Below are positions 1 through 51,545 of a DNA stretch of 51,545 nt, in pieces. Both the position numbers and the translations under genes were made by a program. The DNA comes from Bacteroidia bacterium (GTDB lineage: Bacteria; Bacteroidota; Bacteroidia; JANWVE01), in contig JANWVW010000002.1 in assembly GCA_025056095.1 (NCBI GenBank), forward strand, positions 1-51,545, given 5' to 3'. Below the pieces are notes generated by a model that ran no database searches, was not told where the DNA came from, and was given only the letters and a program-made list of their open reading frames with translations. Position 1 is the stretch's first letter; the number at the start of each line of letters is the position of its first letter.

Positions 1-447
1 GTATTTACAAATAAAGCAGTTACCTCTGAGCCACCAAATCCTAATATCTTTGTGCTTACAATGACAGATAATAAGCAAGTAAATATCATTAATGCCAGTG
101 CCATAGGTTTCATCAGTGATTTTGTGCCTAATGATTTGTACGTTACAGGGGCAGGCGTACCAAGTGGCTGGACGAACTCGCCACCTGCCGCTCAAAGATT
201 TACTAATAAAGGTAACGGTATATTTGAATTAGCCTCTATCAATATTACTCCTAATTCTCAAATTAAGTTTTTACCTGTATTCGGTCAATGGAATCCACAA
301 TTTAGTGTAGGTACTGCTGACCCAGGTAATTTAACAGGTAGTATAATTCGCGCTGATGCCAACCCTATTCCTACACCTGCCGTAGGTGGTGCTTACAAAA
401 TAGAGGTAAATTTTGTAACATATAGATATACCTTTACAAAACTATAA
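1..447 (+). CDS. SusE/SusF-type starch-binding outer-membrane protein, C-terminal part
   Basis: The reading frame is open from the first base of the window to TAA at 445-447, so this is the 3' end of a longer gene. The last ~100 residues form a SusE/SusF-type beta-sandwich repeat: DLYVTGAGVPSGW near its start, then NGIFE, IKFLP, QWNP and a final strand YKIEVNFVTYRYTFTKL. In this family such domains are surface lipoprotein modules that bind starch or maltodextrin next to SusC/SusD transporters; those partners would lie upstream, outside the window. A strong terminator follows 33 bp later. The alpha-glucan enzymes elsewhere in the window fit this role. The family is clear; the exact ligand is inferred. 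Confidence 0.8.
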   Translation, partial: VFTNKAVTSEPPNPNIFVLTMTDNKQVNIINASAIGFISDFVPNDLYVTGAGVPSGWTNSPPAAQRFTNKGNGIFELASINITPNSQIKFLPVFGQWNPQFSVGTADPGNLTGSIIRADANPIPTPAVGGAYKIEVNFVTYRYTFTKL

Positions 448-480
448 TAAAATAAAACCTACTATACCATGTTTTTATAT

Positions 481-513
481 AAAAAGCCTTTGCTTGTATG
501 GCAAAGGCTTTTT
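481..513. terminator. Bidirectional intrinsic terminator
   Basis: A perfect 13-bp stem (AAAAAGCCTTTGC at 481-493, complement at 501-513) with a 7-nt loop ends in T or A runs on both sides. It lies between the convergent susE-like gene and the chemoreceptor gene and can serve both. Confidence 0.9.
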
Positions 514-580
514 ACTTTAGGTTAGGTTTTATTTTACTGAGTGTAAATACTTATCCTTGTGGTTGCGTTATTGAGGCTTT

Positions 581-3241
581 TTACTGCTCACTTAACTTAA
601 ATTTAGCTACTTGGCTTTGTAAGGTTTCTGCAATTTTGGCTAAACGTTCAGTACCTTGTGAAATATCGGAGATGGCTTGGTCAATAGCACGTGCTGAGCT
701 GGCAATTTCTTGTGAGCCGCTGGCAGTTTCTTCAGAAACCACCACGATTTTTTCAATATTTTTCACTACTGCTCCAATAGCTTCTTTTTGGCTTACTGAA
801 GCATCGGCTATGCTTTTGGAAAGTTGTAAGGTTTCGGTACTGCTATTGTTAATATCATTTAAGATTTTCACGGCTTTTTTAGTGGCAGCGTTACCAATAG
901 TTACATTCTCTTGTACTTTTTCTATCGCTTTGCTTGTACTACTTACGTCTTTCTGAATGCTCTTAATTAGTTTATCAATTTCTACGGTAGATTTACGCGA
1001 ACCCTCAGCAAGTTTACGAATCTCCTCAGCTACTACAGCAAAGCCTCGTCCTGCATCGCCTGCGCGAGCCGCTTCAATAGCAGCGTTAAGGGCTAAAAGA
1101 TTAGTTTGTGAGGCAATATCAGTAATTACATTCAAAATGCGTGATATTTCCTCTGAGCGGTTAATAAGTACTTCAATTGCTTGGGCAGAGATTTGTGCGG
1201 AATTAGAAATATCATTCATATTTTGCGATACACTTTCTACAATGGTAAGCCCATTTTGGCAATTAATTTGTCCTTTTTCTGCTGAAAGGTTAATAGCTGC
1301 AGCTTTGGTACTGATTTCTTGTGCTGATTTGAGTGTAGCTTCTACCAAGCGAGAGGATTCGTCTATTCTAATAGCTTGCTCTTGTGCTCCGTCAGCCATT
1401 TGTTGGATAGAAAGGCTTACTTCTTTAGTACTTTGGCGAGTGCTATTAGTTTGGGTAGCTACTTCATTAGCTATTTTGGCAACACTTTTAGCTACCACTT
1501 GTATTTGTTGGATAAGGGTTTGCAAATTAGCGATGGCTTGATTCAAGGCAGTAGCTATTTTGTAGATATCTCCTTGAGTAGGTTGTGTAAATTTACGTGT
1601 TAAATCTCCTTCGGCAACATTATTTAAGATTTCACTAATTCCTAAAATAGGGGTAGAAATATTTTCTAATAAAGTATTGATTCCTTCAATAATTTCCTTC
1701 CAAACACCTTGATAAGCAGTTGATTGCAAACGCGTAGATAAGATACCTTCCTTTCCTGCCAATTGAATAACCTTTTTTATATCCTCGCTAATGCTTTGCA
1801 GGGTGTTGCGTAAAACAATATTAGTATCAATCATAGATTTGAGTTCACCTTCGACAATAATACCTGTGGCATCAAAATCGATGTTTAAGTTGCCTTCTTT
1901 GAGGGCTAGAAGAAATTCACTATTTTTTTTCAGGGCTTGAGTAAAGCGGGTAACATTTTTAGCTAATTTAATCACTTTCACAACTTTTCCCTGCTCGTCC
2001 TTAACAGGGGAGTAAGTAGCATCAAACCAAACTTCTTTTTTGTTTTTGGTCAATCGCTTAAATGTGCTACTAATATTTTTGCCTTCACGTAATTGTTGCC
2101 AAAATTTTTTGTACTCCTCTGATTGGGCATAAGCAGGTTCTATAAAAGTGCTATGATGTTTCCCATACACTTCTTCAGCAGTATATTCTAAATCGTTTAA
2201 GAATATATCATTAGCACTCAGAAAATAACCCTCGGCACTCAATTCAATGTAGCCGTAAGAAGCATTGATAGCATTCATTTTAGCTTGTATATCGGCTTGT
2301 GAGGCTTTAAGTGCTGCACCAAGTCTTGCTTGTGCTTCTTGGGTGGCTTGTAATTCCTCCATATTTTGCCGTAGCTCCTCTTCTACAGCTTTTGCTTGTT
2401 CTAGTTGCTGCCGGATGGTATTTTCTAGTGACTTCCTTTCGCTAATATTTCGGATAAATCCTGTAAAAATACGTTTTCCTGATTTGAGGTAAGTTTCACC
2501 AATAGCTATTTCCACAGGGAAAACGGAACCATCCTTACGTTTGGCTTCTACTTCACGTCCAACTCCAATAACTTTTTTTATACCTGTAATTTTGTATTGT
2601 TTTATATAGTTATCATGTTCTGAGGCATAGGGTTCAGGCATGAGCATACTTATATTTTGCCCAAGCATTTCTTGCAAGCTATAACCAAATATACGCTCTG
2701 TGGGAGTATTGACTTTCTCAATAATTCCATCTTCGTTAATAACCAAAATTGCGTCGATAGAAGTATTTAATACTCCTTCATAGAGGAGTTTTTCCTCTTT
2801 CATTTGTTCGATTTCCCTTTCTAAGGAGAGGTTTTTTTGTTTCAAGAGAGTTAGGTTACTTTCTATATCTCTTTCTTTTTGCTTTTGCTTTGAAATATCA
2901 ATGAAAAATGCAGTAAATACGATGTTTTGGTTAGCGTCAAGGGCTTGGCTGGTAGCAATCAATGTAGGAACTTTTTTACCATCTTTTCGCACAATTTCTA
3001 TATATGGTTCTGTATTAGTAAAGGCTTGATTATTAAAGTATTTTTGGATATTAGTTAGATATTCGGGAAGGATGAGACTTTGTAAAGGCTTATTCAATAC
3101 TTCTTCTTGTGAATAGCCCCATAGTACCTCAGCCGATTGACTAAAAAACAAAACGTCGCCTTTATAGTTGAAAGATACTACTGCCGCTGTGCAATTATCT
3201 AGGGTTTGGGCATAAATATTTTCGTAATAGGTATTTTCCAT
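581..3241 (-). CDS. Soluble methyl-accepting chemotaxis protein with three PAS domains
   Basis: 886 residues with no transmembrane segment, so a cytoplasmic chemoreceptor. Order: PAS (about 8-115), coiled coil, PAS (about 155-270), coiled coil, PAS (about 325-435), a HAMP-like linker (about 440-585) and an MCP signalling domain to the end. The signalling tip is well conserved around residues 705-745 ([20 protein letters not shown], then [15 protein letters not shown]), the contact site for CheA and CheW. The PAS domains may sense redox state, gas or a small ligand, but no cofactor residue can be assigned by eye. It diverges from the REC/SpoIIE pair. cheA lies 22 kb away. The class is certain; the signal is unknown. 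Confidence 0.93.
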
Positions 3242-3480
3242 TATTGAAACAATATTTGAAGATTATTAAAGAAATAGACCTTAATTTTGCGGTATAGTAC
3301 GTTTTTTTTGCAATATAACCAAAAATAAATAATTTGACTATTCTTTGCATTAAATGTTTTAGTAACTTAGAGCAGGCTAAGATTTCTTTTCTTTTATATT
3401 AGAAAAATGGTTTTTGTGTTTTTCTCAAAGTGAATCGGCTAATTTGTAGAGGTTTTAGGATTCACATAATTCATAAGGAA

Positions 3481-3511
3481 GTTGGTATTTCGGTTAATTG
3501 AAATATATTTG
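3481..3511 (+). promoter_or_regulatory. Bacteroidota-type promoter for the REC/SpoIIE operon
   Basis: TATATTTG (3504-3511) matches the -7 consensus TAnnTTTG exactly. GTTG (3481-3484) lies 19 bases upstream as the -33 element. The ATG at 3536 follows 24 bases after the -7 box. Confidence 0.5.
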
Positions 3512-3535
3512 CTATGACTTAAATTTTACTTTACT

Positions 3536-3937
3536 ATGAAAAAGGATAACGTTTCCATCGTAATTATCGATGATGACCGCACCAACAATATCATTTGCGA
3601 AAATATGCTCAAAAAATTGCGTATTTCGCAAGATATTACCTCTTTTCAAAGTATAGAGGAGGGACTTGCTTTTTTAGAAAATAGTTTTCGCAAAGGGCTA
3701 TTTCCTGATGTGATTTTTCTAGATTTGCGATTTCCTGAAAGCGATAAAGATGCGTGGTATTTCTTAGAGATATATCCTAAATTATTGGCACAATATCCGC
3801 AAGCTAAAACCTTATTGTATGTACTTACATCCTCCATAGCAAAAAAAGATATGAAGCGTGTAGAGAATTATTCTTTTGTACACGGTTTTATTAGTAAACC
3901 TTTGAGTGAGGAGAAGCTAGCTAAATTCTTTTTATGA
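3536..3937 (+). CDS. Single-domain response regulator (REC)
   Basis: 133 residues forming one receiver domain: acidic cluster D12-D14, phospho-acceptor D63 in IFLDLRFP, T98 in LTSS and the conserved K121-P122. No output domain is attached. Its stop overlaps the start of the SpoIIE phosphatase by four bases (ATGA), so the two are translationally coupled and probably form one pathway, for example phosphorelay input feeding a serine phosphatase. The cognate kinase is not adjacent. The receiver fold is clear; its partner is inferred from the overlap. Confidence 0.88.
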   Translation: MKKDNVSIVIIDDDRTNNIICENMLKKLRISQDITSFQSIEEGLAFLENSFRKGLFPDVIFLDLRFPESDKDAWYFLEIYPKLLAQYPQAKTLLYVLTSSIAKKDMKRVENYSFVHGFISKPLSEEKLAKFFL

Positions 3938-5280
3938 TGAATAGTTTGATAGAGCATTTTACAGATTACTTGCTAGAAGATAAGCAATTAGATTTAGCTG
4001 AATGGTGCAAGCACTTACTAGATAAATTATTAGAGAGTTTAGATATAATGCCTCAATATGTAGTATTGAGTTTGGAAGAAAGTCGTTTTTCTGTAATTAT
4101 ATGGTATACGAAAAATATTACACCTACTCAAGAAACACTAAAAAAGGTTTACCTTCGTAGTCTTCCAAATGAGTTAGTAACTTACCTACGTACTGCTCAT
4201 GAAAATAATCTACAAAGTCTAATTTCTTATGATTTTACTTGGCTTACCCAAGCTCCATTACACGGTCTTTGGTTACCTATTCTCCAAATAGAATATTCTC
4301 CTACTTTTATAGTTATTTTTTCCGAATCATCTTGGACAGAAAATCACGTACAAATCATACAGAACTTTTGGTGCGAGGCTCAAAAGTATATTTCGGCAAG
4401 TTATTACAAAATAAGGAAAAACACAGAATGTTTACAAGAAATTCAAACTCTCCGAAAGCAATTAGAAGCTTTAGAAGCTTCACAACAAGCTATGCACGAA
4501 AATGCTATTCGATTTATGAAAGTGCATAAGCAGCTTACGGATAGCTTGCAGTATGCTAAAAAAATGCAACAGGCTATCCTACCCCCTGAACGGATTTTGA
4601 GAGATAATTTTGAAGAGTATTTTATTACCTACTTACCTAAAGATATTGTTTCAGGAGATTTTTATTGGTTTAGTCAAGTTGATTTTACTTTTATTGCCGT
4701 AGTAGATTGTACAGGGCATGGGGTGCCTGGTGCTTTTATGAGCATGATTGGCAGTGCTTTGCTCAATGAAATTGTAAATGCAAAGCGTGTGAACAATCCT
4801 GCTCAAATCCTTTCTTTATTGCATATAGGAGTACGTAATGCTCTTAACCAAGATGAAACTCAAAACCTTGATGGTATGGATATTGGGCTTTGCCGTTTGG
4901 AACTTACAGAGAGTTTTGACCTACAACTTACTTTTGCAGGAGCGAAAAACAACCTCTACATCTTACAAGATGGAAAAATTAATGTATTGAAAGGAAACAG
5001 AACACACATAGGAGGTATTTCAGAAGCCAACCTAACCTTTGATAATCAAGTAATTACTATTCAAGAAGGAGATATTATTTATTTACTTACTGATGGCTTA
5101 ATTGATAATCCTAACGAAAAACGGCAAAAATTTGGCTTGAATAAATTTTTTGATTTCATTCTTACTAATCAACACAAACCTTTGAGCCAACAAAAAACTA
5201 TTTTGGAAAACCTTGTCAAAGAGCATCAAGAAAAAGTAGAACAACGAGACGATATTACCGTAATTGCTCTTAAACCTTAA
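3934..5280 (+). CDS. SpoIIE-type PP2C serine phosphatase
   Basis: 448 residues, soluble. The first ~150 residues resemble a degenerate GAF-like sensor, residues ~155-210 are predicted coiled coil, and the rest is a SpoIIE/PP2C phosphatase. Visible motifs are DIVSGDFYW (~237-245), DCTGHGVPGAFMSMIG (~255-270, metal-binding Asp), LTDGL (~387) and RDDITVIAL at the end. Enzymes of this family dephosphorylate serine on anti-sigma-factor antagonists (STAS proteins) in partner-switching pathways. No STAS or HPK-like kinase gene is nearby. It is coupled by a 4-bp overlap to the REC gene, whose product may control it. Confidence 0.9.
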   Translation: MMNSLIEHFTDYLLEDKQLDLAEWCKHLLDKLLESLDIMPQYVVLSLEESRFSVIIWYTKNITPTQETLKKVYLRSLPNELVTYLRTAHENNLQSLISYDFTWLTQAPLHGLWLPILQIEYSPTFIVIFSESSWTENHVQIIQNFWCEAQKYISASYYKIRKNTECLQEIQTLRKQLEALEASQQAMHENAIRFMKVHKQLTDSLQYAKKMQQAILPPERILRDNFEEYFITYLPKDIVSGDFYWFSQVDFTFIAVVDCTGHGVPGAFMSMIGSALLNEIVNAKRVNNPAQILSLLHIGVRNALNQDETQNLDGMDIGLCRLELTESFDLQLTFAGAKNNLYILQDGKINVLKGNRTHIGGISEANLTFDNQVITIQEGDIIYLLTDGLIDNPNEKRQKFGLNKFFDFILTNQHKPLSQQKTILENLVKEHQEKVEQRDDITVIALKP

Positions 5281-5635
5281 CGATAAATTCTTTAAGTTAA
5301 AATCTCTTTCTTCTTATTGCTTCAAATAAAAAGAGAAATCTTATTTTATATAAATAAATTAATTAAAATCATAAAAATTTTTATTAAATTTCTAAAAATA
5401 ATAAATTTTTTAATTTTGGTCCACTGTTTTTTCTTATCAAAGTATGAGTACTTAAGTTACTCAATTTGAATATCAAAATGCGAAGTCCATATCTTTTAAG
5501 TATTTGCTGAATACTTACTCACTTAAGTTTCTTAACTTTCTAGTGCTATAACTATTGTGCATATTTTTCGAATATAATCGGCTTACAACTTGCCTTCTAA
5601 TAATTAGGCAAAGGTATTTTAGAAGTAAGATTTAT
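5281..5635. other. Intergenic region between convergent genes
   Basis: 355 bases, very AT-rich, with no gene seen. A weak hairpin (TCTCTTT / AAAGAGA) within about 50 bases of the SpoIIE stop could act as a terminator. Near 5446-5462 there is a near-palindrome GAGTACTTAAGTTACTC, and CTTAAGT recurs near 5520. Confidence 0.4.
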
Positions 5636-6436
5636 TTAATTTTTCCTTTTCTCAAAGAGCCAAGGTAAGAGTGTTGGCTCTTGATAAGCATTTTTCCAGC
5701 AGTCATGTCCTACTTGTGGATATTCTGTGTATTTAGGCTTACCACCTGCTTTTTGAAGGGCTTGTATCATGTTTCGGCTTCGCTCGGGTTTTACTAACTT
5801 ATCTAATGCACCGTGAAAAGCCCAAATAGGCACATTTTTGGCTTTGTAAGCTACTGTTTCATCACCTCCCCCACAAATAGGTACAGCAGCAGCAAATTTT
5901 TCTGGAAAGCGAGTAATTAAATCCCAAGTACCAAACCCACCCATAGAAAGTCCTGTAACATAGATACGTTTCTCATCAATCGGATACTTTTTGAGCAGTT
6001 GCTCTAAAACTTGCATAGTATAACCCAAATAAACAGAAATTTCTGTGGGCTGAGTGTGCGTATCCCAAGTCCAATCTACTTCTACCCAACGGAAGGATTT
6101 TTCGCATTGAGGTACAAATACAAAACAGGGAAATGGTTTACGATTATTTTTTGCCAAAAGCCATGGAGCAAAATGTGTAAGTGTAATTTCATTATCGCTT
6201 CCACGCTCTCCTGCTCCGTGCAAGCAAAGCAAAAGTGGATATTTTTGGCTACTATCTTGACTGTCCCAACCTAAAGGCTTGAGCAAACGGTACTTGAAAG
6301 TAGGTGCATTTTCAGCTAATTGTACTTCTATGGCCTCAAATTCAGGGTATTTGGTTTGTGCCATAGTTAGTTTTAGTTGATAAAATACTAAACTAAATAC
6401 TAACACAAAAAACATTTTTTGATAATAGCACATCAT
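5636..6436 (-). CDS. Secreted alpha/beta-hydrolase esterase (PHB-depolymerase/LpqC-like)
   Basis: 266 residues. An N-terminal hydrophobic stretch ending in MAQ looks like a signal peptide, pointing to export to the periplasm or beyond. The catalytic triad can be read: S164 in GLSMGG, D212 in HGALDKLV and H244 in VGHDCW. The oxyanion-hole motif is LLLCLHGAGERG (68-79). This pattern is shared by esterases annotated as phospholipase/carboxylesterase, feruloyl esterase or PHB depolymerase. The true substrate cannot be told; deacylation of a plant or microbial polymer is possible. It stands alone, facing the SpoIIE gene. An alternative ATG lies one codon downstream. Confidence 0.8.
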   Translation of the reverse strand: MMCYYQKMFFVLVFSLVFYQLKLTMAQTKYPEFEAIEVQLAENAPTFKYRLLKPLGWDSQDSSQKYPLLLCLHGAGERGSDNEITLTHFAPWLLAKNNRKPFPCFVFVPQCEKSFRWVEVDWTWDTHTQPTEISVYLGYTMQVLEQLLKKYPIDEKRIYVTGLSMGGFGTWDLITRFPEKFAAAVPICGGGDETVAYKAKNVPIWAFHGALDKLVKPERSRNMIQALQKAGGKPKYTEYPQVGHDCWKNAYQEPTLLPWLFEKRKN

Positions 6437-6477
6437 AATTTAATTTCTGCACCTTAATTTTTAATTTTTCACTTAAC

Positions 6478-6846
6478 TTACGGATTTCCGATTGTCTTTT
6501 TTACCACTTCAAGCAATTTTTCAGAGGTAAAAGGTTTGGTAATATACGCATTTGCTCCTGCCTGCATTGCCTCTTCTAGGACAGATTGTTGCCCTACGGC
6601 ACTAATCATAATCACTTTAGTAGCTAATTTTTCGGCACGTATAGCTTTTAGAATATCTATACCAAGCATATCGGGTAGGATATTATCCAAAGTAACAAGT
6701 TCTGGTTTGAGGCTAAAAATCATATCTATGGCAGTCTCACCGCTAGAGGCTTGCCCTATTACTTCATACTTTCCGTTTGTAAGTATATCTTTAATAAATG
6801 TTCGCATATAGAGCGAGTCATCTACTATAATTACTTTTTTTGCCAT
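6478..6846 (-). CDS. CheY-like response regulator
   Basis: 122 residues, a single receiver domain very close to CheY: D9-D10, phospho-acceptor D54 (VTLDNILPD), S82 (MISA) and K104-P105. There is no output domain, so it probably works by binding a target protein after phosphorylation, the likely donor being the CheA encoded at 25-26.8 kb. It lies 35 bases downstream of the GH57 gene on the same strand and 41 bases before the esterase, so it could be cotranscribed with them. Direct role in motility is inferred. Confidence 0.9.
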   Translation of the reverse strand: MAKKVIIVDDSLYMRTFIKDILTNGKYEVIGQASSGETAIDMIFSLKPELVTLDNILPDMLGIDILKAIRAEKLATKVIMISAVGQQSVLEEAMQAGANAYITKPFTSEKLLEVVKKTIGNP

Positions 6847-6881
6847 GAGAAGTTTTATGTTTTACTTGTAGTTAAGATATT

Positions 6882-9356
6882 TTACGCTTCTACTAATGGC
6901 TCTACCATAATTTTGAGGTTCACCAGTGAACAAAGTTCTATAAATTTTTTCAATAAACGTTGTGTTATATCATCTTTTTCTTCGGGATAGATAAAGGGAT
7001 AATGTGTAAGTTTGAGTTGCCTTGCAGCACGCGTCCAATGTGGTACAGCACGTTTGCTAATTTTGAATAGAATATTTTGTATCATACCCAAGCGAATATC
7101 TACGGCAATGCTTCGCAAGTAGCGGATTATTTGGGTAATTAAGTCTAAAAGTTCTTCATTATCTACTTGCTTTTCATAGTCTTGTACCATTTCTAAAATA
7201 CGAATAGAAGCTACGTGGCTCAAGTTTTCTTTATCTACATTTACCCGCCAATGAGCTACCTCTTGACAAGTTTGCTTAAATTTTTCAATATCTGCGGATT
7301 TACGAATGAAGAAGTTTTTGAGCGAATTATTAATAACGATTTCAAAGTTTTGCTTTAAGATAGCTGGAATTTTGAGTTGGGCTTTTTGCATTACGTTGAG
7401 TAGGTGATAGTTACGATGGTAAATGCGCTCGTAACTTTCCTCTGCATATTTTAGGTTATCTTCTAAAATTTTGTTAAGCACTTTGGTCTGTTCGTCCTTA
7501 AAGAGTTCCCAAAAAGAGAAATGCTTAACGGGAAAATAAATTTGCATAATTTGAAGTACTTCTGCCAAGTTACCTTCTTTGAAGGCGAGTTTAAGTTGGT
7601 TTGCCATTTTGTTAAAATCGTCAGGGGCGAGGTACGGGGTAGAGCTTCCAATGATTTGATGCTGCCCTAAATAAACTACAGCGAAGCAGAAATATTTTTT
7701 AGAATAGGTAATTTTGGAGTGCACCCATGTTTTGCCGATAGCTAGCTTTTGCAAACCTGCTTCTAAGCGTTCGAAATATTCGCTGTCAAAGTCATAATTA
7801 AGTACACTAATATCTTGGGGGTTTTCTTCAAAGAGGCTTGCAACGGCATAGTGCATACCTACTTTGCTAAGTGTAATTCGGGCAGGGCTGGTGTAACGTG
7901 TGTAGATTTCTGCTCCGTTATCATATTGTTTGAGGTTACTTTTAGCTTCATAGATTTTCTCTAAGAAAGCTCGCTCGAAGGTTTGGTTACTAGCGGTTTC
8001 GGCTAATTGGATAGCACGGTTAGCATATTGTAAGACTTGTATTGTTTCTATTCCTGAGATATCATTGAAAAACCATGCACAACTAGTAAACATAAGCAAG
8101 CATTGCCGTTGCATTTCTAATAGGCGTAAAATTTTGGTCTTGTCTTCGTCGGTATGTTCGGTTTTGAAGTGTTTTTTTAGGAAGCGGTTTACGTTTTCGG
8201 GGCTTCTATCTAGAATTACGTCTATGTAGGCATTACGGACTTTCCATACATCGCTGATGTATTTGCTGAGTTCGGTTTCATATACTTTGGCAAGTTCATC
8301 GCGTAGCCAGTCTAGGGCTTCTCGTAGAGGTTTTCGCCAGAGTTGGTGGAAGTGGGGTTCGCCGCCTGTTTTGCAACCGCAATTGCTTCGCCAACGCTCT
8401 ATGCCATGGGCGCAACTCCAAGAACTATTTTCATAGATTTCCACTTCATATTCAGGTTCAAAGAGGTGTATATATTGGCTGTAATTGGTGATTTTAGCTA
8501 AATTGTTTTCTTCAATATATCGCAGGCAGTAAGCTAGTGCCATATCTCCATGCCTGTGGTGGTGTCCGTAGCTTTCGCCGTCAGTAGCGATATGCACGAG
8601 TTGGGGAGAAGGATCATGCGGGTTAAAACTGTTTACTAATTGATGAGCGAAGCGTTTGCCGTCGTCTAAAATTCCTTTGAAGGCGACTTGCTCAGCAGAG
8701 GCGGCATCATAGAAGAATAGTATAATTTGCTTGCCTGAGGGTAACTTACATATGTAATGTTTGCGTGTTTCTATGCCGTTGTACCATTGTTCTGTACCGA
8801 TTTTTCTATATCGCTTGGCTTGGTGCGGGGCGAGTATAGTAAATTTGATATGATGTTTGGCTAAGATCTCCAAAGTTTCTATATCTACGGCAGTTTCTGC
8901 TAGCCACATGCCTTCAGGTTTTCTTCCGAAGCGGTACTCAAAATCGCGGATGCCCCAAATTACTTGGGTTTCTTTATCGCGGGTATTAGCCAAGGGCATA
9001 ATAATATGATTATACACTTGTGCCATGGCTGAGCCGTGTCCATTAAAGTATTTCATGCTCAACTTATCCCCTTCTAATATTGCTTGGTAGGTAGTAGGGG
9101 CTTTGTATTGCATCCAAGAGAGCAATGTTGCTCCAAAATTGAAGCTAATTTTTGAGTAATTATTTACAATATCTATAATCTTATGCTCCTCGTTCAAGAT
9201 CCGTGAGAATCCATTCGGTGCATAGCACTCTGAGGTAATGCGTTCGTTCCAATCGTGAAAAGGATAGGCAGACTCCTGCACCTCAATCTCCTCTAACCAA
9301 GCATTTTCACGTGGCGGCTGATAAAAGTGCCCATGAATACATATATACTTTTGCAT
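6882..9356 (-). CDS. GH57-family alpha-glucan hydrolase/transferase with DUF3536 domain
   Basis: 824 residues, no signal peptide, so cytoplasmic. The GH57 start motif H8-x-H10-FYQPPRENAW, the region with candidate nucleophile E154 (GMWLAETAVD) and the acid/base region with D259 (ATDGESYGHH) are all present. The long C-terminal half matches the DUF3536 architecture. The family contains alpha-amylases, 4-alpha-glucanotransferases and branching enzymes; which activity this has is not decidable by eye. With glgE and glgB in the window, a role in glycogen or maltodextrin turnover is likely. The ATG at 9356 directly precedes the conserved QKYICIHGHFYQ start. Confidence 0.87.
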   Translation of the reverse strand: MQKYICIHGHFYQPPRENAWLEEIEVQESAYPFHDWNERITSECYAPNGFSRILNEEHKIIDIVNNYSKISFNFGATLLSWMQYKAPTTYQAILEGDKLSMKYFNGHGSAMAQVYNHIIMPLANTRDKETQVIWGIRDFEYRFGRKPEGMWLAETAVDIETLEILAKHHIKFTILAPHQAKRYRKIGTEQWYNGIETRKHYICKLPSGKQIILFFYDAASAEQVAFKGILDDGKRFAHQLVNSFNPHDPSPQLVHIATDGESYGHHHRHGDMALAYCLRYIEENNLAKITNYSQYIHLFEPEYEVEIYENSSWSCAHGIERWRSNCGCKTGGEPHFHQLWRKPLREALDWLRDELAKVYETELSKYISDVWKVRNAYIDVILDRSPENVNRFLKKHFKTEHTDEDKTKILRLLEMQRQCLLMFTSCAWFFNDISGIETIQVLQYANRAIQLAETASNQTFERAFLEKIYEAKSNLKQYDNGAEIYTRYTSPARITLSKVGMHYAVASLFEENPQDISVLNYDFDSEYFERLEAGLQKLAIGKTWVHSKITYSKKYFCFAVVYLGQHQIIGSSTPYLAPDDFNKMANQLKLAFKEGNLAEVLQIMQIYFPVKHFSFWELFKDEQTKVLNKILEDNLKYAEESYERIYHRNYHLLNVMQKAQLKIPAILKQNFEIVINNSLKNFFIRKSADIEKFKQTCQEVAHWRVNVDKENLSHVASIRILEMVQDYEKQVDNEELLDLITQIIRYLRSIAVDIRLGMIQNILFKISKRAVPHWTRAARQLKLTHYPFIYPEEKDDITQRLLKKFIELCSLVNLKIMVEPLVEA

Positions 9357-9497
9357 ATTCTTGTGTTGTGTTTATATTTTTACCATTATGGACAGTTCAC
9401 CCAAGTTCAATATTTATAGAATAAAACTTTATATCTAATACCTACTATTCAAGCAAAGTAGCTTTTATCTAAAGTATTATCTCCTAAATATTAAGTA

Positions 9498-10085
9498 CAA
9501 TAGTTTTTATTTAAATACATTTATTCATTGTTATACACATTATTTTTTATATTTCAAATAATACAGATTATAAACAAAAAGTAATACTTTACAAGTAAAA
9601 AAATTTGTTTTACATAAGTTAAACTATACTTTACATTTTATTAAACATAGTAAAAAAATAAATTATAGTAATTTATAAAAATTTTAACATATAACAAAAA
9701 TAAAATATTACACTTTTACATTTTTTTAGTATATCTCAAAAACAAAAAATAATACTTTACAATTAAATAAGTATATTTTACCTTAAAAGTAGTATATTTT
9801 TTATTTTAACTAGTGTATCTTGTAACTAAAGTATATTTCCTTACAAATAAAAAAGCATATAAATTAACCTTTGTAATATATTTTATATTTTAACAAATAT
9901 ATAAAAAAGTTAAAACATAATACTTAACAAGTAAATTAGTAAGTTTTTTTTTGTAAGTAATATACTTTACATATTATTAAGTATAACTCAAAAACAAGAT
10001 ATAGTACTTTACAAATAAATTAGTATTTTTTTTAATAAGGGTATAATAGTAAAAAATTTTATAGCTTAACACAAATATAAAGTTG
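9498..10085. repeat. Degenerate 84-bp tandem repeat (two 42-bp half-units), seven units
   Basis: The 826-base gap between the GH57 gene and the membrane SpoIIE gene contains units starting at 9498, 9582, 9666, 9750, 9834, 9918 and 10002, exactly 84 bases apart. The best-kept unit start is TAATACTTTACAA followed by GTAAAT or AATAAATTAGTA (9582, 9750, 9918, 10002); the units at 9498, 9666 and 9834 are more diverged. A related half-unit, TATACTTTACAT then ATTAA, recurs 42 bases into the unit (clearest near 9625 and 9961). Units 3 and 6 share the tail CTCAAAAACAA. All frames are rich in stops, so it is not coding. The remaining 9357-9497 holds no gene. Confidence 0.85.
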
Positions 10086-10182
10086 TAAAGAAAAAAGCTA
10101 TTTTTAATGTAAAAATATTTTAGGTAAAAGTTTTTTAGAGAAACTATTGTATATAAATTTATTAAGTTTTATAGTTAGACTT

Positions 10183-11589
10183 TCATATTTCTATACCTAT
10201 GACTAAAACATCATCCGTTTGCTCTTCTTCTCCTTTCCATTGTTGAAAGTTTCTTTCTAAAGTACTTTTTTGTATACTCATTTCTAAATGAGTTTGTGAT
10301 AGTAATAATTCTTTGAAACGACTCACTGTAAACTTACCCTGAATTCCAAATTGATCGGCATAGCCGTCAGAAAAGAGATATAACCTATCTTCTTTATGGA
10401 TGGTTAAATGCTTTTCGGTAAACTTCTTATTTTTGTATTGCGTGCTTCCTATAGGAAACTTATCCCCTTTATATACTTCTAATTCAGTACTATTTTTATG
10501 GATTATCCAAAGAGGGCGCTTAGCACCCGCAAAAGTAACTTTTCCTTGGGGTAAGTTAATCTTTATTAGGGCAATATCCATGCCGTCGTGTAGAGCTTGT
10601 TCGTGATGGAGGTTACTTTCTTGTTGGAGTACAGCGACTAACCGTTCGTCTAATTTGTGTAAAATTTCAGCAGGTGCGTGAATGTTCTCTTGGTTTACGA
10701 TTTGGTCCAATAGGGTAATGCCGATAATGGTCATAAAAGCACCGGGTACGCCATGTCCTGTACAATCTGCCACAGCAAGGAATAGATCAATTCCTGAGTT
10801 TTCTGTTTTTGGTGGATGCTGTAAGTGTGGAGAAGCAAACCAATAAAAATCTCCTGAAATAATATGTTTGGGTAGATAGCTAATAAAGCTATTAGGGAAG
10901 AATTTGGCTAAGTTTTGTTCTTGGGGAAGTAATGCCTTTTGTATTCTTTCAGCATAGCTGATGCTTTCAATCATATCTGCATTTCTTTGCTCAATTTCCT
11001 CGTTTCGCTCTAAGATAAACCGCTGTGAGGCAATAAAATCTTCTTTATAGAGGTTAGTAATCGTAAAAATGATTGCAATAGCCACCATGGCATTTATCAT
11101 ATACAAGACATTCTCTATATTGAAGTTTTTGTTAGCTATGTATAGAAAAGTCAAGTGTGAGAAGACATAACATAAGAAGGCAAAAAATGCGGCAAAATAT
11201 TTTGCCCTGCCGTCAAAAAGTAATACTGAAAGCACTGAAAGCCCTATCAAAATAACAGAAGTATTAGAAATACTACGGTTGAGTTCATTAACAGTAGCAA
11301 CTAACATAAGTAAAATATTCACCGTAAAGAATGCCCAGACTTTTCCGTAAGTATACTTCCTTTGGCGGTGTAGCCAGTAGATAGGAAAACAGACTAAGCC
11401 TAAAATGGCGAGGTCTAAGAAGAGGGCTTGATAGTTTTTTGTGAAAAGGTTAATTAATACATATCCTATAAGGAACAAAGAAGCTATAGTATTTAAGCCG
11501 TTGACTGTCTTTACTTGGCGGCTCGTCAAAAGTTCTAAGCCTTCGTGAATACCATTATTGAGGGCTTGCTTCCACCAGCGAAAAAGCAT
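10183..11589 (-). CDS. Membrane-anchored SpoIIE-type PP2C serine phosphatase
   Basis: 468 residues. The N-terminal ~180 residues contain about six hydrophobic helices (roughly 34-178) forming a membrane sensor region, followed by a short coiled coil and a SpoIIE phosphatase domain with IISGDFYW (~240), DCTGHGVPGAFMTIIG (~270-286) and TDDVLVIGI at the C terminus. It is a paralogue of the soluble phosphatase at 3.9-5.3 kb; the catalytic halves align well (LPKxIxSGDFYWF, ADCTGHGVPGAFM). It probably relays a membrane signal to a partner-switching regulator. It is transcribed divergently from nuoH across a 168-base gap. Confidence 0.9.
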   Translation of the reverse strand: MLFRWWKQALNNGIHEGLELLTSRQVKTVNGLNTIASLFLIGYVLINLFTKNYQALFLDLAILGLVCFPIYWLHRQRKYTYGKVWAFFTVNILLMLVATVNELNRSISNTSVILIGLSVLSVLLFDGRAKYFAAFFAFLCYVFSHLTFLYIANKNFNIENVLYMINAMVAIAIIFTITNLYKEDFIASQRFILERNEEIEQRNADMIESISYAERIQKALLPQEQNLAKFFPNSFISYLPKHIISGDFYWFASPHLQHPPKTENSGIDLFLAVADCTGHGVPGAFMTIIGITLLDQIVNQENIHAPAEILHKLDERLVAVLQQESNLHHEQALHDGMDIALIKINLPQGKVTFAGAKRPLWIIHKNSTELEVYKGDKFPIGSTQYKNKKFTEKHLTIHKEDRLYLFSDGYADQFGIQGKFTVSRFKELLLSQTHLEMSIQKSTLERNFQQWKGEEEQTDDVLVIGIEI

Positions 11590-11697
11590 GATTTATTTCT
11601 TAAGTTAAATTTAATCAATAGTTTATGCCGATAGCTCATTTGACGGCTTAAAAATAGAAACTAAAATTTAAAAGAAGCATATATCCTACAAAGTTTA

Positions 11698-11728
11698 TTT
11701 GCTTTTTCAAAAAAAAGTACAAAATTTG
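11698..11728 (+). promoter_or_regulatory. Promoter for the nuoH-B-C-D-E-G unit
   Basis: TTTG at 11698-11701, then 19 bases, then AAAATTTG at 11721-11728 (one mismatch to TAnnTTTG). nuoH starts 29 bases later. Confidence 0.5.
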
Positions 11729-11757
11729 CAGAAAATTGAAAATCAATTGCTTTAAGT

Positions 11758-12789
11758 ATGACATTAGAACTTTTTTTAGTAAAAGGCTTAATTATCTTGC
11801 TTGTATTTGGAATTACTCTCTTGGTAGCTACCTACTCTACATACGCTGAACGTAAAGTAGCTGCTTTCTTACAAGACCGCATAGGACCGAACCGAGCAGG
11901 CCCCTGGGGCTTACTACAACCAATTGCCGATGCAGCTAAAATGTTTTTTAAGGAAGAGTTTATTCCGATGCAAGCTAACAAATGGCTGTTTATTGCAGGT
12001 CCTTCGATGGCAATGTTAGCTGCTTGCATGACTAGTGCCGTTATCCCTTTTGGAGGTACCTTGCAGTTTGGAGATTTCAAGTTTAATATTCAGGCAGTAG
12101 AGGCAAATATCGGTATCTTATATGTATTTGCTATTGTGGCTTTGGGGGTATACGGTATTATGATAGGGGGCTGGGCCTCAAATAATAAATTCTCCCTCTT
12201 GGGGGCAATTCGTGCTGCTTCACAAAATATTAGCTACGAATTAGCTATGGGCTTATCAATTGTTGCCATAATCATAATGACAGGCTCGCTCTCTTTGCGA
12301 GAAATTGTAGAGCAACAGCGTACTGTTTGGAATGTATTTTATCAGCCCTTAGGCTTTATTATTTTCCTTACTTGTGCTTTTGCTGAATGTAATCGTACTC
12401 CTTTTGATTTGCCTGAGTGCGAGACGGAATTAATTGGTGGCTATCACACTGAATACAGCAGCATGAAGTTAGGTTTTTACCTGTTTGCAGAGTATATCAA
12501 TATGTTTATTTCTAGCATTGTGATAGCTACTTTGTACTTTGGAGGTTATACCTATCCTTTTATGAGCTGGATAGAAAAGAGTTTAGGGCAAAATATTGCT
12601 ACATTGATTGGGGTAGGTGTATTGTTTGTTAAAGGATTGTTTGGGGTATTTTTCTTTATGTGGGTACGCTGGACTCTGCCCCGCTTCCGTTATGACCAAC
12701 TCATGAACTTAGGTTGGAAAGGGCTTTTACCACTAGCTATCCTAAATATATTCCTTACTGCAATCGTTATGTTAGTCCTTCAAAGGTAA
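11758..12789 (+). CDS. nuoH: NADH-quinone oxidoreductase subunit H
   Basis: 343 residues with about eight to nine membrane helices. It is the membrane subunit that joins the quinone site to the proton-pumping arm of complex I. Diagnostic stretches are ERKVAAFLQDRIGPNRAGP, LLQPIADAAKMFFKEEFIP and the quinone-side loop DLPECETELIGGYHTEYSSM, which keeps the conserved acidic residues. In the usual bacterial order nuoH follows nuoG; here it leads the cluster, before nuoB. This is a normal-length, apparently intact gene with its own upstream promoter. Confidence 0.97.
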   Translation: MTLELFLVKGLIILLVFGITLLVATYSTYAERKVAAFLQDRIGPNRAGPWGLLQPIADAAKMFFKEEFIPMQANKWLFIAGPSMAMLAACMTSAVIPFGGTLQFGDFKFNIQAVEANIGILYVFAIVALGVYGIMIGGWASNNKFSLLGAIRAASQNISYELAMGLSIVAIIIMTGSLSLREIVEQQRTVWNVFYQPLGFIIFLTCAFAECNRTPFDLPECETELIGGYHTEYSSMKLGFYLFAEYINMFISSIVIATLYFGGYTYPFMSWIEKSLGQNIATLIGVGVLFVKGLFGVFFFMWVRWTLPRFRYDQLMNLGWKGLLPLAILNIFLTAIVMLVLQR

Positions 12790-12887
12790 CGTTAGCCTTA
12801 GAAAGTTAAACATTTTGAATAATACACAAGTTACATTAATAAGTATAGTCTGTATTTTGATTGTGAAACTTCTAAACTTAAAAATAT

Positions 12888-13439
12888 ATGTCAGTTACTC
12901 CTAAAATGGTAGAGGCTCCTGAGGGCTATCAAGGGCAAGGTTTTTTTGCCACAAGTTTTGATAAGGTTATTGGGTTAGCTCGCGCTAATTCCTTGTGGCC
13001 TCTTCCCTTCGCTACCTCGTGCTGTGGGATAGAATTTATGGCTACGATGGGTTCGCACTACGATATAGCCCGCTTTGGAGCAGAGAGGCCAAGTTTCTCA
13101 CCACGCCAAGCCGATTTACTTATGGTGATGGGAACAATTGCCAAGAAGATGGCACCTGTGGTGCGTCAAGTATATGAGCAAATGGTAGAGCCTCGTTGGG
13201 TAATCGCCGTAGGAGCATGTGCCTCTAGTGGTGGGATTTTTGATACATACAGCGTTTTGCAAGGTATTGACCGTGTAATACCTGTGGATGTCTATGTACC
13301 AGGTTGTCCTCCTCGCCCTGAGCAAATTATTGAAGGATTGCTTAAAATCCAAGAATTAGCCAAAAATGAAAGTCTTAGACGCAGAAACTCAGAGGAATAT
13401 CAAAAGCTATTAGCTTCGTATAATATTCAGGTGAGTTAG
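12888..13439 (+). CDS. nuoB: NADH-quinone oxidoreductase subunit B (cluster N2)
   Basis: 183 residues, the small iron-sulfur subunit of complex I carrying the terminal 4Fe-4S cluster N2 that reduces quinone. All ligands are present: adjacent C45-C46 ([10 protein letters not shown]), C111 (GACASSGG) and C140 (VPGCPPRPE). It sits 98 bases after nuoH and 68 before nuoC. The order nuoB-C-D-E is standard. No sign of decay. Confidence 0.97.
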
Positions 13440-13507
13440 GACCTAACCAAGATTTAAGAATATTGTTAAGTTAGGTGTAAAAGTAAAATCAAATCTAAAA
13501 ATTATCC

Positions 13508-14014
13508 ATGGCAGAGCTTTCGCATCAAATTATTATAGAAGACCTAATTAGTCAATTTGGGAATAGCATTTCTGATATTGAAGTGCCGTATGGTATGCTC
13601 ACCTTTACGTGTGAGCCCGCAAAAATTCCTGAATTGTTTGAATATTTATTTTTTCATAAGCAATTTCAGTTTCGTTTTCTAACTGACTTGTGCGGCGTAC
13701 ATTTTCCTGACAATAAAGGAAAGGAACTCGGTGTAGTATATCATGTGCATAGTTGGCTACATAATATCTATCTACGTGTAAAAACTTTTGTACCTATAGA
13801 AAATCCAAGAGTACCTACCCTTACTAAACTTTATGCCTCAGCGAATTGGCAAGAGCGGGAAACCTATGATTTTTATGGAATTATTTTTGACGGACATCCT
13901 AACCTCACACGCATTTTGAATGTAGATGATATGGATTATCACCCCATGCGAAAAGAGTATCCTTTAGAAGATGCTACTCGCAGGGATAAAGAGGATTTAT
14001 ATTTTGGTAGATAA
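13508..14014 (+). CDS. nuoC: NADH-quinone oxidoreductase subunit C (30 kDa)
   Basis: 168 residues. The 30-kDa-subunit signature is present near the C terminus: RETYDFYGIIFDGHPNLTRI followed by HPMRKEYPLE. It is a structural subunit of the peripheral arm of complex I next to NuoD. nuoC and nuoD are separate genes here, 42 bases apart, not fused as in enterobacteria. Confidence 0.95.
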   Translation: MAELSHQIIIEDLISQFGNSISDIEVPYGMLTFTCEPAKIPELFEYLFFHKQFQFRFLTDLCGVHFPDNKGKELGVVYHVHSWLHNIYLRVKTFVPIENPRVPTLTKLYASANWQERETYDFYGIIFDGHPNLTRILNVDDMDYHPMRKEYPLEDATRRDKEDLYFGR

Positions 14015-14056
14015 TATTTAGGCAAGCTCAAAAATTTATTTTATAATACCTACAAT

Positions 14057-15319
14057 ATGGCAAATCAATTAGCGGTTATAGAAAAAGACGAAGCCCTTTT
14101 GAAGGAACTAGGTTCAAAAAATTTAGTGGTAGAAGATGCTGTTTATCTTAATGAACTTACTACGGTCAATTTAGGTCCTACACATCCTGCTACGCATGGT
14201 GTTTTCCAGAATGTCTTACAGATGGATGGGGAAAAAATAGTATCAGGAGTACCTACAATTGGCTATATTCATAGAGCATTTGAAAAAATTGCAGAACACA
14301 GACCTTTCTACCAAATTACTCCCCTTACAGACCGTTTGAATTACTGTTCTGCACCTATCAATAACCTGGGTTGGTGGATGACAGTAGAAAAGCTCTTAGG
14401 AGTGCAAGTTCCGCAAAAAGCACAATACATGCGTGTAATTATGATGGAACTAGCACGCATCGCCGACCATATAATTTGTAATTCTATTTTAGGAGTGGAT
14501 ACAGGAGCTTTTACGGGTTTCTTATATCTTTTTCAGCAGCGCGAACATATCTACGAAATATATGAAGAGGTATGTGGGGCAAGACTTACCACGAACATGG
14601 GTAGAATTGGTGGCATGGAACGTGATTTTTCTGAAACAGCTCTCGCTAAGATCAAGAAATTTGTAAAAGAATTTCCTCCTGTGATGCGGGAGTTTGAAAA
14701 ATTGTTTAATCGAAATCGTATTTTTATGGATAGAACTATCGGGGTGGGAGCTATTTCAGCAGAGAGGGCTATAAATTACGGTTTTACAGGTCCTAACCTA
14801 CGAGCTACAGGCGTAGATTATGATGTACGTGTCATGAACCCTTATTCAGGGTATCAAGATTTTGAATTTGATATCCCTGTTGGGCAACATGGTGATAGCT
14901 ACGACCGTTTTATGGTACGTAATGAAGAGATGTGGCAGAGCCTTCGCATCATTGAGCAAGCCTTAGAAAAATTGCCTAAGGCAGAAGGAAGTTATTATGC
15001 TAATGACTCTCGCTACTATCTACCGCCCAAAATAGATGTTTATACAAAAATGGAAGCATTGATCTATCACTTCAAAATTATAATGGGTGAAATTGATGCG
15101 CCAGTAGGAGAGGTTTATCATTCTGTAGAAGGTGCTAACGGGGAGTTAGGATTTTACCTTATTTCGGATGGAGGACGTACCCCATATCGCTTACATTTTA
15201 GAAGACCTTGTTTTATCTATTATCAAGCCTATCCTGAAATGTGTGTAGGGCAACAACTTTCTGACGCAATAGTAACCATGAGTAGCCTTAACGTAATTGC
15301 AGGAGAACTTGATGCATAA
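14057..15319 (+). CDS. nuoD: NADH-quinone oxidoreductase subunit D (49 kDa)
   Basis: 420 residues. The 49-kDa subunit lines the quinone cavity. Seen motifs: LGPTHPATHGVFQNVLQMDG with the two conserved histidines, GYIHRAFEKIAEHRP, and the region GRIGGMERDF. The C terminus SSLNVIAGELDA replaces the common -GELDR ending. It lies between nuoC and nuoE with short gaps, in one transcription unit. Intact and of normal length. Confidence 0.97.
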   Translation: MANQLAVIEKDEALLKELGSKNLVVEDAVYLNELTTVNLGPTHPATHGVFQNVLQMDGEKIVSGVPTIGYIHRAFEKIAEHRPFYQITPLTDRLNYCSAPINNLGWWMTVEKLLGVQVPQKAQYMRVIMMELARIADHIICNSILGVDTGAFTGFLYLFQQREHIYEIYEEVCGARLTTNMGRIGGMERDFSETALAKIKKFVKEFPPVMREFEKLFNRNRIFMDRTIGVGAISAERAINYGFTGPNLRATGVDYDVRVMNPYSGYQDFEFDIPVGQHGDSYDRFMVRNEEMWQSLRIIEQALEKLPKAEGSYYANDSRYYLPPKIDVYTKMEALIYHFKIIMGEIDAPVGEVYHSVEGANGELGFYLISDGGRTPYRLHFRRPCFIYYQAYPEMCVGQQLSDAIVTMSSLNVIAGELDA

Positions 15320-15369
15320 GAGTTACAAAGAGTATTATTTCAAAATATTATTCTGATTAAAAATAAAAA

Positions 15370-15912
15370 ATGTCTGCTTATCGTTTTAATACTGACAGGA
15401 GCTACCACGTGGGAGCAAAGTTTACAGAAGAGAATCTTGCTAAAGTACAAGAAATTATTAAACGCTACCCAGAGGGCAAGCAAAAATCGGCTATATTGCC
15501 TATCTTACACATCGCTCAAACTCAATTCGGTTGGATTAGTGTGAATGTAATGGATTACATAGCCGAGCTCCTAAATATCCAACCAATTGAGGTGTACGAA
15601 GTGGCTACCTTTTACACCATGTTTCACCTTGAACCTGTGGGCAAATATGTATTAGAAGTTTGTCGTACAGGACCATGTATGATTTGTGGGGCAGATGAAA
15701 TTCTTGAGTATTTGGAACAGAAGTTAGGTATTCATGTAAACGAAACTACTCCTGATAAACGCTTTACTCTCAAAACCGTAGAATGTTTAGCAGCGTGTGG
15801 GGGAGCCCCCTGCCTGCAAGTAAAATTGAAAAGTATGGACGGAGCTTACAAATACTATGAAAACCTTACTCCTGCTAAAATTGACGAATTGATAGCTACT
15901 GAATGGATTTAG
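15370..15912 (+). CDS. nuoE: NADH-quinone oxidoreductase subunit E (24 kDa, 2Fe-2S N1a)
   Basis: 180 residues, thioredoxin-like 24-kDa subunit. The 2Fe-2S ligands follow the family pattern C98-x4-C103 and C139-x3-C143, in EVCRTGPCMICG and VECLAACGGAPCLQV. NuoE normally works with NuoF, which carries FMN and oxidises NADH, and nuoF normally follows directly. Here nuoF is absent and a broken Uma2-like gene begins 4 bases after the stop. If NuoF is encoded elsewhere the complex can still be NADH-linked; if not, another electron donor would be needed. Confidence 0.96.
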   Translation: MSAYRFNTDRSYHVGAKFTEENLAKVQEIIKRYPEGKQKSAILPILHIAQTQFGWISVNVMDYIAELLNIQPIEVYEVATFYTMFHLEPVGKYVLEVCRTGPCMICGADEILEYLEQKLGIHVNETTPDKRFTLKTVECLAACGGAPCLQVKLKSMDGAYKYYENLTPAKIDELIATEWI

Positions 15913-15915
15913 TTT

Positions 15916-16303
15916 ATGTTAGACGTAATGGTAACGGGAGTAAATGCTCCCAAAGAGCATCAACGAGTAATACGCAAGTTGATAGCACGGTCGGATTGGC
16001 TATATAGACAAGGAAAAATTCCTTTTGAACCCTTGTCTGAAATGATGGTAGATGAAACAAAGGTTAAGCCCTACTCCTGATGTTCTTTTTATTTAATAAC
16101 GTTACACACGAAAATTTAGAAGTAAAAACTTCGGCAGCGGAGAAAAAGGATTTTGAGAAATTGCAAGAAGTTGTGCGAGACTATGAAATTTGGGAAGGAT
16201 TCTTATATATAAATATAAAACGCAAGTATGGCAAAAATATACTAAAAAATGAGGAGAAATTACAAAACAGCCTTCTTGGAGCGAGGCAATTAATATGATT
16301 TGA
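15916..16303 (+). pseudogene. Uma2-like (PD-(D/E)XK) nuclease pseudogene in the nuoF position
   Basis: A ~129-codon gene can be read only by changing frame. Frame 1 from ATG 15916 gives KEHQRVIRKLIARSDWLY to VDETKVKP. Frame 2 near 16073-16093 gives TPDVLFI. Frame 3 from about 16094 gives NNVTHENLEVKTSAAEKK to WEGFLY. Frame 2 again from 16208 gives YKYKTQVWQKYTKK, an in-frame TGA (16250-16252), then GEITKQPSWSEAINMI and TGA at 16301-16303. The PDVLFI segment and the later EVKTSAAEKKDFEK segment resemble Uma2-family endonucleases. Two overlapping short ORFs (15916-16080 and 16080-16298) are pieces of it. Decay is clear; the family name is likely but not certain. Confidence 0.68.
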
Positions 16304-16377
16304 ACCTTTTTTTGAAAGAAACCTAATATATGAAATAAAAATAAGAAGATAATTCAAACCCTAATAACCTAATACTT

Positions 16378-17427
16378 ATGCTGAAAGTAACTATTGATAA
16401 TATACAAATAGATGTCCCACAAGGTACTACTATTTTACAAGCTGCTCGCATGATTGGTGGCAATATCGTACCACCTGCTATGTGTTATTACTCTAAACTA
16501 CAGGGAAGTGGTGGAAAATGCCGTACTTGCTTGGTAAAAGTAACGCAGAGTTCTGCAAAGGATCCGCGTCCAATGCCTAAACTTGTACCTTCGTGTATTA
16601 CTGCTGTGCAGGATGGTATGGTAGTAGAAAATTCTATCAATGAAGAAGTATTAGAGGCGCGTAGAGGAGTGGTAGAATTTTTACTTATTAACCATCCGTT
16701 GGATTGTCCTATTTGCGACCAGGCAGGTGAATGCCATTTACAAGATCTTAGCTACCAACACGGCGTTTCAGGGACAAGATATGAAGAAGAGCGTAGAACT
16801 TTTGAAAAAATAGATATTGGGGATAAAATACAGCTTCACATGACGCGCTGTATTTTATGCTATCGTTGTGTTTATGTAGCAGATCAAATCACAGATAAGC
16901 GTGTTCATGGAGTTCTTAAACGAGGTGATGCTGCTGAGATTGGTACCTATATTGAAAATGTGATTAATAACGACTTTTCAGGAAATGTAATAGATGTCTG
17001 TCCCGTAGGAGCTTTAACTGATAAAACCTTCCGATTTAAGAGTAGAGTTTGGTTTACGAAACCTGTAAATGCTCACCGAAATTGTGATAAATGTAAAGGA
17101 GAGGTTATACTTTGGTACCAAGGTTCAGAGGTGCTTCGTGTTACTGCACGCAAGGATGAATATGGGGAAGTAAAAGATTTCATTTGTAATACCTGCCGCT
17201 TTGAGAAGAAAAAAACTTCTGACTGGATAATTGAAGGAAATGCTAATATTAAACGTACCTCAGTAATTGCTCAGAATCATAAAGTACACAAACTAGTTCC
17301 TGATTTTGGTTTTAGACAAGCCGAAGCACAATATAAAAAAATTGATGATGAGCATCGACCTTCTAAACTTCCATTAGAAAAATCAGCAATAGTGAATAAG
17401 GTAACTAAAAGTAAATTTGAGAAATGA
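16378..17427 (+). CDS. nuoG: NADH-quinone oxidoreductase subunit G, short form
   Basis: 349 residues. The N-terminal 2Fe-2S domain has C36, C48, C51 and C73. The NuoG-type His-Cys3 site is H106, C110, C113, C119 (HPLDCPICDQAGECHLQDL). A 4Fe-4S site follows with CILCYRC and DVCPVGAL. Further cysteine pairs (NCDKCKG, CNTCRFE) begin the next domain, but the large molybdopterin-oxidoreductase region of ~900-residue NuoG proteins is missing. Short NuoG is, from general knowledge, usual in Cytophagales-type Bacteroidota, so this is probably not a truncation. The gene ends in a strong terminator, closing the nuoH-G unit. Confidence 0.92.
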   Translation: MLKVTIDNIQIDVPQGTTILQAARMIGGNIVPPAMCYYSKLQGSGGKCRTCLVKVTQSSAKDPRPMPKLVPSCITAVQDGMVVENSINEEVLEARRGVVEFLLINHPLDCPICDQAGECHLQDLSYQHGVSGTRYEEERRTFEKIDIGDKIQLHMTRCILCYRCVYVADQITDKRVHGVLKRGDAAEIGTYIENVINNDFSGNVIDVCPVGALTDKTFRFKSRVWFTKPVNAHRNCDKCKGEVILWYQGSEVLRVTARKDEYGEVKDFICNTCRFEKKKTSDWIIEGNANIKRTSVIAQNHKVHKLVPDFGFRQAEAQYKKIDDEHRPSKLPLEKSAIVNKVTKSKFEK

Positions 17428-17453
17428 CTATCTAAAAATAGTAGTAAAATACT

Positions 17454-17487
17454 AAAAACTCTTACCGAAAGGTAAGAGTTTTTTTTT
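17454..17487 (+). terminator. Intrinsic terminator of the nuoH-G unit
   Basis: A 13-bp perfect stem (AAAAACTCTTACC, GAAA tetraloop, GGTAAGAGTTTTT) followed by a long T run, 26 bases after the nuoG stop. Confidence 0.93.
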
Positions 17488-17676
17488 CATAGTTTAAGTA
17501 ATTAAGGTTAAAAATTTAGGAATAGTAATCATTTTAAGCAATTTTTGAAGAAAAAGAAGTTTTTAAGAAATTATTTATGCTTACCATTTGTACTTTTATC
17601 GTATAAACATATATAAATACAATCAAACTAACCCGTGCAAATATAAACACACGTTACTAAAAAAAACTAGTTAGCA

Positions 17677-19575
17677 ATGAAAAAAATACTATTTTTTGTT
17701 GTACTTTTTATTTCACTAAGTAGGAGTTTTTCTCAAACTATATCAGGTATTATTAACACATATGCAAGGGTAACAGCTATTGATGTACCTAATAAAATAC
17801 TTACTTTTGACAATGTAATAGATCCTACTGGTGGTACGAGTACAGCCGACTTTGCTGTAGGTAAAACAATAATGATTATTCAAATGAAAGGAGCAGTAAT
17901 CAATACAGCTAACGATGCTACGTATGGTACTTTGGTAGTGAATGGTATACAAAGTGCAGGACTTTTTGAGTGGACAAAAGTAGTATCTTGTAGTGCTTGT
18001 ACCTCTTCACAAATAAAAGTAGAGACTTTAAAGAATACATACAATGTAAGTGGTTCAGTACAAATTGTGAGTGTACCTGAATATACTAACGTGACTGTAG
18101 GAGCATCAGGTATTCAAGCTCGCGACTGGAGCACAAATTTAGAAAGAGGAGGTATATTGGTGCTTTCTGCTACAGGAACAGTTACTTTGAATGGGAATAT
18201 CTCTGCTGTGGGGCGTGGTTTTAGGGGTGGCTTAAGGAGTAACAATCGCAATACTTGTGCTGACCAAACTACATTTAGGAGCAGTGATATTGGTTTTGGG
18301 CAAAAAGGGGAGGGTATAACTGCTTATACCTCTGATATGTATGCCAAAGGTGCTTTGGTAAATGGTGGCGGTGGTGGAAATGACCATAATGGTGGCGGTG
18401 GCGGCGGTGGAAACTACACTTCAGGAGGTAGAGGTGGAAATGGTTGGAATGGTGCCTGCGGTTTTAGTACATCAGGCTTGTATGGAGGGGTAGGAGGCAT
18501 CTCTTTACAAACTTATTATAGTTCACCTGCCAAACGCTTATTTTTGGGCGGCGGTGGTGGTGGTGGTCAACAAAATAATAGTATGGGAGGGAATGGTGGC
18601 AATGGTGGAGGTATTATTTTCATTAGTGCTAACACATTAGCTATTCCTCCAACTTGCACCACGAGCTATAGCATAGACGCTAGTGGTAACCCTGGTGAAC
18701 ATTCCACAGGTTTTGATGCAGGTGGCGGTGGTGGAGCTGGTGGAGTAGTTGTTTTACGTGTGAATAATTATAATTTACCTTGTGCAGCTAATCCTTTATA
18801 TGTACGTGTAAATGGTGGAAATGGAGGTAATGTAGTTCATAGTGTTGTTCATGGAGGCGGGGGAGGAGGTGGTTTAGGAGCTATTATATTGACAACCCCT
18901 GTTCCTGCTAATATGATTATAACAAGCAATCCTGGTAATCCAGGATTGGATTGTAATGGTTCATGTAGTTCAACAGGAACTGCAGGAGGATCTTGTAGCA
19001 TAGTTAATTGTCATTTAGTACTTTCTTCAGATCCTTTGCCAATTGAATTAGCTTATTTTAAGGTTCAGCAAAGTAATCATACTGCTCTTTTGCAGTGGGC
19101 TGCTCGTTCAGACAAAAATGTGAGTCATTTTGAAGTTCAAAAAAGCTATGATTTAGAAACAATTGAAAACTTTGGTAAGGTGATAGCCGAAGGCAATATT
19201 ACCCCTACGCAAAAGTATAGCTTCACAGATAGAAATCTGCAGGTAGGTACGCAATATTATAGGATAAAAATTGTTAATACTGATGGTTCAGTGGATTTCT
19301 CTTCTTGGGAAGTATTGCAGGTAGAAAATCTACAAACGGCTGATTTTGAGATATATCCTAATCCTACCACTGACAAGATTATAGTTCACGATAGGCAGAG
19401 CCGAAATTTACGAAAAGAAGTAAGCATCTATAACATGAGTAATGTATTGGTAGAAACTGCTTATTTTGAGGGTGATAGATTTGAAATTTTGTTAAATAAT
19501 TTGCCAAAAGGTATGTATTTAATTAAAGTTCAAAGTCAGGAACAGGTTTGGATAGAGCGCTTTGTAGTATTTTAA
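17677..19575 (+). CDS. Secreted glycine-rich protein with T9SS C-terminal sorting domain
   Basis: 632 residues. A signal peptide (MKKILFFVVLFISLSRSFSQ) is followed by a ~430-residue glycine-rich, beta-structured region with several GGGG runs (near 230-260, 285-310, 345-355, 390-400), then a fibronectin-like segment beginning LPIELAYFKVQQ and a type A T9SS sorting domain (IYPNPTTDKI ... GMYLIKVQSQE ... FVVF). The C-terminal domain directs outer-membrane export and surface anchoring. The glycine-rich body resembles PE_PGRS-like or adhesin folds; no enzyme motif is seen. Function may be adhesion or matrix. The export class is clear and the activity unknown. Confidence 0.85.
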   Translation: MKKILFFVVLFISLSRSFSQTISGIINTYARVTAIDVPNKILTFDNVIDPTGGTSTADFAVGKTIMIIQMKGAVINTANDATYGTLVVNGIQSAGLFEWTKVVSCSACTSSQIKVETLKNTYNVSGSVQIVSVPEYTNVTVGASGIQARDWSTNLERGGILVLSATGTVTLNGNISAVGRGFRGGLRSNNRNTCADQTTFRSSDIGFGQKGEGITAYTSDMYAKGALVNGGGGGNDHNGGGGGGGNYTSGGRGGNGWNGACGFSTSGLYGGVGGISLQTYYSSPAKRLFLGGGGGGGQQNNSMGGNGGNGGGIIFISANTLAIPPTCTTSYSIDASGNPGEHSTGFDAGGGGGAGGVVVLRVNNYNLPCAANPLYVRVNGGNGGNVVHSVVHGGGGGGGLGAIILTTPVPANMIITSNPGNPGLDCNGSCSSTGTAGGSCSIVNCHLVLSSDPLPIELAYFKVQQSNHTALLQWAARSDKNVSHFEVQKSYDLETIENFGKVIAEGNITPTQKYSFTDRNLQVGTQYYRIKIVNTDGSVDFSSWEVLQVENLQTADFEIYPNPTTDKIIVHDRQSRNLRKEVSIYNMSNVLVETAYFEGDRFEILLNNLPKGMYLIKVQSQEQVWIERFVVF

Positions 19576-19605
19576 GGATAATCATTTGTTTTGATTTATT
19601 CTAAA

Positions 19606-19641
19606 AAAACCTATAAAGTTTTGGCTAACTTTATAGGTTTT
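19606..19641. terminator. Bidirectional intrinsic terminator
   Basis: A 15-bp perfect stem (AAAACCTATAAAGTT at 19606-19620, complement 19627-19641) with loop TTGGCT, between the convergent T9SS gene and the S41 protease gene. Confidence 0.92.
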
Positions 19642-19647
19642 GTCTTT

Positions 19648-21744
19648 TTATTCATTTATCCAATCTAATAAGATTTGATAACTTTCGGCAAGGTGAGCAT
19701 CGTGGTTTAATTTGTTGATTAGCTTTTGTGTAGTTTCTCTTCCAAACTCGTCAATGGCTAATATCGTTTCATTAGCTTTCAAATTTCGTAAACTTAAAAA
19801 TGCATTGTTGGGTAGTGGTTTTGCTGTTTCTTCATGGCTTTGTTGGTACCATTTCAAAAAAGCGGCTAAATCTAGGGGGATGGTTTTGGGTTGTTTATTA
19901 GTATTTTGAGCTACTTCTTGTAAGGTTTGGTTAATAGGGCTAATAGGGCGACTCATTCTTTGCTTATGTTTAGCAAGAAGTTTAGCTTTTGGCAAAGCAG
20001 GTAAAGGCTTGAAAATTACCTTTTTATCTATACTATCTGCAGGAAGGGCAAAATCATAACTTGCCTCTGAATAGTTTTGTGGAGAGAGATTGTCAGGGAT
20101 TTCAATATCAGGCTGTACGCCTACGAGTTGGGTGGTTTTGCCTGTAATACGATAAAGCTTGACATGGCTGAGGTAAGCAAAATGTAAATTGATTTTCTTG
20201 AACTCTTTGTCAGGAGCTACTACAGGGAAAGGTCGTTGCCCTGTGGCTTTACCGAAAGTATTTGTACCTACGATTAAAGCACGATTATAATCCTGCAGAA
20301 CAGCTGCTAACATTTCTGAAGCAGAGGCACTTGCACGGTTCACCATAACTAGTAGTTTGCCGTCATAGACTGTGCCGCGATTCATATCTTTTAGAATTGT
20401 AGGTTTACTATCTTTTTGTGTAATGATAGTTAAAGCTCCCTCGTCAATAAAAATACCTGCTAGTTCTACACCTTCTATGAGAGAGCCGCCACCGTTGAAG
20501 CGAAGATCAAGGATAAGCCCTTCAATATTTTCTTGCTTCATTTTTAGAATTTCTTTAGCAACATCATTTGCACAACCTTTACTTTGCTCAACTTCATAAT
20601 TGGTATAAAAACCTGGAAGAGCGATATATCCGACTCGTCTTTCACCTTCAATGATGAAACTTTTTACTAGGTTCTCCTCATCTCTTTTAATGATACTTTT
20701 AGAGAGGCTAACCGTTTTGAGGGTTTTGTTGGCTTTTTGTACTGTAAGAAAAAGAGTTGTATTTTCAGTTTCTAGTAATTCATTTATTTCTTGCAAGCTG
20801 TATGGTAGTACTTCTATTCTTTCTTTTCCTGCAAGTTGTATTTCTACTAAAATGTCGCCTTTATGTAATTCATTGGTTTTCCAGGCACTTCCACCTGGGA
20901 CAAGTTGCTCTATATAAACTTCCCCTTGTGCATTTTCAGCTAATTTTAGCCCGAAAGAGGCTTTTTTATCTGCAACTTCCTGCATTAGATTTTCCATTTC
21001 GCTTTGTGTAAGATAGTAAGAGTGAGGATCTTGGCAAAGCACGATGGATAGAAGATAACGTGCTAACATATACCTGTCATAGCCAATGGGGTGTTTGAGC
21101 AAATTGTTTAACTTACGGATTTCTGTCTGCTTGATTTGTTGGCGAGCTGTAGATTCGTATTGTTGGATTATTTTATCAAGCGAAAGATTTTGCTTGCCTA
21201 CTTTTTGAGCTATTTTGAGTAGTGCAGCATATTTTAATTTGCTTTCCCAAAATTGTTGGATAGCTATCTCGTCTTCAAGGTAGTAACGTATTTGGTCGGT
21301 CTCGGGTTCAAAGGTTTGATTTTTAGTAAATTGGAAAGGGTTTTGAGAGATTTTCTCAATGCGTTGAATAGTTTGCTCAACTTTGTTCTTAAATAGAGGT
21401 AGAAACATGGGTAAAAATTTTACTTCTTCGCCGTGTAGTTCGTTATCTAAATAGGTTTGGTATTGGGCTAATTGCTCGTATTCTTTTTTTGTAAAAAAAG
21501 CTTCGTTGTGTGTAACGTAAGTTAGGAATTTGTGAAAAATGTCTTTGGATAAGCTATCGTTAAATTTTCTTGGCTGAATGTGATACCGTTGAATAATGTA
21601 TTTGAGGGCTTTCAAATCGTCTTGAATATTTTGTGGTGTAAGTAGTTCGTCTTTTAACTTTTGTGCAAGAACAAAAGTATTGACTATCCAGAAGAGCAAT
21701 AAGATTAGATAAATCAAACGAGGTAAGAAAAAATGAATTTTCAT
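19648..21744 (-). CDS. Carboxy-terminal processing protease (S41, tail-specific, Prc/Ctp-like)
   Basis: 698 residues. An N-terminal hydrophobic stretch ending LAQK is a signal peptide, giving a periplasmic enzyme. A helical N-terminal domain (30-250) is followed by a PDZ domain (~255-345) and the S41 catalytic core. The serine is in RASASASEM (~474) and the catalytic lysine in NTFGKATG (~495). The C-terminal DUF3340-like tail is present. Homologues cleave proteins with exposed C termini and take part in envelope quality control. A TACATTTG box (RC of 21765-21772) lies just upstream and may be its -7 element. Transcribed after glgE but separated by a structured 92-base element. Confidence 0.93.
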   Translation of the reverse strand: MKIHFFLPRLIYLILLLFWIVNTFVLAQKLKDELLTPQNIQDDLKALKYIIQRYHIQPRKFNDSLSKDIFHKFLTYVTHNEAFFTKKEYEQLAQYQTYLDNELHGEEVKFLPMFLPLFKNKVEQTIQRIEKISQNPFQFTKNQTFEPETDQIRYYLEDEIAIQQFWESKLKYAALLKIAQKVGKQNLSLDKIIQQYESTARQQIKQTEIRKLNNLLKHPIGYDRYMLARYLLSIVLCQDPHSYYLTQSEMENLMQEVADKKASFGLKLAENAQGEVYIEQLVPGGSAWKTNELHKGDILVEIQLAGKERIEVLPYSLQEINELLETENTTLFLTVQKANKTLKTVSLSKSIIKRDEENLVKSFIIEGERRVGYIALPGFYTNYEVEQSKGCANDVAKEILKMKQENIEGLILDLRFNGGGSLIEGVELAGIFIDEGALTIITQKDSKPTILKDMNRGTVYDGKLLVMVNRASASASEMLAAVLQDYNRALIVGTNTFGKATGQRPFPVVAPDKEFKKINLHFAYLSHVKLYRITGKTTQLVGVQPDIEIPDNLSPQNYSEASYDFALPADSIDKKVIFKPLPALPKAKLLAKHKQRMSRPISPINQTLQEVAQNTNKQPKTIPLDLAAFLKWYQQSHEETAKPLPNNAFLSLRNLKANETILAIDEFGRETTQKLINKLNHDAHLAESYQILLDWINE

Positions 21745-21833
21745 ATAGCTTTTTTAAATAAGGGCAAATGTATCTACAAATATGCGAAAAAAAAATGATG
21801 TAGGATTTTTGTCTTGCCCTTTGCTTGAACACA

Positions 21834-21925
21834 TTAGAGTTTATGAACAGAGGCCTCTTTATGAGGGGTTGATTTTGAAAGATGTCAGCTCGTAAATGAG
21901 GGTTTTCTCTGTTCACAAACTCTAA
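21834..21925. repeat. Large inverted-repeat element (92 bases) with two inner hairpins
   Basis: Left arm TTAGAGTTTATGAACAGAG (21834-21852) pairs with the right arm (21907-21925) over 19 bp with one mismatch. Between them are two short hairpins: CCTC-TTTAT-GAGG and CTC-GTAAAT-GAG. The element lies between the stop of glgE and the start of the S41 protease gene, both on the minus strand. No T run follows at once, so it is not a classic terminator. A folded RNA leader or processing site, or a REP/MITE-like DNA element, are both possible. Confidence 0.75.
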
Positions 21926-21955
21926 ATTTTGAGGATAGAGGAGGTTTGTGTAAAA

Positions 21956-23896
21956 TTATCTTAGCTCAATTTTGAATAAATGAAAAGGTACATACCTTGG
22001 GTTGAGTTCTACGTAGTTCCATTCACGTTCCCAAATGTATTTATTGCCTGTAAGTAAATCGTGCATGCATAGCTGGTGCCCTTCGCTGATACCCATGAGG
22101 TATAGAGGCACTTGTACCCAACCCGATTGGGTGTTGTAAGGATCCAGGTTTACTACGCAAAGAATATAATTTTGGGACTCGTGGTCATACTTAAAATATG
22201 CTAGAATCTGGTCATTATCAATACGGCAGAGTTCCAGATTATTTGTGTCATGAAAAGCGGGATTTTCTTTGCGAATTTTGTTTACTAAGGTTATCAATTC
22301 TGATATACGTGTTTTCTTATCCCAATCCCATTGTTTGATTTCGTATTTCTCGGAGTCAAGGTATTCCTCTTTGCCTGGTATAGGTGTGTGGATACCGAGC
22401 TCGTAAACAGGACCGTATATGCCATAGTTAGAGCTGAGCGTAGCTGCCATGAAATAGCGCGTCATGAACAGGGTTTCGTTTCCGCTTTGCAAGATGTAAG
22501 GGTTGATGTCAGGGGTATTAGGCCAGAAGTTGGGTCTAAAATATTCTTTTCCTTCACCCTTGGTAAGCTCGGTCATGTATTGTGAAAGTTCGTATTTAGT
22601 ATTTCGCCAAGTGTAGTAAGTGTAAGATTGTGTAAATCCTAATTTGGCTAACATGTGCATGACTTTGGGTCGCGTGAAGGCTTCAGAGAGAAATATTACA
22701 TCGGGGTACTTCTTTTTTACTTCTGAGATTGCCCATTCCCAAAATCTAAACGATTTGGTATGTGGGTTATCTACTCTGAAAATCTTAATACCGACCTCAA
22801 TCCAGTAAAATAAGATACTCAAAAGTTCGTTCCAGAGGTTTTTCCAGTCGTCGGTTTCAAAATTGATAGGTAAAATATCTTGGTATTTTTTAGGAGGGTT
22901 TTCAGCATATTGCACTGTGCCGTCGGGTCGCCATTTGAACCATTGTGGATATTGTTTTACATAAGGGTGATTAGGAGAGCATTGCAGAGCGTAATCCATA
23001 GCTATTTCAATGCCGTAGCTTTCACAATACTTGATTAATTCCTTGAAATCCTCCAAGGTACCCAAGGCAGGTAGAATATCTTTGTGCCCTCCTTCTACAT
23101 TTCCTATTGCCCAACAAGAGCCTACGTCTTCAGGAGAAGCATTAAGCGAATTATTTTTCCCTTTTTTGAAATCTGAACCGATAGGGTGAATAGGTGGGAA
23201 ATAAATGGTATCGAAGCCCATAGCTGCAATGCGTGGGATAATTTTGTGGCAATCCTTAAAAGTGCCATGCCTTCCATGCTCGCCTGTGGAACGTGGAAAG
23301 AATTCATACCAGGCAGAGAAGAGGGCTTTTTTTCTGTCTACATATACGCGAAGCACTTTGTCGTAGGTAGTGGTAAATTTTCTTTGTGGATATTTTTCAA
23401 AGATTTCGCGTAGTTGAGGAGAGAGAGCTTCTTTGATGGCTTCATGGTATTTTTCACTATCTCTAAACAAATCTACCAAATGTTGTAAATACTTACCTTC
23501 GGCTTTGGTTACTTTTTCAATAAGAGACTCTAAATATTGAATACCGTCTAAAAGTTCTATATTAACAAATTGCTTATCGTTAATTTTTCGTTCTATATTA
23601 TGTTGCCAAGTAAGGGCATGGTCAATCCAACCTTCAATTTTAAATTCATAGTAGCCTTGTTTTTCTACCTTAAATTCGCTTACCCAAGCGTCATTTCCTA
23701 AATGAGTAAAAGAGTTGCGTTTCCAGGCTTTTTCTTTTTCATGTTTATAGGCGACTTCTGCGGCTATAACGTCGTGTCCATCAGCAAAAATATCTGCAGT
23801 TACTTTTACAATTTGCCCTACTACGCGTTTGGCAGGGTACTTTCCGCCGTCAATTTCGGGTTGTACGTTTTCTATAATTACACGATTTTGTGCCAT
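21956..23896 (-). CDS. glgE: Alpha-1,4-glucan:maltose-1-phosphate maltosyltransferase
   Basis: 646 residues from the ATG at 23896 (MAQNRVIIENVQPEIDGG). The longer frame to 24004 adds a low-complexity leader not expected in the family, so the internal start is preferred. It is a GH13_3 enzyme: N-terminal domain with GKYPAKRVVGQ and ADIFADGHDV, then the TIM barrel with FPPIHPIG, catalytic nucleophile Asp in FRVDNPHTKSF (~375) and acid Glu in FLSEAFTRPKVM (~404). GlgE adds maltose units from maltose-1-phosphate to growing alpha-glucan. Partners that make the donor (TreS/Pep2, or GlgC/GlgM-type) are not in the window. With GlgB it would build glycogen in the cytoplasm. Confidence 0.93.
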   Translation of the reverse strand: MAQNRVIIENVQPEIDGGKYPAKRVVGQIVKVTADIFADGHDVIAAEVAYKHEKEKAWKRNSFTHLGNDAWVSEFKVEKQGYYEFKIEGWIDHALTWQHNIERKINDKQFVNIELLDGIQYLESLIEKVTKAEGKYLQHLVDLFRDSEKYHEAIKEALSPQLREIFEKYPQRKFTTTYDKVLRVYVDRKKALFSAWYEFFPRSTGEHGRHGTFKDCHKIIPRIAAMGFDTIYFPPIHPIGSDFKKGKNNSLNASPEDVGSCWAIGNVEGGHKDILPALGTLEDFKELIKYCESYGIEIAMDYALQCSPNHPYVKQYPQWFKWRPDGTVQYAENPPKKYQDILPINFETDDWKNLWNELLSILFYWIEVGIKIFRVDNPHTKSFRFWEWAISEVKKKYPDVIFLSEAFTRPKVMHMLAKLGFTQSYTYYTWRNTKYELSQYMTELTKGEGKEYFRPNFWPNTPDINPYILQSGNETLFMTRYFMAATLSSNYGIYGPVYELGIHTPIPGKEEYLDSEKYEIKQWDWDKKTRISELITLVNKIRKENPAFHDTNNLELCRIDNDQILAYFKYDHESQNYILCVVNLDPYNTQSGWVQVPLYLMGISEGHQLCMHDLLTGNKYIWEREWNYVELNPRYVPFHLFKIELR

Positions 23897-24134
23897 GAGT
23901 ATGTGTACTTTAGTGTTGGTTTCAATCAGAAAAGATAGTTTTTGGGGTGCTAAAATACACAATTTTTTATTTATGCTTGAAAAGCAAGAAAAAAATGCAC
24001 CCATATTTAAGGTGCAAATTCAATATCAAATCGTAGTTTTTATTTACTGAAAAGTAGGCTGATGTATGTTTATTTTTTATTCAAATACATGCAAGATCTC
24101 TTTGAATAAGAGCTTGTTACACTTTATATAATTT

Positions 24135-24632
24135 TTACTTGTTGGGCATAGGTTCTAGTAATTTATCTTTTCCGTAGATTACATCACCGCGTTCGTAGAA
24201 GGCAGGTGCCATTTTGTTGTTTTGCAAAAATATAGCCTCTTTGGGGCAGGCTTCTTCGCACAAGCCACAGAAGATACAACGTAACATGTTGATTTCATAT
24301 ACAGCAGCATACTTCTCCTCTCGGTATAGGTGCTCTTCGCCGGGTTTACGCTCTGCGGCAACCATTGTAATTGCTTCTGCAGGGCAGGCTAAAGCACACA
24401 AGCCACAGGCAGTACATCTTTCTCTGCCCTCTTCATCACGTTTGAGAACATGCAAGCCTCGAAAGGTTTGGCTCATAGGGCGTTGCTGTTCAGGATATTG
24501 AATAGTGGCTTTTTTCTTAAACAAATGCTTTATTGTAATTCCTAATCCGTTTACAATAGCAGGTAAGTAAATTTTTTCAGCTAAGGTCATTTTTTTGTTA
24601 CTTACCTGTTTACTTCGGTTGGTTAGTTTCAT
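24135..24632 (-). CDS. nuoI: NADH-quinone oxidoreductase subunit I
   Basis: 165 residues, the 8Fe ferredoxin-type subunit of complex I with clusters N6a and N6b. Ligands are complete: C73, C76, C79, C83 (CTACGLCALACP) and C119, C122, C125, C129 (CIFCGLCEEACP). The gene stands alone between glgE and cheA on the minus strand, 6.7 kb from the nuoH-G unit and separated from its usual neighbours nuoH and nuoJ. It has its own promoter. A second ATG, MTLAEK at residue 15, is possible as start. Confidence 0.95.
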   Translation of the reverse strand: MKLTNRSKQVSNKKMTLAEKIYLPAIVNGLGITIKHLFKKKATIQYPEQQRPMSQTFRGLHVLKRDEEGRERCTACGLCALACPAEAITMVAAERKPGEEHLYREEKYAAVYEINMLRCIFCGLCEEACPKEAIFLQNNKMAPAFYERGDVIYGKDKLLEPMPNK

Positions 24633-24723
24633 ATCTTTGTGTTTTGTGAAGAAGTGGGAATATTTAGAATAATATTTAGTCTACAAGAAAAACTGCATAA
24701 AAGGTGTCTTTGTTTTGCTAGTG

Positions 24724-24755
24724 CAAAAATAGTTTTTTTTAGTAAGGTATTCAAA
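24724..24755 (-). promoter_or_regulatory. Promoter of nuoI
   Basis: On the minus strand: TTTG (24755-24752), 20 bases, TATTTTTG (24731-24724), an exact match to the Bacteroidota consensus. It lies about 90 bases before the nuoI ATG. Confidence 0.6.
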
Positions 24756-24982
24756 AAAAGAACAAAAAGTATGGAGACTAAAAGAGTAAGCCGAAATATT
24801 TGACAAAGTGTTAAAACCGTAAGCAAATTCTTGTAAACCTCCCTAAACGCTTTAAGCCGAAGCAAAAAGGAGTTTTAGAAACTTCTAAAAGATAAAAGTA
24901 TCCTTGAAATTGAACATTAGTTGCTACTTTTAGCATAAGCTAAAAAAGTGGTAAATTTTTCCCCTTTTTTTACATTTCTTTG

Positions 24983-24990
24983 TAGCTTTG
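24983..24990 (+). promoter_or_regulatory. Putative -7 element for cheA
   Basis: TAGCTTTG matches TAnnTTTG 24 bases before the cheA ATG. No good -33 TTTG is found at the right distance. Confidence 0.35.
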
Positions 24991-25013
24991 CTATCTAACT
25001 GATTGCGTAGCAT

Positions 25014-26777
25014 ATGAACGAAGAACTAAAAAATATTTTTTTGGCAGAAGCTCATCAACAGCGAGAGCAACTAAACCAATTATTTACTTCTTTGGAAAAA
25101 AAACCGCAGGATGTGAGCCTTATTGAGGCGATTTTTCGGCTTATGCATACCCTTAAGGCTAACGCTGCAGCTATGGGCTTTGAACCAATTGCAGAAATGG
25201 CACACCTGATAGAGGATATCTTTAGTGTGATAAAGAAAAATACGCAAAAACTTAATACACAAATCTTTAATGACCTTTTTAGAGCAAATGATAAAATTGG
25301 CGAATTGATTGATGCTATTCAAACGCAAGCAACCGTAAATTATAAAGGGCTAACTACCCGCTTGAAAGTGATTTTAAGAGAATTACAACAAGAAAACGAA
25401 AATACAAGCGAAAAAATTAGTCCTATAACCGAAAAAATTGCCCTTGAAAAGATCGAAAAAGAAGATTTGCCAGAAGCAGAAGAGGTAGCTGTTGAAATGC
25501 CAAGCAATGAAAGTAAGTCGTTAGCCATGCCTACTTTGCAGGCAGAAATGATTACTGTGCCTGTAAAAAAGTTGGATAATTTGCTCAATTTGGTAGAGGA
25601 GTTAAGTATTGAAAAGGACTATATACTTACTCTTGCTGAATATGAAGAAAATCAAATTTTGAAGGGTAAACTCTCACGCTTGCAGCGTATTACTTCCGAT
25701 TTACAATATTCAGTTATGGGAGTAAGATTGGTACAAATGAATGTTTTATTTCAAAAATTTTACCGTATAGTGCGTGATATAGCTCAGTTAGAAGGCAAAG
25801 AAGTTGATTTGATTTTAGAAGGTACAGAGATAGAAATAGACCGCAATATTTTGCAAATTATTAGTGATAGCATGGTGCATTTGGTCCGAAATGCAGTAAG
25901 CCATGGGATAGAAAGCCCTGAAATTCGTAAGCGGAAAGGTAAAAAATCCACGGGGGTAGTGTTACTCAAAGCTACTTCTGAAAAAAATACCGTTACAATT
26001 GAAGTTACAGACGATGGCAAAGGTATTGACATTGCTAAAATTAAAGCGAAAATTATAGAAAAAAAACTTTTGCCCACACAAGCCCTCAACGCATTGAGTG
26101 AGGAGGAGGTTATGAGTTTTATTTTTGAATCAGGATTTTCTAGTGCCGAAAAAATTACCGAAGTGTCAGGGCGAGGTATAGGAATGGATGTAGTGAAACG
26201 CACCGTAGAAAGTGTAGGCGGAAAGGTAAGTATTGTTACTCAACCTGACGAAGGTACGAGTGTTCGCTTGCATTTACCTGCTTCTATGGCAGTAAAACCT
26301 GCACTTTTGTTTGAACTTAATCAACAAACTTTTGCCTTACCTATTCATTACACTGAAGCCGTTGTGGCAAAAACCGCAGAGCAATTACTTGCCGCAGGCT
26401 CGGGTTTAGTGATTATTCATTTGGGAAAAAGCGTTCCTGTAGTTTTTCTTAAAGATTTGCTGGCAAAAGAAAATTTACACACTCGTAATTTTGTTCAAAG
26501 TCGGCAAAACCTTTCACCCAGTGAGAAGGTTTTAATTATTATAATCTATGACAGTGTTCGTAAGGTAGGTTTAGTGGTAGATAAATTATTGCACCAAAAG
26601 GAAATTATAGAAAAGCCATTAAAAGCCCCCTTAAGGGAAACTATGTTTATTAGTGGAGCTACTATCTTAGGGAATGGCAATGTTTGTTTAGTAATAGATG
26701 TTCCTACAATTTTTAATTTTTTATTTAACAATCGTTCCCAATACACAATAAAAAATGATGTAAAAAAAAACATTTAG
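25014..26777 (+). CDS. cheA: Chemotaxis histidine kinase CheA
   Basis: 587 residues. HPt domain with phospho-accepting H45 (RLMHTLKANA), a charged linker without a recognisable P2 (CheY-binding) domain, a dimerisation helix pair (~185-250), a HATPase domain with N box LVRNAVSHGIE (~292), DDGKGID (~333) and GRGIGMD (~386), and a C-terminal CheW-like domain (~425-565) that couples to chemoreceptors. It would phosphorylate the CheY-like and CheB proteins encoded in the window. The cheC-like gene follows 8 bases after its stop. CheW and CheR are not in the window. Confidence 0.94.
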   Translation: MNEELKNIFLAEAHQQREQLNQLFTSLEKKPQDVSLIEAIFRLMHTLKANAAAMGFEPIAEMAHLIEDIFSVIKKNTQKLNTQIFNDLFRANDKIGELIDAIQTQATVNYKGLTTRLKVILRELQQENENTSEKISPITEKIALEKIEKEDLPEAEEVAVEMPSNESKSLAMPTLQAEMITVPVKKLDNLLNLVEELSIEKDYILTLAEYEENQILKGKLSRLQRITSDLQYSVMGVRLVQMNVLFQKFYRIVRDIAQLEGKEVDLILEGTEIEIDRNILQIISDSMVHLVRNAVSHGIESPEIRKRKGKKSTGVVLLKATSEKNTVTIEVTDDGKGIDIAKIKAKIIEKKLLPTQALNALSEEEVMSFIFESGFSSAEKITEVSGRGIGMDVVKRTVESVGGKVSIVTQPDEGTSVRLHLPASMAVKPALLFELNQQTFALPIHYTEAVVAKTAEQLLAAGSGLVIIHLGKSVPVVFLKDLLAKENLHTRNFVQSRQNLSPSEKVLIIIIYDSVRKVGLVVDKLLHQKEIIEKPLKAPLRETMFISGATILGNGNVCLVIDVPTIFNFLFNNRSQYTIKNDVKKNI

Positions 26778-26785
26778 ATAACCTT

Positions 26786-27322
26786 ATGCACATATTTTCT
26801 GAACTACAAGAGATAGAAAATGCTATAAAAAAAGGTTTTGCTAATGCCCGAAAGTCGTTAGCAATGATGTTACATGCCGAAGTAGAGCTCACTGATTTAG
26901 AGGAAATTACATACCAAGATTTACGCCTAAAACAAAGCTACCATACCTATTATATTTTTGAAACCCACATCGTTGGTGAAAAAACAGGCATAAGTTTTTG
27001 GCTTATTGGGCAACCTGAATTTGATTTGATTTGCCAACGCATTTTAGGAAATAGCTACTCACAAGAAAAGCAAAATGAACTTTCACGGTCTCTTTTGTTG
27101 GAATTGGACAATATTCTAAGTGCTAGTGTAATTACCGAATTAGCTAACGAACTCAACCTCAAAATTCACGGAGATATACCACGAATAAGTACACATACTG
27201 ATGAGCAAATTTTAGCCATCATAAAGCAGCACTGCCAAGAAAATCCTAAAATGCACCTATGGTTAGCTCGTTTTGTCATTGCCTCTATTCCAATTGAAAT
27301 GCTGTTTATTTGGTTATTTTGA
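26786..27322 (+). CDS. CheC/CheX-like chemotaxis protein (probable response-regulator phosphatase)
   Basis: 178 residues, directly downstream of cheA (8-base gap), so cotranscribed. The segment LLLELDNILSASVITELANEL (~111-131) resembles the active-site helix of CheC/CheX/FliY proteins, where an E-x2-N pattern (E-x-D-N here) positions water to dephosphorylate CheY-P. Only one such helix is seen, as in CheX-type proteins. The rest is diverged. It probably ends the signal generated by CheA. Family placement rests on this helix and on gene context. Confidence 0.65.
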   Translation: MHIFSELQEIENAIKKGFANARKSLAMMLHAEVELTDLEEITYQDLRLKQSYHTYYIFETHIVGEKTGISFWLIGQPEFDLICQRILGNSYSQEKQNELSRSLLLELDNILSASVITELANELNLKIHGDIPRISTHTDEQILAIIKQHCQENPKMHLWLARFVIASIPIEMLFIWLF

Positions 27323-27376
27323 AACTAAAAAAAAACAAATTTAACAAGATTTTGATTTATTTCTGTCTTCTGTGCT

Positions 27377-28417
27377 TCAATCTAATGCCATGGTTACAAA
27401 TTGGCTAATTTCATCAAGAGGAAGAATGTACTGTACGGCTTGCAGTTCAATAGCAGCTTTTGGCATGCCAAATACCACACAGGTATTTTCGCTTTGGGCG
27501 ATGGTTAGCCCTCCTGCTCGGTGAATAGCTTGCATGCCCATAGCTCCATCTTTACCCATACCCGTAAGAATGATGCCTATGGCTTTATTTCCAAAAACTT
27601 TAGCTATGCTCAACATCATACTATCTATAGAAGGAAAGTTGTATTCCTTAAAAAGTTGATTATTTTTCTCAAAAAAGTAGATTTTTTTCCCATTTTGGCT
27701 TATTTGCATATTACAATCCGAAGGTACAATATACACTATACCTGCTTGTAATTTTTCATTTTCTTGAGCAATTTTTACTTCAAAAGGCATTTCTTGGTTT
27801 AAGCGTTTAGCAAAGGATTTTCCAAATTCAGCAGGAATATGCTGAACAATTACGATAGGAATAGGCAAATTTTGAGGCATCTTTTTCAGGATGTGTTCTA
27901 TGGCAGTCGTACCACCTGTAGAAGCCCCTATAACTATAATCTGGTAGGTAAGATTTGTATTAAACGTATGCGGATTTTGGTTTTGCAGTGTGTCTGGGCT
28001 AATAGTTTTTAGGTTAGATTTGTTTTCAAAGGCAATTTTAATTTTTTGTAATAATTCCTCTTTAATCTCTCTCACCTTTGAATGAAATGCCCCTTTGGGT
28101 TTGCTCACTATATCAAAAGCTCCTGCATTGAGGGCATCAAATACCATTTCATGGTCATTTTCTAAGGAAGTAAGCAAAATAATTGGCGTGGGGCATAGTT
28201 GCATAATTTTTTTGGTAGCAAAAATTCCGTCATAATCTTTCATTACAAGGTCTAATAGTACTACGTCAGGCTCAAAGATTTGGGTTTTCTCTAAAGCTTC
28301 CAAACCATTTTCAGCAGTAGCTATCACTTCCAGGGCTGATTCTTGGGTAAGCATATCTTGGACAATAAGCCGCATTAGACCTGAATCGTCAGCCAAAAGG
28401 AGTTTTATTTTTTTCAT
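27377..28417 (-). CDS. cheB: Chemotaxis response regulator protein-glutamate methylesterase CheB
   Basis: 346 residues from MKKIKLLLADDS; an ATG four codons earlier (28429) is also possible. N-terminal REC domain with phospho-acceptor D56 (VVLLDLVM), a linker (~115-155), and a methylesterase domain with the triad S166 (IGASTGGT), H193 (IVQHIP) and D290 (GMGKDGAMG). CheB removes methyl groups from MCPs after phosphorylation by CheA. It converges on the cheA-cheC pair (54-base gap). A symmetric operator-like sequence lies just upstream, shared with nuoJ. Confidence 0.95.
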   Translation of the reverse strand: MKKIKLLLADDSGLMRLIVQDMLTQESALEVIATAENGLEALEKTQIFEPDVVLLDLVMKDYDGIFATKKIMQLCPTPIILLTSLENDHEMVFDALNAGAFDIVSKPKGAFHSKVREIKEELLQKIKIAFENKSNLKTISPDTLQNQNPHTFNTNLTYQIIVIGASTGGTTAIEHILKKMPQNLPIPIVIVQHIPAEFGKSFAKRLNQEMPFEVKIAQENEKLQAGIVYIVPSDCNMQISQNGKKIYFFEKNNQLFKEYNFPSIDSMMLSIAKVFGNKAIGIILTGMGKDGAMGMQAIHRAGGLTIAQSENTCVVFGMPKAAIELQAVQYILPLDEISQFVTMALD

Positions 28418-28462
28418 AAAATCAATCAATGCTAGGCAAGTTAGGTTAAATTTAGAAAGCTA

Positions 28463-28488
28463 TTACAAAATAGTACGTTATTTTGTAA
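28463..28488. promoter_or_regulatory. Perfect 10-bp inverted repeat, probable operator between cheB and nuoJ
   Basis: TTACAAAATA, spacer GTACGT, TATTTTGTAA. It lies 46-71 bases upstream of cheB and just upstream of the nuoJ -33 element, so a bound dimeric regulator could act on either gene. Confidence 0.55.
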
Positions 28489-28502
28489 ATGCTACTCGGT
28501 TT

Positions 28503-28532
28503 TTTGCATTGTAATTTTTTTTACTACTTTTG
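28503..28532 (+). promoter_or_regulatory. Promoter of nuoJ-nuoK
   Basis: TTTG (28503-28506), 18 bases, TACTTTTG (28525-28532), an exact -7 consensus. A longer frame beginning with TTG at 28530 would start inside this promoter, which supports the ATG at 28569. Confidence 0.6.
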
Positions 28533-28568
28533 TGCAAAAATTTCTTCAAACTTCCGAATAAAGGCTTT

Positions 28569-29081
28569 ATGTCAGTTTATTTGTTTTACTTTTTAAGTTT
28601 TTTAGCCTTACTTAGTGCCGCTATGGTGATTATTTCTAAAAACCCTGTGCATAGCGTTTTGTATCTAATTCTTACTTTCTTTTGCCTTACAGGGCATTAC
28701 ATTCTGCTTAATGCTCAATTCGTGGCTATTGTAAATATCATTGTATATGCAGGAGCAATTATGGTGCTCTTTCTATTTGTAATAATGTTTTTGAATCTAA
28801 AAGAAAATCCTGAGAAAACCAAAGCCGCTTATCTTAAATTTGCCGCTGTTATTTCAGGTGGAATTTTGCTTACGCTTTTTATAGCTATTTTACGCAAAGT
28901 CGAACTTATGCCTGTAGATTATATTAACTTTGATGCAGAAATCGGGTTAGTAGAAAAATTAGGAAAAGTACTTTATCGGGATTATTTATTGCCCTTTGAG
29001 TTGGCTTCTATCTTGTTCTTAGCTGCTATGGTAGGGGCGGTTATGCTTGGTAAACGCGAAGTAGGCGAGAGAAATTTTTAG
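28569..29081 (+). CDS. nuoJ: NADH-quinone oxidoreductase subunit J
   Basis: 170 residues from ATG 28569, with five membrane helices. It is a small antiporter-adjacent subunit of the complex I membrane arm. Characteristic segments are [41 protein letters not shown] with the conserved glycine pi-bulge region, and a C-terminal helix ending [12 protein letters not shown]. It forms a pair with nuoK (35-base gap) but is separated from nuoI, nuoL and the core cluster. Confidence 0.94.
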
Positions 29082-29116
29082 CTTATTTTCTAATCACTCA
29101 AACAACTATTATTTTT

Positions 29117-29440
29117 ATGGTTCCCGAGGTTATTAAGCTTGTTCCATTACATTATTACATCTTTTTTGCAGTTGCATTATTCATAATTGGTGTAATAGGT
29201 GTACTTATCCGTCGTAATGCACTAATTATTTTTATGTGCGTAGAGATAATGCTTAATGCTGTAAACATGCTATTTGTAGCTTTTTCAGCTTATCGTTCAG
29301 ATCCAGCGGGACAGGTTTTTGTGTTTTTCATTATGGCAGTTGCTGCAGCTGAGGTAGCTGTAGGTTTAGCTATAGTCGTAATGATTTACCGCAACTTACG
29401 CAGTGTGGATACGAGCTTGCTTAGCAACCTGAAATGGTAA
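29117..29440 (+). CDS. nuoK: NADH-quinone oxidoreductase subunit K
   Basis: 107 residues, three membrane helices, with the two conserved membrane glutamates: one in [11 protein letters not shown] and one in [12 protein letters not shown]. NuoK is part of the proton-translocating path of complex I. It follows nuoJ in the same unit. nuoL, normally next, is on the other strand 11 kb away. Confidence 0.95.
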
Positions 29441-29510
29441 AAAGATATTTGTTATTTTACCTTTTAAGTTCATCTAAGAATTTCAGTTACTTCTAAACTT
29501 ATTCTGATTT

Positions 29511-29736
29511 TTAAATCAAGTCTTTTGCTATAATCCTTTTTGCCGTCCTTCCTTGCTCTTGTTGCGAGCTTTCTTCTGCTTTGTTAATGATTGCTCTCCA
29601 ACTCCTTTCGTACTGCATATGTTCCTCTTTGCTTTCTCTATCCTACAATTTCTAAAAAATGCTGCCTTATACCTTTCTCTGGTACCTCTTTTAACTTCAA
29701 TGGTGCATACATTTGCTTATAAAAAGCATTATTTTT
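29511..29736 (-). pseudogene. Relic of an Rpn-type PD-(D/E)XK nuclease/transposase-like gene (C-terminal part)
   Basis: On the minus strand two frames join to give a typical Rpn-family tail. From 29736: FYKQMYAPLKLKEVPEK then GIRQHFLEIVG to TAG at 29640. One frame over, from 29642: DRESKEEHMQYERSWRAI then NKAEESSQQEQGRTAKRI to TAA at 29511. In Rpn proteins (PF12784) a 'L-EVPE' segment and an 'S/TKEE---YE-S' segment precede a charged EEG-rich tail. The frameshift and missing N terminus show decay. The rest of 29441-29812 holds nothing else; the plus-strand frame at 29553-29801 looks spurious. Confidence 0.45.
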
Positions 29737-29812
29737 TCATAAGTACATTTAAGTTTTGTTTTGGTGATAAGCTCTTAGTTCCTAACTTTCGGTATATTTA
29801 GTCTTTTTCGCA

Positions 29813-31813
29813 TCATGTATTTTGTGTTATCTCTTCATTATTTTCTGTCTTTTGGGTAATAGGTTCAGTTTGTGCTTGTGGTTCAGCTTTCTTTTTAAGC
29901 ATCATCATTGCTAAAGGAGGTAAGGTAAGTGAAACTGAAAAATGTCTTCCATGTGAAATAATATTCTCGGATTTGATTTCACCTTCATTTCTTACGCCGC
30001 TTCCCCAGTAGCTCTTGTCGTCGGTGTTAAAGATTTCTACATATGTGGTATTCTCAGGAACACCAATACGATAGTTAAGTCTTACCACGGGGGTGAAGTT
30101 ACATACCACGATTACATAATCTTTGGCATCTTCTGCTTTGCGTATGTAGGAAATAACGGAATTACGTGCATCTTGGAAATCAATCCATTCAAAGCCATCG
30201 GGGCTGAAGGCTTTCTCGTAGAGTGATTTTTCTTTCTTGTAAAGTATGTTTAGGTCTTTGACAAGTTTTTGTACGCCTTGATGAGGCAGGTATTGCAGAA
30301 AATGCCATTCTACACTATAATCATGTTTCCATTCATTAGGCTGAGCTATTTCTGCTCCCATGAAGAGAAGTTTTGTACCTGGATGCGTAAACATATAACC
30401 ATAGAGTAAACGTAAATTAGCGAAGCGTTGCCACTCATCTCCAGGCATACGGCTTAAAAGTGAGCCTTTACCGTGTACTACCTCATCATGCGAAAGAGGA
30501 AGCATAAAGTTTTCAGAAAAAGCATAAGTAAGGCTGAAGGTAATAGTATTTTGGTGGTATTGCCTGTATAATGGATTTTTGCTGAAATAAAGCAACGTAT
30601 CATGCATCCAGCCCATCATCCATTTCATGCCAAAGCCTAATCCGTTCATGTAAACAGGGCGCGAAACACCTCCCCACGCTGTGGATTCCTCAGCAATGGT
30701 CATGGCTGTTGGAAAAGCAGTATAAACTTGTTCGTTCATAGCTTGCAAGAAACTAATTGCCTCTAAGTTTTCTCTACCGCCATAAATGTTGGGTATCCAT
30801 TCACCTGCTTTTCGCGAATAGTCTAAATAAAGCATAGAGGCTACGGCATCTACACGCAAGCCATCGGCATGGTACTTGTCCAACCAAAAAATAGCATTAC
30901 TAATCAAGAAAGCACGTACTTCATTTCTACCATAATTAAAAATAAAGCTATTCCAGTCAGGGTGATAACCTTTGCGCGGGTCTGCATGCTCGTAGAGGGC
31001 TGTACCATCAAAGTTAGCTAATCCGTGTGGATCACTTGGGAAATGTGAAGGAACCCAATCTAATAACACACCAATGTTTTTTTCGTGGAATTTATCTATC
31101 AAATACATAAAGTCTTGAGGTGTACCATAGCGCGAGGAAGGTGCATAATAGCCTGTACATTGATAACCCCATGAGCCAAAGAACGGGTGCTCCATTACAG
31201 GCATAAATTCTACGTGCGTATAGCCCATTTCTGCTACATAATTTACTAACTCCTCGGCTAATTCACGGTAACTTAACGAGTCATTACTTCCTTGGGCATA
31301 TTTGCGTTTCCAAGAACCTATGTGAACTTCATATACTGAAAAAGGGCAATTCAAGGTATTATATTGGTGTCTATTTTGCATCCACTCACCATCGTTCCAT
31401 GTATATTCTAAATCCCATACTACTGAGGCAGTACGCGGAGGTATTTCCCAAGCAAGGGCAAATGGATCTCCTTTTTCTAAGACCTGCCCCCAATAGTTAG
31501 AATAAATTTTGTATTTATATATCATTCCTTTTTTAATGTGAGGAATAAACCCCTCCCAAATACCTGAACTATCTAAACGTGGATAAAGCTGATGCTCTTC
31601 TCCGTTCCAATAGTTAAAATCTCCAATTACACTTACGCGATTAGCATTCGGCGCCCAAACGGCAAAATAACAACCTTTAACTCCATTGAGTTCTATCAGA
31701 TGTGAACCTAACTTTTCGTATAAACGATAGTGCTTTCCTTCTCTAAAAAGATAAATGTCAAAGTCAGAGAATAAGCTATAAGGAATAACTTTTTGTGTTG
31801 CCGTATCTTTCAT
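29813..31813 (-). CDS. glgB: 1,4-alpha-glucan branching enzyme
   Basis: 666 residues. N-terminal CBM48 domain ([20 protein letters not shown]), then a GH13 barrel with nucleophile Asp in [18 protein letters not shown] (~321) and acid Glu in [11 protein letters not shown] (~373), and [13 protein letters not shown] later. A C-terminal beta domain ends in a charged low-complexity tail. It forms alpha-1,6 branches in glycogen and acts on the linear glucan made by GlgE. No signal peptide, so cytoplasmic. Single gene facing the nuoK/relic region; it diverges from hmgA. Confidence 0.95.
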
Positions 31814-32026
31814 AGGAAATGGAGATTGCAGTTTGTAGTGAGTAGATAGATTTTAACGCGCTTAAAATTAGTTATTTTTTTGAATAGTTTACAAAAACTA
31901 AAAAATAATTCTAATAAATGAAAAGGTAAGCTAAATAACCTGTTTTGTAAGCAAAATATTTTTTGTATTTTTACAACATCTTTTTGCATATTTATACTTC
32001 ATTAACACTCAAACCATTGATTTTAT

Positions 32027-33205
32027 ATGCCTATCTATCATAAATTAGGACAAATCCCTGCCAAAAGGCACATTCAGTTCAAAAAACCTGATGGCACATT
32101 TTATTACGAGCAGTTATTTGGTACTGAAGGCTTTTCAGGTATGTCTTCTTTGCTCTACCACATACATCGCCCCACTATGATACGAGCCTTTGGTGAGGCC
32201 CAAGATACAGCACCCAAAATTGCCATAGAAAAAAATCTAAAACCTATGCGCCTGAAAGGCTTCGATATCCCACCCAAAGATGATTTTTTGGAAAGCCGTA
32301 CCTACTTATTAGTAAACAATGATGTATACATAGGTGTAGCCGCCCCACGCTATTCTGTTACAGACTACTTTTACAAAAATGCCGATGCCGACGAGTTGCT
32401 ATTCATTCATAAAGGTTCAGGAGAATTGAGAACCATGTTAGGCACTATCCCTTTTGAATATGGCGACTATCTAATTATTCCAAGAGGTGTTATCTACCAA
32501 ATTCACTTTAATACTACTGACAACCGCTTATTATTTTTAGAATCATTTAGTCCTATTTATACACCCAAAAAATATCGTAACGCTTTTGGGCAAATGCTAG
32601 AACACGCCCCTTTTTGTGAACGGGATTATAAACTACCTCAAAATTTAGAAACTCACGATGAAATAGGAGAGTTTGTAATAAAAATTCGCAAACAAGGGGT
32701 ACTCCATACCTTAATCTATGCCTCTCACCCTTTTGATATAGTCGGTTGGGACGGATACAACTTCCCTTATGGCTTTTCTATTCATAATTTTGAACCTATT
32801 ACAGGACGTATTCACCAACCTCCCCCCGTTCACCAAACTTTTGAGGCACACAATTTTGTAGTATGCTCTTTCTGCCCAAGGCTTTACGATTATCACCCAC
32901 TTTCTATTCCTGCACCTTACAATCATAGCAATATAGACTCCGACGAAGTGTTATATTATGTAGATGGTGATTTTATGAGCCGAAATGATATCTCCCAAGG
33001 GCAATTTACTTTGCACCCCGGAGGCATTCCCCACGGTCCTCACCCAGGAGCTATGGAACGAAGTATTGGTAAAACACGTACAGATGAGTTAGCCGTAATG
33101 ATTGATACTTTTAGGCCACTCAAAATTACACAAGAAGCCTTAAAGATTGATGATGGCAAGTATTATAAATCATGGTTAGAACCTGAAATGATGGCGAGTC
33201 TTTAA
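32027..33205 (+). CDS. hmgA: Homogentisate 1,2-dioxygenase
   Basis: 392 residues, cupin fold. It opens the aromatic ring of homogentisate to maleylacetoacetate in tyrosine and phenylalanine breakdown, using Fe(II) and O2. Characteristic C-terminal segments carry iron ligands: SDEVLYYVDGDF and LHPGGIPHGPHPGAMERSIG. The N-terminal half fits the family (FYYEQLFGTEGFSG). It stands alone; fumarylacetoacetase, maleylacetoacetate isomerase and HPD are not adjacent. It indicates aerobic life. Confidence 0.93.
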   Translation: MPIYHKLGQIPAKRHIQFKKPDGTFYYEQLFGTEGFSGMSSLLYHIHRPTMIRAFGEAQDTAPKIAIEKNLKPMRLKGFDIPPKDDFLESRTYLLVNNDVYIGVAAPRYSVTDYFYKNADADELLFIHKGSGELRTMLGTIPFEYGDYLIIPRGVIYQIHFNTTDNRLLFLESFSPIYTPKKYRNAFGQMLEHAPFCERDYKLPQNLETHDEIGEFVIKIRKQGVLHTLIYASHPFDIVGWDGYNFPYGFSIHNFEPITGRIHQPPPVHQTFEAHNFVVCSFCPRLYDYHPLSIPAPYNHSNIDSDEVLYYVDGDFMSRNDISQGQFTLHPGGIPHGPHPGAMERSIGKTRTDELAVMIDTFRPLKITQEALKIDDGKYYKSWLEPEMMASL

Positions 33206-33357
33206 GCTTACCGAGTTGTGAAAATAAAGACAAAACAAAAAATAAAAGATGCTCAAAAATTTTAGAATTGAGAAAATTTCTAAATATGATTGAGCATTTA
33301 GAAAATAAACCTTCAAAGGCTCGTTACGAAAGCACCAAACTGAGTGGAGCTCTGTAA

Positions 33358-33407
33358 AGCCTTCTTTTGCCTTTTGAGCCAAGGGTGAGAAAGGCAAAAG
33401 GAAGGCT
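33358..33407. repeat. Long imperfect hairpin between hmgA and the MFS gene
   Basis: AGCCTTCTTTTGCCTTT (33358-33374) pairs with 33390-33407 over 17 bp with one bulged base. The genes on both sides converge on it. A run of A follows on the plus side (33410-33415), but no T run follows the hairpin on either strand, so it may be a processing or termination structure of unusual form. Confidence 0.55.
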
Positions 33408-33467
33408 CAAAAAAACAATCAGTTATTTTTAATATGATTTGAACAAATGTAGTATCTGCAAATTAGT

Positions 33468-35261
33468 TTAGCTGTTAGCTATTTCCTTTTTTTCCTCATC
33501 ATCTACTAAAAATACTAACAAAGCGGCAACAATCATACATATGCCCCCAAAAACAAGCGTGTAAACAGCTTGATTATCAAAGAAATACTCAGTAATAAAA
33601 CCTAAAATTCCCGAAGCTACAATTTGAGGCAGTACAATAAAAAAGTTAAAAATCCCCATATAAATTCCCATTTTATTAGCAGGAAGCGAACCTGCAAGGA
33701 TAGCATACGGCATGGTAAGAATACTTGCCCAAGCAAAACCTACGGCAACCATAGAAAGCAATAGAGCGTCAGGGTTAGGCATAAAGTAGATAGAAATTAG
33801 CCCCACCCCCCCTACAGTAAGCCCTACTTTATGAGCCGTCTTACGGCTAGTGGCACGTGCAAAAGGTGGGAAAAGCAACGCAAAAATAGCAGAGAAGCCG
33901 TTATAGATAGCAAACATTACCCCTACCCAGTCTGCACCATCGTTATATTGCTTACGCATAGCTTTGAGCTCAGAGACAATAAGCACCTTTTCTAAGGTCT
34001 TGGCATCAAGTCCTAATTTTTGTTGCCTATCAGCAGCAGTAAAATAGCTAAAAGTTTCATAGCTTAAATCAATTTGTTTTGAGGGATTTTCTTTAAGTTG
34101 GTTTTGGGCTTTGGCTAATTCCTTGCGAATTTTTTGGGTTCTGAGATTAAATACTTTTTCTTTTTCTATAACATCAGCAAAAAGATTGACTAATTGATTT
34201 TCGCTTAAAATTTTATTGTCTAAAAGCAAATTGATAGTATTTAAGGGCATGGCAGGTTCGTAATCACCTTGGTATTTGAGTTGTAATTGAGATAGGCTTT
34301 CTTTTATTTGGTCATATTCAGCAGCAGCTTTTTTATCCTTGATATTAGCAGAGGTTTCATTTATTAGAACATATAATTTCTCAAAATTAGTATAAGACAT
34401 TCTCATGTCGTAAATATGGCTGGTTACGGCAGAGGTGGTATAAATCCACATAGCAAATAACGCTAACCAAGTGAAAAATTGCACGAAGGCTAATTGAGCC
34501 ATCGTTTTAGGCATGGTGAAAATGTCGCGAGTAATATCCGTAAAGATTTGAAATACACTTCCTTTGGTATGTTCATGCTGTTCTCCATTATAAGCGGCTA
34601 ACTCTTCGGGAGAATATTCTTTGGTTTTAATGACAGACCATAAAACAGATAAGAAAAAAACAAGACCACCGATATAAAATGACCAAACCACAGTAGCAGG
34701 AATTTTGCCCTTGGGAGCTGTACTTTCTAGGCCAATTAAATTAGTCATGATATAAGGTAACATAGAAGCAACTACTGCACCTACACCAATAAAAAAAGTT
34801 TGCATAGCAAAACCAATAGTGCGTTGCTTTTCAGACATCATATCACCTATCAAAGCTCTAAACGGCTCCATAGAGATATTGATAGAAGCATCTAAAATCC
34901 AAAGCATACCTGCGGCAAACCACAAAACACTGGAATGAGGCATAACAAACAAAGCAATAGAGGCTAAAATCGCTCCAATTAGGAAGTAAGGTTTGCGCCT
35001 GCCGAAAGTATTACTCCAAGTGCGGTCACTATAATAACCAATAATAGGTTGAATGAGTAGCCCCGTGGTAGGCGCGGCAATCCAAAGAATAGCTATTTCA
35101 TCGATATTTGCTCCTAAGGTTTCAAAGATACGGCTTACATTAGCGTTTTGAAGTGCAAAGCCAAATTGTATGCCCAAAAAGCCGAAGTTCATGTTCCAAA
35201 TCTGCCAAAAACCGAGTACCGGTTTTTCTTTTTTTACTACAGTGGTAGGCTGCTGTTTCAT
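33468..35261 (-). CDS. SLC45-like MFS sugar transporter with a large TM7-TM8 insert
   Basis: 597 residues from ATG 35261 (MKQQPTTVVKKEKP). The frame extends to 35369, but a promoter at 35300-35329 lies inside that extension, so the shorter start is preferred. Twelve membrane helices are expected. Motifs of the SLC45/GPH-like group are present: FGFALQNANVSRIFETLGA, PIIGYYSDRTWSNTFGRRKPY and YNGFSAIFALLFPPFARATS. Homologues carry maltose or sucrose with protons. Between TM7 and TM8 (about residues 285-440) there is a ~150-residue helical, charged insert that is unusual for the family. With the glucan enzymes, maltose uptake is likely. Confidence 0.85.
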   Translation of the reverse strand: MKQQPTTVVKKEKPVLGFWQIWNMNFGFLGIQFGFALQNANVSRIFETLGANIDEIAILWIAAPTTGLLIQPIIGYYSDRTWSNTFGRRKPYFLIGAILASIALFVMPHSSVLWFAAGMLWILDASINISMEPFRALIGDMMSEKQRTIGFAMQTFFIGVGAVVASMLPYIMTNLIGLESTAPKGKIPATVVWSFYIGGLVFFLSVLWSVIKTKEYSPEELAAYNGEQHEHTKGSVFQIFTDITRDIFTMPKTMAQLAFVQFFTWLALFAMWIYTTSAVTSHIYDMRMSYTNFEKLYVLINETSANIKDKKAAAEYDQIKESLSQLQLKYQGDYEPAMPLNTINLLLDNKILSENQLVNLFADVIEKEKVFNLRTQKIRKELAKAQNQLKENPSKQIDLSYETFSYFTAADRQQKLGLDAKTLEKVLIVSELKAMRKQYNDGADWVGVMFAIYNGFSAIFALLFPPFARATSRKTAHKVGLTVGGVGLISIYFMPNPDALLLSMVAVGFAWASILTMPYAILAGSLPANKMGIYMGIFNFFIVLPQIVASGILGFITEYFFDNQAVYTLVFGGICMIVAALLVFLVDDEEKKEIANS

Positions 35262-35299
35262 AAGTATTTTGCTTTTTGTGTTGTGTTTCAAATGTGGTG

Positions 35300-35329
35300 C
35301 AAAGTACAAAACAGTTAGCAAAAAACAAA
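35300..35329 (-). promoter_or_regulatory. Promoter of the MFS transporter gene
   Basis: Minus strand: TTTG (35329-35326), 19 bases, TACTTTG (35306-35300), a near match to TAnnTTTG. It sits about 39 bases before the preferred ATG at 35261. Confidence 0.5.
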
Positions 35330-35496
35330 AAAATAGAAAAAAAACGAGGTCTATTTGCATTTTTACCACGGTTTCTTTGCAAAATTCCTAAAAGTAGGAT
35401 AATTCGTTTTGTTCTAAGCATCAAAAAGATTTTTTCTTTCATTCAGTTCTATTTTTATCGTTTTTATCTTAAAAAAAAATAAAAAAATTATCAAAA

Positions 35497-35528
35497 ATTG
35501 TATATAAAGATTTTTTTGAGTAAATTTG
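35497..35528 (+). promoter_or_regulatory. Promoter of the membrane/HTH protein gene
   Basis: ATTG (35497-35500), 20 bases, TAAATTTG (35521-35528), an exact -7 consensus. The ATG follows at 35582. Confidence 0.5.
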
Positions 35529-35581
35529 CCTCGGTTGTAAAGGTAATTTCTTTTTACTGTTAAATCCTTCAATTTCTCATT

Positions 35582-36760
35582 ATGATACCTTTTCTGTCAT
35601 TTTTACAATCTCATAGTCCTAAAAATAGCTTTGAACAAGTACAGCAAACTTATCATGAGTTGCGCATTTACCAAGAGGCGGCGCAGTTATTAGCCCCCGT
35701 ACCTTATGCTTTGCGTAAACGGAAGCTATACCAAGCAGCACGTTGGTTTAGCATAGCGTATCACCCTATTTCATTTGTATTGAGCTTGGCAACTGCCGCA
35801 CTCTTAGCTATGATTTTTGCAGGCATTGATACAACTTTTTGGCAACAAAAGACTTGGACCATTAGCACTTGGTTTATGCTTTCAGTTGGAGGCTTATGTG
35901 CAGTTTTGCTCATTATGCTTTTTATAGGGGTAGAAATAGCAAAAAGCCACTATGCAACAGAACTATTTAAGTATCAAGACGATAGCAGTTATGTAAATAA
36001 ACGGCAAAACAAGCTGTATTTGCTTATTTTAGTCATTTTGTCTATTGTTTTAAGTGGAGTAGGTGGAGCATGTGTTAGTTACATTACCTCCGATAAATCG
36101 GAAATTTATCGTACACAATTGCAAATCCAAAAGGATAGCCTTACTCGTAGATATGAACCCCAACTAAAAGAAATTAATTACCACATTTCGCAATTATTAG
36201 CATTACAAGCTAATACTCAATTGCGTCGATGGGGGTTAACAGAACAGGAAAATAAACAACTTTTACGCCTGCAAGAAGAGAAAGCCCAACTCAATAAAAC
36301 CTATCAACAACACCTGCAGGACTGCCAAAATAAATACCAAAAAGCTATTTTGGCAAACGTAGATACCACTAGCAATTATGTATGGATTACAGTAATTATA
36401 GTACTTTTAGCAGAAATCTTAAATATTCGGGCTTATCAAATTCAGTACACATATTTGCATAAAGTACGTGCCGAAGGATTGTGCATGGGTTATATCCAAA
36501 CACAAGAAAGTATTACGAAAAACACAAGTATTACACCATCTACTATTTACTCAACAAAAGAAATAAACACAAATACTACAAAATCCAATAAAAAAACGAA
36601 AAAAATACCTACGAATGATATAGTACTTTCAGAGCAACAAATTTGTACAGCCCGAAAGATGTTAGATATGAAAATGACTACACAAAAAATTGCCCGAATA
36701 TTAAAAGTAAAACCAACTCAAATAAAAAGGCTAAAAGAACAGTTAGAATCAAACACCTGA
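35582..36760 (+). CDS. Unrecognised membrane protein with coiled coil and C-terminal helix-turn-helix
   Basis: 392 residues, family not recognised. About four membrane helices are seen (roughly 63-82, 93-117, 143-166, 264-283). A long charged coiled coil (~175-255) lies between helices three and four. After the last helix comes a low-complexity T/S/N/K linker (~305-345) and a C-terminal HTH-like segment, LSEQQICTARKMLDMKM then TTQKIARILKVKPTQIKRLK, resembling resolvase or sigma-type HTHs. The layout suggests a membrane-bound DNA-binding regulator or a protein from a mobile element. It has its own promoter and a terminator-like hairpin at its stop; codon use looks AT-rich like the neighbours. 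Confidence 0.6.
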   Translation: MIPFLSFLQSHSPKNSFEQVQQTYHELRIYQEAAQLLAPVPYALRKRKLYQAARWFSIAYHPISFVLSLATAALLAMIFAGIDTTFWQQKTWTISTWFMLSVGGLCAVLLIMLFIGVEIAKSHYATELFKYQDDSSYVNKRQNKLYLLILVILSIVLSGVGGACVSYITSDKSEIYRTQLQIQKDSLTRRYEPQLKEINYHISQLLALQANTQLRRWGLTEQENKQLLRLQEEKAQLNKTYQQHLQDCQNKYQKAILANVDTTSNYVWITVIIVLLAEILNIRAYQIQYTYLHKVRAEGLCMGYIQTQESITKNTSITPSTIYSTKEINTNTTKSNKKTKKIPTNDIVLSEQQICTARKMLDMKMTTQKIARILKVKPTQIKRLKEQLESNT

Positions 36761-36776
36761 TTTATCTTTGGTGTTT
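36751..36776 (+). terminator. Probable terminator overlapping a stop codon
   Basis: AAACACC (36751-36757) and GGTGTTT (36770-36776) form a 7-bp stem around the TGA stop, followed by a short T-rich stretch. Confidence 0.4.
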
Positions 36777-36923
36777 TCAAATATATGGGCTACAATTTAT
36801 ACAACTAGAAACGCCACCAAAAGGAAAACTATAAACATCCAGAAATATGGCAAATATTTGCTACAAAAACATCATTGAAAAAATTGATACATCATTAGGA
36901 AAAGTTAAACGAATTGGCTAAGG

Positions 36924-37145
36924 CTACAACTTTATACCATATTCCAAGTGTTGATATTGTTCTCTATTTGAGATATTCAAAAGTTTCTGTTGCAAGTAAA
37001 AATGTTTTATATTAAACAAAAAGTGATTTTGTAAATTTTCCAAATATAAAATTTGATTTTCAGTCAGTTCCGATTTCTAAAAAATCAAAACCTCCGTTAG
37101 TTGAGTATAAATATTAAAGCCGATAGTAGTAGAATTTGGTAGTTC
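36924..37145 (-). pseudogene. Unidentified gene relic downstream of nuoN
   Basis: In the 572-base gap 36761-37332 a minus-strand frame runs from 37145 to TAG at 36924 with one internal TAG (37079-37077): ELPNSTTIGFNIYTQLTEV, stop, then KSELTENQILYLENLQNHF and on to QHLEYGIKL. The composition looks protein-like (helical, Q/N/L-rich), but the family is not recognised and no start is seen. A plus-strand frame here also reads fairly openly, so the call is weak. TTAAGATAA recurs near 37230 and 37300. Nothing else is seen in the gap. Confidence 0.25.
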
Positions 37146-37332
37146 TTACTTTTATAGCAACTTTTCACAACATTTACTAAAAAAGCCCTTACTATAAGCA
37201 GACTTCTTTTACAAGCAATAGTTAAATCTTAAGATAAACATAAATTTTGCTTAAAATGTGAGATAGAAAAATCAAAATAACTTGTAACATTAAAGTTAAG
37301 ATAAGCGTCTTGAGATAAAACCAACCTGAAAC

Positions 37333-38730
37333 TTACCGTAGTAGTCCTAAAAATATATCTGGCGATAGACCTAAGATGATAGTCAGCAAGGTAGTAATTA
37401 GTAAGGTAAAAATAAAGGGTGTACTTACTTCAATTTTTTCATTATTGCTTTCTTTAAGATACATCGCAATAATTACCTTAAAATAGTAATAAATCCCAAC
37501 AGAAGACATGAGCACTGCAAACACAAGCATAGAGTACATACCGCGTTCAAAGGCTACTGAAAAGATTTGTAACTTGCCAATAAATCCTGCCGTAAGCGGA
37601 ATTCCTGCCAAAGAAAGCATAGCTACTGTCATGACAAAGGCTAAAAACGGATTTTTTTGGGCTAAACCATTAAAGCTATCAAAACTTTCGGATTTTTTAG
37701 GATAGGTTACTAAAATCAATACGCCAAAAGCTGAAACCGTAGCCAAAGAATAGGAAAGTGAATAAAACAAAATACTTTCCTGAGAACGTGCTACCAACGA
37801 AAGAACGGCTAGTAACAAATAGCCCGCATGAGAGATACTAGAATAAGCCATCATTCGCTTGAAATTGTCTTGATAGGCAGCGGTTACATTCCCAATAAGT
37901 AAAGTTAATACCGTAATTAGCCAAAAGGCATAGTACCAAAAACTATACACCGCAGAGGTGGCAGTAATAGCGAGGATAACTTTGTACAATGCCGCAAAAC
38001 CTGCTGTTTTGACTATGGTGGACATAAAAGCCGTAAAAAACGAGGGTGCGCCTTCATATACGTCAGGTGTCCAGAAATGAAAGGGGGCGGCTGAGACTTT
38101 GAACAAAATTCCTATCAAAAGCATGGCTATCCCTAATTTGAATAGGTTGTCTGTAATTCCTCCTGCCCCCACAAAGTTTCGTATTTCAGTAAGGCTAAAC
38201 CCACCCGTAGAGCCATAGATAAATGCAATTCCAAATAAGAGCCAACCTGTGGCAAAAGCACCCATTAAAAAGTATTTCAATGCTGCCTCGTTCGATTTAA
38301 GGTTGCGTTTGTCGCTTCCCGTGAGTACATACATAGAAATTGACAAAATTTCTACCCCTACAAAAAGCATAAGCATATTTTCATAGCTTACCATCATAAC
38401 TGCCCCAACTAACGAAAAAAGCAAAATGGCATAGTATTCGGCAGGTTGTGCTTCTTTTTCACTTAAATATTTTTGTGAAAGGGGTAAAAGCAGCAAAGTA
38501 GTCAGCAACAAAATGCCACTAAACAAAATGGAAATGTTGTCTGTGGACATCATGTTGTTGTTAATGGCTTTATCAAATTCAATAATTGGCTTGTTCCAAT
38601 CTAAAAAATTGACTACCAAAGTAATGAATGTAAAAGTAAAAGCGGCTATGAGCAAAATATTTCTATTTTTGAGAAAGCCCAAAAACAAATTGATAATGCC
38701 AAAGACAGAAAGCAGTATGATAGGTAGCAT
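37333..38730 (-). CDS. nuoN: NADH-quinone oxidoreductase subunit N
   Basis: 465 residues with about 14 membrane helices; an antiporter-like proton-pumping subunit of complex I. Visible family features are VGVEILSISMYVLTGS, AALKYFLMGAFATGWLLFG, APFHFWTPDVYEGAP with the helix-breaking loop, and FKRMMAYSSISHAGYLLLA. Last gene of the nuoL-nuoM-nuoN unit. Intact and of usual length. Confidence 0.95.
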   Translation of the reverse strand: MLPIILLSVFGIINLFLGFLKNRNILLIAAFTFTFITLVVNFLDWNKPIIEFDKAINNNMMSTDNISILFSGILLLTTLLLLPLSQKYLSEKEAQPAEYYAILLFSLVGAVMMVSYENMLMLFVGVEILSISMYVLTGSDKRNLKSNEAALKYFLMGAFATGWLLFGIAFIYGSTGGFSLTEIRNFVGAGGITDNLFKLGIAMLLIGILFKVSAAPFHFWTPDVYEGAPSFFTAFMSTIVKTAGFAALYKVILAITATSAVYSFWYYAFWLITVLTLLIGNVTAAYQDNFKRMMAYSSISHAGYLLLAVLSLVARSQESILFYSLSYSLATVSAFGVLILVTYPKKSESFDSFNGLAQKNPFLAFVMTVAMLSLAGIPLTAGFIGKLQIFSVAFERGMYSMLVFAVLMSSVGIYYYFKVIIAMYLKESNNEKIEVSTPFIFTLLITTLLTIILGLSPDIFLGLLR

Positions 38731-38795
38731 ATTTATTCCAATTTATTCAAAGTTTCAAGATAGTTCTAATTATTTAGTTCAAATAAGTTCAAAAA

Positions 38796-40238
38796 TTATT
38801 TTGTAATCGCTTTGAGCATAGCTTGTACTGCGGGTTCGGTTAGATTCAAAAAAGTACTTGGGTACATACCTATCCAGAAAACCAAAATTACCAAGGGCAA
38901 TAATACTAAATTTTCGGTGAGGCTCAAATCTTTGATATTTTGGGTATGCTCGGTTTTTTCACCAAACATCACACCTTGGAACATTCTGAGCATATACACT
39001 GCACCAAAAATAATTGTTAGCCCTGCTACTGCAGCTAACCAAACATTTTTTTGGAATAAGCCCGAAAGTAGCAAAAATTCGCCCACAAAGCCGTTGGTAA
39101 GAGGTAAAGCCACACTTCCTAATAGTAAAATGGTAAAATACACCGTAAGAATAGGCGTAGTTTGGGTAATTCCACCTAATTCGTTGATTTGTCGGCTATT
39201 TGTACGTTGGTAAATCAATTCTACTACATAAAACAAGCCTACTACATTGATACCGTGTGCCAACATTTGCACCAACGCTCCTTGCAAGGCTTGGGCATTG
39301 AGGCAAAATACACCTGCTGCCATGAGTCCTACGTGAGAAAAAGACGAGTAGGCTAGTAAGCGTTTCATGTCTTGTTGCCTAATGGCAATAATTGCCCCAT
39401 AAACAATGCCAATAATAGCTAAAATGATAACAGGAGTTGCCCACATTTCTACACCTTTGGGGACAATCGGTAAAAGCCAACGAAATAAGCTATAAATCCC
39501 CATTTTGAGCATAATGCCCGAGAGCAACATAGTAGCAGGTGTGGGTGCGATAGTGTAAGTGTCAGGTTGCCAAGTATGAAAAGGAAATATCGGCATTTTG
39601 ATAGCAAAGGCAATAAACAAGCCCCAAAATAAATAGCTTTGCACTTCAGGTGTGAGGTTGAGTTTGGTATAAGCTGCAATATCAGCTGTGTGGGGAAGTG
39701 GAGTTTGTAAATACAAGTAAATCAAGGAAATAAGCATAAACAAGCTACCGAATACGGTATAAATAAAAAACTTAAATGTAACTTGTATGCGATTTTCTCC
39801 GCCCCAAATTGCCGCTAAAAAATAGACAGGAATCAGGGCTGCTTCCCAAAAAAGATAATACAAAAAAGCATCTTGTGCCGTAAACACACCTACCAAAGCA
39901 CTTTCCATGAATAAAATTAGTGCCGAAAACGTGGCAGGATTTTTATAGTCTTTGCCCCAAGTAGAAAGGATAATGAACGGTACTAACAAGGTAGTGAGTA
40001 GTACTAGCAAAATGCTTATACCATCTACACCTACGTAAAAATTGATGCCTAAGGTTTTTATCCAAGGTACATTGGTAACAAATTGTAGCCCTTGGGTGCT
40101 ATTAAAATTTGCAACATAGTAAAGCGAAACGGCAAATTCGGTTAGGGCAAAACCAAAAGCAATTTTTTTGGCATTTTCACCTCTCAAAAAGGCGGTAATT
40201 ATTCCCGCAAGGAGCGGAATGAGTATAAGAATGAGCAT
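38796..40238 (-). CDS. nuoM: NADH-quinone oxidoreductase subunit M
   Basis: 480 residues, about 14 membrane helices; the middle antiporter-like subunit. Motifs: FLYYLFWEAALIPVYFLAAI with the conserved membrane glutamate, KMPIFPFHTWQPDTYTIAPT and KRLLAYSSFSHVGLMAAG. It lies 65 bases upstream of nuoN. It is separated from nuoL by a truncated Uma2-like gene. Confidence 0.95.
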   Translation of the reverse strand: MLILILIPLLAGIITAFLRGENAKKIAFGFALTEFAVSLYYVANFNSTQGLQFVTNVPWIKTLGINFYVGVDGISILLVLLTTLLVPFIILSTWGKDYKNPATFSALILFMESALVGVFTAQDAFLYYLFWEAALIPVYFLAAIWGGENRIQVTFKFFIYTVFGSLFMLISLIYLYLQTPLPHTADIAAYTKLNLTPEVQSYLFWGLFIAFAIKMPIFPFHTWQPDTYTIAPTPATMLLSGIMLKMGIYSLFRWLLPIVPKGVEMWATPVIILAIIGIVYGAIIAIRQQDMKRLLAYSSFSHVGLMAAGVFCLNAQALQGALVQMLAHGINVVGLFYVVELIYQRTNSRQINELGGITQTTPILTVYFTILLLGSVALPLTNGFVGEFLLLSGLFQKNVWLAAVAGLTIIFGAVYMLRMFQGVMFGEKTEHTQNIKDLSLTENLVLLPLVILVFWIGMYPSTFLNLTEPAVQAMLKAITK

Positions 40239-40270
40239 ATTTTATTCAGTTATGTTTCTGCATATATTTT

Positions 40271-40594
40271 TTAGTTTTTCTGCAAATCTATCAATTCCTG
40301 CAAAACATAGCCTTGTAATTGTATTTTTTCAAAAATAGCTATATTACAAGTACGTGTACTTTTCTCTAATTGAATACCTACTTCGTTGGTAAAAATTTGA
40401 TAGTCTTTGCTAAGTTTTTGCCATAAAAATCCTGATAATTTTCCAATGATAAAACTTTGCAAAGCACTTGAACCCACTACATTTTCTATGCTTTTTTTAT
40501 TTTGTAATGCTTCTTTATAGCCTTTGTAAAAAATAGGTTTTCCTTCGGCAATTTCATAAACCAAATTTTTGGGTACTTTGCGTTTGGTAATCAT
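40271..40594 (-). CDS. Truncated Uma2-family (PD-(D/E)XK) protein between nuoL and nuoM
   Basis: 107 residues matching only the N-terminal half of Uma2-type proteins, which are usually ~190 residues: YEIAEGKPIFYKGY, then SSALQSFIIGKLSGFLWQKL and TNEVGIQLEKS. At the place where the family has a catalytic Asp (D-I-x-IFDK) it reads CNIAIFEK, with Asn instead of Asp, and the following catalytic core is missing. It is therefore probably inactive or a remnant still being read. Gaps of 27 and 32 bases place it inside the nuoL-M-N unit, so it would be cotranscribed without blocking nuoM. Confidence 0.6.
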   Translation of the reverse strand: MITKRKVPKNLVYEIAEGKPIFYKGYKEALQNKKSIENVVGSSALQSFIIGKLSGFLWQKLSKDYQIFTNEVGIQLEKSTRTCNIAIFEKIQLQGYVLQELIDLQKN

Positions 40595-40621
40595 TGCTTA
40601 TTTTCAGAAAACTACATACTT

Positions 40622-42547
40622 CTATCCAAAAAATTGCACAAAAAGAATGACTGCCATCCCTAATACCATTGCCAAGATATATAAACCTACCTTTCCCGTC
40701 TGAATATAGCGAAGTACATCACTCATTTCTTTGACTGTAATCCCCGCTTGCATAACAAGCATATCTATTATATACACCTCTACAAATTGGTGAAATTTCA
40801 CTGAAAGCCATTCACAGGGTCTGACAATTAAGAAATCATAAATTTCATCAACATAATATTTTTGATAGACCAACTTGGGAAAGCCTTGCATTTTTTCGTC
40901 TGCGGGTGGCACCTGTTTTTGAGCCACAAAGAACATATATGCCAACACCAACGAAATAAGAGCAACCCCTACCGAAACGCCCATTAAACCAAACTCTTGG
41001 GCATGACTCAAATGCGAGGGCTCAAATGCCGCGGGATTAACCTTTTGCGATAAGGCAAAAAACGGCTTCATAAAATTGCCTAACCAATTGGCATTTTCAG
41101 CAAATACCGCAGGAATACCAATAAAACCACCCACTGTTGAAAGAATTGCCAAAATAATTAAGGGCAAAGTCATCACCCAAGGTGATTCATGGATATGGTG
41201 CTCTTGCTCGTGTGTACCTCTAAATTTGCCCGAAAAAGTAAGGAAAAGCAAGCGAAACATATAAAACGAAGTTAAGGCAGAACCCACAACGGCAAGCCCC
41301 CACATAAACGTATTTTTTTCAAATACGTGCATCAAAATTTCATCTTTGGAAAAAAAGCCCGCAAAAGGTGGAATACCTGCAATAGCTAATGTACCAACAA
41401 AAAAGGTGAAATATGTAATTTTGATATGTTTGCCCAAGCCTCCCATATTTCTAATATCTTGCTCGTGGTGCAAAGCATGAATTACACTTCCTGCACCCAA
41501 AAAAAGCAATGCCTTGAAAAAAGCATGGGTAATAACGTGAAATAATGCCGCGCTATAAGCCATTACCCCTAAACCTAAAAACATATAACCCAACTGGCTT
41601 ACAGTAGAATATGCCAATACCTTTTTTATATCGTTTTGGAAAATACCTATCGTAGCGGCTAACAGTGCCGTTGCCAAGCCAACAACTGCCACTACACTCA
41701 ACGTAAACGGTGCCAAAGTATAAAGTACATTAGAACGCACTACCATGTAAATCCCTGCTGTAACCATCGTGGCAGCGTGTATCAAAGCGGAAACAGGCGT
41801 AGGACCCGCCATCGCATCGGGTAACCAAGTATAAAGCGGAATTTGTGCCGATTTACCCACTGCCCCAACAAAAAGCAGCAACGTAATAGCTATCATTAAG
41901 CTATCGTTCATTTTGAATATCTCTGCCGCTTTCTTAAATACTTCGCTGTATTCTACTGTATTAAATTGCTGGATGATAAAAAATATGCCCAACAAAAAGC
42001 CCAAATCGCCGATACGGTTCATAACAAAGGCTTTGCGTGCTGCATAGTTGTATGCCGTATTTTTATTCCAAAAACCGATTAAAAGATAAGAACACAAACC
42101 TACACCTTCCCAACCAATAAACATTATGACATAGTTTGAGCCTAAAATGAGCAAAAGCATAGAGAACATAAACAAGTTCAAAAAAGCCATAAACTTGCCG
42201 TAGCCCTCGTCTTCGCCCATATAACCGATAGAGTAGATATGAATAAGTGAACCTACACCCGTAACGAATAAAAGCATTAAGAGCGAAAGTTGGTCAATAA
42301 GAAATGAAAACGAAATTTTGAATTTCCCTACGCTAATCCAATCAAACAAAGTTAGGGTAATAGGTTGGCTGCCACCGCTTATAAACGCATTGAACAACAC
42401 AAGCGAAATAATGAAAGTACTTGCCGAAGCAACTACCGCAATGATGCCCACCAACGGCTTGGCAATTTTGCGAAAAAGCAACCCATTGAGAATAAAACCT
42501 AATAACGGAAGGGCAGGAATAAGGCTAATTAGTAGTTTGTAATTCAT
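40622..42547 (-). CDS. nuoL: NADH-quinone oxidoreductase subunit L
   Basis: 641 residues, about 16 membrane helices plus the long lateral helix near the C terminus; the distal antiporter-like subunit of complex I. Conserved stretches: NYVIMFIGWEGVGLCSYLLI with the key glutamate, PLYTWLPDAMAGPTPVSAL, HAATMVTAGIYMV and KKVLAYSTVSQLGYM. First gene of the unit nuoL-(Uma2 fragment)-nuoM-nuoN, with its own promoter. Order L-M-N is normal although the unit is detached from nuoK. Confidence 0.96.
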   Translation of the reverse strand: MNYKLLISLIPALPLLGFILNGLLFRKIAKPLVGIIAVVASASTFIISLVLFNAFISGGSQPITLTLFDWISVGKFKISFSFLIDQLSLLMLLFVTGVGSLIHIYSIGYMGEDEGYGKFMAFLNLFMFSMLLLILGSNYVIMFIGWEGVGLCSYLLIGFWNKNTAYNYAARKAFVMNRIGDLGFLLGIFFIIQQFNTVEYSEVFKKAAEIFKMNDSLMIAITLLLFVGAVGKSAQIPLYTWLPDAMAGPTPVSALIHAATMVTAGIYMVVRSNVLYTLAPFTLSVVAVVGLATALLAATIGIFQNDIKKVLAYSTVSQLGYMFLGLGVMAYSAALFHVITHAFFKALLFLGAGSVIHALHHEQDIRNMGGLGKHIKITYFTFFVGTLAIAGIPPFAGFFSKDEILMHVFEKNTFMWGLAVVGSALTSFYMFRLLFLTFSGKFRGTHEQEHHIHESPWVMTLPLIILAILSTVGGFIGIPAVFAENANWLGNFMKPFFALSQKVNPAAFEPSHLSHAQEFGLMGVSVGVALISLVLAYMFFVAQKQVPPADEKMQGFPKLVYQKYYVDEIYDFLIVRPCEWLSVKFHQFVEVYIIDMLVMQAGITVKEMSDVLRYIQTGKVGLYILAMVLGMAVILFVQFFG

Positions 42548-42857
42548 AGTAAGGCTTTATCTAAAAAGGTAAAATATTGTTTTTCACGTGCAAATATAAA
42601 CCTTTCATGCAAAACCCGCACAAAGTAACAAAAAACTTACCGCTTTTTGAATATTTACTACTTCTCTAAACTACAAAACTCAAAAAAATGACGGTTAATA
42701 GCATACTTTTTAATTCCCAAAGCATTAAGCCAATGTTACGTAAGTTATCATTTTGTTAAATATACTTTTTGCTTACGAAAAACACCTCATAAAGCCATAA
42801 TTTTGTGCTAATATTTCAAGAAAATACTTTTATACAACCTTTTTTTTCGTTAGGCTT
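42548..42857. other. Divergent intergenic region between nuoL and a T9SS gene
   Basis: 310 bases without a gene. It holds the nuoL promoter (42591-42624) and, for the plus-strand gene, a perfect -7 box TAATTTTG at 42798-42805 without a well-spaced -33 element. Confidence 0.45.
42591..42624 (-). promoter_or_regulatory. Promoter of nuoL-nuoM-nuoN
   Basis: Minus strand: TTTG (42624-42621), 22 bases, TATATTTG (42598-42591). The -7 element is exact and the spacing slightly long. Confidence 0.45.
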
Positions 42858-45233
42858 ATGAAATCTTTTTTACAAGGTCTTTGGGTTTTGGTTTTAGTTC
42901 TGCTCGTGAACACGGCTTGGGGGCAGTTATTAGTTCAAGATTTTAGTACGAACCTAGCTTCTTTTAGCAACTCTACCGTTACAACAGGTACGTACGCAAG
43001 TGCTACACCCAATAATACACAGTTTACCGCTTTGGCATCATCAGGTATAGGAATGACAATTGACGTTTCATCAGGGACACTTAATTTTGTAAGAACAGGT
43101 AATTCAGGTGCTTTTGTAAGAAATGTAAATTTTAGCCCTACACCATCAGCTTTGCATATTCAATTTGACTTAAATGTTACCACTACTGCAAGTGCTACAA
43201 GCGCTGCCACAATGTATGTGGGTCAAAGCCAAACAAATGATAATGCCACTCCCCCAAATGCAAATGTGCATTCACGCCTCGCTTTTAACTTTGTAAATGC
43301 TAATCAATTTAGATTACGCGACGTAGCTGGAGGTACAAATGCACCCAACGCATATTCAGGTACACAAACCATTACATGGGTAATTAACAACTCAGGGGCT
43401 ACTTTAACTTACTCAGCTCCAGATGGTACAAGTGAAACAGTTGCTGACGACAGATGGGACGTTTGGGTTGGAACTTCAAGAGAACTTAATGAAGCCTCTG
43501 TAACAACAAGTACAGTTCCCCTCAATCAAATTAAATTTCTTTTTTCAGGTGAAGTCGGTACAATGAATTTTGATAACTTAATAATTCAGCCACTTGATGT
43601 GCAGTTTAGAAGTAAAACCTCAGGTAACTTGAACGCTACCGCCTCTTGGGAAGCCTCTCTTGATGGCTCTACTTGGTATAATGCAAACTTTTTCCCTTCC
43701 ATATCTTCTAATGCAATCCAAATACAAAATGGACACAATATAACCGTAACCAACAACATTACACTTGACCAACTTACTATAAATTCAGGAGGTACGCTAA
43801 CCGTGAATAATGGTGTAACTTTAACTGCTAACGATGGCACAGGTACAGATATTACAGTGAATGGAACTCTCAACACCAACACCACAGGAGTTGTTTTAGG
43901 CTCAGGCAGTTTCACATTAGGTTCAGGAGCAACTCTTCGCACTGCCAATACAAGTGGTGTTTCGGCAAGTATTATCGTTTCAGGTACACAAACCTACAAT
44001 GCAGGAGCAAACTATGAATTTAATAACCCAAGTGCCAACCAAGATGCAGGTTTTCCCACAGGAGTAACTACTATGAACAACCTCATTATCAATACAGGGG
44101 CCGCTAATCGTGTAAATTTGAATAAGAATATTACTGTAAGTGGTACAGTTACCCTTATCCAAGGTGATTTGAACCTAAATGGATTTAACATATCCTTAGG
44201 CTCAACAGGGAGCATCGCCGAAAATATTGCCTCACAACATCTTATCAAAGATTTAACTGCCACTACGGACACAGGCGTGAAAGGCGGCTACATTGAAGCT
44301 ACAGGCAGAACAGTCAATACTGGTACTACTCAAATTGCAGGGTTAGGTGTGTATTTGCAAACCTCTGCGGGTAGTTACAACGATTTGCAAGTACGTCGTT
44401 ATCATTATACTGCAAATAATGGGGTAGGTATTCGTTTAGTCTATCAATTAAGTAGCCCAAGCGTAGGGACCAACCCAACCACTATCGGCTTCCGCATGCC
44501 TACTGCAGAGGAAAATCCGAATAGTCTTACCTTAAATCGTATCTATCGTTGGTCAAGTATGTTAGGCTGGGAATTTATCGCAACCTCTGTAAGTTGTACG
44601 AGCTTAGGTTCTCCTATTTGCACTAATTCTGCTCAAACGACCTTCTCCTCTTGGAGTTTGGGCAACGACAGCAATGCCCAATTACCCATTACTTTGCTGA
44701 GTTTCAAAGCAGAGCGAACTTATCTGACAAGCCCCGAAGTTCGCCTCACTTGGCAAACCGCCCAAGAAATCAACAACAAAGGTTTTGAGATAGAATTTAG
44801 CCCCGATTTGAAAGAATTTACCAAAATCGCCTTTGCTGATGGTGCAGGCAGTACAAATATACCTAAAAATTACACCTTAAACATAAACAATCCTTTGGCA
44901 GGTTACTACCGCTTGAAACAAATTGACTTTGACGGTAGCTACGAATATAGCCCTGTGGCATTTGTAGAAAAAGCCCAAAATTACACTCAAATTAGCCTCT
45001 ACCCTAACCCAATAGCAGAGGTCATTCATTTGGACGGATTAGAACCTAACCAAAAATATGCCTTCAAAATTCAAAATGTCCAAGGGCAACTTATTCAGCA
45101 CACAGAAGGCACACAAGAGCAGGCTTCACAAAATCTTAGTCAAATTTTCAAAAATCAAAAAACAGGGGTGTATTTTATCCAAATTATAGGAGGTGGCAAG
45201 CCAATCACTACCTTAAAAGTAGTAAAACAATAA
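42858..45233 (+). CDS. Secreted adhesin-like protein with T9SS C-terminal sorting domain
   Basis: 791 residues. Signal peptide ending NTAWGQ; residues ~25-245 look like a jelly-roll or LamG-like domain; ~250-460 is a Thr/Asn/Gly-rich repetitive beta region with alternating polar pattern (ITVTNNITLDQLTINSGGTL, then TVNNGVTLTAN) typical of beta-helical surface proteins; then a domain beginning LPITLLSFKAERT and a type A sorting domain (SLYPNPIAEVIHL ... GVYFIQIIGGG ... LKVVKQ). Export by T9SS and surface display are clear. Adhesion is inferred from the repeat type; there is no enzyme motif. Confidence 0.85.
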   Translation: MKSFLQGLWVLVLVLLVNTAWGQLLVQDFSTNLASFSNSTVTTGTYASATPNNTQFTALASSGIGMTIDVSSGTLNFVRTGNSGAFVRNVNFSPTPSALHIQFDLNVTTTASATSAATMYVGQSQTNDNATPPNANVHSRLAFNFVNANQFRLRDVAGGTNAPNAYSGTQTITWVINNSGATLTYSAPDGTSETVADDRWDVWVGTSRELNEASVTTSTVPLNQIKFLFSGEVGTMNFDNLIIQPLDVQFRSKTSGNLNATASWEASLDGSTWYNANFFPSISSNAIQIQNGHNITVTNNITLDQLTINSGGTLTVNNGVTLTANDGTGTDITVNGTLNTNTTGVVLGSGSFTLGSGATLRTANTSGVSASIIVSGTQTYNAGANYEFNNPSANQDAGFPTGVTTMNNLIINTGAANRVNLNKNITVSGTVTLIQGDLNLNGFNISLGSTGSIAENIASQHLIKDLTATTDTGVKGGYIEATGRTVNTGTTQIAGLGVYLQTSAGSYNDLQVRRYHYTANNGVGIRLVYQLSSPSVGTNPTTIGFRMPTAEENPNSLTLNRIYRWSSMLGWEFIATSVSCTSLGSPICTNSAQTTFSSWSLGNDSNAQLPITLLSFKAERTYLTSPEVRLTWQTAQEINNKGFEIEFSPDLKEFTKIAFADGAGSTNIPKNYTLNINNPLAGYYRLKQIDFDGSYEYSPVAFVEKAQNYTQISLYPNPIAEVIHLDGLEPNQKYAFKIQNVQGQLIQHTEGTQEQASQNLSQIFKNQKTGVYFIQIIGGGKPITTLKVVKQ

Positions 45234-45243
45234 GCTGCCTCTG

Positions 45244-45278
45244 CAAAAAAAAAAATCCCCACTTTGAAAAAGTGGGGA
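45244..45278 (-). terminator. Terminator of hsp20, possibly also of the T9SS gene
   Basis: A 10-bp stem TCCCCACTTT / AAAGTGGGGA (45256-45265, 45269-45278) with loop GAA. On the minus strand it runs into a 12-base T run, ideal for hsp20, which ends 21 bases earlier. Confidence 0.9.
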
Positions 45279-45298
45279 ATATTTCATTCTTACCCTAA

Positions 45299-45724
45299 TT
45301 AGCTGATATTTATTACGCGAGTAGGTTTAGGTTTAGCCTCTTCTTTTTTAGGCAAATTGATGTGCAAAATACCATCTTCGTATTTAGCATCAATTTGGTC
45401 TATTTCGATAGTTTGAGGCAAAGTGAAAGAGCGTTGGAATGAAGTATGGCTAAACTCTCTGCGAGTATAGCGTTCATTTTTCTCTTCTTTTTCTTGTTTG
45501 GCTTCTGCAGAAATAGTGAGGACATTGTTATCAATGCTTACCTTAAAGTCCTCTTTTTTCAAGCCGGGAGCAGCTACTTCTACACGGAAGCCATTTTCAT
45601 TTTCTATAATGTTTACAGAAGGAACGTTCTGCTCTACTTGTGGAAAATGTATTAAATCTTTTCCAAAAAAGTCTTCTAAAAAGTTAGAAAAAGGAAAACT
45701 ACGATTAAATCTAATGATTGACAT
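45299..45724 (-). CDS. Hsp20/alpha-crystallin small heat-shock protein
   Basis: 141 residues. An N-terminal aromatic arm (FNRSFPFSNFLEDFFG), an alpha-crystallin domain from about residue 36 to 127 (AAPGLKKEDFKVSIDNNVLT, then GILHINLPKKE), and a C-terminal I-x-I anchor (VINIS). It is a cytoplasmic ATP-independent holdase that keeps unfolding proteins soluble. Intact. The upstream gap contains a 9-bp inverted repeat that may be a control site. Confidence 0.94.
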   Translation of the reverse strand: MSIIRFNRSFPFSNFLEDFFGKDLIHFPQVEQNVPSVNIIENENGFRVEVAAPGLKKEDFKVSIDNNVLTISAEAKQEKEEKNERYTRREFSHTSFQRSFTLPQTIEIDQIDAKYEDGILHINLPKKEEAKPKPTRVINIS

Positions 45725-45861
45725 AACTTTTAAGAGGTTTAGAGGTTTAACAATAAGTTTGAAATAAGTTTTTGTTTGTTGTAAGTTTTGGGTTTATTAC
45801 CCATACACCTTTGTTTTAACAATTTATATACCGCTAGCCCAGAATTAGAAATCTTAATGCC

Positions 45862-45896
45862 ATTTTGTCAATTTTTGTACTTTTTTATGACAAAAT
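45862..45896. promoter_or_regulatory. Inverted repeat upstream of hsp20
   Basis: ATTTTGTCA (45862-45870) and TGACAAAAT (45888-45896), perfect 9-bp arms with a 17-base spacer, about 140 bases before hsp20 and just after the imelysin gene. It could be an operator or a hairpin at the imelysin 3' end; no T run follows. Confidence 0.4.
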
Positions 45897-45911
45897 AGCA
45901 TTTTAGGAAAG

Positions 45912-47021
45912 TCAATCTCCATCGCCACTGCTAAAAGTAATAGTAATGCCTAATAGCGAACTCATATCTGCCTTGAAAAAGCGTGTATGTTTTTGCAATT
46001 CAGTATGAAAATTATCAATTACCTGTGGGGAATGTTGAATTTGTACAGAAAGCCGTATTTGCGTAGGAATAGCTCTAAAACTATTTTTCACCATCGCCCA
46101 TTGAGCTTCAGTGGAGGAGATAAGAGCCTGCCCACCTTCTACGTTTTGTAAATATTCCTTAAAGCCAATACCATCTTGCCCTTCCTTGGCTTTGCCATAC
46201 CAAATATTTTCAATAGCTTGCAAGTGAGCTTCAATCATAGCGAGAGATTTGCCTGAATAATAAGCTTCTACGCGAGCAGGTTCGGGTTGGGTCTGCCCTG
46301 GTCGTTTGCCCAAAGGCAAGCCAACTTTGAAGTTTTTAATACTTTCAAAACTTTTCACAAATTCGTTGTAAAGTTGTGAAGTACTACTGCCTATGTCCGT
46401 ACCTGTATTACTCACAAATTCCAAAGCATAACTACCATTCCATGCGTTAGCAACCTCATCCACACGAGTTTTGAGATTATTTACGGCATTTACCAAAAAA
46501 CTGCGACGGTTAGCATTATTAAAACTATTCAAAACAGCTTGGTTATCATTATTAAAATTGAAAATTAAATATTCAATAGCTAAAAATCCGCGTGCATCGC
46601 GGTTAAAATCATTGAAATTAGCATTATTATTAGCAATGGCATTTTCTATTTTGGTAGGGCTTATAGGAAAGGTGCCAATTTCTTCTAGCAAACTTTTGCG
46701 TATGCCTTCCTCACCTGCAGGGCCAAAGTTGTAAGCATTAGCATATTGCCAAGAGAGATAAGCATTTTCCCAAGTATTTTGTAAGATAGACAAATTAGTG
46801 GCACTAGGAGTTTGTACAAAGTTATCGGTAGCGGCTTTTAAGGCATTTACTTTGCTTTGCAAATCTTGAAAAGCAGGTTTTATGAGGTTTTGAGCAAAGT
46901 TTTCTAACATTTGTGTTCTATCAAATTTATCCGAAGGGTTGTTTTCTTTGTGTGTTTTACACGAAATGACGCTAAACAATAACAGGGTAGTAGCACTTAA
47001 CGAGAGAAAAATTTTTTCCAT
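45912..47021 (-). CDS. Imelysin-family (M75/IrpA-like) lipoprotein
   Basis: 369 residues from ATG 47021 (MEKIFLSLSATTLLLFSVISC). An earlier TTG is less likely. The lipobox FSVISC makes it a lipoprotein of the periplasm or outer membrane. The imelysin all-helical domain follows, with WENAYLSWQYANAYNFGPAG and RDARGFLAIEYLIFNF. The family motif GxHxxE reads GFLAIE here, keeping Glu but not His. Members are often iron-regulated and linked to iron uptake. A palindrome and a -7 box lie directly upstream. Proteolytic activity is doubtful; iron handling is inferred. Confidence 0.85.
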   Translation of the reverse strand: MEKIFLSLSATTLLLFSVISCKTHKENNPSDKFDRTQMLENFAQNLIKPAFQDLQSKVNALKAATDNFVQTPSATNLSILQNTWENAYLSWQYANAYNFGPAGEEGIRKSLLEEIGTFPISPTKIENAIANNNANFNDFNRDARGFLAIEYLIFNFNNDNQAVLNSFNNANRRSFLVNAVNNLKTRVDEVANAWNGSYALEFVSNTGTDIGSSTSQLYNEFVKSFESIKNFKVGLPLGKRPGQTQPEPARVEAYYSGKSLAMIEAHLQAIENIWYGKAKEGQDGIGFKEYLQNVEGGQALISSTEAQWAMVKNSFRAIPTQIRLSVQIQHSPQVIDNFHTELQKHTRFFKADMSSLLGITITFSSGDGD

Positions 47022-47077
47022 GGTTTCAATCAACTTTTGTATGAATAAGTAAAATACCAGAAAGCATATTTTAGGTG

Positions 47078-47085
47078 CAAATCTA
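47078..47085 (-). promoter_or_regulatory. -7 element of the imelysin gene
   Basis: TAGATTTG on the minus strand, an exact TAnnTTTG, followed by CACC, about 57 bases before the ATG. A -33 TTTG is not seen, as might be expected of an activator- or repressor-controlled promoter. Confidence 0.45.
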
Positions 47086-47095
47086 CAAAAACTGA

Positions 47096-47110
47096 TTAGA
47101 ATTAGTCTAA
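47096..47110. promoter_or_regulatory. Palindromic operator candidate for the imelysin gene
   Basis: TTAGA-ATTAG-TCTAA, 5-bp arms in a 15-base palindrome, 10 bases upstream of the -7 box. The position suits a repressor such as a Fur/DtxR-type iron regulator; this is inference from gene context. Confidence 0.45.
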
Positions 47111-47224
47111 ATAAGTTTAATTTTCTCTCGTTTTTTTAGTACAAGGCTGGATAAAATTGTTATTTGTGATATTAAGCAATTCACCTTAATCAGCCTAAAA
47201 TTTCAGGCCTTATTTGTGTGAGAG

Positions 47225-49648
47225 TCACCAAATTATTTCAATTTTTTGAGTAGTATTCAAAATTTCTATGGTTTTGGCTTGTGTTTTAACTTCAGGATAG
47301 GTTTTTCCCATAGGGTCAAAACTGGAAATGGCTTTGATAAATTGTACCTCTTCAGGGTGTACGGATTGTAATTTTCCGTTGATTTTTACATCTTGGCTAA
47401 TTTGCTGAAAGTGGTGAAAATAGATTTTCAGTTTCTCAAAATGCGAGGTGTAATTACCTTCGGCTGGTTCAAAAGAGAGGGTTCTTTTTTGTGGCTCAAA
47501 GCGAATAAGGCGTTTGTAGAAATTGCCTTGTTTGTATTCATAGCTTGTACCATCATCTTCGTAATATAAAAATTCGCTGGTTTCTTGCCCAAAATAGATA
47601 TGCAAGTGTAAGGTTTTTTCAGGCTTTTCGCTCAAATGTTGCGTAAGCGATTGCATAGGAATAATGGCACTTGCTCTTACAAAAATAGGTAATTGATGGA
47701 CAGGAGACTCTACCACGATTTCTTGTTTGCCTTCAAATACTTTGCCGTCATACCAATAATACCAAGCAGAGGCTTCAGGCAAATACACTTTGGTAAATTG
47801 GTGATAGCTTTCATTAGGACAAATGAGCAGACTTTTGCCAAAAAGATATTGGTTTTGGTAATTAGGGTGATAAATCAAATCGTCGTGTGTATAGTCAATG
47901 GCTAAACTTCGCTGAATGGGCAAACCATTCTGTGTACTTTCGTAAAAATGCGAATAGATGTAAGGTATTAAACGGTAGCGGAGGCTGATATAATTACGGG
48001 CAATTTCTTCGGTTTGTCTGCCTTTTGTCCAAGGCTCTGCTGAAGCGGTATTGACTTCTTTATGCCCTCTAAAAAAAGGAGAAAAAGCTCCTATGCTTAT
48101 CCATTTGGCAAATAGTTGGTTAGAGGCTTCTCCTACGAAGCCTCCTACGTCGTATCCTGCAAAACACAAACCTGCAAGGCCCATACTATTCACCAAACGA
48201 ACTCCTAAAAGCAAATGTTCATCAGTGGCAACGTTATCACCCGTCCAAACACAAGCATAACGTTGAACACCTGAAAATCCTGCTCTTGTGAGATGGAAGG
48301 TTCGCTCTTGGGGCAGCAGTTTTTTTATTCCTTCAAAAGTAGCCCTTGCCATTTGCAAGCCATACAAATTACGGGCTTGGCGCGTGGAGGCTTTGTGTCC
48401 TTCTAAGTCAAATTCAATCAATTCAGGTAATCGGTTGCCCCACGTAGCAATTTCGTTCATATCATTCCAAAAGCCTTTAATGCCTAACTGCACTAATTCG
48501 GCGAATTGTTCACCCCACCATTTGCGTACTCTCGGATTAGTAAAATCAGGGAAATGGCACCACCCAGGCCACACTTGCCCTGTGTAATAGGTGCCGTCAG
48601 GATATTTCAAAAATACATCTGCTTGAACACCTTTTTGGTAGGTTTCATATTCCTGCTCTACCTTAATGCCTGGGTCAATAATTACGACTACCTTGAAACC
48701 TAATGCTTGTAAGGCTTGTATCAATTTTTGAGGTTCGGCAAAATGCTCTTTACTCCAAGTAAAGAGTTTGTAATTTTGCATATAGTGAATATCCAAATAA
48801 ATGACATCGGCAGGGATTTGCTTTTCTCTGAAAGTGCGAGCAATATTCAAGACTTCTTTGTCAGGATAGTAGCTATATCGGCATTGATGGTAGCCCAAGC
48901 TCCAAAGCGGAGGGAGTTCCATGCGTCCTGTAAGGTAGGTGTAGAGTTCAATATTTTTGGCAATGGTTTTACCGTAAATAAAATAGTAGTTCAAGTCTCC
49001 ACTTTCTACGGTAAAAGAAGCAAACCTATCGTTAGAAGCCCCAAAATTGAAATGCGTTTTGCTGGAATTATCCAAAAAAATACCATAACTAATGCCGCTA
49101 TGCACGCCCATATAAAAAGGAGTAGAAATATAAAGCGGGTCCGCTGCACTATAATAAGCAAAAAAATCGGTGTTGTAATTAGTATAACCTGTACCTTTTC
49201 TATCTAAATTACCAGTTTTCTCACCCAAGCCGATGAATTTTTCGTTAGGTTGTAAAGTTTTATATGCAGAAATTTGCTCACCAAGCCATGAGTTGCTAAA
49301 TGGCTCATCGGCATTGATAAGTAAATCGTTAGGATCGTAAAAAGCAAACAAAAGTGGATTTTTGTAAATGACTACTTTCAAATCTGAGGTAGTAAGGATA
49401 AGTTTATCGTTTCTTTCTGCAATTTGGGCGGGTGTATCATCAAGAGGTGGCACAATAGTGGCATAGCTAAAATCCCAAAGGTCAGTAGTACGATTAAGCG
49501 TAATACGAATTATTTGCGGATGATAAACAAGCACTTTTGCAAAACCATTTTCAGCTTGTAGGTGCAATTCGGTATTTCTTTTATTGTATCTAAAATCAAT
49601 CAACTTGCCAATTGATTGGTGAGTACGGCTATGGTTTGAGGTTTGCAT
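47225..49648 (-). CDS. GH31 alpha-glucosidase
   Basis: 807 residues from ATG 49648 (MQTSNHSRTHQSIGKL). The longer frame to 49939 would overlap nuoA by 123 bases and adds an unlikely leader. GH31 features: N-terminal beta-sandwich, FIGLGEKTGNLDRKGTGYTN, nucleophile Asp in GFWNDMNEIA (~395), acid/base Asp in VWTGDNVATDEHL, FSPFFRGHKE, and a C-terminal DUF5110-like domain. No signal peptide, so it should act in the cytoplasm, releasing glucose from maltodextrins or other alpha-glucosides. Diverges from nuoA. Confidence 0.93.
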   Translation of the reverse strand: MQTSNHSRTHQSIGKLIDFRYNKRNTELHLQAENGFAKVLVYHPQIIRITLNRTTDLWDFSYATIVPPLDDTPAQIAERNDKLILTTSDLKVVIYKNPLLFAFYDPNDLLINADEPFSNSWLGEQISAYKTLQPNEKFIGLGEKTGNLDRKGTGYTNYNTDFFAYYSAADPLYISTPFYMGVHSGISYGIFLDNSSKTHFNFGASNDRFASFTVESGDLNYYFIYGKTIAKNIELYTYLTGRMELPPLWSLGYHQCRYSYYPDKEVLNIARTFREKQIPADVIYLDIHYMQNYKLFTWSKEHFAEPQKLIQALQALGFKVVVIIDPGIKVEQEYETYQKGVQADVFLKYPDGTYYTGQVWPGWCHFPDFTNPRVRKWWGEQFAELVQLGIKGFWNDMNEIATWGNRLPELIEFDLEGHKASTRQARNLYGLQMARATFEGIKKLLPQERTFHLTRAGFSGVQRYACVWTGDNVATDEHLLLGVRLVNSMGLAGLCFAGYDVGGFVGEASNQLFAKWISIGAFSPFFRGHKEVNTASAEPWTKGRQTEEIARNYISLRYRLIPYIYSHFYESTQNGLPIQRSLAIDYTHDDLIYHPNYQNQYLFGKSLLICPNESYHQFTKVYLPEASAWYYWYDGKVFEGKQEIVVESPVHQLPIFVRASAIIPMQSLTQHLSEKPEKTLHLHIYFGQETSEFLYYEDDGTSYEYKQGNFYKRLIRFEPQKRTLSFEPAEGNYTSHFEKLKIYFHHFQQISQDVKINGKLQSVHPEEVQFIKAISSFDPMGKTYPEVKTQAKTIEILNTTQKIEIIW

Positions 49649-49746
49649 ATACAAAGCGAAAAAATTAGAAACGCGTGCAAAAGAATTGCCAAAAATACAA
49701 AAACTATTTAGAGCAATGATAAATCTACAAAACTTTGCACAACTTT

Positions 49747-49777
49747 TTTGCTTGTGTGTAAGCAAATGCGTAACTTG
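49747..49777 (+). promoter_or_regulatory. Promoter of nuoA
   Basis: TTTG (49747-49750), 20 bases, TAACTTG (49771-49777), close to the consensus. The nuoA ATG follows 39 bases later. Confidence 0.4.
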
Positions 49778-49816
49778 CAAGCCATAAAAAACAATAAAAA
49801 ATAATACGTTCTTATT

Positions 49817-50188
49817 ATGGAAAAAACCTATCTTCCTTCTGATTACTTGCCTATCATTATTCAATTTGGTTTGGCAGTGGCATTTGTAATTGTTACTATG
49901 GTGGTAACGCATTTGATTGGTCCTAAGCGTAGAAGTCAAGTAAAAAATGCAGCCTGGGAATGTGGGGTAGAGTCAATAGGAGATGCGCGCACACCGATTT
50001 CCATCAAGTACTTTTTGATTGCTATTTTATTTGTTTTGTTTGATGTAGAGATTATTTTTATGTATCCTTGGGCAGTAAATTTCAAGGAGTTAGGCTGGTT
50101 CGGTTTTTTTGAAATGTTTACTTTTATGGCACTGCTTTTAGTGGGTTTTTATTACATTATTAAAAGAGATGTATTAAAGTGGGAATAA
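49817..50188 (+). CDS. nuoA: NADH-quinone oxidoreductase subunit A
   Basis: 123 residues, three membrane helices. Diagnostic features: the loop YECG-like segment AAWECGVESIGDARTPISIKY and the second helix FVLFDVEIIFMYPWAV with conserved Asp-Glu. NuoA contacts NuoH, NuoJ and NuoK at the quinone end of the membrane arm. It usually begins the nuo operon; here it stands alone, 36 kb from nuoB, with its own promoter and terminator. Confidence 0.95.
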   Translation: MEKTYLPSDYLPIIIQFGLAVAFVIVTMVVTHLIGPKRRSQVKNAAWECGVESIGDARTPISIKYFLIAILFVLFDVEIIFMYPWAVNFKELGWFGFFEMFTFMALLLVGFYYIIKRDVLKWE

Positions 50189-50208
50189 GACGAAGCATAA
50201 AATCATAC

Positions 50209-50250
50209 AAAAGCACAATTTCAAAATAACAAATTCAAAGTTGTGCTTTT
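50209..50250 (+). terminator. Terminator of nuoA
   Basis: AAAAGCACAA (50209-50218) and TTGTGCTTTT (50241-50250) form a 10-bp stem with a 22-base loop, between convergent nuoA and the hypothetical gene; usable in both directions. Confidence 0.75.
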
Positions 50251-50269
50251 ATATCTTTTCTTAGACAAG

Positions 50270-50821
50270 TTACCGATTAGACTCAATAAGAGCAAAAATT
50301 CTCTGTATAATAGAGGCCTGCCGCTGCCATATTTGTTTACTTACATTCAATTCAACTGACTTTTTTTGCCTGTAGAGTATTACCCTAGGAGGATTGTCCT
50401 GAAAGTATAACTTATTCAAATCCTTAAACAAAAAATTTAGTGAATAGCGGTACTGCCAATATTTTTTTTTAGGCTCAATAAAGATCTTCTTAGCATTACT
50501 TGTAATAATATGATCTGAATAAATGAATTGAACGCTATCAATTGCACTAATGTTTTGATTGATTGGCTCGTAATATGAAAAATTGACTAATGCCGAGTCA
50601 CTAGAGCTGAGGTAAGTGATATCATAGGTGAAAGTAGCTCTATTTCTTTTAGCTTTGAATGCTAAATGAGAATGGATAAAATAAAGCGTACCGCGTTGTT
50701 GCAGGGAAGAGATGTAATATTTAGAAATTTTTTGCGCCCTAATATCAAATGAAAATACAAAAATAAAAAGCATGGATAACGATAAATTTACCCATGCTTT
50801 TTTTAATATACTACTCACCAT
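50270..50821 (-). CDS. Hypothetical exported protein
   Basis: 183 residues from ATG 50821 (MVSSILKKAW). The first ~30 residues form a signal peptide ending FDIRAQ. The mature part is beta-rich and basic, with FTYDITYLSSSDSALVNFSY and a C-terminal PPRVILYRQKKS. No known family is recognised. It starts 8 bases inside the end of the TRL-like gene on the same strand. The first codons also form the hairpin that would terminate the TRL gene, so expression of this gene may depend on read-through. Confidence 0.55.
   Translation of the reverse strand: MVSSILKKAWVNLSLSMLFIFVFSFDIRAQKISKYYISSLQQRGTLYFIHSHLAFKAKRNRATFTYDITYLSSSDSALVNFSYYEPINQNISAIDSVQFIYSDHIITSNAKKIFIEPKKKYWQYRYSLNFLFKDLNKLYFQDNPPRVILYRQKKSVELNVSKQIWQRQASIIQRIFALIESNR
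50765..50802 (-). terminator. Terminator-like hairpin inside the start of the hypothetical gene
   Basis: AAAAAGCATGG (50765-50775) and CCATGCTTTTT (50792-50802) form an 11-bp stem. On the minus strand it lies 9 bases after the TRL-like stop and is followed by TTTTTATTTTTG, a classic terminator form. Confidence 0.75.
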
Positions 50822-51125
50822 ATACATATACTTCGTAAGAAGCAAAAAGCGAGAGTACTCTTACTGCTCGCTCATCAACGTGATGAATTTTAGTAATTCC
50901 TTCATTTTTTGCAGCCGCTTCTATGCTAGCATCTCCTGTAGCAAATATACCTAAAATAGAAGTCGCCTTTGCAACCCCTACTTTTGAAGAGTTGGGATAT
51001 CCTGTGGCAGTTACAGGAGACTTCACATCTACATAAATAGAGGCAAACAGAGGAGCTTTTACTTACGCACAACTGGATAAGATAAACAAAGTTATCACTA
51101 CCGCAAAAAATTTTGAGAGTTTCAT
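50811..51125 (-). pseudogene. TRL-like lipoprotein gene with one in-frame stop
   Basis: One frame from ATG 51125 to TAG 50811 encodes 104 codons, interrupted only by TAA at 51065-51063. The start is a lipoprotein signal (MKLSKFFAVVITLF, then ILSSCA), and the stop follows directly after the lipobox cysteine and an alanine. The rest reads VKAPLFASIYVDVKSPVTAT and then the TRL-like core SILGIFATGDASIEAAAKN, GITKIHHVD and YEVYVYGE. All family features are kept, so this is a recent nonsense mutation or a recoded stop. Function of TRL proteins is unknown. Confidence 0.8.
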
Positions 51126-51471
51126 TTGGGTATTAAAGATTAAAAATTTTGAAGATTTAAGTTTGTACTCTTCTTTTTTACATAGTAATGCTCTTATCGC
51201 TATGCGGATGCAAATGTAATATTTTCTGCCGAAAGTAAAAATTTTTGCCTAATTTTTATTTCCTTTCATTCAAAATTAAGTTTGGGATTCCAATTGTTAC
51301 CCTACCCGAGGAGAATTAGTATAAAAAAATGATTGTGTTAATTTTTAACTGATAATATTCAGATTATATTGATACGCTCAAACCAAAGCTTGAAATATAA
51401 ATTTGACATAATGTTTATTATATCAAATCTCTAATTTAAGAGATAGCTTTTGTACTTAGTTAGGTTCGGGT
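51126..51471. other. Intergenic region upstream of the TRL-like gene
   Basis: 346 bases with no gene seen. An exact -7 box TACATTTG lies on the minus strand at 51218-51211, about 86 bases before the TRL ATG; no clear -33 element. Confidence 0.4.
51211..51218 (-). promoter_or_regulatory. -7 element for the TRL-like gene
   Basis: TACATTTG on the minus strand fits TAnnTTTG and is followed by CATCC. It suggests the broken TRL gene is still transcribed. Confidence 0.4.
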
Positions 51472-51545
51472 TTAGTACTTAGGAATATGTTTGGCATAAA
51501 ACGCATTTGAAGCGGTATTCCAAGCGTTAATAATTTCGGTACGTT
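51472..51545 (-). CDS. C-terminal end of an unidentified gene (partial)
   Basis: On the minus strand a frame entering from beyond the window end reads RTEIINAWNTASNAFYAKH then IPKY and TAA at 51474-51472. The composition is protein-like and the other two frames look less so. Only 23 complete codons are visible, too few for a family call. Confidence 0.4.
   Translation of the reverse strand, partial: RTEIINAWNTASNAFYAKHIPKY

Follow-up and report, generated by a model that had tools for sequence, protein, structure and literature searches.

A diverged 84-bp tandem array holds exact register in an AT-rich intergenic gap of a Bacteroidia bacterium and may represent an old set of protein-binding boxes

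The window analyzed here is the whole 51,545-nucleotide stretch of contig JANWVW010000002.1 from the Bacteroidia bacterium assembly GCA_025056095.1. An intergenic gap of 826 bp with a GC content of 16% lies at positions 9357 to 10182 and is flanked by two minus-strand genes. It is located upstream of the start codon of a GH57/DUF3536 protein gene (824 aa, positions 6882 to 9356; Pfam PF12055, E 9e-104, and PF03065, E 9e-15), which is followed by a response regulator and then by a hydrolase, and downstream of the stop codon of a SpoIIE-family (PP2C-type) phosphatase gene (468 aa, positions 10183 to 11589; Pfam PF07228, E 9e-22). The flanking genes scanned are housekeeping or signaling genes, none of them mobile, and no DNA-binding gene adjoining the repeats was found among the window genes scanned. 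The window also encodes CheA and CheB, a PAS/HAMP chemoreceptor with a 21-bp (heptad) DNA period (positions 581 to 3241) and alpha-glucan enzymes (a GlgE domain, a branching-enzyme-like amylase and GH31). A second AT-rich spacer, at positions 5281 to 5635 behind another SpoIIE gene, carries a two-copy 30-bp AT repeat at positions 5355 to 5412.

Within the gap, six 84-bp units, corresponding to twelve 42-bp half-units, run in exact register from position 9540 to 10043, with profile scores of 37 to 68 per unit. This array is confirmed as a real feature. Autocorrelation of positions 9498 to 10085 gave an identity of 0.579 at lag 84 (z 9.8), 0.516 at lag 42 (z 6.7) and 0.471 at lag 21 (z 4.8), the last indicating a weak 21-bp sub-period; peaks were seen at 42, 84, 168 and 252 bp, and other multiples of 21 gave peaks as well. 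The 84-base peak, on which the initial annotation had let its proposal depend, is therefore present, since the highest identity at any lag from 5 to 259 in 500 dinucleotide shuffles was 0.480. Tandem Repeats Finder independently reported an 84-bp repeat at positions 9728 to 10031 and a 42-bp repeat at positions 9626 to 9758. In addition, all nine sliding 84-bp windows found their best rightward match at exactly 84 (mean neighbor identity, 0.589), in agreement with the exact 84-base phase and the related half-units 42 bases apart described in the initial annotation. The same annotation counted seven units over 588 bases; the regular 84-bp repeat stands, but the full units number six and the half-unit at positions 10044 to 10085 is excluded. 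The right limit is position 10043, the 84-bp window starting at 10044 having an identity of 0.31 to 0.46 to the units and a profile score of -39.8. On the left, positions 9456 to 9539 form a degenerate edge (identity of 0.44 to 0.54 to the other units, profile score 1.3) that retains the 84/42 register, with best offsets of 84 and 42. Similarity to the other units is highest for the central units (up to 0.74) and lowest for those at the edges.

Alignment of the half-units yields a 42-bp consensus that opens with TTATACTTTACAATTAAATTAGTATAT. The core box, TAATACTTTACAAGTAAAAAA, was located on the plus strand at positions 9582 to 9602, with aligned counterparts at 9624, 9666, 9708, 9750, 9792, 9834, 9876, 9918, 9960 and 10002, while the core TACTTTACAA occurs exactly at only three array positions (9585, 9753 and 10005). 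Column identity over the six units has a 42-bp period (p 0.0013, column permutation), and no period of 10.5 bp (p 0.56) or 21 bp was detected in it. Core columns have an identity of 0.70 to 0.75 at lags 84, 168, 252 and 336, with no decay with distance. The 12-bp linker columns (columns 28 to 39 of units counted from 9582, for example positions 9609 to 9620) retain no similarity between copies, their pairwise identity of 0.27 to 0.46 being that expected by chance, yet their length is the same in every copy. A linker stretch of such low identity had a simulated p of 0.001 under uniform rates. Clustering of conserved columns was significant for blocks of 12 to 14 bp only (p 0.014 to 0.019), not for blocks of 6 to 7 bp, and the G and C bases of the units occupy fixed phases. 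No other single observation hints as strongly that spacing is important as the loss of linker sequence while linker length was kept. The 42-bp conservation peaks near TATACTTTACA, together with a linker of constant length and chance similarity, favor selection on spacing, as in a binding-site array with four-turn spacing. In the 1.6 Mb of the genome sampled, no other 500-bp window is as AT-rich: the array has 13.8% GC against 23% for the next-lowest window (a run of N in L104 was set aside in this ranking), and drift alone should not produce so extreme a composition.

The retention of register was evaluated by simulating the neutral decay of six copies on a star tree and on a coalescent tree, with the indel/substitution ratio varied. 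Under the star model, complete register had a P of 0.003 at a ratio of 0.05 and was seen in 0 of 300 runs at 0.1; under the coalescent model, P was 0.01 at ratios of 0.02 to 0.05, with 0 of 200 at 0.1 and 0.13. These P values overstate the case somewhat, since the locus was picked for its phase, so that the register test carries some ascertainment bias. In Salmonella, small indels have been measured at about 13% of base substitutions (ratio 0.13; PMC9040049), a borrowed value that may differ from that of this lineage. At the published ratio, exact register is improbable under neutral drift, which favors selection on spacing. Of the 209 ORF-free gaps sampled over 1.6 Mb, a single one, a CRISPR array, outscored the present array, so the choice was not made from a large collection of arrays. 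At 10.5 bp per turn, 42 and 84 bp correspond to 4.0 and 8.0 turns; the earlier proposal that this layout suits an array of binding sites is strengthened by the exact register and the 42-bp periodic conservation. Overall, the conserved cores, constant helical spacing and free linker sequence that mark a multi-site protein-binding array were all found at this locus.

Because of the register, the periodic conservation and the composition, we tentatively prefer to read the locus as a putatively functional old array ahead of the GH57/DUF3536 gene, in which about twelve degenerate boxes for a DNA-binding protein stand four helical turns apart. This reading is slightly more likely than that of a neutral AT-rich minisatellite, which is a serious rival and has a real, if lesser, chance of being correct. 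As a neutral minisatellite, the 21/42/84-bp repeats would have been built by slippage and unequal exchange and would then have decayed, the register being due to luck and few indels. Such an origin fits the nested periods, the greater likeness among central than among edge units, which is satellite-like, and the confinement of the array to this genome. It is opposed by the register, by conservation that is periodic at 42 bp rather than uniform, and by a GC content far below that of the other gaps of the genome. Divergence free of constraint on unit length or columns, as expected of a neutral minisatellite, is not what the register and column tests returned at this locus, selected for its phase. 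Typical bacterial intergenic minisatellites and VNTR loci consist of near-identical units. The present array resembles them in its head-to-tail units within an intergenic gap and in its nested higher-order periods, but its units are only about 60% alike and nevertheless in exact register. It thus appears to belong among intergenic tandem arrays as an unusual variant whose function is presumed. In another genome of the class (L022, positions 1302 to 1556 and 1712 to 1770), an AT-rich stretch carries a nested 8/16/24/32-bp array of ATTGTAAT-like units that have diverged (67% matches, 4% indels) and remain largely in phase. Given its 8-bp unit, this phase keeping is not attributable to helical phasing, and it counts against spacing selection in the 42/84-bp array. 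A further repeat in an ORF-free stretch of the present genome consists of ten copies of the 7-bp unit GAGTACA (L133, positions 10368 to 10437).

The neutral reading also gains from the searches for relatives and partners, which speak against a binding array in that no partner protein, dyad covariation, enrichment of the core elsewhere or array in relatives was found. When the gap was compared by BLAST with the whole genome (3.05 Mb in 397 contigs, about 47% of it examined by sequence similarity only), nothing but the gap itself rose above background, and a three-unit profile had no match in the roughly 1.6 Mb of this genome and 0.5 Mb from relatives to which it was applied. The core, for which a genome search had been proposed, does not behave as a genome-wide motif (20 matches, compared with 16 for a reversed control), and the genome's other AT-rich gaps do not generally show a 21/42/84-bp period. 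The two congeneric genomes are distant (NuoH 52% identical), too far for DNA comparison, and in them the DUF3536 gene, synteny and a comparable array were not found. Two DUF3536 relatives were found, neither of which has a tandem repeat upstream, and no described case was found in the literature. A dyad-symmetric operator was rejected, as the complementarity of ATACTT-N11-AAGTAT is not greater inside a unit than across units and pair counts equal those of shuffles.

An improbable account is that of intrinsically curved DNA, in which integer turns would add small A-tract bends in one plane and serve promoter activation or nucleoid folding with no sequence-specific binder. The end-to-end distance of the whole array was indeed low, at 0.34 and 0.40 in two wedge models versus 0.72 to 0.78 in shuffles (p 0.007 to 0.02), but 17% of randomly generated 84-bp-period arrays bend as much and predicted bending over 105 bp was the same as in shuffles. 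The special intrinsic curvature suggested in the initial annotation was therefore not borne out by curvature prediction. TTT, above the shuffle 95% level, and TTTACA are phased at 10.5 bp, both above shuffles, whereas AAA runs are not phased above shuffles; the TTTACA phasing counts in favor of the binding-site reading. The base spectrum reached z 10.3 at 21 bp and a nonsignificant 1.2 at 10.5 bp, and conservation follows the 42-bp core and not a 10.5-bp rhythm. Phased A-tract curved DNA was accordingly rejected, with local bending ordinary and global bending explained by the 84-bp period. Phased A-tract or nucleoid-protein regions of bacterial chromosomes (e.g., PMC3940949) are alike in AT-richness and whole-turn spacing; they differ in their A-tract rhythm of 10 to 11 bp, where the present locus has a 42/84-bp sequence repeat and ordinary local curvature.

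It is very unlikely that the gap preserves a remnant of foreign or mobile DNA, whether plasmid iterons, a partition site, or phage or host DNA. The locus is a composition outlier, and its half-unit is close in size to the repeats of the F plasmid sopC/parS-F site, in which SopB binds 16-bp inverted repeats within twelve 43-bp tandem units (PMC6238139). However, the array had no match among 72,556 plasmid and 50,697 phage records, the core pattern had none in viral contigs, and the scanned flanks are, as noted, free of mobile genes. The resemblance to sopC/parS-F extends to about twelve units of 42 to 43 bp, about 500 bp of non-coding DNA, and a conserved core with less conserved linkers. In contrast, the array described here is much more diverged and AT-rich, and it sits in chromosomal housekeeping surroundings without a conserved dyad or a nearby ParA/ParB gene. 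In its way of working, the array may be most like a sopC-type repeat, yet by the inverted repeats, ParAB and parS that define that class it falls outside it. No match to the parS consensus with fewer than two mismatches was obtained, and none near the array, and no ParA/ParB genes were found beside it among the window genes scanned. The earlier suggestion of sites for a segregation protein thus found no parS, and no ParB-like gene among those scanned in the window, to support it, and the possible proximity to ori or ter fared likewise, with no enrichment of dif-like sequences or DnaA boxes. A single DnaA box, TTATACACA, occurs at position 9531. Plasmid iterons are well-conserved direct repeats of about 19 to 22 bp bound by Rep. 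The array shares with them a 21-bp sub-period, direct repeats near two helical turns and AT-rich surroundings; it differs in its poorly conserved units and in having no rep gene, plasmid context or DnaA-box cluster. An iteron-type origin was rejected on the weakness of the 21-bp sub-period, the lack of DnaA-box enrichment and the lack of a rep gene among the scanned window genes.

The least probable explanation, that of decayed coding repeats of 7, 14 and 28 codons, is largely refuted: all periods are multiples of 3 and the other strong tandem repeats of the genome lie in coding sequence, most of the coding repeats (46 of 64 rows) having such periods, but each of the six frames of the gap holds 16 to 30 stops, several of them within the consensus unit. 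Substitutions showed no codon-position pattern at lags 84 and 168 (p 0.36 and 0.69, respectively), and lag 42 gave only a weak one (p 0.014). The initial annotation was right that the array is neither coding nor CRISPR, as the units are contiguous and diverged and most columns are similar. CRISPR-type repeats were observed at other loci. A probable CRISPR array at a contig end of the same genome (L139, positions 26 to 692) has a repeat of about 46 bp, GTTGTAAATTGGCTACACTTTTTTAATTTTGTATCGGCGTTTACAGC, and a period of about 77 bp, and a congeneric genome has a CRISPR-like array (L156, positions 39 to 396) whose repeat contains AATTTCTACTATTGTAGAT, typical of Cas12a (type V-A) systems. An RNA repeat was rejected, the units folding with z of -1.8 to 1.7 on either strand and matching no Rfam family above the gathering score. 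Bacteroidota -7 promoter boxes (TAnnTTTG) number three on the minus strand of the array and are not in 84-bp phase, sigma-70-like promoters are rarer than in shuffles, and no terminator was found. A 3' element shared by SpoIIE paralogues was also rejected; a core match lies 25 bp behind another SpoIIE gene (L039), yet the 3' flanks of ten SpoIIE matches have no common array.

Returning to the preferred binding-site array, we propose that it would have grown by successive tandem duplication from 21 to 42 to 84 bp, followed by copying of the 84-bp unit. Each 42 bp would then hold one box, with a core near TATACTTTACA and A/T-rich sequence after it, and all boxes would lie on one face of the DNA. 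Later substitutions may have worn the sequence, while length changes would have been removed because they would disturb the helical phasing of the boxes. A DNA-binding protein, of nucleoid type or a multimeric repressor, could load cooperatively along the array and, once bound, control the minus-strand gene starting at position 9356 and, after it, the response regulator and the hydrolase. In a narrower version, which we consider unlikely, the array would be a lineage-specific chromosomal element whose twelve boxes, degenerate and non-palindromic, recur every four turns; on it, a putative AT-specific Bacteroidota protein would form a filament or wrapped complex, read spacing over sequence and control alpha-glucan genes. 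If the repeats are instead neutral, they warn that old arrays can hold register by chance or through low indel rates. Comparing the register kept with the sequence lost offers a simple test to separate functional non-coding arrays from decaying satellites. If spacing has been selected while the sequence drifts, the array would be a natural record of a helical-phase-dependent protein-DNA complex.
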